Below are positions 1 to 64,000 of a stretch of DNA of 64,000 bases, one piece after another. The stretch spans positions 33,515-97,514 of the forward strand of contig JAAEAF010002630.1 of NCBI GenBank assembly GCA_011037195.1, written 5' to 3'. Below the pieces are notes generated by a model that was given only the letters and a program-made list of their open reading frames with translations, had not been told where the DNA came from and did no database searches. Made by a program: the position numbers and the translations under genes. Origin of the DNA: Triatoma infestans. Lineage: Eukaryota; Arthropoda; Insecta; Hemiptera; Reduviidae. Every line of letters starts with the position of its first letter. Within the stretch, counting starts at the first letter, position 1.

Positions 1-102
1 TTTGAAGTCAGGCAGCTGGCTAGGCCTCTAGTTGTAAATTATTCTTTCTTTGTTATCTGTTGTGAAGGTTTGACATTGCTATGACTTCGCCATGTCATTA
101 CA
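1..102 (-). mobile_element. Gypsy-type LTR, 5' end, cut by window edge
   Basis: This stretch is a reversed near-copy of the first 100 bases of the solo LTR at 18186-18816. It begins on the minus strand with TGTAATGACATGG at 102 and runs off the left edge. A LINE fragment lies immediately right of it, as at the second copy. Confidence 0.75.
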
Positions 103-116
103 TCATCCCAAAGTCA

Positions 117-415
117 TTACACAAAACTGAAAGTAGCTCCGTCATGAAAAGCTCGTGGCTTCGGGGATTGCTCATCCCCCAGTTTGAAGAAACCTTGTCT
201 CCTCATTAGATCGGCACACTCATAAAGATTGTGTACCGGGATTTCCTCCTCGGTCCGGCAGAATCGGCATACCGCATTATCTGCAAGTTGTAGTTGGTGC
301 ATGTACCTATTCACTCTACAATTCCCTGTTAATAGGCCCACTATTAGGCTTATATCCCTTCGGCTATGGCTCAGTAGGTCCCTGGTGAATGTCTTTTAAT
401 AAAGAATTTAGCCTG
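117..415 (-). mobile_element. Non-LTR retrotransposon 3' coding end (RNase H/CCHC-type LINE)
   Basis: The minus strand encodes GLLTGNCRVNRYMHQLQLAD and a C-terminal zinc-knuckle pattern (CRFC, EEE, H, C). This pattern is typical of the end of I/R1/Loa-like ORF2 proteins. It is 5' truncated. The same segment, including the flank up to a ribozyme-arm element, recurs at 27720-28158. Confidence 0.8.
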
Positions 416-1218
416 CATCAGAGATATTTTCCCGTGATAGCCTGCTTCCTTTTTTTGGTCATCGAACCTGTTTCCGGACATTCGCCCATCATCAGGATGC
501 TTTTTTTGTCAAACAGTGTGATAACATAGATTGCCACAGAGCAAATTTAGTTGATACACTATCAATTCGGTAAAAAGAGGTTTCCTGAATAGGCGGGAGA
601 TGGAAGAGAAAACAAAAATAGCCATGTAGAAGTCAACTTTCCTCCAAACTTTCCTCGGAATCATGGACCATGACTAAAAAGCACAAAACAATGATTCAGG
701 CGTCGGAAATGAGATTCCTCAGGAATGTTGAAGGCAAAACTAAAAGAGACCGAGTCCGTAACACTACCACTCCAGCAATCGAGACTATAGAACAGAATAG
801 GCTGCGCTAGCTAGGGCATCTTCTTCGTATAGATTCCAACCGGATTGCCCTTGCTACATATAAAACTAAAGTGGATGGCAAGCGAGGGAGAGGTGGCCTA
901 GATTAAAGTAGGAGGACGAGGTGAAGGATGCTTTCCAAAAAAAGAGAGTTAGAATGGAGAAAAAGGTATGAGCTGGTCCAAAACTGGCAAAGCTGAAGGA
1001 GGCTATGTAGACTTCCTCCTCACACTGCTTAGGCGGTAGAAGAGGAGGGATTATAGATGATGAGGATGATACTATCAACTAAATTTGCTCTGTGCAAATC
1101 ATATATTATCATACTGTTTGACAAAAAGCATCCTAATGATGGGCGAACGAACGCCCGAAACCGGTCCGGATGACTACAAAAAGAAGCAGGCTATCACGGA
1201 AAAATATCTTTGATTACG
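416..1218. mobile_element. Ribozyme-armed inverted-repeat element, long form with RT tail
   Basis: A left arm in minus sense (416-560) and a right arm in plus sense (1077-1218) face each other. Hammerhead-like motifs lie at 457-500 (-) and 1128-1174 (+, core mutated to CTAATGA). Between them, 570-1070 (+) encodes the end of a jockey/RTE-type reverse transcriptase with breaks (MTKKHK, EMRFLR, RLR/LGHLL, GKRGRG). The arrangement is the same as at 20909-21590, so it is a mobile unit rather than a chance assembly. Confidence 0.7.
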
Positions 1219-1224
1219 GTATTT

Positions 1225-1910
1225 TTTTTTCTTTCGCTCCTTCTCATCAGAATATGGCTCATTTTCTCTAAAGAGGGCACAAGAAGGGAAATTATAAAGC
1301 ACTGTAATTAAGATGCGAGGAGCTTTTCGCCACAGAACCAAAGGATTGTACCCCCCCCCCCCCCAATTGAAATGCTTGCAGAAACTGTAATGTAGGGTAA
1401 AAGTGATTAGAAAATAAAGGTTTATATTTTTCTGATGAACAAGATTCAACAGTTTTTGTATGCAATAAATATATATATATAAGTTAAGCCGTATATAGTG
1501 AAGGTAGTATGTACGCGATACAACAGATATATACACGGCCATGGAATCATCGATCCAACACACCTATATAGGGTGGTAAACATGATCCAAGCCACTACTA
1601 GAAACGTCAGTATCCATGTTTAAAGCATCCCAAAGGGTTGCATTCAACTTTTCAAATAACTTACAGAAACTTTTTTTATGATTTTTACACTAATGAACTT
1701 ACAACTTATTCTTACGAGAGTTTTTCCACAAAGAAAAAAGTAACAAATTTTCCTTAAACTTAATCATTTTTGTTTATCTTTAATTTTAAATCAATTGGAT
1801 GAATCTAAACTTAAACAAAAAAAAAATGACTTTTTTTTGTGTATAAAAACCGTACCCACCCTCCTCCCACAAAACCTACTTTAAATAAACCTTCTCGATC
1901 AAAAAAATAA
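1225..1910. other. Repeat-like AT-rich stretch, no gene
   Basis: It contains a 14-base poly-C run (1351-1364), a TA run and low-complexity sequence related to the 1 kb repeat (cgtacccaccctcctcccac near 1850). No coding region is recognisable. Confidence 0.5.
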
Positions 1911-1914
1911 ATCC

Positions 1915-2045
1915 TAATGAAAGTGATAAGATCTGGTATTTTATTCGTCGTAGCATGCATAATCATTTTGTTCCTGACCGATTTCGGATTTTCATCCATT
2001 GTCAGAGCAAATTCACCGAGTTCTTGTAGAGAGTTCATTTTTTTT
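1915..2045 (-). repeat. Second ribozyme-like family, copy 1
   Basis: The minus strand reads CTGACAATGG, then a GGAT/ATCC hairpin, then CCGAAATCGGTC, followed by a tail like that of the main ribozyme arms. The core differs from a canonical hammerhead (CTGACAA instead of CTGANGA). Related copies are at 3365-3520 and 41850-41990. Confidence 0.55.
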
Positions 2046-2105
2046 TCCCACACTAGGATTTTCCCCAAATTGAGGTTTCCCTTGCCAAACTACTTCATTG
2101 TGCAG

Positions 2106-2270
2106 TCAATAGTGTAGTTTTTTGTCTAAAGCATCTTCTTCCGTCAATCCATATCCTGCCATATCTTCTTCGACAGCTTTTTTCCATGCAAGTCTTGGTC
2201 GCCCTCTCTTTCTTCTTCTTTCCGGTTCCCACTCTAAAAAATTTTCTTCCTGCAATCTTTCATCCTGCAT
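2106..2270 (-). mobile_element. Reverse-transcriptase C-terminus, downstream part
   Basis: The minus strand encodes EWEPERRRKRGRPRLAWKKA and continues EEDMAGYGLTEEDALDKK. The RKRGRPRLxW motif ends many jockey/RTE-like ORF2 proteins. It continues the fragment at 2615-3200 but is interrupted by a LINE insertion. Confidence 0.75.
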
Positions 2271-2612
2271 GTTAATAGTGGGTTTACTAACAGGGCATTG
2301 CAGGCTGAAAATAGGTACATGCACCATTTATTACTTGCTAGACAACGCATTATGCCGTTTCTGTAGGACCGAGGAGGAAACTGGTACACATACTTTGTGA
2401 GTGTGCTGGCCTGGCGAAAACAAGGTTGCGTGGAAGTGGAGGACAAGCAATTCCGAAGCCACGAGCTTCATGACGGAGCCACTTTCAGCTTTGCTAGGAA
2501 AAGAGCAAAGCTGAAGGATGTGTTATAAACCCACGGTATCCACAATACACCTCTCAATGAAGGTCGCAGTGGAATGAGGCGTGGCCCTCCTCAATCTAAT
2601 CTAATCTAATAC
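2271..2612 (+). mobile_element. 5'-truncated LINE 3' end with (TAATC)n tail
   Basis: It encodes [11 protein letters not shown] and a CRFCRTEEET knuckle, then a 3' UTR ending in three or more AATCT units. It sits inside the RT fragment 2106-3200, flanked by a short ctgcat repeat (about 2270 and 2614), as expected of target-primed insertion. Confidence 0.75.
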
Positions 2613-2614
2613 TG

Positions 2615-3200
2615 CATTCTCCTTACATGTCCGTACCATCGTAATCTTCTTACAGCAATGCATTCCAACATAATCTTCTTGGTGTCCATTATTTCCCTCA
2701 TATCTTCGTTTCTGACTCTCTCCCGTCTAGACTTTCACGCCGCCTGACGCCAGATATCCATTTCGGTGGACAGTAGCTTCCTTTTTTTCTTGTGAGCCAA
2801 GAGTCCATGTTTCGCTCCCATAAAGCATTATATTCTGTACTGGTACTATATATAAGCTTCTTCGTTCCCTTTAATATATTATTACTCCATAAAAACGGAG
2901 TTCAGCATGCTGATAACTTTCCATCCTTCCATTACCGCTTTAATTAATTTCTTATTTTTGAAGAACCATTCGATTGCAGAATTGAAGCCAGATATTTAAA
3001 GTGGCCCACCGTTGTTTTTATTTCAACCCCGTTGAGGGTATGGGAGTTTCCATCCGTAGACATATGCTCACTCTTTTTTTGAGGTTTACCTTAAGCCCCC
3101 ATTTCCCGAGTTCTTCAATTAATTTGGTGCACATAAATGCTGAGTTTTCTGTATCTTGGGCGATGGGTATGGAGAAATATTCCTTCATCTATTTTTAAAC
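2615..3200 (-). mobile_element. Reverse-transcriptase C-terminus, upstream part
   Basis: In broken minus-strand frames one can read FKYL, SKMRN, and WTLGSQEKK-like (here NMDSWLTRKK) motifs, then ECI/RLRWYGH-like remnants. These are the usual order at the end of jockey/RTE-like ORF2. Several frameshifts show it is dead. Confidence 0.65.
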
Positions 3201-3364
3201 CCATCTTGCCGCGTTTCCATGACCCCAGTGTCGAAGGCTTACGTATACAAGAAAATCTTAAAAAGAGTGGGAGGACATACTGCACCCTTGAAGGAGCCCC
3301 TTGGAAGTTGGGAATTTCCTTGATAATACAACACTTATATATACAACCAACAAGCCAACAACCG

Positions 3365-3520
3365 TGAGTGTAACAAACATTACGTTGAAGTGAACTCCTC
3401 TGCACGAACTTGGTGAATTTGCTCTGACTATGGATGAAAATCCCAAAACTGGTCAACAACAAAATGAATATGCATGCTATGGACGGATAAAATAGCAGAT
3501 GTTATCAAGCATTGCGGACC
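3365..3520 (+). repeat. Second ribozyme-like family, copy 2
   Basis: It contains gaatttgctctgactatgg, then GATGAAAATCC and CAAAACTGGTC, the same order of blocks as the hammerhead arms (CTGA, hairpin, AAAC, GGTC), and ends similarly. The core bases are not those of an active hammerhead. Confidence 0.55.
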
Positions 3521-3716
3521 CATTCACATATTCATCAAAAATGATAGGACTTTACGTATACATAACTGGTGTATTGAAATTTAATAAAAATCGAAATGTG
3601 AATTTATACATAAGTTAACTGATATTTTGTCCATCCTAGCATGCATATTTCTTTAACAGAGCATACTTAAAATTTAATCATAAAGTATCTTTTAAAATCA
3701 TGGTATTTATTAGATT

Positions 3717-3979
3717 CCGCAGAGCTAGGAAAGCATCAGTGATATTTTATCGTGATAGCCGGGGTTCTTTTTTTGTGGTCATCGACCGGTTTTCCGGGCG
3801 TTCTCGCCCACTCATCAGGATGCGTTTTTGTCAAACAATATGATAACACTGGATTTGATGCAAATCTATGTTATCACATTGTTTTTGACAAAAATGCATC
3901 CTGATGATGGGCGAACGCCCTGAAACCGGTCATGATCCGCAGAAAAGAAGCAGGCTATTATCGAAAATATCTCCTATGC
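3717..3979. mobile_element. Ribozyme-armed palindromic element, short form
   Basis: Two 120-base arms in inverted orientation with only a short loop. Hammerhead-like motifs are at 3777-3823 (-) and 3896-3938 (+). The element and the 650 bases that follow, including a SINE, recur at 41185-41890. Confidence 0.72.
3896..3938 (+). ncRNA. Hammerhead-ribozyme-like motif
   Basis: The order is CATC, CTGATGA, GGGC/GCCC hairpin with GAAC loop, GAAAC, CCGGTC. The palindrome ACCGGT can form helix III in a dimer. One G is missing after the predicted cleavage site, which weakens helix I, and a U-U mismatch closes helix II. Inference from sequence only. Confidence 0.5.
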
Positions 3980-4121
3980 TATTTTTTATTATACACAATT
4001 TTCTAATGTCTAATCATAATTTATAATAATTCCTTTTTTGTCATTAAACACACATACACACACACATAGTAATATAATCTTATAACCTTCCGCACATACA
4101 TACATCAACAAACTAACAAGT

Positions 4122-4350
4122 GTCGAGCTAGTAGTTAGCATACTGGGCTCCCACGCGAAGGACTAGGGTTCGAGTCCATCTATGGTGCCCTTAGATTTTT
4201 TTTTCTTCCTAGGAACCTCTACAGCTCACTGTCCGGTGATGGGACAGTATTGTCTGTAACGAGAGAATACTGTCCAGTTTACTGAGAAAGCTCCGGTCGC
4301 TAATGACCATAAATTTTTGACGTGCCTTAAATTTAAAAAAAATAAAAGAA
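4122..4350 (+). mobile_element. tRNA-derived SINE
   Basis: A tRNA-like head has an A-box-like GAGCTAGTAGTTAGC and a B box GGTTCGAGTCC. It is followed by the shared body (cctaggaacctctacag, tcactgtccggtgatgg) and an A-rich tail after gacgtgccttaaattt. Confidence 0.8.
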
Positions 4351-4399
4351 ATGGTCGAATGTAACAGAAACATTGCATTAAAGTTGAACTCTCTACACG

Positions 4400-4615
4400 A
4401 ATCAGAGACATTTTCCATGATAGGCTGATTCTTTTCTGTGGTCATCGACCTCGGGCGTTTGCCCATTTTCAGGATGCGTTTGATAACACAGACTTGCACA
4501 GAGCAAATTCAGTTTATACACACTCGTAAACCGGTCGATGACCACAAAAAGAAGCAGGCTATCACGAAAAATGTCTCTGATATTTTCCAGCTCTGCGGTA
4601 CCAACCACCATAACA
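4400..4615. mobile_element. Ribozyme-armed element with decayed motif
   Basis: The left arm (minus sense) has lost the GAAAC block (4439-4476). The right arm is truncated to ccggtcgatgaccac and the distal end, finishing ctctgcggtaccaaccacc. Confidence 0.65.
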
Positions 4616-5240
4616 AAATATCAGATGTTATCAAACATTGCCGACCGATCTACATATTCATACATGTGAGGATTTCAAAAACGTATAATTCCGGTGAAAA
4701 ATTAGAGAATGAAAAATTGGATACAATTACAATTACTTCCTCTTATTAGGGACTAAAACTAAATCAAACTATTCATATAGGAACACTTCCGGGCGAACGG
4801 ATTTTTCACCAAAAATTTTGCATTGTGTCCCATTGTGGGCACCTAAAGATAAACCACCAAATTTGAAAAATAAACTATTACTAAATTTACCAATTAATAG
4901 CTTTAATGGAGTTTACTTGTAATTTTATTATTTTTTTTTTTATAAAAAACACAACAACAACTGATAGTTTGACCTCCAAAACAATAAATTTTTTTTTTTA
5001 AATAATCTAATCTAAAAACATTTTTCGAGGAAAAATATACGTAAAAATTTATTTATTTATTTAGATAAATTCATTAAAAATGACCCACCAACGAAGAGAG
5101 AGTGAGGAGAGTTGAGATAGAGGAAAAATAGAATGACTGTCATGACAAGTTAAGGTCGTTTAAATGACCCCCCCCCCCCCCCCACAAGGAAACAAAGAAA
5201 TCTTCTAATGTCATAAGAAATTGTTTCCAAAATAATAAAA
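4616..5240. other. AT-rich stretch, no gene
   Basis: Only low-complexity sequence and a poly-C run (5168-5183) are seen. A fragment like the 3' end of the 1 kb repeat (cacttccgggcgaac) occurs near 4785. Confidence 0.5.
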
Positions 5241-5244
5241 CACC

Positions 5245-6425
5245 CCCTAATATTTAAATATCACCCAGGCTATATACTAGGAATAGGCTAAAAATTGCAT
5301 TAATATAGCCTTAAATATGGTGCGAGTTATTGCAGTCAAAATTGACAAACTTATTAAAAATTCTGTAAAAACTACGAGTTGTTATTAATTTTGCCCTAAT
5401 ATTTAAATATGAACCAGACTTTATACTAGGAATGGGCTAAAGTTGCATTAAAATAGCCTAAGTATGGACAGAGTTATTGCAGGCTAGAACTTGACAAAGT
5501 TACTAAAATTCCTTAAAAACTACGAGTTGTCATTAATTTTGCCCTAATATTTAAATATGAACCAGACTTTATACTAGGAATAGGCTAAAGCTGCATTAAA
5601 ATAGCCTTAATTATGATCAGAGTTATTGCAGGCTAGAACTTGACAAAGTTACTAAAATTCCTTAAAAACTACGAGTTGTCATTAATTTTGCCCTAATATT
5701 TAAATATGACCAAGCTACATACTAGAAAGAGGCTAAAGTTGCATTAAAATAGCCTTAACTATGATCAGAGTTATTGCAGGCTAGAACTTGACAAAGTTAC
5801 TAAAATTCCTTAAAAACTACGAGTTGTCATTAATTTTGCCCTAATATTTAAATATGATCCAGACTATATACTAGGAATAGGCTAAAGTTGCATTGAAATA
5901 GCCTAAGTATGGGCAGAGTTATTGCAGGCTAAAACTAACATACTTATTAAAAATTCTGTAAAAACTACGAGTTGTTATTGATTTTGCCCTAATATTTAAA
6001 TATGAACCTGGAATAGGCCTGTATAGCTATATACTAGGAATAGGCTAGAGTTGCATTAAAATAGCCTAAGTATGGGCAGAGTTATTGCAGGCTAAAACTA
6101 ACATACTTATTAAAAATTCTGTAAAAACTACGAGTTGTCATTAATTTTGCCCTAATATTTAAATATGATCCAGACAATATACTAGGAATAGGCTAAAGTT
6201 GCATTGAAATAGCCTAAGTATGGGCAGAGTTATTGCAGGCTAAAACTAACATACTTATTAAAAATTCTGTAAAAACTACGAGTTGTCATTAATTTTGCCC
6301 TAATATTTAAATTAGACCAAGCTATATACTAGGAATAGGCTAAAGTTACATTAAAATTGGCCTCAAGTATGATACAGAGTTATTGCAGTCAGAATTGACA
6401 AACTTACTAAAAATTCAGTAAAAAA
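5245..6425 (+). repeat. Tandem satellite array, about 148-base unit, eight copies
   Basis: The block ccctaatatttaaatatga recurs at about 5245, 5393, 5541, 5691, 5838, 5988, 6149 and 6298, a period of 147-150 with one 161-base unit. Each unit also carries atactaggaataggctaaag and actacgagttgt. No coding. Single or double units are found at 7995-8160 (+) and 9310-9690 (-). Confidence 0.93.
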
Positions 6426-6429
6426 AACT

Positions 6430-7190
6430 TTGTTCGTTAAAAATTAATTCTTATTATGATATCCCTAAAGTTGCTCTAATCATCACAACTGTTGTTCATT
6501 TTCTACGGATTACATGGCAACTTTGTGGATGCTAATCAAGGTAATGGACCATCCGGAAATTTGTTACTAGATTTTGTGTTAACAAGTATTTTAAGGGACA
6601 TAGTAAACAATGCATGGCTTTAGAAGGTTTTAAGTTTTAAAGGGACTTTGCTGTGGACACTAGGGACAGGCGTATTATCACATACACACAGAGATAGAGA
6701 TAAGTTGATAGGACTGGACAGGGCAGCCCCACAGGCGGCACAATGGATACCCCTTCCAACCAAAACGGTCTGTTTATAACTGAAATATTAACCCCTATGC
6801 AAATCTCTAGTAATATTACAATGGACGCTTGGACTTTGTCCCTCTCGTAGCTAGCAATTAAGTAATTACATCCCTAATAGTGAAAATAGATGTAGATTGA
6901 TATCAATCATACGACGTTAGTTTCCCTGAATTTCTCTCAACGGCGATCGACAATTTTTTAGTAAAATACTGTAATTGCCACTTTGACAAGAATTGGTATT
7001 TGTAGGACTTGAATTTAACTAAAGTTTATCGATTGAAGGAACGGCCAAAAAAACTGCAATTACCGAAACAAATAATCAAGAAGATACACAATATGGTTCT
7101 TAGATGATGGACGATTAAAGGTGTATGAGATTAAGTAAGGCTGTGTAGGCATTCTCAGCAGAAAGGGGGGTACGGCACATTTTACACGAA
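6430..7190. other. No recognised feature
   Basis: Unique-looking AT-rich sequence without an open frame of note, splice signals in a consistent frame, or known repeat. Confidence 0.4.
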
Positions 7191-7194
7191 CAAC

Positions 7195-7994
7195 TCAGGT
7201 ATAAGAAAGCTTTCTGCAAGATGGGTGTAGGGTAGGTTTCCGTCCCTGCCACGGGGAGGCGGACCTCTACATATTCCGTCTAGTCAGTCCTTCGCATAAC
7301 CGCTACTTCGCGAACAAACTCAACAAAGTCTTAAAAGTTTATGGCACTTTTCGACAGTTCTGTTCTTTACAATCTTCCGGCCAGTTCTGCCCACTTCTTT
7401 TCAGCTTGGATCCTTGCCTCGTCGAGAAGAGGACACCGGAAAAGAACGTGATGCACTGCGTCCCGTTCACTCCACTCACAATCCAGGGAAATCTTTCAAT
7501 CCCAGCTCATGGAGCTTAGAATTGAACTCCCCATGGCCCGTGAAATATTGCATTACGGTTTCGGACAGTTCCAACCATCGAATCGACAGTCTGTGATACA
7601 GATTCGGGAAGAACTCATATGTGGTTCTCCCTTTCCACTGCTTCATCCCAGCGTCTTTGCCACTTCCCAATCTCATGCTCTCGGATCTTTTTCTTCACAA
7701 GGACAGGAGGCATCTGACTGGACAGCTCCTCACCATCAAGGACAATCATTCCCCCTTTCTTATACTTATGGATAAGGGCTCTCATCTGCAAGGAGATCAA
7801 GCAAGCAACACACCAACAGCCACCACGGTAAGAAGACCGTGGTGGATGTCGCATAGGTCCCTTATTACAGAGCATAAAATGGCTCTTTTCCATTCGTAAT
7901 ACAGTGCCGCTGTATGACTGCATGTCAAGCTTGCCAAGCCATTCTCTGCGTACGTTGCAACATTGTTTATCACGCCCCTATAGATGATTAAGGC
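7195..7994 (-). mobile_element. LINE ORF2 fragment (I/R1-like), 3' part
   Basis: The minus strand shows SETVMQYFTGHGEFNSKLHE, a knuckle with CEW and HHVLFRC remnants, and upstream pieces. A second copy of the same 3' end is at 42437-42924. The fragment is interrupted by one satellite unit (7995-8160) and resumes at 8160. Confidence 0.75.
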
Positions 7995-8160
7995 CACACT
8001 GTCCAGAACTGACAAACTTACTAAAAATTCAATAAAAAACTACTAAGTTGTCATTAATTTTGCCCTAATATTTAAATATGACCCAGGCTATATACTAGGA
8101 ATAGACTAAAGTTGCATTAAAATAGGCTTCAAGATGATACAGAGTTATTGCAGTTCAGAA
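7995..8160 (+). repeat. Dispersed single unit of the 148-base satellite
   Basis: Matches the array unit (actaagttgtcattaatttt, ctatatactaggaatagac) and sits inside LINE sequence, showing that the satellite unit can move or be captured. Confidence 0.8.
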
Positions 8161-8338
8161 ATGTAGTCTTCAGCCCCTCTCACTCTGCGTACAAGTTGAG
8201 ATATCTTATGGCAACCCGCTGAATATGGGGGGCTTAAAAGAAAGCTTCCAATCCAACAGCACGCCTAGGTACTCAAACTGGGTTACATGGACTATTCTAT
8301 GGTCGTCCACTGTGATCCAGCGAGGACGATTGGGATGT
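8160..8338 (-). mobile_element. LINE reverse-transcriptase fragment
   Basis: The minus strand encodes pieces resembling RPRWITVDDHRIVHVTQFEY followed by LGVLLDWKLSF, the conserved region after the RT active site in R1-like elements. It continues the fragment at 7195-7994. Confidence 0.65.
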
Positions 8339-8660
8339 GATGCTTTCACAAGGACAATGCATACGCTCGCGCAAAGTCGCGCTTTGGCTTCAAAATTGTG
8401 GGATTTAAAGTATGAATTGTTGGAACATCCCCACCCCCTTATTCACCCAGATTCGGCTCCCACAGACTTTCATCTATTCCCCAAACTTTAAGGAAATTTG
8501 TGGATGAAAAAAACCGATTTTTTGGTCAAAATGAAGTGGTGAGAGCAGCGGGTAATTTTGGAAGACATTCCAGAAAACGCTACTTCAGGGACGGGAATCC
8601 AGTTATTGGATGATCGTTGGGCAAAGTGTATTGAAGTAAAGTGAGACTATATTTCAAAAA
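8339..8660 (+). pseudogene. mariner transposase C-terminal fragment
   Basis: It encodes ALASKLWDLKYELLEHPHP then a decayed SPDSAPTDFHLFPKL and, past a stop, WAKCIEVK-like residues. This is the end of a mauritiana-type mariner transposase (HDNAxxH, SPDLAPSDFHLF, CI). Frameshifts make it inactive. Confidence 0.85.
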
Positions 8661-9309
8661 TAAAAATTAAAAAAAAAGGTTATTTTCCCTACTGCACTGA
8701 GAATTTTGTTACCATGAGTAGGACCCTATTACATTTTATAATCCAATTTCGTTTATAAATTGCGTAATTAAAACATTTTCAAGTAATCTTAGGGAATACA
8801 ATAAAATGGAACAAAATATTTTCTTATCGAATTTTCTTAAAAAAATTCTACAATAGTTTCCATGTCATCAAATGTGTGGGGTGTTAATGTTTTTCTTAAT
8901 TAGGTTTACCTATGATGAAAAAAGGTTACCACTTTGAGAAATCTTTAAAAAGAGATAAAAAAAACAGGCGAGTTTGTTTAAAATTTTGGAGTGGAGGTAA
9001 ATATATATTTGTAAATGTAATCAGTCTAAATATTTACATTTTTTTTTTTTTCATTTTAAATGTACTCCTAAACCACTGACTTTATCTCTATTATACCTAC
9101 AATACAAACAAAAGATTGTTTTATAAGACGGCAATATTTTTTTGATCTTCTATTTATCAAATTTTGATAAAATGAAATCTTATCGAAAAAAAGTTTTATT
9201 AAAAAAATCATTAAAGATTATTGAAATATTGTGTTTCATTGATATATTTATATACGTGTTATGTAAACAAAGTAACCAACCACTCCGGACTGTGATACAC
9301 GCACATCAC
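8661..9309. other. No recognised feature
   Basis: AT-rich, low-complexity stretch without a gene or a repeat I could place. Confidence 0.4.
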
Positions 9310-9690
9310 ACATGTTGTGAATGCAATAACTCTGTATCATACTTAAGGCTATTTTAATTGCAACTTTAGCCTATTCCTAGTATATAGCCTGGGTCATATT
9401 TAAATATTAGGGCAAAATTAATAACAACTAGTAGTTTTTTACTTGATTTTTAGTATGTTTGTCAGTTCTGGTCTGTAATAACTCTGTGTCATACTTAAGG
9501 CTATTTTAATTGCAACTTTAACCGATTCCTAGTATATAGCCTGGGTTATATTTAAATATTAGAGCAAAAATTAATGACAACTTAGTAGTTTTTTATTGAA
9601 TTTTTAGTAAGTTTGTAAGTTCTGGACTGCAATAGCTCTACCCATACTTAAGGCTATTTTAATTGCAACTTTAGCCGTATTCTAGGAATA
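9310..9690 (-). repeat. Reversed satellite units, about two and a half copies
   Basis: Reverse-complement copies of the 148-base unit (gcctattcctagtatatagc, ttaggccattt-like blocks) with a period near 160. Confidence 0.85.
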
Positions 9691-10405
9691 AAGATAACCC
9701 TGTAAATGACATCTCTTTGTGTGTTCCGACTAAGGTTTGTTCTTCTTAAGACGTGTACAAAACTGTTTGAATTGTTTGTGGTGGGGGAATGTGTTGTAGT
9801 GTATTGTGTGTGTCCGTCTGTCTGTGTGTATGAGTAAAGTTGCTTCCCTAAATGCATTATGTGTGAACTAGGAGGTGTGTTTGTTCAGCTTGGCGCTGAC
9901 ATCTTGTCTAGGTTGGTTTCATGTATTTAGTTTCATATGCTACCACCCAGGGCGTTATTGTTAAAGATTTTTTATTTATTTAATAATTTTTTTATTTTAT
10001 TTATTATTGTTTTTAACAGGAAATACTAAGTTGATGTCAACATTTTTTTTTAACTTGTTTTTTTCACCGGGAATATATGTTTTGCGATCTTTCTAAGTAC
10101 GGGAAATAATACTTAATTTTGTCGAATTATCTTTATATAGTGTGTCCCCCCCCCCTAAATGTCGGTGTTAATTTAATATACATTTCATTTTTAAAAATAT
10201 AATAGACAAAGCCTGCTTTCAAAACTGAAGTGTCCGTTCTGGTCCAGGCATTACTGATAACGCGGACCAATGGAATTGCAAGAAATCACGAAACATTTCT
10301 TTTTGATATTTGTGTGGATTCTCGTTTTAATGGCTACTCTCACAATTCAGCGACTGTTGTAGGTTTTATAGGCGTGGATTTTGTCTTTTATGTATCCCCC
10401 CCCCA
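9691..10405. other. No gene
   Basis: Low-complexity TG- and T-rich sequence and poly-C runs. No open frame or known repeat. Confidence 0.4.
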
Positions 10406-10408
10406 TAA

Positions 10409-11426
10409 AAAAAAAATCTGGTGTAAAACACTCACACAACTTTCTCTTACTCCAGTTCTCAAAATTATAATTGACAAATGTTATAGTTTGTGACCAAATT
10501 TAATAAAATTCGTCGAAAACTGAAAAAAGTGTTCAGTAAAAGCGCAGTTCCGGTTTACTAATTTTTTTTAAAACTCGGAATTTTGACCATCTATTTATTT
10601 CTAATTAATTTTGTTTGGATGATAGAATTGTATAAACAACTATGATAGCACTTTAGAGAAAGACATAACCCCACCTCTCCCCTAAAAGTGCCCTTAAATG
10701 AATTTTCCCAGAGAAATGTTATAAATAAAAGATGTAAATCTTTGTATGTTTAGTTTATATACGAAGTTTCAAGAAAATCGTCGGAGCTATTTTTGAGAAA
10801 ATCGCAGAAAAGTGAAAAAAATCATTTAGTAAAGTGATAAAGTGAACGCACTTCCGGTTATCCGATTTTTTCAAACTCGGAATTTCAACAACTTATTCAA
10901 TTCTAAATAACATTATTTAAATGACAGAATTGTTAATAAGCTGAAATAGCACTTTAGATAAAAACCTAACCCCACCCATCCTGCAAAAGTGCCCTTAAAT
11001 GAATTTTCCCGGAGAAATGTTTTAAATAAAAGTTATAGCTGTTTGTATATGTAGTTGATATACCAATTTTAAAGGAAATCACCGGAACCATTTTTGAGAA
11101 AATCGGAAAAACGTAAAAAAAACAACTAGTAAAGTGGTACTTCCAAAGTTGAGGAATTATGACAGATAACGTACTGTGAGATCCCATGATGATAGCTAAA
11201 CGGAATATCAAGTTTCAACTTTCTACGTTTTTTCGTTTTTGAGCTATGCTGTTCACATACATACATACATACATACATACACATACACACACACACACAC
11301 AGACCATTTACTAAAAACCACTTTTTTGGACTCAGGGGACCTCAAAACGGATATTTCCGGTGAAAACTCGATGTCGAAAATTGACACGATTGCAATACTT
11401 CCTCTTACTAGGAGTAAGAGAAAGTA
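10409..11426 (+). repeat. 1 kb non-coding interspersed repeat, full copy
   Basis: It starts near tctggtgtaaaacactcac and ends with the hairpin CTTACTAGGAGTAAG plus AGAAAGTA. Inside, a block cccttaaatgaattttccc recurs 300 bases apart (10690, 10990), so the element is built of about 300-base subunits. The stretch 11253-11301 is a (CATA)n/(CA)n microsatellite within it. Copies are at 15390, 18979, 45290 and elsewhere. No coding capacity; class unknown. Confidence 0.85.
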
Positions 11427-11469
11427 AGAAAGGTTAGATGGTGTTAGGTCTAGTGAAACGCGAAGGGTA

Positions 11470-12160
11470 AACACGAAACCTGTTCTGTCCAATGTATCTG
11501 TTTGGCAAGATCTCATAAAGGTAGGCACTGTGGCGTTGCCCCATCTTGCTGAAAATTAAACTCCTCACCTTCTAATGCTTGGCAACAGACTATCTCAGCA
11601 AGTTTTGGTAAACGGGACCAGTCCATAGTAGCGTCATAAAAAGTATGGTTCAATTAATCAAGCCGCATTACACTGTAACTCTTGGTAAAATTAACATGAT
11701 GTTCTACCGTAACATGCAGGTCCCTAGGAAGTGCAACTGTGGCGGTTAATTTGTACCATTTAATTTTTAATGTAGCCTCATCACTCACAATCTTTGTTGG
11801 GAAATGTGCCTCTTCTATTCATCATCATGCATGCATCCTTCATTTAATAGGTCGTGGACTAATCTTGGAATATAACTTTTCCATTGGCAGAGTTTCAAAA
11901 TGCGTTGGGGCAGACAGTATTCGAGTCACGTCTCGCTTGCCGCACAGATTTTTCTTGGGCTTCGGTGATACGTTTCAAAGTACTCTTTCTTCCTTTATGT
12001 GGGTGGCGAGCTTGTCGATGTCCGTGGTGTATTCCACATACCTTCTCGTTGAACATTCTGAATAGTTCCATCAGCTTTAAACTTATCTCTAATTCGAGTG
12101 TGATGGTAAAGCCGTGTTTTGGGTGGTTCTGTTTGAAACTTCTCCCTAAACTGTCTTAGC
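11470..12160 (-). pseudogene. Degraded mariner-like transposase
   Basis: The minus strand preserves IVSDEATLKIKWY (first catalytic Asp region), VEHHVN, and EFNFQQDGATPQ (second catalytic Asp region). This is the order in DUF4817-type mariner relatives. Many stops and frameshifts. Confidence 0.72.
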
Positions 12161-12311
12161 AATTCAACATATTTCCAGTAGCAATTAGGAATAAATTTCC
12201 TTCGTTCAAAGCTTAGTTCAGACTAAAGTCAGCTTTCATTATTAATTCTAATGGGTTTAACATGAAAATAAAAAGACATCAATTTGAGCTATCAGCTGGT
12301 AAAATGTGTAC

Positions 12312-12462
12312 CAAATCTATGTTATCACACTGTTTTGGACAAAAACAGTGTGATGATGGTTGAGAACGCCCGAAATTAGCCTGCCATAAAAAGCAGCAGG
12401 CTATTACGGGAAAATATCTCTAATCCTTTCCATCTTTGAGGAACCAATCATAACAACTAGGT
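12312..12462 (+). mobile_element. Single decayed ribozyme arm
   Basis: A lone right arm (aaatctatgttatcacactg, aacgcccgaaatt, gcaggctattacgg, gaggaaccaatcataacaac). The catalytic core is destroyed. Confidence 0.65.
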
Positions 12463-12464
12463 TA

Positions 12465-13015
12465 ATCCTGTTCGGGCATGCAAGTTTTTGGTTGAATTTC
12501 ATGTCAACCAATAATGCGACTTTACTGAATTTCCCTTTTCGCTCCATTTTCTTTCACAAGTTTTTCGCGAATTTTAATCGTAAACCTAAGTTTCTACCTT
12601 CCAGTCTCGAGAAAAAAAGTCTCGTCTACAGTCTTGAAACGTTCAAGAGAAACTCCTTCGCACGGCTTCTGACTTATGTTGATTTTGTATTGTTCTTCAA
12701 TTAAACATCTTCGGGCATGCACCCATCTTGCACAAAACTTGCGTCATCCCAGTGTTAATTACTACACAATTATGTGACATAAACATGCTTTTCAGTTTAT
12801 GGCCGGTACACTTCTAGTCTCTTCATCGTGAATTTCCACCCCTACCAAAATCGTACTTCCCGCTACATAGCAGTGGTACCAACGTTGAAAAACAATATTT
12901 CCCTGCAAGAGCCATGCGTCTTGTAACCTTACTTTCTGGATTACTCTCGTACTTAGAGAGTTGGGGGATTAGTACTGACTATGAGTTATGTGTGCCAGTG
13001 TTTCTTTAACCTTTA
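12465..13015. other. No gene recognised
   Basis: AT-rich sequence; short open frames only. Confidence 0.4.
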
Positions 13016-13017
13016 TC

Positions 13018-13019
13018 AC

Positions 13020-13093
<74 letters not shown>
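13018..13093. repeat. (ATT)n microsatellite
   Basis: About 25 ATT units with one interruption, ending next to the TA target site of the palindromic mariner. Confidence 0.95.
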
Positions 13094-13107
13094 GATATAT
13101 ATATATA

Positions 13108-14763
13108 CAGGGTGTCCCATTTAAACGGGCCACTTCTGAAATAACTCTTAAACGAAGGAAGATATCAAAAAAGTGAACATAACGTTTGTTGTTGAAGTAT
13201 TTGCGCCCTAGTTTATGATGGTGTTAATTTTTTTTTATTTTATTGCCGCCTTACACCTGAAATCGGTGGTTGAAAGTGGCGATTACCTTTTGTCGCCACC
13301 ATTTCGTCGTTCTTTTTCCTATTTCTTTGTTTCATAAACTGAAATTAAAAGCGGATTTTCTTATTAATTTCTAATAAATAAGAGAGTTCAAATGCTGACA
13401 CACTTAAAACCTATTTTAGAACCATAAGGGACTTGAAAATCAGGTAAAACATCATTAAAACAAAACAATATTCCAGTTCATTTACCAAAATCTATAAAAA
13501 AAAATATTTCCTATTTATTCAAAATGTCCTCCTTGGCGTAAGCGGCACAAGGGCAGTCGCTGCCCAACATATGAAGTTGCTAATCATATCATGTCTGCCA
13601 GAATTCTAAGCAGGTTTGAATTAAGTCTGCTCTAAGGGCTTCTGGAGTTGTTGGTTCCCTGACATAAATTTTATCTTTGAGATATCCCCAAAGAAAAAAT
13701 TCAAGAGAGGTTAAATCTGGTGATCTGGAAGGCCAGCTTACCGGTCCCTGTCTCACGATCCAGCTGCTACTGAACATCTGTCTGTTAATGTTGGTTGCGG
13801 AATAGTTGGAGACAAAACTATTGGCCCATACTTTCGCCCTGGTACCTTAAATGAGCAAGAATACGCTAATTTTATTCACTAAGGGTTTCCCAGTTACTGG
13901 AAGTTGTCCCATTGAATGTCAGAACAAGAATGTGGTTCCAACAAGATGGTTGTCCTGCGCACTATGCCTTAGTGGCAAGGAGAGAAGTGAATGGGGTGTT
14001 CAGTAACAGCTGGATCGGGAGACAGGGACCGGCAGCTGGCCTTCCAGATCGCCAGATTTAAGCCCTCTTGATTTTTTCTTTGGGGATATCTCAAAGAAAA
14101 AATTTATGCAAAGGAACCAACAACTCCAGAAGCACTTAGAGAAGACTTAATCCAAACCTGCTTAGCAATTCCAGCAGTGGTACGATTAGCAACTTCATAT
14201 GTTGGGCAGCGACTGCGCTTGTGCCGGTTAAGCCGAGGAAGTCATTTTGAATAAATAGGAAATATTTTTTTTTATAGATTTTTGTAAATAAACTGGAATA
14301 TTGTTTTGTTTTAATGATGTTTTACCTGATTTTTAAGTCCCTATGGTAATAAAATAGGTTTTAAGTGTTGTCAGCATTTGAACTCTCTTATTTATTAGAA
14401 ATTAATAAGAAAATCCGCTTTTAATTTTAGTTTATGAAACAAAGAAATAGGAAAAAAAAACGAAAATTTAATCTTTATGGTTGAATATCTCGGCAACGGT
14501 TTGAAATATTGAAGTGAAATTAACGGCATTTTTCTTTCATTTTTTTTTGTAGTTTTCAATACAGTATAAAAAGTGGGGGTCAAAAGGAAATCGCCACTTT
14601 CAATCACTGATTTCCGGTGTAAGGCGGCAATAAAATCAAATAACATTAACACCATCATAAACTAGAGCGCAAATACTTCAACAAACGTTATATTCACTTT
14701 TTTTGATATCTTTCTTCGTTTAAGAGTTACTTCAAAAGTGGCCCGTTTAAATGGGACACCCTG
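13108..14763. mobile_element. Palindromic mariner-like element
   Basis: Both ends carry CAGGGTGTCCCATTTAAA in inverted orientation, flanked by TA (13106-13107, 14764-14765). The two arms (about 13108-13800 and 13985-14763) are long inverted copies of the transposase 3' half plus terminal region. WPSRSPDLT and WGYLKDKIY are read on the minus strand in the left arm; WPSRSPDLSPLDFF and WGYLKEKIY on the plus strand in the right arm. The centre holds a unique piece with WFQQDGCPAHYA. Frames are broken; it is a foldback, non-autonomous copy. Confidence 0.9.
13920..14250 (+). pseudogene. mariner-like transposase fragment in the right arm
   Basis: It encodes WFQQDGCPAHYALVARREVN, then WPSRSPDLSPLDFFFWGYLK and PTTPEALREDLIQTCL, and ends ...RGSHFE. 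It includes the second and third catalytic regions of the DDE/D domain; the N-terminal half is missing. Confidence 0.85.
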
Positions 14764-14769
14764 TATAAC

Positions 14770-15385
14770 AACTGTTATACTAGAAGAGTTAGTGAAGATG
14801 TTATAGGTGTTTCGGACCATATTATTTCGTATTCAGGAAACCTTATTAACATTTTATTAACTTCCGAGTAAACTCAAATTTTGGAACCTAGCAGTCCTGG
14901 GTTATCCTGTTTTGTTTTTTTTTCATTCCTTTAGGAAGACCGCCCAGATTTTTGGCAACCGCCAACCGTCTAACTGTCCCCCAGTAGTTTTGAAGATACT
15001 CTATCCGGGGATTAATATGCTATAAAAGGAAACGTGCTTTGGAATACAATTGCTGTGATAAGATAGCTGTTGTTGGTTGGGGAAGTACTTTAAGGATGGC
15101 CTGTATATCCCAGGGTGGGAATTCAATCCCTACCTCCGCTTAGTAGAAGGAGAGGCGGAATTGAAATAATTGATTCAAGTACAACTGGCTGTAACTGGGT
15201 TGGGAGGAGGATCTTACTCTTAAGTTGATAATACTCTAAATTGTAAGTACCAATTCTTGTCACACAAACTGTGGAGCCAGATTTTTTTTGTTTTTGGAAA
15301 AAAAATCAGTGCCCATTGCTTAGACAAATTTCATAGATTAATATAACCACATTTAATGAAATTCGTCCGGAGAAAATTGGAAAAA
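14770..15385. other. No gene
   Basis: No coding region. The last 140 bases resemble an internal piece of the 1 kb repeat (aattcgtccggagaaaattg). Confidence 0.4.
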
Positions 15386-15389
15386 CTGA

Positions 15390-16262
15390 AAACAAAAAAA
15401 AAATCTGGTGTGAAACACTCACACAACTTTCTCTTACTCTAGTTTTCAAACTTGTAAATGACAAATTTTAGAGTTTCTATACCAAATTTGATAAAATTCT
15501 TCGAAAACTGTATAAAAATCTGTTCAGTAAAAGCGCACTTCCGGTTTAATAATATTCTTGAAACTCCGTATTTTGACGAATCTATTTATTTCTAATTAAT
15601 TATGTTTAGATGGTAGATTTGTACAGTTAACTAAGATAGCACCTTTAAAGAAAAACATAACCCCACCCTACCCCAAAAAGCCCCCTTAAATGACTTCACT
15701 ATGAGAAATGTTTCAAATAAAAGTTGTAGCTCTTTATATGTGTAATTCACATTCCTAGTTTAAAGAAAATCGTTGGAGCCGTTTTCAAGAAAATACGAGA
15801 AAACTGGAAAAAAATTCATTTCAGTAAAAACGCATTTCCGGTCATCTGATTTTTTTCAAACTCGGAATTCCAACAACAAATTTAATTCCTAATTAATATT
15901 ATTTAGATGACAGTATTGTCTAATAAACTGAAATAGCACTTTAGATGAAAACCTAACCTCACCCCTCCACCAAAAGTGCCCTTAAATGAATTTTCCCGGA
16001 GAAATGTTTTAAATCAAAGATGTAGATCATTGTATATTTAGTTAATGTACCAAGTTTGAAGAAAATTGTCGGAGCCATTTATAAGAAAATTGCAAAAAAG
16101 TAAATAAAAAAAACAACTAGTTAAGTACACAGATGATTTTCTAAAAACCACTTTTTTTGGACTCAGTAGGACCTCAATATGGATATTTCCGGTGAAACCA
16201 CGATATCGAAAATTTGACACGATTACAATACTTCCTCTTTACTAGGAGTAAGACAAAGTAAA
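15390..16262 (+). repeat. 1 kb non-coding repeat, copy 2
   Basis: Same start (aaaatctggtgtgaaacac) and same end (cttcctctttactaggag) as the copy at 10409. Subunit marker ccttaaatga at 15678 and 15977, again 300 apart. A second partial unit follows directly. Confidence 0.85.
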
Positions 16263-16695
16263 AATAACTGTTCAGTAAAAAAAAACGCTTACTTCCGGTT
16301 TTACTAATTTTTTTCTTGAAACTCGAGAATTTTGGCAATCTATATTTATTTCTAATTAATTTTTATTTAGATGGTAGGAATTGTACAAATCAAAAAATAA
16401 TTTTAGCAGTTTAAAGGAAAAACATAATCCCACCCACCTCTCTCCCCAAAAACCCTCTATGACTTTACCTCGGAGAAATGTTTCAAAACAAAAGTTAAAG
16501 CTCTTAGTATGTATAGTTGATATATCAAGTTTAAAGAAAATCGTTGGAGCCGTTTTTATAGAATATATGTATTAAAAAAATAAAAAAAAAAGGCTGAAAA
16601 TTACGATTTTTGGACTCAGGAGGACTTCAAAATGGATATTTCCGGTGAAACTTCCGATATGGAAAATTTCACACGATTGCTAAGAATAATAAGAA
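16263..16695 (+). repeat. 1 kb repeat, partial unit in tandem with the previous
   Basis: Restarts with gttcagtaaa and acttccggttttactaattt and reaches tccggtgaaacttccgatat. The head-to-tail order suggests tandem amplification. Confidence 0.75.
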
Positions 16696-17120
16696 AAAGT
16701 AAAAAAAAAAAAAAAGCAAAATTGCGGGAAGTTCAAACTTGAATCTATTTCGTTTAGACGCTGGGGTCAGGGGAACCCGATTAATCGTGTTTTTGGACAA
16801 AATCGCGATTTTCCTTAAAAACAATGCCAGTGAAAAATTTCTCTGGGGAAATGTCATTTAAGGAGTGCTCTGGTGCGTGGTGGGGGGGAGCATGTGGTGA
16901 TGTTATGCTTCCCCTAGATTGCCATTTTAGTATATTATACCATGCTTTCGTCTATATAATATTAAATAAGAATTTAACGTGTGTTCAAAATTCCTGAGTT
17001 TCAGGAACTGTTACGCGTCCCTGGGTCACGCTTATCTTTCCATGGAAGTTAGGTCTACCCACATTCCTTCCCACGATCCCAGGTTCTCCTCACTTAGCAA
17101 CTTATACGGGAGGATCTTTT
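16696..17120. other. No gene recognised
   Basis: The left part is reversed 1 kb-repeat-like sequence (aatttctctggggaaatgtc). The rest is unplaced. Confidence 0.4.
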
Positions 17121-17121
17121 T

Positions 17122-17425
17122 TTGTGGTTGGTTCCGCAGAGCTGGTAAGGATCAGAGATATTTTCCGTGATAGCTTCGCTTCATTTTTGTGGTCTTCGAC
17201 CGGTTTCGGGTGTTCGCCCATCATCAGGATGCTTTTTGTCAAACAGTGTGATAACATAGATTTGTACAGAGCAAATTTTGTGGAGTGTATAAACTAAATT
17301 TACCTTTGTGCAAATCTATGTTATCTCACACTGTTTGACAAACAGCATCCTGATGATGGGCGAACGCCCGAAAAGCGGTCGATGACCACAAAAAGAAGCA
17401 GGTTATCACGGAACATATCTTTGAC
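17122..17425. mobile_element. Ribozyme-armed palindromic element, short form
   Basis: Nearly complete: it starts ttgtggttggttccgcagag and has left motif 17191-17232 (-), a loop of about 25 bases and right motif 17345-17387 (+, GAAAC altered to GAAAAG). It lies 260 bases upstream of the Islet homeodomain exon. Confidence 0.78.
17191..17232 (-). ncRNA. Hammerhead-ribozyme-like motif with intact core
   Basis: Minus strand: CATC, CTGATGA, GGGC/ACCC hairpin with GAAC loop, GAAAC, CCGGTC. All invariant core positions are present. Helix II has one C-A mismatch and helix I one mismatch (GAAG instead of GATG). Activity is inferred, not shown. Confidence 0.55.
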
Positions 17426-17552
17426 GGGATCTTTTCTTGATTCATTCTCTCGCCAAACGGCCAGCCTAGTTATAAACGACATCTTAGTTTATTTAATTTA
17501 ATCCACGTGATCAATGTTGAACTCCTTAGTTAGGGCTCTTTGTAGGTTCTAA

Positions 17553-17595
17553 ATTGGAGTAAGAGAAAGTCGTGTGAGTGTTTCACACCAGATTT
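17553..17595 (-). repeat. Head of the 1 kb repeat, reversed
   Basis: ggagtaagagaaagtcgtgt followed by gagtgtttcacaccagattt, the reverse of the repeat start. It lies about 90 bases before the Islet exon. Confidence 0.7.
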
Positions 17596-17683
17596 TTTTC
17601 TTTCCTTTATACAAATATACATGAAGGTATCGCTCAGTGTCTTTGTTTTGTTTGCCATAATAATGTATTTGCTTTTGTTTCAG

Positions 17684-17973
17684 ATTCCAGTGAAAGCGGA
17701 TCGAACAAGTGCCGCGAAGGTAGTGTGCGTGGCTCTGGCAAGGTCAGCTCCGATGGTAAACCGACTCGTGTAAGGACTGTATTAAATGAAAAACAATTGC
17801 ATACGTTGCGTACTTGTTATTCGGCGAATCCAAGACCGGACGCATTGATGAAAGAACAGTTAGTAGAAATGACCGGATTATCGCCTAGAGTGATACGTGT
17901 TTGGTTTCAAAATAAACGATGTAAAGATAAAAAACGGGCAATCGCTATGAAACAGCAGATGCAACAAGAAAAG
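17684..17973 (+). CDS. tup: Islet homeodomain exon
   Basis: The exon starts after the acceptor tttgtttcag and ends at the donor aag|gtaagt. It supplies two bases of a split codon, then 96 codons. After a serine- and glycine-rich linker comes a complete homeodomain (about 17764-17943), with helix 3 reading [17 protein letters not shown] glutamine-rich stretch (MKQQMQQEK) follows. No stop or frame break is present, and the high conservation against a decayed background indicates a functional exon. A reversed head of the 1 kb repeat (17553-17595) lies just upstream in the intron. Confidence 0.96.
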
Positions 17974-20900
17974 GTAAGTGATTTTTAATGTTACTAATTA
18001 CTATGTCCGGCACTATACAAAGTCATGGTGAGATCCGGTCTTCCTTGATCCAGCATCTGCTATCATGCTTTGTCTTTATCTCAGCCGCTTTACGTTTCGT
18101 AGTTTCCAATAACTAACTAGTGCCAACGGCTATTCCCATCTATCCACCTGAGTTCTCATGTGTCTTCACTTCCAGGTTGGTCCTATGTAATGACATGGCA
18201 AGGTCATAGCAATGTCAAACCTTCACAACACATAACAAAAGAAAGAATAATTTATAACTAGTGGCCTAGCCGGCCGCTGTTTTCAAGACAAGGCCGCGGC
18301 CAAACAAACAAAACCAAGGGTCAATACTTTACATCAAAGCAAGCACCGATAATCTGGCCACTGACCTAAATCGCTGGTCACCGAATTAACCAAGGTCGTA
18401 CAAAGTCGCACACTAGGACAGATGTCTTGGTGTGAGTGTTGCTAACACTGATAAAAACTTCGCCCCATTGGAAGAGGGGATGATTATACTTCAGTACGTC
18501 TTCAAGACTATTATACGAACAGCAGTTCCGCGTCCCTATACAGTTTTATTTATACTTATTTCCTTAGTTGTGCATCTTAGTTCATTTATTTTAATCATTC
18601 TAAATTATTAGTTATTTATCTCCTATTTATTTCTAAGTATTTCTTGTTAATAGTTACCATTACTCACGTTTAAATTATTGTACAAATACAGTCTATTTTT
18701 ATAAATTCAGTGTTAATAATTCGAGCACTAACTTCCAAAAATCTCTAAACTAACTTCCGCCCTCTTCAAGACATCTACTACATACCATAGGAATCACAAT
18801 AAACGATTCCACTACACCTAGAATGAAAGACATATCTTCCATGCAAGAGCTTTCTTCTTTGAAGGATGTGCTTCTAGTCTGGGTACCAAGTCATATAAGA
18901 ATGAGGAGGTGGTGGATAGGTCTGCCAAATTAGGCGCCACTCTCCCTTTCATTGGCTTTCCTGGGCTTGCTGGTGCATCTGGTGTGAAACACTCACACAA
19001 CTTTCTCTTACACCAGTTTTCAAAATTGTAATTCAACAAATTTTATAGTTAGTATAACTAAATTTAATTGAAATTCGTCGTTATTATTTTATTGGGAAAA
19101 AATCGCGAAATTTAAAAAAAAAAATTATTCAGTAAAAACGCACTTCCGGTTGATTAATTTTCTTAGTACTCTGAATTTTGTGTCTAGGTGATAGAATTGT
19201 ATAATCAACTAAGATAGTACTTTAGAGGCAAACATAACCCTGACCCTCCTATCCCCAAAAGTCCCCTTAAATGACGTCATCCGGGAGAAATGTTTAGTAT
19301 AAAAGTTGTAGCTCTTTATATGTGTAGTTCACATACTTAGTTTAAAGAAAATCGATGGGACCGTTTTCGATAAAAAAATAGGAGAAAACTGAAAAATACT
19401 TTATCAAGTAAAAACGCACTTTCGGCCAAACTCGGAATTTCATCAACATATTTAATTCTAATTAATATTATTTAGATGAATAGAATTGTATAATAAACTG
19501 AAATAAAAATAGCAAATAGCATTTTAATGGAAAACCTAATCCTTTCCGCTCCCCCAAAAGTGCCCTTAAAAGCATTTTTCCCAGAGAAATGTTTCAAATA
19601 AAAATTCTAGATCTTTGTATGTATAGTTTATATATCAAATTTAAAGAAAATCGTTAAAGGTATTTTTGAAAAAATTGTCAAAAAAGTGAAGAATAAAAAA
19701 CTTTCAGTAAAGTGGTATTTCCGGTTGAGGAATTTTGATAAGTAACGTACTGTCTGGATCCCATGGTGATTAATACCTAAACGGGAATATCAAGTTTGAA
19801 GTTTTTGCGATTTTTCATTTTTGAGCTATGCTGTCCCACACGCACACAGATGATTTTCTAAAAACCACTTTTTTTGGACTCAGTAGGACCTCAATATGGA
19901 TATTTCCGGTGAAACCACGATATCGAAAATTTGACACGATTACAATACTTCCTCTTACTAAGAATAGGAAAAAGTAAACATTCATTTTAAATAGTCCTGT
20001 CGAATTTGTGGGGTGAGATGGGGGGCAAACATTTTTGGGGACAAATAGAGTGAGGGGCAGAAAAACTTTGTTCAAGTACAAGTTGGGAGAACCCGCGCAA
20101 TTGCCGGGTGAATATGACACATAATGTAAATAAGCCAATGGTAAACATGAGCACGTGGATAGTTCAGCCTTGGTAAGGGCCTACTAAGGGGGTCCTTTCG
20201 ACATCTCCGTCTGTCTATAGGTCTGTCTGTCTCTCTGTTCTTAGGATTGATACAAAAAAACAAACGAAAATCTGAAGTGGTTCTAACTGAAGGAGGTTAG
20301 TTTTATAAGGGGAAAAGAGGGAACTGGCCGAACAGATCGTTACCCCCCATTTTCCACAGTCCCGTTTACAGAAACATTAAGTACATCTCTCAAAACGTTG
20401 CTTCCTCCCCACCAACAAGCACTTAGCAGAAAAAAAAAAAAACGGGGTCCCAAGCAGCGCCCTCAATATTGTCTGTCTCCCCATCTGTACCCGAATTTTA
20501 CTTCCTCTCACTCCTAGACCTCAAATTTGATATACCAATTTATAGGCATTACTATCGACCGCATCAGACACGGAAGACTTTACTGATTTATTTATTTATT
20601 TACACTTTTTCGTAATTTTCTCAAAAACGGCTCCAAAAGAATTTCATTAAATTTCGTGTACTATTTACACACATAAATACCTATCACTTTTTTTGTTTAA
20701 TTGAAACATTTTTCCCGGGAAAAAATTGATTTTTTGGTGGGGAGGGGGGAAAGTTCTGGGTGGAACAATAAGCATTATGCTTTTCTTTTAAATTTTCCAC
20801 AATTTCCGGTTGATGGATTTTTTTATTTTTACCCGAAACTTTCATGGTCAGATGCGGTGATAGAACCTCTAAAAAGTGGTTATGGTCAAGTTTAAGCCTG

Positions 20901-23900
20901 TTGCGATTCATCAGAGATATTTTCTCTGATAGCCTGCTTCTTTTTGTGGTCATCGACCGGTTTCCAGGCGTTCGCCCATCATCAGGATGCTTTTTTTTGT
21001 CAAACAGTGTGGTAACATAGATTTGCACAGAGCAAATTTAGTTGATACACTATCAATTCGTAAAAAGAGGTTTCCTGAATAGGCGGGAGATGGAAAAGAA
21101 AACAAAAATAGCCGTGTACAAGTCAACTTTCCTCCCAACCCTAACATATTCCTCGGAATCATGGACCATGACTAAAAAGCACAAATCAATGATTCAGGCG
21201 TCGGAAATGAGATTCCTTTAGGAAAGTTGAAGACAAAACTAAATGAGCCCGGGTCCGTAACACTACTATTCTAGCAATCGAGACAATAGAATAAAATAGG
21301 CTACGCTGGCTAGGGCATCTTCTTCGTATGCAGCCCAACCGTATTGCCCTTGTTACATATAAAACTAAAGTGGATGGCAAGCGAGGTAAAGGTCCACCCA
21401 TCATCAGGATGCGTTTGTCAAACAGTGTGATAACATAGATTTGCACAGAGCAAATTTAGTTTATACACTGACTCAATACATCATCCTTTTGATGGGCGAA
21501 CGCCCGAAATCGGTCGATGACCACAAAAAGAAGCCAGGCTATCACGGAAAATATCTCTGATGCTTACCAGCTCTGCGGAACCAACCATAACCTGCTGCGA
21601 TTTTTTGACTTTCTCTTATTCCATAGTAGATTGTTGTAGGGGATTATTACACTGCGACCTGAATGATCTATTGTGCGTCTCGGAGCCTTCTCAGTGCATT
21701 GACGGCCTCCAGACAGTGTTCTGTAGCTACAGACAACACTGCCCATCACTGGACAATGAGTTGTAGAGGCTCTTAGGAAGAGAAAATCTAAGGACAGCAT
21801 GCTGGATTCGAACCTAGGACATCCGCGTTGCTAGTCCAGCGCGCTACCACTGAGCTAATCCTTTACTTCACCCTTGGCTTACAGTTAACTAGGGACGGAG
21901 ACTCTAGTTTAGGTACAGTGTTTGTCCTTGTGTAAAGTGTAGAGTGTATGTAGTTTAAGTGTATTGTGTACTGTTCTGACGAAGTGCATGGAGTACTGGG
22001 CTGTGGTAACCTGTGGGATCGCTACTTCCCAAATAACTGCAGGCAACAGATACTCCCTTGCAGGCTACTCCTTAATAAAAAAGACACGAAATATTGCAAT
22101 GATGCCCAGATTTGTATGTGTGTCAGAATACCACAAAAACGAAAAGGATTCACAGTAAGCACAAACTTGGTATTCTTATTTAGATACAACCACCGTATCC
22201 AGACACGAAGATTTTTGGGCAAAATCCAAATGCTTTTTTTTCTCTTCTTTGTTTCAGTTTTCTGTAATTTTATCGAAAAAAAGGCCTCGCCAATGATTTT
22301 TCTTTAAACTTTGTATACTATCTATACACATTAATATCTATCATTTCAATAGGGAAGGGATTAGCTCAGTGGTAGCGCGCTGGACTAGTAACGCGGAGCT
22401 CCCGGGTACGAGTCCAGCTGCTGCCCTTAGATTTTTTCTTCCTAGTAGCCTCTTACAGCTCACTGTCCCAGTGATGGACAGTGTTGTCTGTGACGAGAGA
22501 AAACTGTCCGAAGGCGCTGGCAGTGCACTGAAATAAAAACGTATTATAAATGATATATGTAGTTGGTTCAGAGGTTTTTTTTTCAGTGCGCTCTACTGGG
22601 CCATAATATAATCAAATCACTTCTCTACCTGCCAAGATTAGTAGGTCGGTATTTATAATCACCTCTATATATTTATGTCAGCACAAATACGTAAAATTTG
22701 AGTTTAAAAAAAAAATTATCATATGAGTGTTTCACACCAGATTTTTTTTTTTTTTTTTACTTTCTCTAAATCCTAGAAAGAGCAATGTATTGCGATCGTG
22801 TCGAATTTTCGATATAGAGGTCTCCAGAGTCCGAAAAAGGTTTTTTTTTTTAAATTGATCTGTGTGTGTGTGTGTGTGCGCGCGCGCGAGCGATATTTTC
22901 TCAAAAATGTTTCAAATAAAAATGATAAAATTTCTTATCAATGCAGCAAGCATTTCCCCCAAGTTTAAAGAAAATCCTTTTAGCATGTTTCGAAAAAATT
23001 CTCGAAAAAAACCTATTCTGTCAAATCGCACTTTTTAGGTTAACTGATTTTTCATTCGAATTTGAAATTCTATCAAGGTTTCCTAATGTTTATTAATATT
23101 ATGTAGGTAGTAAAAACCATATATTATACTTGAGTGGTACTTTAGACGAAAACATAACGCTACTATTCTCCACCCCCACCAAAGAAATCCCCCCCCAAAA
23201 TCAATTTTTTTGTAAATAAAAGTGATAGCTAGATAATATACAAAGTTTAGAGTGAAAATCATTTGGAGCCATTTTTTAAGAAAATCACGAAAACTGAAAA
23301 AAAAAATCCTTCTGGGTTATGGAATTTTACTCCGAAATCTTTGGTTAGTAGTATAACCTTAAAAGGAATCAGAAAAAAGTTTGATATGATATGAATGATT
23401 CGGACAAAATCCATCATCAACCGGAAGTTGCAATTTTTCTTGATTTGCAAGTGTCAGTAATTTTCGATATCGTGTTTGCACCGGAAATATCATACCCATT
23501 TTGAAGTCCCCTGAGTCCAAGAAAAAAGAATGATTTTTTTTTTTTAATTTAAGTTGCGTCAACATCTATGGTCATTATCGCCCGGGGTCTTCTCAATGCA
23601 CTGCCGGTCTCCGGGGACAGTGTTCTCTCGCTACAGACAACACTGTCCTGTCACCGAACAGTGAGCTGTAAAAGCTCCTAGGAAGAAAAAAATCTAAGAG
23701 TATCACTGGACTCGAACCCGGGACCTCCGCGTGGGAGTCCAGTACGCTAACCATTTAGCTAATCCCTTCCCTTAGTGATTTTTAGCAATTAGTCTGAGTA
23801 GTCTGTCGTAAGCTTTGCACTTTTACATATTTTTAAAAAAAAAATTAATTTGTATTAATTGGTGTGGAGAAAAAGTGTTCAAAACCAGATTTTTACTTTT

Positions 23901-26900
23901 TTTTAATTAGGGATAACGTTGCTAACGTTCCTTGTAAAGTGCCATGGCAGTATATTGTACACGGTTCTTCTTCCTCTTCTTCTTTCCATCGCTTTACAGC
24001 CCTCGAGGATTTTATCTGGTTTTTTGGATTTGCGGAATGGGGTGGTTGACCCTATGCCCAAACCCCTAACCTGAAGGATTTGATTTTGGGGTTGTCTTCC
24101 CCTAGACAAGCTGCCTTCGCCACACGGCTTTGAGCCTTGTCCACCAATGTAGATCATTTAGAGTTACCCACAGTGCGCCTCGACGCCGAAGCGACGTACT
24201 CTGTATCCCTTTGCTGGTGATGTAACTATATTCCTGGTCTGCAGAGATTAAAGGCCTATCACTTTTGTATTAATTCTTTTCTTTTTTTTCTGTTCTGAGA
24301 TAATTGACTTTTTGGGAATCATGATTGATCTGAATGGTCAAACCATCCTCTAATTTTTGGGTTACCTCCATGATTCTGAAAGTTCATCCACCCATGGCAA
24401 AACTAAATATATTCAGTATAAATACTATGTTTAAGAGAATTGTAAATAAAAGATGAAAGTCGTATGAATAGATTTTTTTATTAACATTAAATATATGATT
24501 CCAGGATGGCCGGAAATTAGGTTATGGAAGCATGCAAGGTATACCAATGGTTGCTTCAAGTCCTGTAAGACATGAAAGCCCATTGGGTATGAATCCAATA
24601 GAAGTGACATCCTATCAACCACCATGGAAAGCGTTGAGCGATTTCGCTTTACATACAGACTTGGACCGACTGGACCCAACGGCACCACCTTTCCAACATC
24701 TAGTAAACCAGGTAAGATGAAGGTCTACCTATTTTCTAAAGTTAATTTTACTGAAATAATGTCATTAAAGCATGTGTATAACTTTATTAAGCCCAGACGC
24801 ATTAGTAACTATCAAAGGTGTCGCATTTAACTAAGTTTATAACACAGACAGATTTAAAGCACACATAAACTTCAAATTTTTCAAACTCAAGGGACCGCAA
24901 TAAATTACACAATTCAAGTTCTAATTATGGCAACTCTAGCCTAAATTCAAGACCTACTTTTCGCAACTCTATTAAATTCAAGTCTTACTTATTGTAATTC
25001 TAGTTTAATTCAAGTCCTACTTATGGCAGCTGTTGTTAAATTCTGGTCCTATTTATGGCAACTCTAGTTAAATGCAAGTCCCAATTATGGCATAACTCTA
25101 GTTAAAATCAAGTTCTACTTATGGAACTCTAGTTAAATCCAAGTCCTACTTATGGAACGCTAGTTAAATTCAAGTTCTACTTATGGCATACCTATAGTTC
25201 TACTTAAGGAACTCTAGTAAAATTCAAGTCCTACTTGTGGAACAGTAGTTAAATTCAAGTACTACTTATGGTATAACTCTAGTTAAATGCAAGTCTACTT
25301 GTGGAACTCTAGTTAAATTCAAGTCCTACTTATGGAACGCTAGTTAAATTCAAGACATACTTATGGCAACTCTAGTTAAATTCAAGCCTTACTCGTGGGA
25401 ACTCTAATTAAATTCAGGGCCTACTTATGGCAACTCTAGTTATATTCGAAACCTACTTATGGTAACTCTCGGTAATTCTAGTCCTATTTGGGCAGCTCTA
25501 TTAAGTTTAAATCCTACTTATGGCGTAACTCTAGTTTAATTCAAGTCCTACTTAAGGCAACTCTAGTTAAATTCAAGTCCTACTTATGGCCAATCTAGTT
25601 AAATTCTGGTCCTACTTACGGCAACTCTAGTTAAATTCTGGTCCTACTTATGGCAACTCTTGTTAAATGCAAGACCTACTTATGGCATAACTCTAGTTAA
25701 ATTCTAGTCTTACTTATGAAAACTCTAGTTAGCTTCAAGTCCTATTTATGGTAAATCTAGTTAATTTTAAGGCCTACTTATGAAAAATCTGTTTAAATTT
25801 AAGTCCTTCTTATGGACTAAAATTTGACTGAATTCAAGTTTTTACCACCTACACCGTTATTTAATATTGTATCCTGCATCAGTTTATCCTAGTTAATTTT
25901 TATGTGAAATTCAAGACCCATTTTATTTCAGCCCATATCTTTCTGATTTAATTTTTGGACTTAATTTCTGAATTAATTTGCTTTTGAATTTAATTCTTTA
26001 GAATCCTGAATCTTGAATAATATCACCAAAAAGCTTTCGGTATGGGCCCATCAAACTGATTAGTTCTCATTTATGTACTGGCTGTATGTGAGCATTTCAA
26101 ACTTTTGAATATAAACTTACTTTAGGTATGTCGCTTAGCAACGAACGGTGGGCTCTGTATGTAGCGTGAGGGTGGTGGGGGCAGACTGAACCTTCCAGTG
26201 CCGCCTCCTCCCTTCATTGTGTAGAAACAGCCCAGGCGCATACTCCTGTTTGTAAGGTCTGTCAATAACGGTAGGGGTGGTTGTTACGACACCAACCCCG
26301 CCGCCGCCGCGCCGCTTCACCGCTCTCCTTCATCTTCTCCGTTGGCTTACGGGAGGTGGAGAACGAATAGGGGTGGGTAGACTTACCACACCCTTCCCAC
26401 TCAAAAAGTTGCCCCCCACTTCTTCTTTTTTTTTTTGTTTGTAAATGTAGAGAATAAGCTACTGTTAAGCTGCCGGTCGCCCCTGGATGAGAAAGCTTTT
26501 AATGCTGCCTCTACCAACACTCAAAAAAAAAAGAAAAAAAAACGGTCGTGTATTCCTCCCCCCACATCAGTCTAACCCGGCCTCCCAATATTTTGCCGCC
26601 CCCAATGCAGAAAAGCATTTCTACTAAACATCAATGGATAAGAACAGGTGGGGGTGTAAAAAAAAAAAAAAAAAGAACTCTTGTATGTGAAGGGGTGAAA
26701 ATAGGAAATACCCATCCATTAGCAACAATTCTCTTTGGAATTTCCCATGCCGCCTCCCATGACTGCATATACTAAAAAAATCATTGCTACCGTAAATAAC
26801 TGCACAGTCATTCCTCAATCAGTCGCATATGCAAGAAAAATGAAAAAAAAAAAAATCTGGTTTGAAACACTCACACAACTTTCTCTTGCTGCAGATTCCA

Positions 26901-29900
26901 GATTTAAATGGCAAATTTTCTTCAAACTCATCATTTTTACTAATTATTTTTATTATCTTCAATTTTATATCAATGTGGAGAATCTAAACTTAATAAAAAT
27001 TACTTTTTGGGGGGGAACCATACACTCCCCCTCAACCCCAAAACTTCTTTAAATGAACTTTCTCGGGAAAAAAGATCCCACGCTAACACATAAACTACGT
27101 AAATATCAAATTTGAACTTTCCACGATTTTCCTTTTTTGAGTTTAAGCTGACTACACACACACACAATCACGGAGACCTTTTTTTTTAAAAAAAAAAAAT
27201 TCCGACTCAGGGGACCTCAAAAATGTATATATCAGGTGAAAACTCGATATCTTGGATTTGATGCGTTCGCAACATCTCTTTTTACTAGGTACCAAGGAAA
27301 TCTGGTTTTAGTAATGCTTAGCTGGTAGAAACATCCTAATGCTGGGCGAACGCCCAAAACCGGTCGTTGACCATAAAATGAAGCAGGCTATCACGGAAAA
27401 TGTCTCTGATGCTTTCCAGCTCTGTTGAACCAACCACCACAACAACTAAGGCGTCTTGTTGTTTGGGGAATAACGAAAACCATGTTTAAACACAACTGCG
27501 ACCATTATAGGAAATATAATTATCAATACTTCCACAAAACTGTCAATGGTACTTTACCTATCCCTTCTCAGATTAGCTTGTAGTATATGATATCTGAAGC
27601 CCTAGATTAGATTAGATTGCCAGAAGGGAAGGGGCGCCTCATTCCACTGCGAACCTCCATTAAGATGTCTATTGTGGATTCCCCTAAAAATCCCTCCAGC
27701 TTTGCCCACTTAAATCAGTCTAGCAAAGCTGAAAGTGGCTCCGTCAAGAAAAGCTCATACCTTCGGAGATTGCTTGTCCCCAGTTTGAAGAAACCTTGTC
27801 TCCTCATTAGATCGGCACACTCATAAAGGTTGTATACTGGGATTTCCTTCTCGATCCTGCAGAATCGGCATACCGCATTATCTGCAAGTACTAGTTGGTG
27901 CATAAACTTTTCAGCCTACAATGCCCTGTTAACAGGCCCACTCTTGAAAATCCTATATTTGGCGTCGAGAGGAACGTTCTTATTAAGAATAAAGTTAGAC
28001 CAAACCCGGTTTAAACGAGCTTAGCTATCGACACTTTATTTTCGAGGTGGGGACTAGGGTCATACGCGGAGTTCCTGCATTCCTTGATTAGCTTTACATC
28101 CTTCGGCTATGGCTCACGAGGTCCCTGGTGAATGTCTTTTAATAAAGAATTTAGCCTGCATCAGAGATATTTTCCGTGATAGCTGCTTCTTTTTTTGGTC
28201 ATCGGGTCCGGTTTCGGGCGTTCGTCCATCATCAGGATGCTTTTTGTCAAACAGTGTGATGACATAGATTTGCATAGAGCAAATTTAGTGAGTAGTTGAG
28301 TAGATCAAAATAGTTGAGTGTATCAACTAAATTTGTACTTTGCAAATCTATGTTATCACACTGTTAACGCCCGAGACCGGACCTGATGACCACAAAAAGA
28401 AGCAGGCTATCATGGAAAATATTTCTGATGCTTTCCAGCTTTACGGGACCAACCACAACAATTTAGTAGCATTCCTCTGTCTTGGTGTTCTCTTCCACCA
28501 TTTCAGACGCTGTTCTTCTATGCATTCCTTGATAAAAACTTAAATCAGGCTTCTGGGCAACTCGCAGAAGGGCTCGTGGCCAATAAAGGTATCTTTCGAG
28601 CCTTCCCTCGCCAGGTCGTCCGCCCTTTTGTTGCCAAGGAACCAACCAGATATGCCTCCGGCACCCAGGCACGTGCCAACTTATCTGAAGCCTTAATTGC
28701 TCAACGTGTTTTGGGGACCTATGACTGTGACATCCGCCCTTCTCCCTCACGAATCTACTTTAGTCCATTCATAAAGTGCATTTTTCTTTACTTTAAAAAT
28801 GTTCTTGAAGTTTCTAATTAATAGTTTTTAACATATATTTGCATTTCTTGGGTAGTCTAATGCGGCATTCAACAACTCATCTACACCTTCGCCCCAATCA
28901 GAACAGAATCATTACCTGTTGTATTTCAGTTCTATTCTCCAGATCTGCGGCTGGATGAAACCGTTCATACTTTTTCATCTAATTGCTCCATTCTTATGGG
29001 TGATGTTTGTTGAACTTTTCAGGTGGTCGTAGTTCATAGCTGGGTAACTCCTGCCTGGCTCAATTATCTCTGATAATTGTTCCAGTGATAATTCAACTGG
29101 CATTGTTTATCCCACCGTTGCCACCATGTTAAGAAACAAGTTCGTTTCCTTTTTTTTAAACGTTGTTGCGACAAACTAGATCTTGATTGAATTACCTCAT
29201 GCGTGGATTCCCATCTTGCGCCACATACATAAAATTAAGGACACTACAATGAATAGCTAAAAACTCGCAAGTCTAAGAAAAGTTTTTTTAACTGAATATT
29301 ATGAATTCTTTGGAGAATTTTTGTGGGTGTTTAACATCAATTTTATTTTGTTCCATTAGTATACCACGGCCACAAATACAAAATGGCGGATCTTGCATTT
29401 CTGCCCAATTCTCTTTTGCCTTCTTTTTCAATAATGGAATGAAAATTCTTGATTTTTTTTTCTCTATATCTCACATTAATTATATAAAACGAGTAAATAT
29501 GTTAGAAATAATTTGATTTTTTTTTAATTTTTATTGCACAATTTGATAATTTATAAAATACCTGCGAAGAGAAAATTACTAAAAAAAATAAATTCTAAAC
29601 TAGTTTTTTCATAGAAATAATTTAACTATAAATTAACCAACCACAGTATTGTAAAATGTGGGCGTGGTCAATATGATAATTCTTAATTTGTGAGTGGCCT
29701 TAGCAATACGCCCATATTTCACTGCTTCTCTTCTTCACTGTGATTGGCTAATTATTTATATAGATTTTGCCTTTTTTTTATGCCAAGCCCATTATATTAT
29801 ATTATTAAAAAAAATCTTGAGTTTCCAGGTTCAGATCGTGTCCTAGTGGTTTGCTAGAAACCAACGTTTTGCCCCATATTGCAATGAGCCTCTTCAGGTT

Positions 29901-31437
29901 TGTTACATCTTGAAAGCTAATGGGAGCAATGGAACTTTGTTAGAGAAAGGGCGTTCTTTGAACACCTCTTTATTTATAGGTGGTAAAGGTGTCTGTATCT
30001 GCTCGGACAGCCAAGCTGCGCTGAAGGCGCTGAGTTCATGTGTCTTCACTTCCAGGTTGGTGTTACAATGTTCTAAAAGACTGGAAGAGCTTTCTGCTCT
30101 GAAGGAATGCTTCTAGTCTGGGTACCAGGTCACATGGGAATTTTTGGGAATGAGGAGGTGGATATGTTTTGCAAAATTAGGTGCCTCTCTCCCTTTCATT
30201 GGTCCCGAGACTGCTGTTGGCGTGTCTTCTGGCACATGTCTGTCAAGCTTTCAATCATAGACAGCTTCTCAGCATTTATCCTTATGGATGAGCTCAGTTG
30301 GTTGTCGGCAGTCCAAATGCTCAGCGGGGGTTCGGACAGGACTATTAGTGAGACGTTGCTGTGTTTTTCCCGGAGCTCTCTCAGGCATCTGGTTGGATCC
30401 CTTACTGGACATTGTAGTTTAAGGAGACATCTCTACGTAATAGGGCTCATGCCGGATGCATTTGGTCGAGTCTGTAACAAAGAGGAGGAAACACCCATCC
30501 ATCTTATGACAGATTGTGTGGGTTGTGAGGAGATTAGGTTCAGGACCTTTGGTCGGAACAGGATGTCTGTGAAAGGCTATTTCCCCTTAAGGTTATTGTT
30601 CGATTTGTTCGGACTGCGAGAATCTTAGATGGATTAGACCAGGGCCTGGATATTTGTTCTAGACCCAGTTTGTTGATGTTTTTGTGGGGGTAGCTATATG
30701 GGCCCGGTGAGGCTTTGGATAGCGTAGGGTTTGGTCCCTCCCCATAGACAAATAATAATAATATTTGTAGGTGGTGGGGAGGACTTAATTTTCTCTTCCT
30801 TGTCCCCATGATTGAGTGGCGAATATCTAAGTCTCCCATCTCGACTGCCAAAGTTTGTAGCTTATCCTGCTCCGGAAAACTATTAAACGTTGTTTTTTAC
30901 CCCTGTTTTTTTTTTCACTCCTTTCCCTGAGCAGGTAGGGAGTCTTGTTCTGCTTAGACGGAGTCTTCTTTTTCAATTTCCATTGCCTTTCTTACGACAC
31001 GTTCGTTATTCCTGGGTGAAGGGACTTTGGTGTCTTCAACATTGATGGCATATCCAGTTTGTAGACGAATGTGTTCTGCCAGGGGCAGAGTTCACCGTTT
31101 TATTCATTCAACTATGAAGATATGGCTCATTGCATGTTGAGCGAAACGTCAGTTTTCTAGCAAACCATTGAAACGCAGTCTCAACCCGGAAACTCGAGTT
31201 TTATTTCATGAAAAAATTTTTTTACTTAATATTAATTCTTTGGATTTGTTTCCCCCCCCCCCCCCACACACACACACAGTTGCATGGACAAGGCTATGAA
31301 ATAGGAAGCGCACCTGGTGTAGCGCATGAAGTATTAGCACCACCAACGGACATGGTCCATCCAGATTCTACGGATAGTTATGTAACCATATCTGGAAAGT
31401 GATGACTCCTACAGCATGACGCCCCAAGCCCATAACG
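17684..31437 (+). CDS. tup: Islet/tailup LIM-homeodomain transcription factor, 3' part of gene (three exons)
   Basis: Islet proteins are nuclear LIM-homeodomain factors that specify motor neurons and other cell types. Three exons join in frame: a homeodomain exon (17684-17973), a LIM-binding/C-terminal exon (24505-24711) and a terminal exon (31280-31437). The homeodomain is almost identical to vertebrate ISL1 as I know it, including the recognition-helix stretch [16 protein letters not shown]. The first exon begins with two bases of a split codon, so further exons precede it. No LIM-type cysteine pattern was seen to the left, so the LIM exons should lie outside the window. Introns are about 6.5 kb each and contain repeats. 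The gene converges on Scaper. Confidence 0.93.
18146..18181 (+). mobile_element. LINE fragment, left of solo LTR
   Basis: gttctcatgtgtcttcactt and ccaggttggtcc match the RNase H part of the LINE at 29925. The fragment continues right of the LTR at 18821. Confidence 0.7.
18186..18816 (+). mobile_element. Solo LTR (gypsy-type)
   Basis: It starts TGTAATGACATGG and ends GATTCCACTACA, with an AATAAA 20 bases before the end. It is flanked by the 4-base duplication CCTA (18182-18185 and 18817-18820). TG...CA ends and a 4-base duplication fit a Ty3/gypsy-type solo LTR. A second, edge-truncated copy lies at 1-102. The insertion interrupts a LINE. Confidence 0.88.
18821..18970 (+). mobile_element. LINE RNase H fragment, right of solo LTR
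   Basis: Encodes remnants of the region that reads [17 protein letters not shown] in better copies (ctagtctgggtaccaagtca). Joining across the LTR restores continuity with 18146-18181. Confidence 0.75.
18979..19977 (+). repeat. 1 kb non-coding repeat, copy 3
   Basis: Start tctggtgtgaaacactcaca, end cttcctcttactaagaatag. Subunit marker at 19260 and 19558. A clear full-length member with a CA-rich patch near the end. Confidence 0.85.
19980..20480. other. No gene
   Basis: No coding region or recognised repeat. Confidence 0.4.
20490..20880 (-). repeat. 1 kb repeat relative, diverged and reversed
   Basis: aattttctcaaaaacggctc and ttcccgggaaaaaattgatt are reversed internal blocks of the repeat. 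Confidence 0.55.
20909..21590. mobile_element. Ribozyme-armed element, long form with RT tail (second copy)
   Basis: Left arm 20909-21060 (minus sense), RT tail 21070-21395 (+), then a partial minus-sense arm (21396-21470) and a right arm to 21590. The RT piece reads [44 protein letters not shown] and KVDGKRGKG. The junction between left arm and RT tail is the same as in the copy at 416-1218. Confidence 0.74.
20934..21007 (-). ncRNA. Best hammerhead-ribozyme-like motif in the window
   Basis: On the minus strand (core at 20948-20990): CATC, CTGATGA, helix II TGGGC/GCCTG with GAAC loop (five pairs, two G-U), GAAAC, the palindrome ACCGGT, cleavage-site C, then GATG pairing perfectly with CATC. 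Farther out, CUGUUU can pair with AAGCAG, leaving an internal loop in helix I as in natural type I hammerheads. All core residues fit. Self-cleavage is an inference. Confidence 0.62.
21628..22070 (-). mobile_element. tRNA-derived SINE with 5' extension and LINE-like tail
   Basis: Minus strand: an extension of about 200 bases, a tRNA head (gattcgaacctaggacatcc and gcgctaccactgagctaatc on the + strand), the common body, and the tail cacaatagatcattcaggtc. Same layout at 60277-60720. Confidence 0.8.
22071..22350. other. Islet intron, 1 kb-repeat-like remnant
   Basis: No gene. Around 22250-22340 the sequence resembles a decayed internal part of the 1 kb repeat. Confidence 0.35.
22352..22540 (+). 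mobile_element. tRNA-derived SINE
   Basis: Head gggattagctcagtggtagc with B box GGTACGAGTCC, then the common body up to gcagtgcactgaaataaaaa. It is 3' truncated compared with other copies. Confidence 0.82.
22727..23543 (-). repeat. 1 kb non-coding repeat, reversed
   Basis: gtgtttcacaccagattttt leads into reversed end blocks (tattgcgatcgtgtcgaatt). It contains a (TG)n(CG)n tract at 22859-22889, a Z-DNA-type alternating purine-pyrimidine run. Confidence 0.72.
23544..23771 (-). mobile_element. tRNA-derived SINE
   Basis: Reverse orientation: B box complement ggactcgaacccgggacctc and A-box side aaccatttagctaatccctt, body with cagtgttctctcgctacaga, tail aatttaagttgcgtcaacat. Confidence 0.82.
23775..24500. 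other. Islet intron without recognised feature
   Basis: A non-coding stretch near 23940-24200 (catcgctttacagccctcga) may be another repeat family. No gene evidence. Confidence 0.4.
24505..24711 (+). CDS. tup: Islet exon carrying the LIM-binding region
   Basis: The exon runs from acceptor gattccag to donor accag|gtaaga and holds exactly 69 codons in phase 0 at both ends. It continues the homeodomain exon without a break. It contains a motif matching the ISL1 sequence before and in its LHX3-binding region ([13 protein letters not shown]), then [19 protein letters not shown] and [10 protein letters not shown]. In vertebrate ISL1 the corresponding region reads VEVQSYQPPWKVLSDFAL, so assignment is firm. 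Confidence 0.94.
24915..25825 (+). repeat. Degenerate tandem array, about 31-base unit
   Basis: Around thirty units of the type tctagttaaattcaagtcct plus acttatggca. Units vary in length and sequence. It lies just after the second Islet exon seen here, within the intron. Confidence 0.9.
25830..26850. other. Islet intron, GC-richer patch, no gene
   Basis: The interval 26130-26400 is markedly GC-richer than its surroundings (ccgccgccgcgccgcttcac), but no coding or splice-consistent frame is seen. Poly-A and poly-T runs follow. Confidence 0.4.
26852..27297 (+). repeat. 1 kb repeat, diverged partial copy
   Basis: Start aaaatctggtttgaaacact, end ctctttttactaggtaccaa. About half the length of full copies. 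Confidence 0.7.
27330..27448 (+). mobile_element. Single ribozyme arm (right arm)
   Basis: catcctaatgctgggcgaac, cgcccaaaaccggtcgttga, then the distal end to accaaccaccacaacaacta. The core carries two changes (CTAATGC, CAAAAC). Confidence 0.7.
27603..28158 (-). mobile_element. LINE 3' end with (AATCT)n tail
   Basis: Minus strand: [20 protein letters not shown] knuckle, then a 3' UTR to the reversed tail tagattagattagatt. It shares its upstream flank and junction with a ribozyme-armed element with 117-415. It may contain a small insertion at 27945-28080. Confidence 0.78.
28159..28461. mobile_element. Ribozyme-armed palindromic element
   Basis: Left motif 28197-28240 (minus sense, core CTGATGA and GAAAC present but the cleavage-site TC changed). 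Spacer with gtagttgagtagatc. Right arm carries a deletion removing helix II. Confidence 0.72.
28462..28760 (-). mobile_element. LINE RNase H C-terminal fragment
   Basis: Minus-strand pieces read [13 protein letters not shown] and [12 protein letters not shown] with frameshifts, typical of the end of the RNase H domain in I-like elements. Confidence 0.7.
28765..29815. other. Islet intron, no gene recognised
   Basis: AT-rich sequence. No coding or repeat assignment. Confidence 0.4.
29818..29924 (-). repeat. Third ribozyme-like family, copy 1
   Basis: Minus strand: CCTGAAGAGGCTCATTGC, then ATGGGGC, AAAACGTTGG. The order resembles a hammerhead (CTGANGA, helix II, GAAAC, ACGT), with GAAAC mutated here. 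It abuts the LINE piece that follows. Confidence 0.55.
29925..30752 (+). mobile_element. LINE, RNase H domain to 3' end with (AAT)n tail
   Basis: Encodes [15 protein letters not shown] (RNase H Asp), [16 protein letters not shown], then [15 protein letters not shown] and a knuckle [15 protein letters not shown]. Ends in caaataataataat. Several frameshifts. Inserted in the Islet intron between the second and third ribozyme-family remnants. Confidence 0.85.
30753..31100. other. Islet intron, no gene
   Basis: No coding region. Possibly a short repeat around 30940-31080. Confidence 0.35.
31103..31208 (+). repeat. Third ribozyme-like family, copy 2
   Basis: ctatgaagatatggctcatt, gttgagcgaaacgtcagttt, ending ccggaaactcgag. 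It is inverted relative to the copy at 29818, so the two flank the LINE like inverted arms. Confidence 0.55.
31252..31279 (+). repeat. Poly-C/(CA)n tract serving as splice acceptor of Islet
   Basis: Fourteen C followed by CA repeats ending cacag directly before the C-terminal Islet exon. The AG used is part of the microsatellite. Confidence 0.85.
31280..31437 (+). CDS. tup: Islet C-terminal exon with apparent +1 frameshift
   Basis: The exon follows an acceptor inside a poly-C/(CA)n run and starts in phase 0 with LHGQGYE. The stretch [12 protein letters not shown] is followed in the read frame by ISGK and a stop at 31400-31402. Skipping one base near 31388 gives [16 protein letters not shown], which runs to a good donor at 31437 (aacg|gtaaga). 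From memory, protostome Islet proteins continue YVTYLES at this point, so the extra A is probably an assembly error or an allele-specific break. The terminus is unresolved: a short final exon after an AG at 31559 or 31578 is possible. Confidence 0.8.
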
Positions 31438-31439
31438 GT

Positions 31440-31885
31440 AAGATTAGCTTATTTGAGTTGTCAGATAATTTTTTTTTTGTAGTTACATCACATTTTTGTG
31501 AGGAGGTTTGTGTTAAAAAAAAAAAAAAAACTAATATAGTTTTATATAATATGTTGCAGGCCTGAAGATTTGTCGCAGAAATGTAAATAAATTTTGGGAA
31601 TTTAAAAAAATAATAATAAAAAAATTCATTTATTAAAATATTCAAAAAAAAAAGAAAGAAAAAACAGAAAACAAAATGAATGTTTTTAGTTAATTATTAA
31701 ACCATTTTTTTAATTATGTAAATAGAATTTTACTCCCATCAAGATCCAAGATTCCATGGACTCAAACTAATGAAAAAATGTTAAGTAATTTTTTTTTGGA
31801 GATTATGGACATAATTTTGGGTTATTCAAAGACCGGGGGTATGGGGGGACATATAAGAGTCTTACAAGTATGGATAAATAAGTTT
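31440..31885. other. Downstream of the last supported Islet exon
   Basis: AT-rich. AATAAA occurs at 31586-31591. This is probably intron or 3' UTR of Islet, but the gene end is not resolved. Confidence 0.35.
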
Positions 31886-32465
31886 GGACTGTTATCTGTT
31901 ATCTCGTAAGTAAGAGGGAACTGTTATTATCTGAGATCCATAGCTGGGCTGTTATCAGCAAGTAAGGATTATTATCTCGTTGGAATAGAAAACAATTCCC
32001 TGAGATACACATCTGAGTTGTGTTATCTCGTAGTGGTGGACTGTTCTCTGAGAACAGTTTGGTGTTATCTCATAGTAGGGAGCATTGGGTTCTCTGAGAC
32101 ACAGCTGGGCTTTTATCTCGTAGTAGCAGAACAGTTCTCGGAGATTCGTTTAGACTGTTATTTCCATAATAGGAGGGACAGTTCTGTCAAAAAGAAAACA
32201 GCTGGACTGTTTTATCAGTGAGGTAGAACTGTTAATGATAGGGAAGATAGTTTCCCTGAGACACAGCTGGGCTGTTATCTGGAAACTGTTATCTCGTGAT
32301 TTGATGAGGGACTTTCGGTAGAATATTATCTATATCGTAATACAAAGACCTGTTCTCTGAGACACCACGGTAGGACGTTAAGCTGTCCATCTCTAGGTAG
32401 GAAGTACTGTTGCCTGAGACATATCTCTGGGCTGTAATCTCTTAGTACCTGTGCCCGGAAATAAG
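31885..32465 (+). repeat. Degenerate tandem array, about 55-60 base unit
   Basis: Recurring blocks gttatctcgtagta, ttctctgagacaca and gctgggctgttatct. About ten units of variable length. Confidence 0.85.
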
Positions 32466-33135
32466 CAGGAACAAACTCTTTGACAAGTGCATAAATCTTA
32501 ACTGCAGCTAACAGATTAACAGTTTATCATTTTTAGCCATAAGTCTCCGAAAAATAATTTTTTTTGGAAAATGCAAAAAAAAAAATTAATACCATTATGT
32601 ATTATGTATTTGATACATTAAATAATTTAAAATTCCTCTCCAAGAAATTTTCCGTTGTTATGTAGTATATATTTAGCAATAAATTTAATTACATAAGAAT
32701 ATATAATTTTTTTTTTTGGTAAATTACAAGAAAAAAAATTGAACTAAGAAAAATCCTGGCAATTACTTTTTAAAAAAATTTTGTTTTGTTTTCGCGTTTA
32801 TTAATAAAATTCATGTTCCAAAATCCAAAAATTTTATTTGTTTTAATTATGTGTGTCTAGAAATTTTTTTTTTTAATTAATCCAAAAGAACACTTCAAAA
32901 TCCATTTTAGGGTAACCTGTGATCCATTCCTGGGGACTATCTAGCTCTTTAGTACTCTTAAAATCGCAGCCAGCTGATTTTTAGCCTAACTTCAACCTAA
33001 ATTAAAACCTTTTATAGAAAATCATCTATTGCGTTCTATGAACGCAAGACCTCATAGCAAAGTCTCATAGACCTGGATCTTCTAGTTTATTCTAAAACTA
33101 CCTAGCTCCTACCAAAATCTTTTCAAATCCATTTT
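32466..33135. other. Intergenic AT-rich, no gene
   Basis: No feature. Near 32930-33130, loosely related to the following array (tacctagctcctacc). Confidence 0.4.
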
Positions 33136-33139
33136 TAAC

Positions 33140-33700
33140 TTTGCTGTACTTATCAACGTAGCTCCTACCTAGTACCGCTTCAAATAACTTGGAAGAGTCT
33201 GTTTGAGCAAAAAGCTTTATATCAGGCTATCAGACAAGGAAACAGTTTCAGGAAACTCTGATCCATTCTAGAAACTACCTAGCTCCTAATACCGCTACGA
33301 ATAACTTGGAAGACCTCTGTTTTAGCAAAAAGCTTTATTATATCGGACTATCAGACAAGGAAACAGTTTCAGGAAACGACTGATCTATTCTAGGAACTAC
33401 CTAGCTCCTAATACCGCTATAAATAACTTGGAACACCTCTGTTTTAGCAAAAAGCTTTACTCTATCAGGCTATCAGACAAGGAAACAGTTTCAGGAAACC
33501 TCTTATCCATTTTAGGAACTATATAGATCCTAATACCGCTTTAAATAACTTGGAAGTCCTCTGTTTTAGCAAAAAGCTTTACTAAGTCAGGCTATCAGAC
33601 AAGGTAACAGTTTTCGAAAACCTCTTATCCATTCTAAAACTACGTATCTCCTAATACCTCTACAAATAACTTGACAGACCTCTTTCTAAGCTCTTATTTT
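33140..33700 (+). repeat. Tandem array, about 118-120 base unit, part 1
   Basis: Units carry actacctagctcctaatacc, ttggaagacctctg, aaaagctttactatatcagg and aaggaaacagtttcaggaa. Four to five copies. Confidence 0.92.
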
Positions 33701-33704
33701 TTCA

Positions 33705-34480
33705 AAAATCTCCTAACGACCCGTTCTTTTTTTTTTTTATAGTGAATCCTACATTAACCGATTCCATTATTAACTTATTTCAACCATATTTTATAGTCTT
33801 TAAAAATGGATTTCACAAAAGTCAAAGCCAGAAATTTATTTTTGTCACAATTTTTGGGCGAGTAATTTTTTAACCAAAATTTCTAACGCACACACAAAAA
33901 AAAAATTTTTTTTTTAACTAAAAACAATTTTATAAATTGATCGATTTATTGTAAATAATTTTGAAAATTTTTGATGAAGGTACATTGAATTTTTTCGAAA
34001 AAAAATTTCGAATTTTATTAATATACATAATCACGTTTTTTAAAAAAAAAAAAAATTTTTTTTTTAATCATAGGAACCTATTGTGTAATTACTTTTATTT
34101 GTACAAAGTTATTTGTAATTGTATAAAAATTAATAAATAAATTAATAATAATTATAATTAATTATTAATAATACATTAAAAAAAGGAATAAACAATTTCT
34201 TTGAAATTAATCGTTGTAGTGCACAGTGATGCAGTGCCTGGGGATTACTGTAAAAAATTATATTCATAATTTTAATTATAATTGAAAAAGAACAGACAAA
34301 CTTACATACATATGTGTTGTGATTATATTTAAATAAAAATTAATTAGAAATTTAAGTTATTTTTGGATTTTTCATTAATAACCTCATTACGGCCATGTGG
34401 TGTAATAGTAAATTAAATGGAATACCAAGTTTAAGGTTCCTCAATTCACAAAAAAAAAGAATTTTATTTATTTTTCCTTA
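33705..34480. other. AT-rich interval, no gene
   Basis: Long A and T runs; no gene, RNA or known repeat. Confidence 0.45.
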
Positions 34481-34484
34481 CTCC

Positions 34485-34632
34485 TAGATTGTTATAGGGG
34501 ATTATTGTGCCCCAAACCCGGAGCCTTCTCAGTGCACTGCCGGCCTCTGAGCAGTGTTCTCTAGCTACAGACAACACTGCCCCAACACCGGACAGTGAGC
34601 TGTAGAGGGCTCCTAGGAAGAGAAAATCTAAT
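34485..34632 (-). mobile_element. SINE body fragment
   Basis: Minus-strand body with acagtgttgtctgtagctag and a tail ending in caataatcccctataacaat. No tRNA head. Its right end, aatctaatctaattt, resembles a LINE tail. Confidence 0.72.
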
Positions 34633-34799
34633 CTAATTTAGAAATTCGGAGCCACCTAGGAGTTTCAGCACTTAGACCTCAGCTGGGCCCATTGTACATC
34701 CATATAGGCGCCACACATCAGCCCTGTATCATTAAAAAAAACCGCCAAGTCTGAGACGAATGAAATTTCTGATCCCACCTTCGGCCACAAATTGTGGGG

Positions 34800-35175
34800 A
34801 CACCAAATTTCAGGAATCATCTACGAGCAAAAAGCTTTACTATATCAGGCTATCAGACAAGGAAACAGTTTCAGGAACCCTTGATCCATTCCAGGAACTA
34901 CCTAGTTTCTAATACCGCTACAAATAACTTGAAGACCTCTTTCTTAGCAAAAAGCTTATTAAATCAATCTATCAAACAGCAAAATAGTTTCGGGGAACTT
35001 CTGATCCATTCTAGGAACTACCTAGATCCTAATACCGTTTCAAATAACTTGGAAGACCTCTGTTTTAGCAAAAAGCATTACTATATCAGGATATCAGACA
35101 AGGAAACAGTTTCCGGGAACCTCTGATTTATTCTAAGAACTATGTAGCTCCTAACACCGCTTCAAATAATATGAA
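34800..35175 (+). repeat. Tandem array, about 118-120 base unit, part 2
   Basis: Three more units of the array at 33140-33700. The 110-codon frame here is a by-product of the repeat, not a gene. Confidence 0.9.
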
Positions 35176-35214
35176 AAAACTACGCACTGAAACTATGTGT
35201 CATCATCTTTTTGT

Positions 35215-35825
35215 CCACATTTCCTGCAAAGTGGGTCCTCAGAGAGAGACCCCCATATTGTGCATATGTTTCTTTGAAAGGCAATGCCCTGTAACTAGGG
35301 CAGTAATTCTCCTTAGCTCCAACTTTCGTTCTGCCCGATGATATAGTTAGTGCGAGTCTTTGAGGGGCCCTCCAGGAAATCTTAGAGTGGCCTCAGCCCC
35401 GCAATATTTTTCCAATATATTGTATGCTTGCGTGGTAGCCATTTTTCAATGGCCCCCACGGGCAGTTGTGTACGAGATGCCGAACGACCAATGGGCGTTC
35501 GTGAGGCGCCCTCCTTCGCCAGTCTGTCGGCTTCTTCGTTGCCTTGAATGCCTTTATGTCCCAGCACCCAATCCAGCCGAAGGAATCCTGACACCGGCAC
35601 AGGTACTGCTGGAGCCATCTGTGTATACTACTATTTCATTTTTACTCGTGTTTAAGCTTAAACGACCGCGGTCGTTAGCATCCACATGTGAAGTTGTCAC
35701 CCTGAATTTTGATTCAAAGAGATACAACGGGGTCATTAGATCTCCTCTCGTACATAGCTGTGGGATGTTCTCTAATTCTCCGAATATTTTCCATGCCCTT
35801 CGGATTTATGTCCCAATTGCCGGTA
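35215..35825 (-). mobile_element. LINE RNase H fragment
   Basis: Minus strand: EIVVYTDGSSS (first RNase H Asp) and DWVLGHKGIQGNEEADRLAK (last catalytic part), then frames with EGASRTPIG. Upstream 35215-35340 shows CGTSFCRK-like knuckle remnants. Confidence 0.8.
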
Positions 35826-36075
35826 AGAGAAAATCTAAGGGCAGCACGGCTGGATTCTTACCCGGGACATACGCGTTGCTATTCCAGCACGCTACTCCCT
35901 TCCTTCTCCCGGTGTCTTACACCAATTAACTAGCGACGCAGACCCTGTGTTTGTCACTTGTCTGGAAAGTGTAGAGTGTATGTAGGTTTAAATGTATTGT
36001 GTTACTGTTCTGACGAAGTGCATGGAGTACACTGAGCTGTGGTAACCCGTAGGTCGCTACTCCCCTAAGAAGGCC
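35826..36075 (-). mobile_element. SINE head with 5' extension, body missing
   Basis: Same 5' extension (gtactgttctgacgaagtgc) and tRNA head as the SINEs at 21628 and 60277. It joins LINE sequence in place of the body. Confidence 0.72.
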
Positions 36076-36079
36076 TTTG

Positions 36080-36385
36080 CGAGTTTTCTTTTACTCGGAA
36101 GGTTTTAATATACTTCTTTCCAACACTGTCAAACTTGTCACGCAATTTCTTGTTCGAAGACTATGTTTCGCTTCAGCATATGATAACCCACATGTCGGAT
36201 CAGAATTTTATAGATTATTTATCTTAATTCCTCGGCTGATTGCGCAACTCTTTAATATTTTACTTACGCTATACTATTTACCCTGTTTCCACCAAATTCT
36301 TCGTCATTTATAACAGAGCCTTAGTTAAGAGAAGTTGGGGGATACTACATCAAAATTGTGGTCCACCTATTATATATAACATCCC
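36080..36385. other. No recognised feature
   Basis: Short open frames only. Confidence 0.35.
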
Positions 36386-36386
36386 G

Positions 36387-36596
36387 TGAGGGCAAAGTCG
36401 ATGTTGACCCAGCATCGTGATGAAAAGTGGAAAGCTACAGTTAGTAGCGCCCTAGGTAGCGAAGGCTGGAACTAAATGTCGTGGAAACTGCAGCGTGCTT
36501 ACCACACCGCCCTCCCTATTCAAATCGCTGTCTGGCAAGGCTTGGCCCTTCATGGGCTGTTGCGCCATAGGATTAGGGTTTAGGCTGACATACCAA
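36387..36596 (+). mobile_element. Second tRNA-type SINE family, body
   Basis: cgtgagggcaaagtcgatgt, tgatgaaaagtggaaagcta, gccttcatgggctgttgcgc-like blocks, the same as at 42316-43078. Head missing. Confidence 0.75.
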
Positions 36597-36599
36597 TCT

Positions 36600-37088
36600 T
36601 TTACGTCTGGGACTACCATTATCGTAATTTTTTTGCTCATTTACAAGTCCAACCTTATTTTGCTTGTTTCTGGAAAGCCGTAAATGAGTTTCATTATACC
36701 AGAAAGGATCTTCCTGCTTACGCTACTTTTTTTTCTTTCTTTTTTTTAACTTAAGGCACGTCAACGATCATAAGCAATTACTAAACGATTTTGTTTTGTT
36801 TTTTCATTGGTAAATAGATATAAATGATAATTACCGTGTACTGTTATAGTTCTGTAATTGTAAACGAAATAGAACCTTATGTTCAAATAACATTTTTTTT
36901 TTTACTTAAAATGACTTCCCCCCAACAAGTCTCTAAAGTTTTTTAAACATTCCTTATAGATCACTCTGTATGCTGGTCCAGAGCATTCCTGGGGATAACC
37001 AGTGGAGCAGTCCGTGAAGCTATTGGAGACCTGACTCCGAAGCAAGCATGAGAAGCTGTGGGGTGGGAGCCCAGGGCTATACACAGTA
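36600..37088. other. No gene recognised
   Basis: T-rich and A-rich runs; the last 100 bases may be LINE-derived. Confidence 0.35.
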
Positions 37089-37089
37089 A

Positions 37090-37230
37090 AAACAATGATG
37101 CCTAAACTGTGTAAAAAGAGGACTAAAGTGACCCTTAGCCTGACAAGAAACCAGATCTCTTTGGTCACGGGGCTATTTACGGGTCATGGTAGGTTTAGGA
37201 AGCATCTGTGCAAGGTAGGGCTAAAGCTCG
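37090..37230 (+). mobile_element. LINE 3' coding fragment
   Basis: Encodes [19 protein letters not shown], the LTGHxxLxxHLxxxG motif. Broken off at the tail of the converging LINE. Confidence 0.7.
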
Positions 37231-37231
37231 G

Positions 37232-38375
37232 ACTTAGATTAGATTCTGTGGGGGGTGGCTCTTCAGCTGCGCCACCACGACCCCCCCAAACGGTCTATGT
37301 GGGACCCCTAAGTTGGAGGACCCTCCCCAGTCCTGCCCTTTATTTGAACTTGGAATCTGGGGGCCATCAGAGCACACCCTCGAGTCCTGTCTGCCTTAAT
37401 AGACTTAACAGACCCGAGAGGGCCCCTGGTTGCGGGCGTAAGCTTCTCCTCTCCAAAGAGGCGAAATCTCAACCATACAAGTCCCTCGCACTGACACAGG
37501 ACGTGCAGTGCAGTTTCCTCTTGTTCCTGACAAAACCTACACAGGCTATCAGTTGCCAGGCCCATGTGCTTATTAAGTCTACAATGGCCAGTGAGAACGC
37601 CAACTGCTATCCTTATGGCCACCCGGCCTAATTGGAGTAGTTCTGCAGTTATCCTGGGCGAGTAGCTATGAATGAACGTTTTTCCCTGCCTTTGGCCTTT
37701 GGTGTGGTTTCAGCCCACCATTCTCTTGATCGATCGTGCATTCGTGTCCTAATGGATGCACTCTTGAGGCATCTTGCGGCGCCACAGAATGGTTCAGGCC
37801 CGATAAGGGTTCCGATGGGACCCTCCCGGGCCAAGCGATCTGCCGTCACATTGCCTCTATGATCCGAATGGCCAGGTACCCAGACCAGGAAAACCTTATT
37901 GTGGCTACTAATTTCCCTGAGTGCACCTAGGCAATCCACACCAGCCTTGAGCTGATCTCCCACGAGTGAATTGCCCGCAGGGCAGCCTGGCTATCCGAAT
38001 AAATGATGATTCTGGAGTTATGCACTCCCCGTCTTCTTATTTCGGCGACGCAGGTTCTTATTTCGGACTAGCTCCGGCTGAATGATCGTGGCTAGCCTTT
38101 CCAAACTCACCGAGATGTCCCCTCTCGGATGTGCCCCGTACACGCCGGCTCCCACTCCTTCTTCCATCCTAGATCCGTCCGTATACCATATAGATTCGCC
38201 TGAAATTGACGGCCCGTTCTTCCATGCCCCTCTGTCTAATATCAAGACTTTGAAGGGTTTTTGGAAGTCGTATCTAGGAGTCATTATGTCGGATGGTAGG
38301 CCTAAGATTGTCTCTGCCTTCAACTGCTCGCATAGTTCCTGATATTTTCCACTAGGCCTGGGAAAATGGGAGCTT
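37232..38375 (-). mobile_element. LINE, RNase H domain to 3' end
   Basis: Minus strand from right to left: WYTDGSRMEEGVGAGVYG (RNase H start), LVWVPGHSDHRGNVTADRLA, GVLTGHCRLNKHMG, CRFCQEQEETALHVLCQC, then the tail with AATCTAATCT at 37232-37242. Frameshifted; 5' truncated. Confidence 0.87.
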
Positions 38376-38384
38376 TTCCCTTTT

Positions 38385-38735
38385 GCAGTCGACCCACAAC
38401 TGCCCAGGCAACGCCTTGGACATAGATGTGGAGTAGTGGAAGGGCTCGGAACCCTTATGCAGACTGTGTCAAGAGGAGGAGGAAACGGGCCCCCACCTGC
38501 TCTTTGATTGCGTAGCAATAACCAACTTGCGATACGAAACCTTTGATACATTGCAACCTGAGGAATTAGTAACGCAAAAAGATTAATCATGAAAGCCCTT
38601 AAAACTTCTTAGGAGGGGAGGGTTCACTTACTAGAAGTAATCGCGGATGGCACAGTAAGCCTATTGGCACAATAAGCCTACGGTGCCGGAGTCTAACCCA
38701 CCCGAAGCTGAAAATCTAATCTAATCTAATCACCC
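38385..38735 (+). mobile_element. LINE 3' end with (AATCT)n tail
   Basis: Knuckle CRLCQEEEETGPHLLFDC in frame 2, a 3' UTR with cctacggtgccggagtctaa, then four AATCT units. Head-to-head with the preceding LINE. Confidence 0.8.
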
Positions 38736-38739
38736 TGTA

Positions 38740-39100
38740 TATAATTTCCCTAGGAAAATTTTTCATGTATTTCTAGGGGGAAAATTGCAGCATATAAAGT
38801 GCTATTTCAGTACAATATGTGGTTCTATCCCTGTATAATATTAAAGTTACATTAGGAAAACATCGCTAGAATTTGAGAAATATTGGTTAAACCAGAAATG
38901 TTATTTTACAGCATAGGTTTTTTTGAGGAGGGGGCGAATTTTCTTGAAAAAACGGTTCCAACAATATGCCAACTACCGTACCAACCGTATTAATGTTAGG
39001 GTAAGTAATTCGAGTAAAAACTCGCAAGTTTCAACAAATTAGTCGAGAACATACCGAAAATCTCAGAAACTTATTCTATAATTTTTGATAAAAATTTCTA
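38740..39100. other. No gene; 1 kb-repeat-like scraps
   Basis: Contains caccctgtatataa, which could be an end of another mariner element, but no partner end was seen. Confidence 0.35.
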
Positions 39101-39104
39101 GGCG

Positions 39105-40165
39105 TCTCGACAAAGCTCTGCATCAAGCGGGAAATTTCGTTTTGTGACATTAGAGCCTATTCGTCCTGAAGGTGCCCTTTCTAGCACCTGAAGCGTCTCA
39201 GGAAGGACTCTCCGATCTTTTATCCATCTTCCAAGCATATCCCACAGATGTTCTCTGGGATTTAAGTCAGGGGAACGCGCAGGCCAGTTTAGGAAGTCAA
39301 TGTTAATGTTATTAAGTGGACTGTATGTGGACGAGCGTTATCATGCATTACCACAAACTCCACTCTTATCTCCAGCAGGATAGGGACCACATGTACTTGT
39401 AGTATATCTGCCAAATACCGAGCAGCAGTCATGGAATCTCCAGGTATGATCACTAACTCATACGTCTTTGTAAACTGATACCTGCCCAAACTATCAGAGA
39501 GCCGCAGTTGGAAAGGGCCTAGTGAGAACAAAATTGGATTGTGCAAATCTCTCATCTCTTCTCCTCCACTCGTTCACGACCGTCTGGAGCGCTTAATATT
39601 ATTATTATTGAATCCGGGTGCCTAATGGCATGGGAGCTAAGCCTATATGGCTTTTATCCCCCTCCGTTGCCCCCAATTCAACCCCTTAAATGATCTCCCC
39701 CGGTAGCCTGGCGGTCAATCTACAATATCCCAGGACATCTTCAACTCCAACTCACCCAGGATCTGGAGCCCTTAAGGCAAATCGGGAATCGTCAGTAAAC
39801 TTATAGTTTGCACACGCCCACTACTCGATACACCCCAATTGATGTATTGTCGAGCAAACACAAGGCGATCTCCTTCGAGCTGTTCTATCAGAAATTTTAA
39901 CACCTCGAAGTTCTTGGAAGCGATGAACTACTTCAACAGATGTCAGATGACGATTTCGTAAAACGGTCAATGTCAAAAAACGGTCGTCCCGCACAGTTCA
40001 GTGGCCCTTGGACACCCTGAGCCTGGCCATCTTGAGAATGAGCCTGTTTCTCTGTAACGCTGCCACTGCATCTCGCAGAGTTTGGTAGGGAACTCCAATA
40101 GCAGCAATGGCTGCATATCTGATGGAGCAGTAAGTGCTATAGCACGTGCGACATCCTCCGGCACT
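39105..40165 (-). pseudogene. Tc1-like transposase, interrupted
   Basis: Minus strand, right to left: helix-turn-helix remnant RYRETGSFSRWPGSGCPRA, then after an insertion GRYQFTKTYELVIIPGDSMT, FVVMHDNARPHT (second Asp) and WPARSP-, NPREHLWDMLGR-like residues (third Asp). Motif order fits Tc1. Several frameshifts and a 175-base insertion kill it. Confidence 0.85.
39597..39771 (-). mobile_element. Short retroposon in the Tc1 remnant
   Basis: Flanked by a near-perfect 14-base duplication tctggagcgcttaa / tctggagcccttaa (39583-39596, 39772-39785). Its minus-strand 3' end is an (AAT)n tail, as in one LINE group here. No coding; a 5'-truncated LINE or SINE. Confidence 0.78.
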
Positions 40166-40169
40166 AAGG

Positions 40170-40998
40170 GGTATTTTTAAAATTCGAATTTCTAATTTTT
40201 TAATTTTCTTAGTCCAAGGGACCAAGCTAAAGCGGAAGTTAAAGCAAATAAAAAAATCAAATTAGAACTGAATAAAAATAAATAAATGAACACAAATTGC
40301 GTAAACATTTTTTTGATTTATTTAATAATTTTGTTTAATACCACAAGTGTAATGTACAAAGTCCCCCCCCCCGTTTACTCTTAAAAAATGTTGAACTATT
40401 AAATCACCCAAAACAAAAAAAACTGGTGAAACCCCCATTCCCAAAAATCAAATCTTCTCTGGGGAAACTGTTTCAAATAAAAGTGATAGGGTATTTATGT
40501 GTGTAGATAGTACACGTAGTGAAAGAAAAATTACGAGAAAACTTGAAAAAAAAACCTTCCCGGTTGATGGATTTTGCTTGGAAATCTTCGTGTCTGATGT
40601 GGTGTTAAGTACGTAAAAAGAATACTTAAGTTTCAGTTCCTACGAGTTACTTACAATACATACTATTCGTTCCTTGATAAAAACTCCCTGATTCAAATTC
40701 CAAATGAAAATTGATAATATTTTACAGAAGTCTTCATAGATTTAATTCTAACTTGTAGTTAGAATTATAACTGTACAGTAGCTGCAATTTAGATGCTATA
40801 AAACAATTAAATGATTTGATTACAGACCTATTGCGGTCTAGACACAAAGGCAAAGAAAAAAAACACTATTAGGGTCGCAGCATATTTTATGGCACACCAT
40901 AAAGCCGGCTGGGGATCAAACCATGTCACAGGAATGCGATAAATGTAGCACCATCTTCTTAACTCCTTTTCAATTTATAAAATATGATTTCTTTTGTT

Positions 40999-41029
<31 letters not shown>

Positions 41030-41180
41030 TGGTTAATCAGTTTGGAGTAGGATATGGCCCCCAAAAATGGGAGAGGGGAGAGAGGCCTAATACGTAGAGC
41101 TGAATCTAGGTAGTCCAAGACTTGTAAGCAGAGCAATAGGGTCAATATTAAAGAAATTGTCATTTAAAGTAAAACCCAGT
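40170..41180. other. No gene; poly-A run and 1 kb-repeat scraps
   Basis: 40430-40640 resembles part of the 1 kb repeat (tcttctctggggaaactgtt). A run of more than 20 A lies at 41007-41029. Confidence 0.4.
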
Positions 41181-41184
41181 AACT

Positions 41185-41445
41185 GTTGTGGTTGGTTACG
41201 CAGTGCTATTTTCCCGTGATAGCCTGGCTTCTTTTCGTGGACATCCGACCGGTTTCCAGGGCGGCGTTCACTCATCATCAGGATGTTTTTTTTTGTCAAA
41301 ACAGTGTGATAACACTGGATTTGATGCAAATCTATGTTATCACACTGTTTGAAAAAAATGCATCCTGATGATGGGCGAACGCCCCTGAAACCGGTTGATG
41401 ACCACAGAAAAGAAACAGGCTATCATGGAAAATATCACTCATGCT
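41185..41445. mobile_element. Ribozyme-armed palindromic element
   Basis: Left motif 41239-41285 (minus sense) and right motif 41360-41403 (plus sense: CTGATGA, GAAAC, CCGGTT, GATG). In the right motif the cleavage-site base is T, which should slow or stop cleavage. Together with its right flank it matches 3717-4395. Confidence 0.74.
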
Positions 41446-41505
41446 ATTTATTATACCCAATTTTTTTTAATGTCTAATCATAATTTATAATAATTCCTTT
41501 TTTGT

Positions 41506-41512
41506 CATTAAA

Positions 41513-41562
<50 letters not shown>
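41506..41562. repeat. (CA)n microsatellite
   Basis: About 25 CA units. The duplicated region at 4045 has only a short CA run, so the tract expanded after duplication. Confidence 0.95.
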
Positions 41563-41563
<1 letters not shown>

Positions 41564-41612
41564 ATATAACCTTATAACCTACCGCATATACTTACATCAA
41601 CAAACTAACAAG

Positions 41613-41843
41613 TGTCGAGCTAGTGGTTAGCGTACTTGGTCCAACGCGAAGGACCAGGATTCGAGTCTCCAACTATGCTGCCCTTAGATTTTTTTCTTAC
41701 TAGGAAACTCTACAGCTCACTGTCCGTCACCGGACAGTGTTGTTTGTAGCGAGAGAACACTGTCCAGAGGCCGGCAGTTTAATGAGAAGGTCTGGACGCT
41801 AATGACCATAAATGTTGACGCACCTTAAATTAAAAAAAAAATT
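41613..41843 (+). mobile_element. tRNA-derived SINE
   Basis: Same head (gtcgagctagtggttagcgt) and body as 4122-4350, tail gacgcaccttaaattaaaaa. Confidence 0.82.
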
Positions 41844-41849
41844 GTCGAG

Positions 41850-41990
41850 TATAACAGAAACATTGCATTGAAGTTGAACTCTCTCACGAACTTGGTGAAT
41901 TTGCTCTGACTATGGATGAAAATCCGAAAACCGGTCTAGGAATATAAGAAATATACCGGCTATGACAGATAAAATACCAGATCCTTATTA
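41850..41990 (+). repeat. Second ribozyme-like family, copy 3
   Basis: gaatttgctctgactatgga, tgaaaatccgaaaaccggtc, then ggctatgacagataaaatac. The best preserved of three copies. Core CTGACTA is not canonical. Confidence 0.6.
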
Positions 41991-41999
41991 ATAAGGATC

Positions 42000-42090
42000 A
42001 CACTATTTTGACACAAAAAACATCCTGATGATGGAAAGCGGTCCATGCCCACAAAAAGAAGCAGGCTATCACGGAAAATGTCTCTGATAA
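42000..42090 (+). mobile_element. Single ribozyme arm lacking helix II
   Basis: catcctgatgatgg runs straight into aaagcggtcc, deleting helix II. The distal end is normal to gaaaatgtctctga. Confidence 0.65.
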
Positions 42091-42315
42091 TAATGAGTAA
42101 AATTAGGTTCCACTCTAGATCTAAAAATCAAGTACGGGGCCAATACTAGTTTTAAAAGTAAAATAGAAAAATACTCATTCGAGTAAATCGAGCCAATAGG
42201 CTAAGGATGAGTAAAACAGTAATTAAAAAACTCGTGTAATAATACTTTCTTCAATGTATAATCCATTGTTAATTGAATCCACTTCAAATCCATTTTTGTG
42301 CCAGTAATTTGATAT

Positions 42316-43078
42316 TCCGCCTAGATGCGTTGGTCTAGTGGTCTAGTGTACTCGTCTTTCGCGTGAGAATTCAAGGTTCGATTCCCCGTAAGGGCAAAGT
42401 CTCAGTGTTGACCCACCATCGTGATAAAAAGTGGAAAGCTACAAAATTCAAAATTAGAACACGCTCCAGGCCACCGTACCTAGCGCATAGCGCCAAAACC
42501 GGTGCGTATGTGCGTACATTGTAGGCAAGTTACCATCCCTGCCACGTGGAGGCGGACCTCTACATATCCGTCTAGTCTCTCCTTCGCATTACCGCTACTT
42601 CGCCAGCAAACCCAACAAAGTCTTTAAAATTTATAGCACTTTTCATCAACTCTTTGCAATCTCCCTGTGCCAGTTCTCTCCCCTCCTTTTTCAGCTTGAA
42701 TTCCATATGGATTCTTGCCACATCGAGGAGAAGGACATCGGAAGAGAACGTGATGCACTGTGTCCCGTTCACCGCATTCGCAATTCGGGGAATATTTCAA
42801 TCCCAGCTCATGGGGCTTAGAATTGAACTCCCCATGGCCCGTGAAATATTGCGTTACGGTTTGGGATAGCTCCAGCCATTGAAATCGACAGTCTGTGATG
42901 CAAATTCGGGAAGAACTCAGCGGGAAGCTACAGTTAGTAGCACCCTAGTAGCAGGCCGGAACTAAACAGCGTGGGAACTACGGCGGGCTTACCACATGCC
43001 CGCCCCTCCCTATTCAAATCGGCCGTCTGATAAGCCTTGGCCCTTCATGGGCTGTTGCGCCATAGGTTTAGGTTTTTA
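42316..43078 (+). mobile_element. Second tRNA-type SINE family, split by a LINE
   Basis: Head gcgttggtctagtggtctag with B box GGTTCGATTCC, body to tggaaagctaca (42436). After the LINE insertion it resumes with aagctacagttagtagcacc to ttgcgccataggtttagg. Confidence 0.8.
42437..42924 (-). mobile_element. LINE 3' end inserted in a SINE
   Basis: Minus strand contains FTGHGEFNSK-like frames and LDVARIHMEFKLKKEGRELA, matching 7195-7994. Flanked by the 8-base duplication aagctaca. Confidence 0.8.
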
Positions 43079-43079
43079 A

Positions 43080-43575
43080 TTTGAAAATCCTCTTAGGATT
43101 AACACGAAGATTGTTTGGAGGCAAGAATTCAATACAAGCTGCTTTCACCTTTTCCGCTTCCATAGTTTTACTCCGCAAAAAATGAGCAATGGAACCGGGA
43201 ATGAGTGGTACCCCAAAGGGGCAAGGTCTGGGCTATATTAAGTAGAATATAAGCGGAACACTGGGTAATGAAAGAAACGCACAAACTACAAGGACTTTAC
43301 AATAGAAGTTAGGTAGCGAAAAATATATATAGGGGCAGACTGGCTGAGTGATGAGAGAAAGTTGCTGACTGGTTGTAAACTGGTCGGAAACTGTTGTAAA
43401 AACTGCCCCTGGTAGGGCTAGCTCAGCTGTATATATATATATATTATAGTGTGCTTATCCCAGGTAAAGCCATGTAAATTGAATTAAGTCTAATAAGAAG
43501 ACAAATTAATAGTTCTAGGCCCACAATTAGGGACTAATTGGGCCCACAAAAGCACTAAAAATAAATAAAACATAG
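43080..43575. other. No gene recognised
   Basis: Contains a short (TA)n run at 43430. No known repeat. Confidence 0.35.
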
Positions 43576-43579
43576 ACCT

Positions 43580-43890
43580 AGTGTGATACACTCACACGCC
43601 TTTCAATTTTAAATTAATTGAATGAATCTAAACTTAATAAAATGATTTTTTTTTTTTTTTTGTAACCGTACACACTCCTCCTATCCCCCAAATTAACTTT
43701 CTCGGGGAAAAAAATCTCAATAAAAGTGATAGGTCTATCTATATTCATAATTATTAGTGTAGCAAATTTATCGAAATCCGTCGAAGTTTGTATGGATAAA
43801 ATCGTACAAAAAGCTGAAATAACTTCAGCAAAAACACATCTTCGGACTCAATTTTAATTTATATTCATATTTAATTCTTAATTAATATTA
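43580..43890 (+). repeat. 1 kb repeat relative, partial
   Basis: gtgatacactcacacgcctt, then ccaaattaactttctcgggg and a CGTCGAAGTTTG block, diverged copies of repeat blocks. Confidence 0.55.
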
Positions 43891-43904
43891 ATCGCTATCA
43901 CTCT

Positions 43905-44160
43905 ACAAGCCCCCAGCTTCGTCAGGTATTCTCTGAGTCCTACAGTGCCCTCGTGAGGAAACCCATAAGAATGAGGAGCTTGTTCTTACTGAGAATCAAT
44001 GCATGCCTCGGAACTTTTTGGGTTGTAGATCTTTCCCAAGCAGATCTTTGCCTGCCTCAGTCCCCGGGAGGGAGTTCCAGAGTTGCGATCTCCTCATCTT
44101 TTCTTCCTTTTACATAAGTTCCTCTAAGAAGGGTCCCTTAAAAAGGTTTCAGGGAAAGAT
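43905..44160 (-). mobile_element. LINE fragment
   Basis: Reversed copy of the region read in the LINE at 57540 (cttcgtcaggtattctctga, cagtccccgggagggagttc). Near-duplicate of 44760-45010. Confidence 0.75.
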
Positions 44161-44299
44161 GTGTTAATGGTGAGATTGTTGGTATCGGTGGAGGGAGGTG
44201 GTGGTGGCGGTGGGGGGTGACTTAACCCCCCAAGAAAGGTAACTCCTTGTTTTGTAACCATAACTTCACTGACATATTTAGTCTTAAAAAAAAACAAAA

Positions 44300-44410
44300 A
44301 AAAAACTTGAGTTTCCGGATTCAGACGGCGTCAGTGATTTGCTAGAAATCGGAGTTTCGCCCCATATTGCAATGAGCCTCTTCAGGATCGTTACATCTTA
44401 AAAAGCTAAT
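44300..44410 (-). repeat. Third ribozyme-like family, copy 3
   Basis: Minus strand: CCTGAAGAGGCTCATTGC, ATGGGGC, GAAACTCCGATTTC. CTGAAGA fits the hammerhead consensus CTGANGA and GAAAC is intact, but helix III is weak (ACTCCGAT). A LINE fragment follows. Confidence 0.55.
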
Positions 44411-44509
44411 GGATAATCATTACAATATGGATGAAATATCCGGTTTCCTAGCACAACATCTGAATGAAAATGGCCACGGAAACCTAAAAGATCATACGTC
44501 TTTTTTTTT

Positions 44510-45240
44510 TATATAAGGGGCCCACCGCACTGCGACCTTTACAGCAAAAACAGTTCGTTTTAAAGTCTTCCATTGTGCCATGCCCCTTGGAGCATCACGT
44601 CTGCAGCACCCCCACCACATTAGGGCTCCTTAGGAATCTCAATATTCTGGAGGGCTCTAGTGAGGACATATTCTCCACCTCGTCTTCTTAGTCACTATCC
44701 AGGCTCCTAAATCTTCTTTGGGTGACAGGCCTCGCAGTCCGTGAGGAGATGTGTCGGAGCATGTGCTCTCACTCTCCAAGCCCAGTTCGTCAGGTATTCT
44801 CTGAGTCCTACAGTGTCCCCGTGAAGAAACCCATAAGAATGTGGAGCTTGTTCTTAGAGAATCATCAACGCATGCCTAGGAACTTTTTGGGTTGTAGATC
44901 TTTCCCAAGCAAATCATTGCATGCTTCAGTCCCCGGGAGGGAGTTCCAGAGTTGCGACATCCTCATCTTCTTCCTTTTACTTAAGTTCCTCCATGAAGGG
45001 TCCCCTAAAAGGATTCAGGGCCCAAGAGTGGGGGATGCAAGCGTCTCTCTTTGCCAGAGCATCGGCTGGCTCATTTCCTTCAACGGCCCACATGCCCTGG
45101 CATCCAAAAAAAAAGGTGATTCCTTCTACCCTGGTCATTGATTCGAGTTTGCCTCCTAAACATTCCCCAAACCAACCTACGAGCTGATAACTCAGCACTC
45201 TAATGACTGCCTGTCTATCGGAAAGGCTAACCATCTCTTG
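44510..45240 (-). mobile_element. LINE RNase H to 3' end
   Basis: Minus strand: DRQAVIRVLSYQLVGW, GCQGMWAVEGNEPADALAKR (last part of RNase H), then a broken 3' region ending in the cgcagtgcggtgggcccctt tail. Confidence 0.8.
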
Positions 45241-45289
45241 ATTTTTGATATCACCTATTCCAGATTAAAAATTGAACACATCTTTCAAT

Positions 45290-45707
45290 TGCGTATTTTC
45301 TTACTGGCTGTAAAAAAATTTGTAGTTGATGCCACAATGAATTCTACCCAAAAGAAATGTTTCAAATAAACGTTGTAGCTCTTTGTGTGAGAGTGTGTGT
45401 GTGTGTGTAGTTAATATACATAGTTTCAAAGAAAAATTTGAAGCTCAAATGAAATTTGAATCTCAAGAAAATTTCCAAAAACTGAGTAGTACGTTACGGT
45501 TAAGGAATTTTGACAAGGTAATGTCACATGGAATGTCAAAGTATACATAAGTTACGTTAACACTGCCAATTTCTAAAAATCACTTCTTGGGGGGGGGGGG
45601 GAGGAACTCAGGAGGACCTCAATGGGTATTCCGGTGATAAACTCGACATCAAAAATTTGACACAACTACAAATACTTCCTCTTACCTAGGAGTAAGAGAA
45701 AGTAATT
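45290..45707 (+). repeat. 1 kb repeat, 3' part
   Basis: Ends cttcctcttacctaggagta and contains a TG run at 45388. 5' truncated. Faces another, reversed copy 80 bases away. Confidence 0.72.
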
Positions 45708-45794
45708 AGTACTGAGCCCCCCCCCCAACTATTACAACAATAGCTTACAATCAAGCCCCATTACACTTGTTGATTTCTCCAATAATTAAATACT

Positions 45795-46380
45795 TTACAC
45801 TGTCTCTTACTCCTAGTAAGTGAAAGTATTGTAAATCGTGTCAAATTTTACGGATATCGGTCTTTACCGTGGTATACACGTTTTGAAGTCTTCCCTGAGT
45901 CCAGAAAAAAAGTGGTTTTTAGCAATTGTCTGTCTGCCTTGACTGTGTGTATGGAGACATCATATCTCAAAAAAAAAAAAAAATGCAGAATCTTATAACT
46001 TGAATATTTCCTATAAAGTGCTACCAGGGGGAGGGAGGGGAGGAGACCTAAAACAAAGATTTTCGTAAAAATCGTTTAACCAGAAGTAACCACTTTACTG
46101 AATATTTTTTTCAATTTTTGTATTTTCTCGAAAATGGCTCTCAAGATTTTTTTAAAAATAAGTATGTAAATTACACATATAAAGAGCTATAACTTTCATT
46201 TAAAACATTTGAATCCCGGGTAAAGTCATTTAAGGGGGTTTGGGGGGGAGGATATGTTTTCCTCTAAAATGCTGTCATAGTTGTTATATATGTAATTCTA
46301 TCATCTAAACAAAATAAAAATTAATTAAGAAATAAATAGATAGCCAAAATTCCAAGTTTCAAGAAAAATTAATAAAACCG
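45795..46380 (-). repeat. 1 kb repeat, reversed
   Basis: Starts tgtctcttactcctagtaag and proceeds through reversed blocks to tttcaagaaaaattaataaa. Confidence 0.72.
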
Positions 46381-46424
46381 GAAATGCGTATATAATTAGT
46401 ATAACACATGCATCCAGGTCAACG

Positions 46425-47260
46425 ATTACAACTTTTGAAACAGTTCGCATATTTAAATACCTGGGATCGGTGAATAACAGTGGATAATGATGTAAAACAG
46501 GAAGTGAACCAGAGAGGCTCATGTCAACCAATAAATGCTACTATGGGACTCCTGAGATACATGAAAAGCCGTAATACATCCCAAGACCACAAAATGTAAT
46601 CTGTACAAAGTGCTAATACGCCCCCTATGGAGCTGAAGCATGGACAAGACCAAAGCGACACAGCAAAAGTTACTCCGTCTTTGAAAGTAAGATTTTAAGA
46701 AAGATATTTGGTCCAATCAAGGAAAATAAACATTATCACAGAGACATTTTCCATGACAGCCTGCTTCTTTTTGTGGTCATCGACCGGTTTTGGACGTTCG
46801 CCCATCTTCAAGATGCGTTTGTCACACAGTGTGATAACACAGACTTGCACAGAACAAATTCAGTTAACACACACTCAGTGTGCAAAAAAGAAGCAGGCTA
46901 TCACAGAAAATGTCTCTGAGCTTTCCAGCTCTGCGGAACCAACCGCAACAAAAAATGAACACTGGAGAATTCATCACAACGAGGAATTGGCAAGATTGTA
47001 TTCGAAAGTGGATTTTATTAAATATATCCGGTATGTAAGACTGCGACGGGCAGGCCATGTTGTTAGAATGGAAGAAACTGCTTTTCCCAGAAGAGTGCTG
47101 TGCAGGTTAGCAGGCTGAAAATAAGATGGCTGGATCAGGTCGCGAATGATGCAAGACAGCTGAATGTCCGAAATTGGTGGATCGTGGCTAAGGACAGAGA
47201 ATCATGGCATAGGATTCTTGAGCAGGCCAGGACCCAGTAATTGGTTGTAGCGTTCAAGGA
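46425..47260 (+). mobile_element. Jockey/RTE-like RT C-terminus, split by a ribozyme-armed element
   Basis: Left of the insertion: FETVRIFKYLGSVNN, MGLLRYMKSRNTSQ, frames with WTRPKRHSKS and ILRKIFGPIKEN. Right of it: NEHWRIHHNEELARLYSK, RLRRAGHVVRMEET, RWLDQVANDARQL. The protein resumes exactly where it broke off. Confidence 0.85.
46735..46948. mobile_element. Ribozyme-armed element inserted in an RT gene
   Basis: Left arm with motif 46775-46816 (minus sense, partly decayed), right arm truncated proximally. Outer ends atcacagagacattttcc and ggaaccaaccgcaac define the unit. Flanking aaaataaacatt / aaaatgaacact look like a target-site duplication of about 12 bases. Confidence 0.78.
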
Positions 47261-47261
47261 G

Positions 47262-47535
47262 GTCAGGTCAGGAAAGTCATTTAGGGGGGCTCAGGGGGTG
47301 GGGAGGGAGGTCTATGTTTTCCTCTAAAGTGCTACCATAGTTGATTACATAATTCTACCATCTAAACAAAATAAAAATTAATTAAGAACTAAATATGTAG
47401 ATTGCCAAAATTCCTCAAGCTTGAAGATAAAAATTTAAAAAACCGGAAGTGCGTGCGTTTTTACTGGAACATTTTTTTTTTTTCAGTTTTCTCCATTAAA
47501 AAAAAAATTGAAAAAAGATTTGTGTGGGTGTTTCA
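47262..47535 (-). repeat. 1 kb repeat, partial, reversed
   Basis: aggtctatgttttcctctaa, aacaaaataaaaattaatta and ggaagtgcgtgcgtttttac blocks in reverse. Confidence 0.65.
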
Positions 47536-48177
47536 CAAAATTAGGATATAAAAAAAATCATAAAGAAAACGCTGATTGTAAAAATTTTTTTTTGTCTATA
47601 TTTTTGTTTACAAAATATATATAATTTTGTAAAAATTTGATTAATTTTTTTTTTATTTTACTAAATTATTAATTCTTTTTTTTTTTTTAATAATAATTTA
47701 AAATAATTAACAAATCATATACAGGAACCCTTAAAACGTTAAAATAAAAAAAAAAATTACATAAAAATTTTAAATAATTTTAAATTCATAAAATTAAAAT
47801 TAAAATTCTCCTGTTATCCACTTGGTAATTGTTTTTTAGTTTTTTTTCTAACTTTTTTTTTTTTAATTATTAAATTTTTTTAATCTTATTAAGCTTTTTT
47901 TTATTAATTAATTATGTAAAATTTAACGTATTAAAGCTATTTGTATATAATAACGTGAGTGCTTTCTTGGAGTTTTAAGCTTCCAATAACTCAGAGCTTT
48001 AATAAAAACTGAGAACAGCATCCCTTGCGTTAAGCTGTTTTTTAGACGCACAAAATTGTGTTTAATTATCTAATCAATGGACCCTTAAAAAACAAATTTA
48101 AGGGTCTAAAATTACAATAAGATCATTAAAAAAAAAAAAATTAGAATCAGTCATTTTAAAAATCTAAAAAAAAAAAA
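47536..48177. other. 3' flank of Scaper, very AT-rich
   Basis: No gene. Likely holds the 3' UTR and poly(A) site of Scaper, but no single signal stands out. Confidence 0.4.
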
Positions 48178-48306
48178 TTATGATTCCCCTGGCGGATCTT
48201 CTTTGACAATGTCGCCGCCATTTTCTTCTTTATATTTTCCTAAAAATATTTTCATCAATGGAATTTCCATTTCAATATTTGGGGTTTCGATGAATGATTC
48301 GAGTTC
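48178..48306 (-). CDS. Scaper: SCAPER terminal exon 18 with stop
   Basis: Acceptor tttttccag, then [20 protein letters not shown] and an acidic tail [11 protein letters not shown], with stop TAA at 48178-48180. The preceding intron holds a - strand LINE fragment (48535-49620). Downstream is very AT-rich; an AATAAA on the minus strand at 47900-47905 is one possible poly(A) signal among several chance matches. Confidence 0.9.
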   Translation of the reverse strand, partial: ELESFIETPNIEMEIPLMKIFLGKYKEENGGDIVKEDPPGES

Positions 48307-51300
48307 CTGGAAAAAAAAAATGAACAATGAATTTGAGTAAGCCTCAAAATATAAGCCTAGGATGTTGTTTTGGGCGTATCTTATGTTGGGAGGATTTTCA
48401 TGATGGAAAAGTCAAATTAAAGACCCTCTTGGCGGGAGGCGGTTTTGCCGAGAGGTTTTTTCGAGAATGTACTTTAATTCTGGGTAGTCTACAATTTCTT
48501 CTCCCAGCAGCCAAAAATCCGTTTAGGAACAACTTAGCTCAATCCAAAGCCCCACTGGGCCCATATAGCTACCCCATGAAAAACAACAAAGCGGGTCTAG
48601 AACAAATATCCAGACCCAGGTCTAGTCCATCAATAACCTTAAGGGGGAATAGCCTAAGCTCTTCCACAGACATCCTATTCCGACCAAAGGTCCTGAACTT
48701 AACTTCCTCACAACCCAGACCATCTGCCATAAAATGAATGGGTGTTTCCTCCTCTGTCTCACAGACACTACAAAATGGATCCGGCATGAGCCCCATTACG
48801 TAGAGATGTCTCCTTAAACCACAATGTCCCGTAAGAAATCCAACCAGATGCCTGGGAGAGCTCCGTGAAAAACACAGCAAACGTCTCACTAATAGCCCGG
48901 TCCGGACCCCCCGATGAGTATTTGGACTGCCGAAAACCAACTGAGCTCATCCATAAGGATAAATGCTGAGAAGCTGTCGTCTATGATTGAAAGCTTGACA
49001 GACATGTGCCAGAAGACACGCCAACAGCAGGCTCGGGACCAATGAAAGAAAGAGAGGCACCTAATTTGTGGTAGAGACACCTATCCACCTCCTCATTCCC
49101 AAAAATTCCCATGTGACCTGGTACCCAGACCAGAAGCATTCCTTCAGGGCAGAAAGCTCTTCCAGAGTTTTAGAACATTCTAACACCAACCTGGAAGTGA
49201 AGACACATAAACTCAGCACCTTCAGCGCAGCTTGGCTGTCCGAGCAGATATAAACACCTTTTAAGTTAGTGTTATGTAACCTCTCATCCAAGATACAACA
49301 AAGAATAGAATAAACTGTGGTCCATTCATCAAGAGATACTGCCAAATGATCTCCGGTCTCAAAATAGACCGCAGCTCCAGACCTACCATCCATTCCCGAA
49401 CCGTCCGTGTAACACCGGAAGTAATTATCAGGTATCACACCAGACGGACTCAATCTTGGACCATTCCCTAGGAGGTAACCTAGCTCTATAGGAGTGATCA
49501 AAAACAAAAGTCTCCAACATTCTATCAGAAGGAAAACCTGTTAATAGAACCGTCAAAAGCATCTCGCGATGAATGGTAGAATGACCATATCGCTTACCCT
49601 GCCAAAAAAAAAACTGCCTGTTTAATTCTATAAGAGGCTTTCATTGCCACAGTTTTCACCTCTACAGAGCGGTGGTGATCGTGGGTGCTATAATAGACTC
49701 ATGGAGGTTGCGGTGGCCACACGGAATCTATCTAGAGCACTTCAAGGCCCTACAAATACAGGCTTTGAAGCCTTGCTAGATTTCGCCCAAAAAGAAAAGG
49801 ATACTTACTGAGGCTAGAAGGTACAACTTCATCGGGTACTTACCTTATAAGAACATTCGTTTTCCACAATAGCACGATTTGTCGCATTATTATGCGAACA
49901 GACAATCAAAGTTGGAAATAGTTTCCATTTATATCTTGCATCGCAGAAATAATTGAACGGTAGGCTGACTAATTGTTGTAAAATTGTCGGTTGTTGCCCA
50001 GACTGAATCAAACTCTGCAAAAAACATTAAATCCGAGATGGTGTCAATATTACAAATTATACCTGTTAAGGGTGGTACAGGTATAAGGGTTAAGGGTTAT
50101 TACTTCCCTCAATGTGGGAAGAGTACTTACCTGATTTTCCAAGTTATACACAGCAAAATATCCAACCATTTCGATTACATCTTGTAACATGTTGTCATAG
50201 TCTGGATTCATGGAACAGTAAGACATCAGAAATGAAGCAATAGCTCGCATCTGTAAAGCCATGCCTTCGGCACCTAGAGTTTCCTGCGAAAAAATTGCCA
50301 TATTTATAAATAAACGTTTAGTTTGAAGTAGCCATAAAAAAGGTGACCTGTGGTAACCTGACAGGTCCCTCCCCCCAGAATCACATTGACATCTTTTCTT
50401 TTTTTTCAGAAAAATGTTTTTGAAATAAAAGTGATAGGTTTCTATCTATGCAGAAAGCATCCCCAACTTAAAAAAAAATCGTTGTAACCGATTCGAGGGG
50501 GAGAAAATCCATCCCCCCGGAAGGGAATCAGATGGCCAACGCTCTAGCAAGGAAAGGCGCTGCATCCCCACCTCTGGAGCCTGAACCCTTTTGTAGGGTC
50601 AGCGACTAGTATCTTTTTAGAGGAACTTTAAAAAGGAGGAAGAAGTGAGGAGGTCTCAACTGTGGGAACTTCCTCCCAGGACTGAGGCAGACAAAGATCT
50701 GGCCTTAGTAAGAACACGCTCCGCATTCTTACAGGATTTCCTAACGGGGCATTGTAGACTCAGGGGGACACCTGACGAAGAACATACCCTTCCTAGAGCC
50801 TTCCAGGATACTAAGATTCCTTAGGCATTTCAACCTGATGTGGGTGCTCTAGGCGAGATGCTCGCCCATGGCACGTGAGGTGGTGCATAGCACAATAGAA
50901 TCCCCCCCAAAGTGAGCCAAACCCAACTATACTGATGCTTAGTCTACCCTATGCTACATACTGTAGCCTATTGTATTCTAGACTATAGGCTGAAGCTCAT
51001 TAAGATTATAGCCTATTATACTGAAGCCTATTTTAGCTATTATAATGACGCTATGTTACTCTAGGCTATATATAATTACCCAGTTAGTTTAGGTTATTAA
51101 TAATGACACTAACTTATTTTAGACTGCATTAGGTGAAACACCCACCAGGAAAAGCCCTTTAAGTCTAGGCTATTTATACTGAAGCTGCTTCTACACTACC
51201 TTAGCCTAAATTTGTCCCTATATTGAAATTATACTGACTCTAGGCTATACACGGAAGCCCACTTTGTCTGTATTATTATATACTGATAATAGGTTACATA

Positions 51301-54300
51301 AATAAGAATGCCTGGGAAAAACCCCAGTTTAGGTCCTAAGGCTAATTATACTGAAGTCTAGTTTAGTCATTCGCGGCATTACTAATGCCTATTAATGGAA
51401 CCTAGCTAGAATTGTATCGAAACATAGTTGGAGTTTAGCCTAATCTATGGAAGGTTTAATAATATACCTAGTGAGACCTTGGCTTATACAGAAAAGTTTA
51501 GTATAATCTTATAGCCTTAAATACTTAAGCCTTAATACCTGAAAAGCTGCGATATCTAATTTAGCAAATGATAATAACAATTGGATCACAGATCTTGCAT
51601 AAATCGGCAGGCTATTTGCTGGTGTCATCTTCTGTATGCCTTCATAAAGTAATGGTACTGTTCCTAAACAATCTGTAGCTTTTAAAGTTCTGATCAATTC
51701 CGCTGAAAGGAAGCTGCGATTGGGGGTGGGAAAACAAAAAATTAGATAAGGCTTATTATTAGTTTCGGCTTTAATGCATGGATTTTAATGGATTTTTGTT
51801 ACCTCTTATGAACAAGAGCAGCCAGAAAGTCAACAAACTTTGGAATAAGATCATTTAATTGGCCACCTTCACTGATTACAGCTATCTGAAAGAGCTCTGG
51901 GATTTTGGTAGTCAAACCACAGGTAAGTATGTAGCTGAAATCATAAATAACTCTGAAAACAATGGCGCTCTGAAAGAAAAAAAGGCTAAAGAAAATTCAG
52001 AGCCTTTCAAAAAAGTCAATTTTTTTTTCAGAGACCATTATGCCTCAGAAAAGATATCTCCACTAACCTTATGAGATCTGCAATTAAGGATTTATAATAA
52101 GGCAATGAAGTTTCAGAGTCTAAAGTTAAAGACATGTTTTTCAGAGCAATTTTGCTAGTGATCAAGATTTTCTCTGGAAAATATACAAAATTTTAAATTC
52201 AAAATTTATGAATTAAAAAATAATATGAATAATAAATTAAATTTTGAAACAACAAAAACTGAAATTACCGGTAAGTTCTGGGAAAAATTTCAAATTTGAG
52301 GTCAACATCTATAAAAAAAAAAAAGGAAGACAATTTTAGATTAAGATGTGGATCAATATGGATTACTATTAAGTCTATTAAAGAGATAGGATCCTCTCGG
52401 GTCTACCATAACTTGTTGATGCCTTCAAGCTACACCCAGGATTACGTCTTCGGATGCTTTAAATCTAATTAAAAAGTCCAGTCTGGAAGATCGGCACATT
52501 AACTGTTTGGGTGCCACAATAGACCTAAGGAGACACGGTGGCGTAGGCATATAATAGCCACCAACTCCTACAAGAATCTACTCTAATCTAGCCCACTTTC
52601 GTAGAAGAGGTCCACCGCACTGCATCCTTCATGATCTATTGTGCCATGAAAATCGCAGGGCGATGGGCCCCTTCTACGAAAGTGGGCTAGATTAGAGTAG
52701 GTTCTTGTCGGGGTTGCCTTATTATGCCTACGTCACCGTGACTCCTATGGGTCTGTTGCGGCCGATCTCCGAGACTGGAACCCACTTATTTAACCCACTT
52801 ACTCCAACACTGTAGTTCAACAGCTCAAACAACAACATTAAGCCATTAGAACCCACAACATATTTAAATCCATCCCCATCCTCATGAACTAATATATTGT
52901 AAATCTTGATGATTTTTTCAAGAATCCTGAAATATATAAAAAAAAAAAATTGGATTAATTAATTTTTGGGGGGAGATTTTGAAAATTCAGAACAGGATTC
53001 AAATCCAGATCCAGTCAAAGCTAAATATTTCTAGCACTTACCATTTATAGACTGGGACTTTCTTGACTGGAAGATGTATAAAAGCTTCAACAAACTTTCC
53101 CAAAATCACAATTCCTTTAGAAAATATAAAAATATACAATACTAAAGCATCTACCTGCCAAAAAAAAACAAATCCAGAAAATTGATTAAAATTGGGGAAA
53201 GTCTAGATTTAGGGGAAATCTTAGTCTTAAGGGAATTCTCTGGGTTAATCATAAAAGGTATCCTCTCTGGGTATGGCCTAATAACTCTCTTCCTTCTATC
53301 CTGGATTGAATCACCCCACACAAGAGCCTTGACTTCTGATCTTGGGTGAAAGCTATCAATCTTCCAAGTCTCATTACCCTTCTAAAAATCATTGGTCCAG
53401 GATGGGAAGTCCGAGGTACTTAATTGGGTTCACATTAGGAGGTGGCAGGAAAAGGGTAATGAGACTTGGAAGATTGACGGCTTTATTTTGGGTCTGACAT
53501 CTTCCACTCAAGATTGGAAGTCAAGGCACTTGTCTGGGGTTTAATCCAAACTCTAGTCAAACTCTTGGAAGGTTATCTGAGTTTAAAATTTCCACATCTT
53601 GACCCAGAATGGGAAGTCGACATTACCCGGGTTTATCCGTGATATAATTTGACTCTTAAAAACTCTTAAAAAGCGTATACTGAATTTAGGATTCGAAATC
53701 TTTGAAGCTTTCTCTTGGATCTAAGATTTGAAGCTTTGATGCAGACTTACTTTTTTATCCATAATTAGTGATACTTCAGTCAACATCCGTTCCACGGTAT
53801 GTACATTGTTTTCAACAAGAAGTAAATCATCGACAGCAAAACTGGATAATTCATTGATCATTTCCACTAATGGCCCACAATTTAGGGACATTAAATCCTG
53901 TTGGATAAAATTACATTTTCGTAGAAATTCATCACCTCTGAAACAATGCAGAAAAATAAAAATAAACTTCTGCAAAGGTAAAAAACAAAATTAAATCCAT
54001 GGATTTTTTTACCTCTGCATCAGTCTTGTCCGGATTTTCTTGTATCTTCGCTTTACATTAGTTTTTGACTTATCCTTTGGCAGATTATTAATAGCTTCAG
54101 TATCTTCCTGCTAAATAAAATATATGACAAACAAGGATTACCGGGGCAGGCAAATTCTACAAAAAATTTCTGTAAAGCAAAAAAGAAAAACTTACGTGAT
54201 TTGCATCATCTAAAATACTTCTATGCAGGCCGACTTCCAAAGCTTTTTGACGGATTAATTCTATATTTTCTTCATGTCGTCTAGCAGATTCTTCCTGTTT

Positions 54301-57300
54301 TTGCTGAATTCTTTTCTGCAATTCTTCTACTGTTGCTAAATGCGCTTCTTTGCGTGCTTGTAGCCGTTCTTCACGTTCTCTATAACAAGAAAATGCTGCA
54401 ATGCGTGGGTGGGGGAGGGAGGGCAAAAACCAAGCATAGCGAATGGAATGATCCAAATTATTTGAAGCCATCTTGGCTCAACGGTGGTGATTGCAGAAAT
54501 CCCATGGATTTAGTTTGAGGAATCTATAGTAAATCTCCAGATATTCGTCAAAGAATACTTGCTCAAGGGATTACAATTTTGCTTGTTGACGTAGCCATTC
54601 ACCAAAAAAATGAGCCACATCGCTGAACAAAATTTTCTTGGTGAAATTCGAGATTCAAGAGCATAATACTCTTGTTTTATTCCTTGCTTTTTTTTTGAAG
54701 TTGAGAGGCCTCTTGGTCTGTCTGTGCCGAGGAGAATTTGCGCATGGACCCTAGGAATAGGGAGATATATATGTTCTCGGACAGCCAGGCGGTTCTGAAC
54801 GCTATTTGAGCTTTCAGAATCACTTCCCTGGTCAGCGAGTGTCCTGAAGTTGCTTTCCCGGCATAATAAAGTGAAGCTGGTAAGGTAATGAGCTAGCCGA
54901 CCAACTGGCCAGGCGATGGAGCGAACACTCTATTCTGGTGGGCCGGAATCTGTTCTAGGAATGGTCAAAAGGATGGCGAGGGAATGGACTCAAGAGGGAA
55001 CACAGCCATTACTGGAGGCTAATAAGCACTGGAGCAAAACACAGCACGACGGTGATGCCAGGGCTGTGCAAGACAAGAACCAGAAAAACCCTAGATCACA
55101 AGCAGGTATCGGATTTGTCTGATAGTGGGCCTCTTTACAGGGCATGGTAGGTTCAAGAAAACATCTTCACAAGGTGAGGTTAATTATCTCGGAGCCCCTT
55201 GTGCAGACTATGTCAGGTAGAGGTAGAGACACCTCTCTCACCTTGCTCTCATCTGTTCGACTGCGTTGCAATCGGGAGATTGCGGTACAAGATCTTTGGC
55301 ACGTTGAGGACCGGAGGAGATCTTATTGCAAGAAGAACTAGTGGGGAAGGCCTTTAACCTCATGAAGAAGGGAAGTTTCCTTTACTAGACATAAGGGAGT
55401 TTGCACAATAAGCCTCAACGAATTGGCTGCGGTGTCTGGGTTGGAGTCACCGTCTCCCCCCGCAGGATCAATCTAATTTAATCTAATCTACCTTGCTTTT
55501 TCTCGAGCAATGACCAGCCTCTCTTTTTCACGTTCCTGTTGTTTCCTGTCGATAATCTCTTCTTTTCTACGCCTTTTTTCCTTCATTTTCTCAAGTTTCT
55601 CCTATAGGAAACAGAAAAACATTCCACAATAATTTCCGTGTAATAATCGAGTAAATTCACTATTTGAGTAAAAAAAAAGATTAAAAAATCTGAGTTGAAT
55701 GCTGAGACACCGGTGAATCTTATTTTAGTTATCAGTACAGAATTTTATGGGCGTAGCCCCTGCAGTAATAAAAAAAACACTCACCTGACGCTCCGCTTCT
55801 AAGACTCTTCTCCTCTCTTCAACGGCCGCTTCTTTTGCAGCTTTTTCTTCCAGTCTTCTTTGTCTTTCTTCGATCAAAATCTGCAATCGACCTTCGTGTT
55901 CCTGTAAATAAAGTTTCAGTAGAGTTTTTAACTGGTTAAATTATTCGATCTAAAACTTTACTTAATTTAAACAAATAAAAAAAAATCATGTAGGTTTCTT
56001 ACAAGTAGCTATTTGGAGACTTTAACATACCTGACGAAGCGCTAAAGAATCATGGCGTCGATTTTGTGCTTCAAGCTCATTTATGAAAGCAATTTCTTTT
56101 AATTTCTCTTCTTCATCGTGAGCTTTTTTACGTATTATACTTAAATACATTTTGCGATTCTCTTCAGCTTTTTTGAGTTTAAGATCGATCTGTGATTTTC
56201 TTTGTAAAGCTAGCTTATATTTGGCTGCTTTAGCTTCTTCTACCTGTAAGCAGAGTTATAACAATTACATTTCTAGGGCATACTCTATGGGCATTCAGTC
56301 GAAAAGCTCTGTATGATCGAAAAACTTTGACTAGCCTTGTATAGCAGGATGCTTGACTATCTGGAATATATGCCCCACTGGTAAACCCAGCCTTCTGTGG
56401 AGAAGGACCAAACCCCTCGAACCACCAACCCAAAGAAAACCAACAACAAACTGGGTCTAGAACAAAAATCCAGACCCGGATCTCTAACCCACCTAAGATT
56501 CACCGCCGCCCAAACTAATCGGACAATAATCTTGAAAGGAAATAGTCTAATCTCTTCCACAAACATTCTATTCCAACCAAAAAAAACTAATTTTCTCACA
56601 ACCCCTAGCAATCTGTCATAAGATGTATGGATGTTTCCTCCTTTGTCTCAAAGACTCTAAAAAACAGGAGGTCCCCGGGCATGTGCCTCATTAACTCATT
56701 CTTGGGGTCAAAACCAGGGTGAACCAGGGGTGTATAGGAAACTCCGATGCATTTCCTCACCGACTGCGAGGCTGTTACCCAGAAAAGATTTAGGAGCCTG
56801 GGTAGCTATCAAGAATGAGGAGCATATATCCTCCCTAGAGCCCTCCACCAGAATACTGAGATTTCTATGGAGCCTTAATCTGGTGGGGGTGCTGTAGGCG
56901 AGATGTTCACCTGCAGCACCTGAGAGGGTGCGGCTGGCCAGCCAGCGGCAACCAAGAGGCATGGCACAATAGACCGTAAAGGTCAAAGTGCGGTGGGCCC
57001 CTTCTCAGACTGCGAGGCTGTTACTCAGCGAGAGGTGTCCCCATCAAACCACAATACTTTCAATCCAACCAGATGCCTGAGAGAGGTCCCTGTGAAAGAA
57101 GACACAACAACACCAGGTTCTGCCCGGAACCCCCAGGGGACATAAGGAGTTACGGGAAGTTCGCGACATTTCACCCTGGTTTTGACCCCTTAGTGAGGCA
57201 GTAAAGCTTTGTTTTTTTTTTTTTTTTGTAATTATAATATATCTCATTTCCTTTTTTTTTCTCTCCCATTATTAAATGAAACCTAAGCGAGCCCAGAGGT

Positions 57301-60300
57301 CTTGCGCACAAACTCAAAATACCCTTTGGCGTTATGGCTGCGTATTCCTTTATGCCCTGATTAGCGCAAAAGCACTTCGTATACACATATATTACAAATA
57401 ATAGTGACTTAGGACCCTAACTTGTTGGCTGAAAGGAATGAACCTTTAAGAGACCTCTAGTAACCTAAATTGAAGGGAAACAACATTGGCAGAATGTCCT
57501 ACACATATTATATAAATGTGCAAAAATAAGGTTGTTAAAATAAGATAGCACCCGCTCTGGCAAAAAAGAGACGCTGCATCCTCACTCATGGAACCTGATC
57601 CCATTTGTGGGGTCAGTGAGCAGTATCTCCTAGGGAAACTTAAGGAAGAGGCGAAAGAGAGAAGGACGCAACTCTGCAAACTCTCTTCCGGGGACTGAGG
57701 CAGGCAAAGATCTGCTTGGGAGATTGCAACCCTAAAAGATCGCAGTCATCTCAGTAAGTACAAGCTCTGCATTCTTACGCGTTTTCTCATGGGGCACTGT
57801 AGGACTTAGAGAATACCTGACGAAGCTGGACTTGGAGAGTGATTGCACATGCAGATTCTAGAGGGGGTGTCGGAGGGAACTCCGATACATCTCCTCACCG
57901 ACTGCAAGGCTGTTACCCAGAAAAGATTTAGGAGCCTGGGTAGTTATCAAGGATGAGGAGAATACATCCTCTCTAGAGCCCTCCAGAATATTGAGATTCT
58001 TAAGGCCTTAATCTGGCTGGGGGTGCGAGATACTCACCTGCAGCACCTGAGAGGTTTTGCGCAAACAGAAGTTGTTAAAAGCAGCTCTTAACCAAAACTG
58101 CTCTTGGAGGATTCGTATGTTTTATGTGACTAGGAAACAACCCATGAAAAATGAAGACTTGATTAGTAAACTCAGACTTTACCTTCTGCACTTGTTCACG
58201 TACACGTGCAGTTTTACACTGCAACAATTGCAAACGTTTTTCATAAGCCAATTGTTGTTTAGTTTCACTTTCTCTGATCTGACGTAACTTGCTGTTGATA
58301 TGGTTTTCCAATTGGCTCGCTGCATTTGGATTTTCCGCAAACAAAAGCTCAAATTCTTCAATCGTGCTTATCCGAAAATTGCAAGCTGCAAAAATAAATG
58401 AATCCATTAACAAAAAGAAACATTGACCAACCTAACCAAAGATAAAAAACAAAAAAATCAAGTGCGACATGACTTTCTCTTGATTCTAATTAATACAATT
58501 TAATTCAAGAAATTTTCTTTAAATATTGCAACGTTACAATGTTTGGTCGTGTTGGCCATAAAAATGGTGGTGGGGATTTTAAAACTTGTACCCTTTAACG
58601 GCTTAATGTGGAGCACTCTATGTCAAAACTAAGAAAGCTTAAGCACATTTAAACTTAAACTAACTAACAGACCTTCCCCCCAATACCCCTCCACTAAAAT
58701 CAATTTTTATTCAGAAAAATTGTTTCAGATAAAAATGATACGTTTCTATCTGGACTGGAAGAGCTTTCTTCTCTAAAGAATGTGCTTCAAGTCTGGATAC
58801 CAGGTCACATGGAAATTTTCGGGAATGTGGAGGTGGATAGGTTTGCCAAATTAGGCACCTCTTTTCCCTTTCAGGTGCAAAGGACCTTGGTTGTTGTGCC
58901 CCTACAACAAAACAAAACACATATATATATATATATTTCCCTTTCATTGGTCCCGAGCCTGCTGTTGGCGTGTCTTCTGGACATATGTCTGTCAGGCTTC
59001 CAGTCATGGACAGCTTCACAGCATTCATCCTTATGGATGAGCTCAGTTGGTTGTCGGCAGTCCAAAATGCTCATCGGAGGTCCGGACAGGGCTATTAGTG
59101 AGACATTGCTGTATCATTCATGGAGCTGTCTCAGGCATCTGGTTGAATCCCTTACTGGACATTGTGGTTTAAGGAGACTCTCTACTAAATGGGGCTCACA
59201 CCGGATCCATTTTGTAGAGTCTGTGAGTCAGAGGAGGAAACGCCCATCCATCTTATGACAGACTGTCTGGGTTGTGAGGAAATTAGGTTTAAGACCTTTG
59301 GTGGGCGAAACAGGATGTCTATGGAAGAGCTTAGGCTATTTCCCAATAAGGTTATTGTCCGATTTGTTCGGACTGCAATGAGTCATAGTATCTCGGGTCT
59401 GGATATTTGTTCTAGACCTGGTTTGTTGTTGTTTTTCTGGGGGTAGTTATATGGGCCCAGTGGGGCTTTCGGATAGCGTAGCTTTCGGATAGCGTAGAGT
59501 TTGCTCCCTCTCCACAGACAAATAATAATAATACGTTTCTATCTATGTAGCAAGCATTAACCAAGTTTAAACAAAATCGTTGCAACCGTTTTCGGAGAAA
59601 ATTCCCCCCCCAAAAAAACTCAAAAACCTATTGTGTAAAATCGCACTTTAGATTAACCGATTTTCTTCAAATTTGGAATTCTATCAATGCTTCAAATCTA
59701 TTAATAATTATATAGGTGGTAAAACCATATATTATACCGAAGTCGTACTTTAAAGGAAACCATGACGCTCTGTTTCCCCCCAGAACCCCCAAAAAATGTT
59801 TCAAATAAAAGTGATAGGTATTTATGTGTAAAGATAGTATACGAAGTTTGAATTAAAAATCGTTGGAGCTGTTTTCGAAAATATCACAAAAAACTAAAAA
59901 AAATTCAGTACAGTCACTTCCGGTTGATGGACTTGGGCCTGAAATCTTCCTGTTTACCAACAACATACACACAATTTGCTAAAAACATTTTTTTCGCATT
60001 CAGGGGACCTCAAAAACATGTATTTCCGGTGAAAAAAACTGCACAATCACAATACTTCCTCTTCTTACTAGAAGTAGGAGAAAGTATCAAAAAAAGAAAG
60101 AAAAAGGCAATGCTACCAACTTACCAACTTCCACATTTTCAAAGAAGATCTTACGCAAAATATCCATTTCCTCTTTTTGCGCGGTTACTGGCAAACCTGT
60201 GGATATTAAAAATCAACATAATATTAAGTTGTCTAAGGAATAAAAAGAATGTGGAAAATGGGACGTAGATATAGATTGTTGTAGGGGATTATCGCACTGC

Positions 60301-62973
60301 GACCTGAAAGATCTATTGTGCCCCCCGGAGCCTTCTCCAATGCACTGCTGACCTCTAAGCAGTGTTCTCTAGCTACAGACAACACTGTTCATCACCGTAC
60401 AGTGAGTTATAGAGGCTCCTAGGAACAGAAATCTAAGGGCAGCATAGTGGATTCGAACCCAGGACCTCCGCGTTGCAAGTCCATCGTGCTACCACTGAGC
60501 TATCCCCTTCCTTCTCCCTTGGCTTTCGCCAATTAACTAGGGACGGAGACCCTAGTTTGTGGACTGTGTTTGTCCTTGTCTGTAAAGTGTAGGGTGTATG
60601 TAGTTTAAGTGTATTGTGTACTGTTCTGACGAAGTGCATGGAGTACTGAGCTGTATAACCCGTGGGGTGGCTACTCCCCAAGTAACTGCATGCAACAGAT
60701 ACCCCTTGCGGGCAAATGGGCCCTAAATCCATGGATTTTTTTTCATATCTGGGATCCATCTCTAAAGGACGTCGATTCATCCAGATCTCGAGAAACTTGG
60801 AAGAAAATCAAAACGACTGAAGTTCTCGGAGCTAATATTTTTATGTTAATGCAAACATCCATTAAGAGAAGGGATTAGCTCAGAGGTTAGCGCATCGGAT
60901 TCTTAGCGGAGGTCCCAGATTCGAGTCCAGCTATAATGGGTTTGATGAAGGAGACAAATGGTTTGCTTTGAATGAACGAAGTTGATATGGGTGGACACTG
61001 TATAATGTTAAAAGTGACACTGACTGCCTGGACTTTACACTAAAATGGTAGATATGGTATAGTGGTGAAGGGTAAGGGTACATGACACGTTGTGACTGGC
61101 GAGGGAACTCTGTTGTATATCTATCTCCTGTCGTTATATTTATGCAGAGAGAGTGGTCCTGCAATTTTTGTCTCTCTTTCCCTGCTATGGATCCTCTCTT
61201 TGGATCCTATTACACTAGCTGTGCTGCCGCTAGATTTTCTCTTCCTAGGAGCCTCTTACTACACTGTCCGGTAGATGGACAGCGTTGTCAGTAACGAGAG
61301 AACACTGTCCGGAAGCCGACAAAACACTGAGAAGGTTCGGGGCGCCAATGAACATAAATGTTGACGCGCTTTAAATTAAAAAAAAAAAATTCACTCTAAG
61401 CACAATTAAGCTCTAAAATTAGTTCAAGTCCCATCATGCTGTATTTGCACCACTCAAGTTGAAGACCAAATTTAGACTCAATTTATCCAGAAAATTCTAT
61501 TTAATTTAAGCCACGGGAATGAATTTGCTTAGAAAAAAAAATCATAAATATTTGAGCTCAATTACTTTATTAGTAAATAGATTTCAGTTTAGGTCTTAAA
61601 TTAAGTCCCTCTATAAAGCAATACTTCCACTTAAACTTGATACAATGATTAAACATTGATCTCAGCTAAATATATAAGCTTGATTATTAAGTTGTATTTT
61701 CACTGAAGGAAAAGAGTGCACGATTTAAAGCTCAATTTAAGAATTTTACATAAGCATCATTACTTAAGAGCATCTGCAATAAATATAACATTAACTGTGT
61801 TAAAAAATTTAAGCTCAACTAAATCCTAAATTCTCTTTATTAAGGATATTTGAACTTAAAACATTAAGTAGCCCCAAATTTATGCGCAATTTTATCGTTA
61901 AAATATTTTTATGATTTTAAATGGCTTTGTAAAGTGGGACATGAAGTGTAGTCCAAAATCTGGGCCAAATTTAGCTTAAAAAACAGAACGAATTTCAAAT
62001 CTTAGCTCAATTAAAGTCTTAAACTTCAAACCATAGATTGAACCATAGACTGAATGATAGTACAAATTTGAGCTCATTTAAGCTCTAAAATGGGACGAGC
62101 TTCAAATTTGAACTCACTTATGGCCATAAATAACTTTATAACCTGGGTTACTTTGACCTACACATGAATTATAGTCTAAATTTGAACTCAATTAAGCTCG
62201 AACAGGACGAACTTCAAATTTGAGCTGAGTTAAAGTCATAAATAAGCTTCATAACCTGGGTACTTTGACCTACACATGAATTAATCCAAATCTGAGCTCA
62301 TTTAAGCTCTAAAACAAGACGAGCTTCAAATTTGAGCTCAGGAAGGCCTTAAAAAAACTCTACATTACAATAGGTACTTTGACATAACACAAGAATGACA
62401 GTCCAAATAGGCTCTTAAACAGGATGGGCTTAAAATTTGAGCTCACTTATTCTTAAACAAGCTTTTTTAACTAAAAAGTGTTTACACATAAATCACGAAA
62501 TCATGCTTAATTTTGAGGCTCGATTACGGCTAATTTTGAGCTCTATTGATTCCTAAAGCTTCACATATTAAGCAACATTTATAATGAAAAAATAGAGCTT
62601 CAAACTTGAGCTTCCTCACTAAGACAGTTTAATAGTTAAAAAAGAAAGTCTAATTTTTGAGCTCAGTTAATTCCTAAAAATAAGCTTCATTATCAAAGAA
62701 GTATTGGCAAAGTCATAGAGCTCCAAATTTGAGCTCATTTCCGTTTTTTTCTTAAAATAAACTATGAAGCTCTAAATAAACGAAAAACCTTACTGTTAAA
62801 GTATTCTTTAAAGTCGTTGAAAAGTTGTCGGTAATTTTCCTTTGAATCTGTATTCTCGGGCGTTATGCTCGATAGAAAATCATAAAATGAAGCGTTTGTT
62901 GGCGATAACAATTGTAGCATGGCGTTTTCATATTCATCATCATCGACATTCTGGTCGCAGGATACATAGAGAC
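48178..62973 (-). CDS. Scaper: SCAPER (S-phase cyclin A-associated protein in the ER), 3' eighteen exons
   Basis: SCAPER is a large ER-associated protein, reported in vertebrates to bind cyclin A/CDK2 and to act in ciliary and translation-linked processes. Eighteen exons from 62973 down to 48178 keep one frame across every junction, giving 845 codons and a stop. The middle is a long charged coiled coil with the conserved [18 protein letters not shown]. The C-terminal half is an alpha-helical region containing [11 protein letters not shown] and [18 protein letters not shown], both close to human SCAPER. Human SCAPER is about 1,400 residues, so the N-terminal third should lie right of the window. 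The C2H2 zinc finger expected after the coiled coil is not present at its usual place. Confidence 0.92.
48535..49620 (-). mobile_element. LINE, RNase H domain to 3' end, in last Scaper intron
   Basis: Minus strand: [74 protein letters not shown] and [12 protein letters not shown]. Same family as 29925 and 58752. Transcribed in the sense of the gene. Confidence 0.87.
49844..50014 (-). CDS. Scaper: SCAPER exon 17
   Basis: 57 codons, acceptor ttttgcag and donor aag|gtaagt. It encodes [20 protein letters not shown] then [19 protein letters not shown], close to human IVQSGRHPTVLQKLCQLPFQYFSDPR. Confidence 0.95.
50131..50283 (-). CDS. Scaper: SCAPER exon 16
   Basis: 51 codons, phase 0 at both ends, acceptor tttcgcag and donor cag|gtaagt. 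It contains [20 protein letters not shown] and [15 protein letters not shown]. The human sequence is VGAEGLSLAFRHMASSLL and VCVGYFTVNHPDNQ, so identification is firm. Confidence 0.95.
50505..50905 (+). mobile_element. LINE 3' end in Scaper intron
   Basis: Frames give [13 protein letters not shown] (RNase H end) and [15 protein letters not shown], then the 3' UTR with ggcacgtgaggtggtgcata. Antisense to Scaper. Confidence 0.75.
50925..51530. repeat. Degenerate short tandem repeats in Scaper intron
   Basis: Repeated blocks of the type tactgaagcctattttagct / aggctatata with irregular 25-40 base spacing. Confidence 0.6.
51539..51713 (-). CDS. Scaper: SCAPER exon 15
   Basis: 175 bases. The frame requires the upstream acceptor aatcgcag, not the nearer ctttcag. 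It encodes [20 protein letters not shown] and [20 protein letters not shown], matching human TAALQATDLAGVLHMLY and FFNSFAALHLPAFQ. Confidence 0.9.
51803..51967 (-). CDS. Scaper: SCAPER exon 14
   Basis: 165 bases ending at donor aagag|gtaaca. Two AGs are adjacent at the acceptor (ttcagag). Only use of the second keeps the frame, giving [20 protein letters not shown] and later [15 protein letters not shown]. The human counterpart is the RVQDLISYVVNMGLIDKL region. Confidence 0.86.
52068..52173 (-). CDS. Scaper: SCAPER exon 13
   Basis: 106 bases, acceptor ttttccag and donor ataag|gttagt. It encodes [20 protein letters not shown] and ends [10 protein letters not shown] before a split codon. Confidence 0.84.
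52269..52308 (-). CDS. Scaper: SCAPER micro-exon 12
   Basis: 40-base exon between acceptor tttttatag and donor accg|gtaatt, encoding [13 protein letters not shown] plus one base. It is needed to connect exons 11 and 13 in frame; phases agree on both sides. Confidence 0.78.
52480..52782. repeat. Foldback (inverted repeat) in Scaper intron
   Basis: Arms 52480-52607 and 52673-52782 are inverted copies (actctaatctagcccacttt and cgtagaag blocks). The centre is a reversed LINE 3' tail (ggtccaccgcactgc to gatctattgtgccatg). The right arm ends about 20 bases from the donor of exon 11. Confidence 0.88.
52803..52926 (-). CDS. Scaper: SCAPER exon 11
   Basis: 124 bases, acceptor atatttcag and donor gttgga|gtaagt. 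It encodes [13 protein letters not shown] and [17 protein letters not shown], comparable to the human RILEKENVADQIAFQAAGGLTALEHIL. A foldback repeat begins about 20 bases into the following intron. Confidence 0.88.
53042..53154 (-). CDS. Scaper: SCAPER exon 10
   Basis: 113 bases, acceptor ttggcag and donor aaatg|gtaagt. It encodes [20 protein letters not shown], a hydrophobic helix, then [17 protein letters not shown]. The final TG is completed by G of the next exon (Trp). Confidence 0.86.
53751..53937 (-). CDS. Scaper: SCAPER exon 9
   Basis: 187 bases from acceptor tgtttcag to donor aaa|gtaagt. The product includes [18 protein letters not shown] and [20 protein letters not shown], an amphipathic helical segment at the start of the conserved C-terminal half. 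Confidence 0.9.
54013..54110 (-). CDS. Scaper: SCAPER exon 8, basic linker
   Basis: 98 bases, separated from exon 7 by an 85-base intron. It encodes an acidic start ([15 protein letters not shown]) then the basic [14 protein letters not shown], like the lysine-rich KKAKKIKARM region of human SCAPER that follows the zinc finger. The finger itself is absent between exons 7 and 8. Confidence 0.88.
54196..54379 (-). CDS. Scaper: SCAPER exon 7, end of coiled coil
   Basis: 184 bases, acceptor ttgttatag and donor cac|gtaagt. It encodes [20 protein letters not shown] and then [18 protein letters not shown], matching human EELQKKIQLKHDESIRRHMEQIE. It ends with LDDANH. The human protein has a C2H2 zinc finger shortly after this point. 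Confidence 0.94.
54690..55490 (+). mobile_element. LINE RNase H to 3' end in Scaper intron
   Basis: Frames show [16 protein letters not shown] residues, [20 protein letters not shown] remnants of the LTGH motif, and a 3' end with aatctaatttaatctaatct. Antisense to Scaper. Confidence 0.75.
55492..55601 (-). CDS. Scaper: SCAPER exon 6, coiled coil
   Basis: 110 bases from acceptor tcctatag to donor gcaag|gtagat. It encodes a basic/acidic helix ([12 protein letters not shown] to AREKAR) and ends two bases into an arginine codon completed by the next exon. A + strand LINE end with an AATCT tail (54690-55490) abuts the donor side. Confidence 0.92.
55785..55901 (-). CDS. Scaper: SCAPER exon 5, coiled coil
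   Basis: 39 codons, phase 0 at both ends. It encodes [20 protein letters not shown] followed by [11 protein letters not shown], matching the human pattern [22 protein letters not shown]. Confidence 0.94.
56031..56243 (-). CDS. Scaper: SCAPER exon 4, conserved coiled-coil core
   Basis: 71 codons, phase 0 at both ends, acceptor gcttacag and donor cag|gtatgt. It contains [20 protein letters not shown] followed by [13 protein letters not shown], nearly the same as the human SCAPER core (EIAFINTLEAQNKRHDVL). This exon gives the most secure gene identification. Confidence 0.95.
56395..56690 (-). mobile_element. LINE 3' fragment
   Basis: Minus strand: [20 protein letters not shown] and [17 protein letters not shown], the 3' region of the 29925 family ([26 protein letters not shown]). 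Confidence 0.8.
56700..57015 (+). mobile_element. LINE 3' end
   Basis: gaaactccgatgcatttcct to cgcagtgcgg-type tail (gtcaaagtgcggtgggcccc). Same family as 57540 and 63245. Confidence 0.78.
57030..57180 (-). mobile_element. Small LINE fragment
   Basis: Reversed 'HLVG.. LTGHCGL'-type region (caatccaaccagatgcctga), as in 48840-48870. Confidence 0.6.
57540..58055 (+). mobile_element. LINE RNase H end to 3' region
   Basis: Remnants of the RNase H end, LMGHCRT.. [15 protein letters not shown] in broken frames, then gaactccgatacatctcctc to the 3' end. Same family as 63245. Confidence 0.78.
58183..58385 (-). CDS. Scaper: SCAPER exon 3, start of coiled coil
   Basis: Acceptor ttttgcag, donor cagaag|gtaaag, 203 bases. 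It encodes a segment containing [20 protein letters not shown] and then a charged helix ending in REQVQK. The upstream intron contains a truncated LINE with clear target-site duplication (58740-59544). Confidence 0.88.
58660..58751 (+). repeat. 1 kb repeat, left part, interrupted by LINE
   Basis: cagaaaaattgtttcagata and aaaatgatacgtttctatct continue after the LINE at 59533. Confidence 0.7.
58752..59532 (+). mobile_element. 5'-truncated LINE with 12-base target duplication
   Basis: Flanked by acgtttctatct on both sides (58740-58751, 59533-59544). Encodes [30 protein letters not shown] and [15 protein letters not shown]. 3' tail (AAT)n. Contains a 62-base insertion at 58874-58935. Confidence 0.92.
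58874..58935 (+). mobile_element. Small insertion within the LINE
   Basis: 62 bases ending in (AT)n, flanked by the duplication tttccctttca (58863-58873, 58936-58946). Other LINE copies lack it. Origin unknown; a truncated retroposon is likely. Confidence 0.75.
59533..60088 (+). repeat. 1 kb repeat, right part
   Basis: Continues the copy at 58660 and ends cttactagaagtaggagaaa, about 35 bases before Scaper exon 2. Confidence 0.75.
60125..60196 (-). CDS. Scaper: SCAPER exon 2 of 18 visible
   Basis: This 72-base exon lies between acceptor atccacag and donor gttg|gtaagt. Only one frame is open. It encodes [20 protein letters not shown] and splices in phase to both neighbours. A copy of the 1 kb repeat ends about 35 bases beyond its donor. 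Confidence 0.82.
60277..60720 (-). mobile_element. tRNA-derived SINE with 5' extension and LINE-like tail
   Basis: Minus strand: extension (to gccaaagccaaggg-like end), A box gatagctcagtggtagcacg, B box GGTTCGAATCC, body, then cacaatagatctttcaggtc and gcagtgcgataatcccctac. The most complete copy of this type. Confidence 0.85.
60869..61385 (+). mobile_element. tRNA-derived SINE, split by a 275-base insertion
   Basis: Head gggattagctcagaggttag to cgagtccagct (60937). Body resumes agctgtgctgccgctagatt and ends gacgcgctttaaattaaaaa. The inserted piece (60938-61212) has agct at both edges and no recognised family. Confidence 0.78.
61386..61985. other. Scaper intron, weakly repetitive
   Basis: Repeated aatttaagctc-type words that become a regular array further right. 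No gene. Confidence 0.45.
61990..62560 (+). repeat. Tandem array in Scaper intron, about 115-120 base unit
   Basis: Units share cttcaaatttgagctca, aagctctaaaa, ataacctgggtactttgacc and tacacatgaatta. Three good units (62090-62400) with decayed ones on each side. Confidence 0.85.
62794..62973 (-). CDS. Scaper: SCAPER exon 1 of 18 visible
   Basis: The exon lies between acceptor cttctag and donor aaca|gtaagg on the minus strand. It starts with two bases of a split codon and encodes an acidic segment followed by [21 protein letters not shown]. Its last base completes AGT (Ser) with the first two bases of the next exon, and this phase agreement is the main evidence for membership. Because it opens mid-codon, more exons precede it, towards higher coordinates. 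Confidence 0.8.
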
Positions 62974-63084
62974 CTAGAAGAAAGGCAAAAGAATCATTGC
63001 AGCGATTGAAAAAGAATCACTTAATCGCCATATTTATTTAAATAAAAAATAGAAAAAAGAAAGAGATCTATCTTCAAATTTGGA

Positions 63085-63240
63085 ATTTTTACTCAAAGTT
63101 TCAATGGGAGAATCTAAACTTAACATAATGACTTGTTTGAGGAAAGCATAACTTTGCTATCGCCCCCTAAACTACTTTTAATGAACTTTCTTGGGAAAAG
63201 TTCTTCAAAACTTATAGGTCTCTGTATTCGTAGTTAGTAT
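63085..63240 (+). repeat. 1 kb repeat scrap
   Basis: gaatctaaacttaacataat and aatgaactttcttgggaaaa match diverged blocks at 27000-27060. Confidence 0.55.
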
Positions 63241-63244
63241 TCAT

Positions 63245-63835
63245 AGGGTGCCAAGGCATGTGGGCGTTGAAGGAAATGAGGTGGCCGACACTCTGGTAAA
63301 GAGAGGCCCACTCTTGTGGCCTGTGAGCCCTTTTGTAGCGTCAGCGATCAGTTTCTCTTAAGGAGAATTTTAGAAAGAGAAGAAGGTGAGGAGGTGTCGC
63401 AACTCTGGAACTCCCTCCCGGAGTCTGAGGCAGGCAAACATCAGCTTGGGAAAGATTACAACCCAAAAAGTTCGGAGGCATTCATTGGTCTCAATAAGAA
63501 CAAGCTCCGCATTGTTAAGGGTCTCCTCACGGGACACTGTAGGACTCAGAGTATACCTGACGAAGCTAGGCTTGGAGAGTGATAGCACTTGCAGATTCTG
63601 CGGGGATGTGGGCGAAGGAAACTCCGATACATCTACCACGGACTGCGAGGCTGTCACCCAGAGAAGATTTAGGAGCCTTGGTAGTTACTAAGAAGATGAG
63701 GAGAAGACCTCTCTAGAGCCCTCTAGAATATTAAGATTCCTAAGGAGCCCTACTATGGTAGGGGTGCTGTAGACCAAATGCTCCAAGGGACATGGCACAA
63801 TAGATCGTGAAGCTCACAGTGCGGTGGACCCTTAT
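63245..63835 (+). mobile_element. LINE RNase H end to 3' tail
   Basis: RVPRHVGVEGNEVADTL-like start (RNase H last block), LLTGHCRTQS, a knuckle CRFCGDVGEGNS-, then cacaatagatcgtgaagctc and acagtgcggtggacccttat. Its tail is the one shared with SINEs. Confidence 0.85.
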
Positions 63836-63861
63836 ATATATATAACAAAAAAAAAGAGAGG

Positions 63862-64000
63862 GAAGGGATTAGCTCAGTGGTAGCGCGCTGGACTAGCAAC
63901 GCGGAGATCACGGGTTCGAATCCAGTCGTGCTGCCCTTAGATTTTCTCTTCCTAGGAGCCCCTACAGCCCACTGTCCGGTGATGGACAGTGTTGTCTGTA
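63862..64000 (+). mobile_element. tRNA-derived SINE, cut by window edge
   Basis: Clean A box gattagctcagtggtagcgc and B box GGTTCGAATCC, followed by the common body. Continuation into the body shows it is a SINE, not a tRNA gene. Confidence 0.85.

Follow-up and report, generated by a model that had tools for sequence, protein, structure and literature searches.

The hammerhead-like motif at 20951-20989, on the minus strand of the window (the whole 64-kb stretch of Triatoma infestans DNA analysed here), belongs to a set of over 10,000 nearly identical copies, in one genome, of the terminal piece of what is probably a Penelope-type jumping gene. Its core sits inside a repeat of about 170 nt and is not an isolated ribozyme, and many copies are arms of palindromic insertions, a feature that the first-pass annotation of this DNA overlooked. 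We interpret the repeat as pseudo-LTR-like, and each mirror-image pair of repeats as likely the product of one insertion, in which a Penelope-type enzyme primed copying at both target ends from one kind of RNA; we put the probability of this reading at roughly 0.7. The occurrence of one tailed and one tail-less outer end in the same pair is referred to below as the one-tail rule.

Both the insertion route of Penelope-like elements (PLEs) and the purpose of their conserved hammerheads are presented as open questions in the portions of the literature available to us, and more than 10,000 copies of one short structured repeat turn both into counting problems. The one-tail rule, the target-site duplications and the variants shared between arms constrain any insertion model, and if a two-ended reaction on a single RNA is the true reading, thousands of insertions would form a record of that reaction in one genome. 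PLE hammerheads and inverted, tailed pseudo-LTRs (pLTRs) are already known; within the titles, abstract beginnings and passages of the open-access literature (subscription papers lying outside this scope), no report was found of a high-copy, ORF-less family of inverted pLTR pairs, nor of a tested one-tail rule.

The hammerhead core and the repeat that contains it

The core of this copy is arranged in type I order, and its cut is predicted between positions 20955 and 20954.

20951-20989, minus strand: hammerhead-like core CATC-CTGATGA-TGGGCGAACGCCTG-GAAA-CCGGTC-GATG, with helix I (CATC/GATG), helix II and the palindrome ACCGGT

It had been claimed that every invariant hammerhead position is present here on the minus strand, and both the sequence and the strand were confirmed: all these positions are occupied, and a strict minimal type I descriptor (helix I of 4 bp, CTGANGA, 0-1 extra base, helix II of at least 4 bp, GAAA, a palindromic helix III and TH) has this copy as its sole match in the window and 0 matches in 40 Mb of first-order random sequence. 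The motif is real as a sequence pattern, from which ribozyme activity is predicted. The five pairs ascribed to helix II require a terminal U-G pair in this copy; the distal CUGUUU/AAGCAG helix is likewise present, but its pairing equals that of column shuffles (306 of 343 cells, with 306.0 expected). An extra U after CTGATGA, previously described as a variant of several copies, does occur, but it represents the family consensus rather than an occasional variant. Helix III exists only as a palindrome, which makes its formation within a monomer unlikely, and the 74-nt monomer was found to fold no better than shuffles (z -0.67). The covariance-model check that had been proposed went against the motif, with 0 hammerhead matches at the gathering (curated) threshold of Rfam and none over that threshold when the search was relaxed to E<=10; the best match, obtained when the locus alone was searched, was to RAGATH-1 (RF03152), with 14.8 bits and an E value of 2.5 against a cut-off of 56.3 bits, and this sub-threshold RAGATH-1-hammerhead alignment lies in the expected register. 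Rfam matches to the miRNA families mir-5014 and MIR5380 (68.2 versus 101 bits and 58.4 versus 150 bits, respectively) were rejected; they track the palindromic hairpins.

The 941-Mb host assembly (13,959 contigs) was searched with a 38-nt family motif in the form to which most window copies point, with one extra T and helix II GGGC/GCCC, and 12,051 occurrences were found with at most one mismatch, compared with 0 for the reversed control. A 25-nt piece from further downstream in the repeat occurs 10,269 times genome-wide (control 0). In the window, the family holds 20 arms at E<=1e-7; besides the copy at 20951-20989, 16 anchored arms carry at least part of the motif, 13 of them whole or nearly so, and these together with one truncated arm bear out the earlier count of around fifteen further copies.

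Arms were measured on a 170-nt ruler (c1-c170), on which the hammerhead occupies c60-c97 and an ATG c70-72, and the predicted cut falls after c93. In the family, A9 of the core supplies the first base of this ATG and the two bases after it supply the rest, which makes the extra U the middle base of the start codon; the ATG begins a predicted PLE frame, and the cut site lies 24-25 nt downstream of it. The frame on the ruler translates as MGERPKPVDDHKKKQAITENISDAFQLCGTNHN and runs to the repeat end; it is open through 22 codons in 46 of the 52 index copies (loci L009-L060, selected for an intact 38-mer), and one index copy, L016, is shifted within it. In the copy at 20951-20989, the frame stops after nine codons because of one extra base. 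The outer ends of the repeat form two discrete clusters, c135-143 and c164-170, at about +69 and +101 of the frame, the +101 end lying within ...GGAACCAACCACAAC, and it is an optional AC-rich tail of about 30 nt that distinguishes tailed from tail-less ends. Five loci (L013, L014, L019, L034 and L043) have in common a stretch, about 270-390 nt long, that lies upstream of c1, which suggests a longer 5' region of the source RNA; when three frames were read by eye in several loci, no shared open frame was seen there.

Mirror-image pairs and the one-tail rule

The element containing the motif, together with its flanking duplications, spans 20897-21602 and is composed as follows.

20897-20908, plus strand: left target-site duplication, CCTGTTGCGATT
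20909-21051, minus strand: tail-less arm, consensus c1-c139, containing the hammerhead core
20977-20979, minus strand: ATG of the predicted PLE frame (A9 and the next two bases)
21052-21393: inter-arm non-PLE sequence, 88.9% identical to 561-894, by eye resembling a LINE 3' coding end
21397-21469, minus strand: extra truncated arm, ending in CTGATGATGGG, without GAAA
21436-21591, plus strand: tailed arm, ending ...CTCTGCGGAACCAACCATAAC, with the hammerhead core mutated (G5>T, A6>T)
21591-21602, plus strand: right target-site duplication, CCTGCTGCGATT, with 1 mismatch

When read by hand, this element obeys the one-tail rule: its tail-less arm lies at 20909, its tailed arm runs up to 21591, and the duplications flank the two. 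Automatic treatment had split the element because of a spurious short match, and for this reason it is absent from the 52 pairs described below. The non-PLE chunk of 561-894 and 21052-21393 lies beside tail-less arms in two elements, and was either mobilised twice or inherited from copy to copy. Because the second sense arm is without GAAA, a cis dimer is unavailable at this locus. The other copies in the window are the following.

415-1214: head-to-head pair around a captured chunk; an exception, tail-less at both ends
3715-3980: palindromic pair, one end partly tailed (c157), the other tail-less
4401-4608: head-to-head pair, left arm tail-less, right arm tailed
12311-12456, plus strand: single tailed arm, degenerate
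17122-17424: head-to-head pair of a tailed arm (17122-17278, minus strand) and a tail-less arm (17284-17424, plus strand), with flanks GAGGATCTTTT and CGGGATCTTTT
27295-27442, plus strand: single tailed arm with the hammerhead core mutated
28158-28461: head-to-head pair, left arm tail-less, right arm tailed
41184-41445: palindromic pair, the left arm with a tail after a small deletion
41997-42088, plus strand: single tail-less arm without helix II
46739-46951: head-to-head pair, left arm tail-less, right arm tailed and truncated

Two samples of pairs were analysed. Sample 1, i.e. the 64-kb window and loci L002-L060, contains 153 arms and 52 head-to-head pairs, and its orientation and duplication tables include 12 of these arms and 4 of these pairs with an arm shorter than 26 nt. 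Neighbouring arms within 1.2 kb (n=77) are head-to-head in 53 cases, tail-to-tail in 12 and in the same direction in 12 (8 and 4), and duplications scoring at least 8 flank 30 of the 52 head-to-head pairs, versus 1.9% with re-paired flanks. When the very short arms were dropped, 48 pairs remained, 4 of which were unclassifiable in the automatic end scoring; of the 44 with both ends classifiable, 41 combine a tailed end with a tail-less one, where 20,000 permutations gave a mean of 22.3 and at most 35. For sample 2, the 25-nt piece from another part of the repeat served as anchor; the sample consists of 40 regions (L090-L129) that cover 44 of 100 listed places in contig order, one place having been skipped as its locus was already covered. 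It yielded 24 pairs, one per region in 24 of the 40 regions, and the one-tail rule holds in 23 of them (permutation mean 12.2, maximum 21), while duplications scoring at least 8 flank 15 of the 24, versus 4.0% in the control. Plain exceptions to the rule are the pair at 415-1214 in the window and one pair of L002 in sample 1, and L120 in sample 2; in L020 and at 41184-41445, a tail was found by hand to be present after a deletion.

About 40% of the pairs are without a clear duplication, and the duplications that surround pairs vary in length. Head-to-head pairs are found at 30 of the 52 index loci and in 24 of the 40 sample-2 regions, so that many arms are unpaired or have lost their partner. 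The inner ends vary from pair to pair, and most pairs therefore look like separate insertions rather than one palindrome that was copied on; the gaps between arms range from -4 nt upward, with many short loops. Furthermore, diagnostic variants are common to both arms at c107 in 64 of 67 cases (48.4 expected) and at c130 in 62 of 67 (43.1 expected), in a test that used the 71 of 76 pairs whose arms were long enough. Whole-arm distance within pairs is only modestly lower than otherwise (median 0.09 versus 0.113); an arm of the median element has closer relatives than its own partner among about 20% of the other arms. The shared variants fit one RNA or one source locus per insertion; a single active source locus, rather than a single RNA, may lie behind them.

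Probable assignment to Penelope-like elements

The ~170-nt repeat is likely a PLE pLTR. This assignment is well supported by its anatomy, namely a start codon at helix II, an optional AC-rich tail, inverted pairs and target-site duplications, and the likeness to Penelope elements that had been pointed out before is upheld in this respect. Among 60 tailed arms examined, no autonomous copy or intact frame of the family was found beyond the tail, and only two copies, in one locus, share sequence directly past it. When the 34-residue N-terminal peptide of the family was compared with the 120 PLE proteins listed, nothing matched it convincingly (best E value 2.1, inside proteins), so that PLE membership rests on anatomy. 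Proteins with RT and GIY-YIG domains do occur elsewhere in the genome, and no link between them and this family was found. Short strings of the family sequence, searched in literature text, led only to papers that appear unrelated from their titles and abstract beginnings.

Further support comes from a second PLE in the same genome, which carries an unrelated hammerhead. A GIY-YIG search of the genome gave at least 38 matches over the cut-off (150 of 1,157 candidates scored), and one of these lies in an 809-aa frame in the C1030 element (locus L130). The part of this frame that was read contains RVT_1 and GIY-YIG domains, and its homologues at E<=1e-5 number 133, with several insect-named ones among the 120 listed. 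The hammerhead of this element, GGTA-CTGAGGA-A-GATTAT..ATAATC-GAAA-CGTT-TACC (L130, 323-363, plus strand), is minimal, has helices entirely different from those of the family, and ends 116 nt before the apparent PLE frame start. It is one of four sequence-unrelated hammerheads that the strict descriptor recovered over 352 kb (window and host loci), the other three being listed here.

L009, near 1066, plus strand: unrelated hammerhead motif
L010, near 2043, plus strand: unrelated hammerhead motif
L026, offset 2260 from the 5' end, minus strand: unrelated hammerhead motif

All four have one extra A after CTGARGA. As the extra base in C1030 is A and its frame starts later, the start-codon explanation of the extra base is not general. 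A frame in L009 has the look of a PLE endonuclease by eye, with no Pfam match. A different but matching hammerhead in the second PLE supports the motif as a kept PLE feature. Motif scans gave 0, 0 and 2 matches in viral contigs and 27 in prokaryotic genomes; no PLE relatives were recognised among them, and these matches, of which the viral ones were read by eye, were treated as chance.

The closest parallels come from two published systems, here compared as far as the available passages describe them. In PAc, the Poseidon PLE of Anolis carolinensis, the ORF starts at stem II and the cut lies 26 bp downstream, reverse transcription begins in an AC-rich stem loop at +111-118, and two start sites bound a 'tail' (PMC11167929). 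The Triatoma family is alike in having a hammerhead at the pLTR/ORF junction with the start codon at stem II and the predicted cut about 25 nt into the frame, and in a putative AC-rich site, some 100 nt into the frame, from which reverse transcription would begin, with two such start sites defining a tail. PAc, however, is described as a full PLE in tandem repeats, whereas the family copies sampled here are short, stop at the tail and mostly lie head-to-head. Both target strands are cut and extended by PAc in vitro, and its start site does not differ between strands (PMC11167929), whereas nearly every classifiable family pair has one of each end. The Penelope elements of Adineta vaga are reported to have inverted pLTRs with a 31-bp tail on one, to carry the first 12 codons within a pLTR, or 22 where the tail is included, and to be accompanied by target-site duplications of 8-10 bp and by foreign sequence captured between pLTRs (PMC3846280). 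Each of these features has a counterpart in the Triatoma family; the Adineta elements, as described there, are long and low in copy number, in contrast to the more than 10,000 motif copies, minimal pairs and testable one-tail rule found here.

The predicted ribozyme in the paired copies

For 30 of the 52 pairs, the palindrome was short and complete enough to be folded as a transcript of either strand, and at least 70% of the core was paired with the antisense arm in 58 of the 60 transcripts (MFE, both strands). As the antisense arm is transcribed first on either strand, the ribozyme of a paired copy is predicted to be trapped in a long hairpin, and the paired copies are predicted by this folding to be ribozyme-silent. 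In 2014 Cervera and De la Pena, and in 2017 Lunse et al., both cited in PMC7761336, are said to have described minimal type I hammerheads of PLEs with almost no helix III, which reportedly were proposed to act as dimers. The present family resembles them in its type I motif with almost no helix III, and differs in that antisense adjoins sense and is predicted to hide the ribozyme, and in the one extra base after CUGANGA that is found in the family and in the four unrelated motifs. Dimers through the palindromic helix III had also been suggested for the present motif; this idea survives only in part, since a cis dimer is unlikely in the sampled copies, whose arms are mostly head-to-head and not tandem, but two molecules could dimerise in trans, or a source element of tandem layout could supply the dimer.

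Conservation was assessed in 64 arms not selected for an intact motif, with 46 exact ones dropped and CpG positions omitted. Identity to the consensus is 94.7% in the core, 93.6% at the other motif positions, 92.8% in the downstream region and 88.2% in the upstream part; hence the core is hardly better conserved than its surroundings (0.947 versus 0.936 and 0.928). Outside CpG positions, strong variation within the motif is confined to N7 (78%), the one base that is free in CUGANGA. No covariation was detected within the family in helices I, II and III or in the distal helix, helix II showing two pairing-preserving double changes in 248 cells. Truncation ends do not pile up at the predicted cut (c94), with 2 of 153 in sample 1 and 1 of 64 in sample 2, one of the c94 ends looking by eye like an internal deletion, which argues, in the sample, against cleaved RNA as the usual template.

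It could be that the family retains its likeness to a hammerhead as a fossil that no longer functions, and that only the start codon and the tail region matter for insertion. The lack of excess conservation, of covariation and of a cut-site footprint speaks for such a fossil, as do the ribozyme mutants of PAc, in which insertion was unaffected according to the available passages (PMC11167929). Nevertheless, the 38-mer is preserved in 12,051 copies with no more than one mismatch, the sole strongly variable non-CpG base in it is the one that is free in the hammerhead core, and unrelated hammerheads in the genome keep the same core; on balance we consider a fossil unlikely.

Proposed insertion mechanism

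We infer that each pair was made in one insertion, the two target ends having been primed on one RNA or on that RNA and a sister molecule. A more specific proposal, to which we would give somewhat less than even odds, is two-ended PLE retrotransposition on a single RNA (+101/+69), with a one-tail mirror insertion as the outcome and a ribozyme that is silent in the copy and active in the source. In the broader reading, the enzyme would make staggered cuts in the target, about 8-17 nt apart, and copying could start at either of two sites just inside the frame. With both target ends on the same RNA, one polymerase would start at +101 and the other at +69, since a single site cannot serve two polymerases simultaneously; reverse transcription would then run back through the hammerhead to the 5' end of the RNA or stop early, and the two cDNAs would end up joined in head-to-head orientation, in some cases around a stretch of foreign sequence. 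Two-ended priming on the same RNA would account in one step for the one-tail rule as well as for the palindromic layout, the duplications and the variants that the arms have in common. Cleavage, if any, would be likelier in a tandem or full-length source RNA or together with the protein of the element, and hammerhead cleavage with the element's protein is reported for the Anolis PLE in the available passages (PMC11167929).

Alternatively, the palindromes might arise by self-priming, in which the first cDNA or an antisense template folds back and is copied, as has been proposed for the Adineta PLEs in the available passages (PMC3846280). Such a route is compatible with the short loops between many arms, with gaps from -4 nt, and with the variants that the arms share; however, a fold-back copy should end at the start of the first arm, whereas the outer ends are offset by about 30 nt in 41 of 44 and 23 of 24 pairs. 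Because of this fixed offset, self-priming leaves the difference between the ends unexplained, even though it accounts for the palindrome and for the variants in common, and we regard it as an improbable origin of the pairs.

Much less plausible still is the idea that the pairs are foldback or MITE-like DNA transposons with an accidental resemblance to a hammerhead. Inverted repeats, short length, high copy number and target duplications would all be expected of such elements, but the termini are asymmetric, one tailed and one not, and this asymmetry, together with the variable duplication lengths and the differing inner junctions, argues against one cut-and-paste unit; moreover, frame, tail and hammerhead coincide with PLE anatomy.

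Metazoan non-LTR retrozymes are described in the available passages as short, high-copy tandem direct repeats with type I hammerheads, and retrozyme-like repeats are reported from insects (PMC7229834). That the copies are themselves such small tandem repeats, whose hammerheads release circular RNA, is the least credible reading and the earlier comparison with retrozymes is unsupported, since adjacent arms are mostly head-to-head and not tandem (53 of 77, with only 12 of 77 in the same direction), and although the type I order, the short element and the very high copy number are shared, helix III is a bare palindrome here and the tail and the one-tail rule are PLE traits, no tail being mentioned for retrozymes in those passages.

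Other observations in the window

The palindromes adjoining 3975-4200 and 41441-41693 have a common loop junction and right flank (80%) and different left flanks. The same outer flank is present at two tail-less ends, at 343-416 and 28087-28159 (92%), perhaps as a result of insertion into the same target repeat. Among 22 window frames of at least 120 aa, 20 were scanned and none was a PLE; the scan gave a homeodomain, as well as a weak zf-RVT match and a weak phage-protein match, both below the cut-off. The homeodomain exon lies at 17578-17985 on the plus strand (PF00046, 2.7e-16; of Islet/tailup type by eye), about 150 nt downstream of the palindrome at 17122-17424, which therefore lies beside or within a likely developmental gene.
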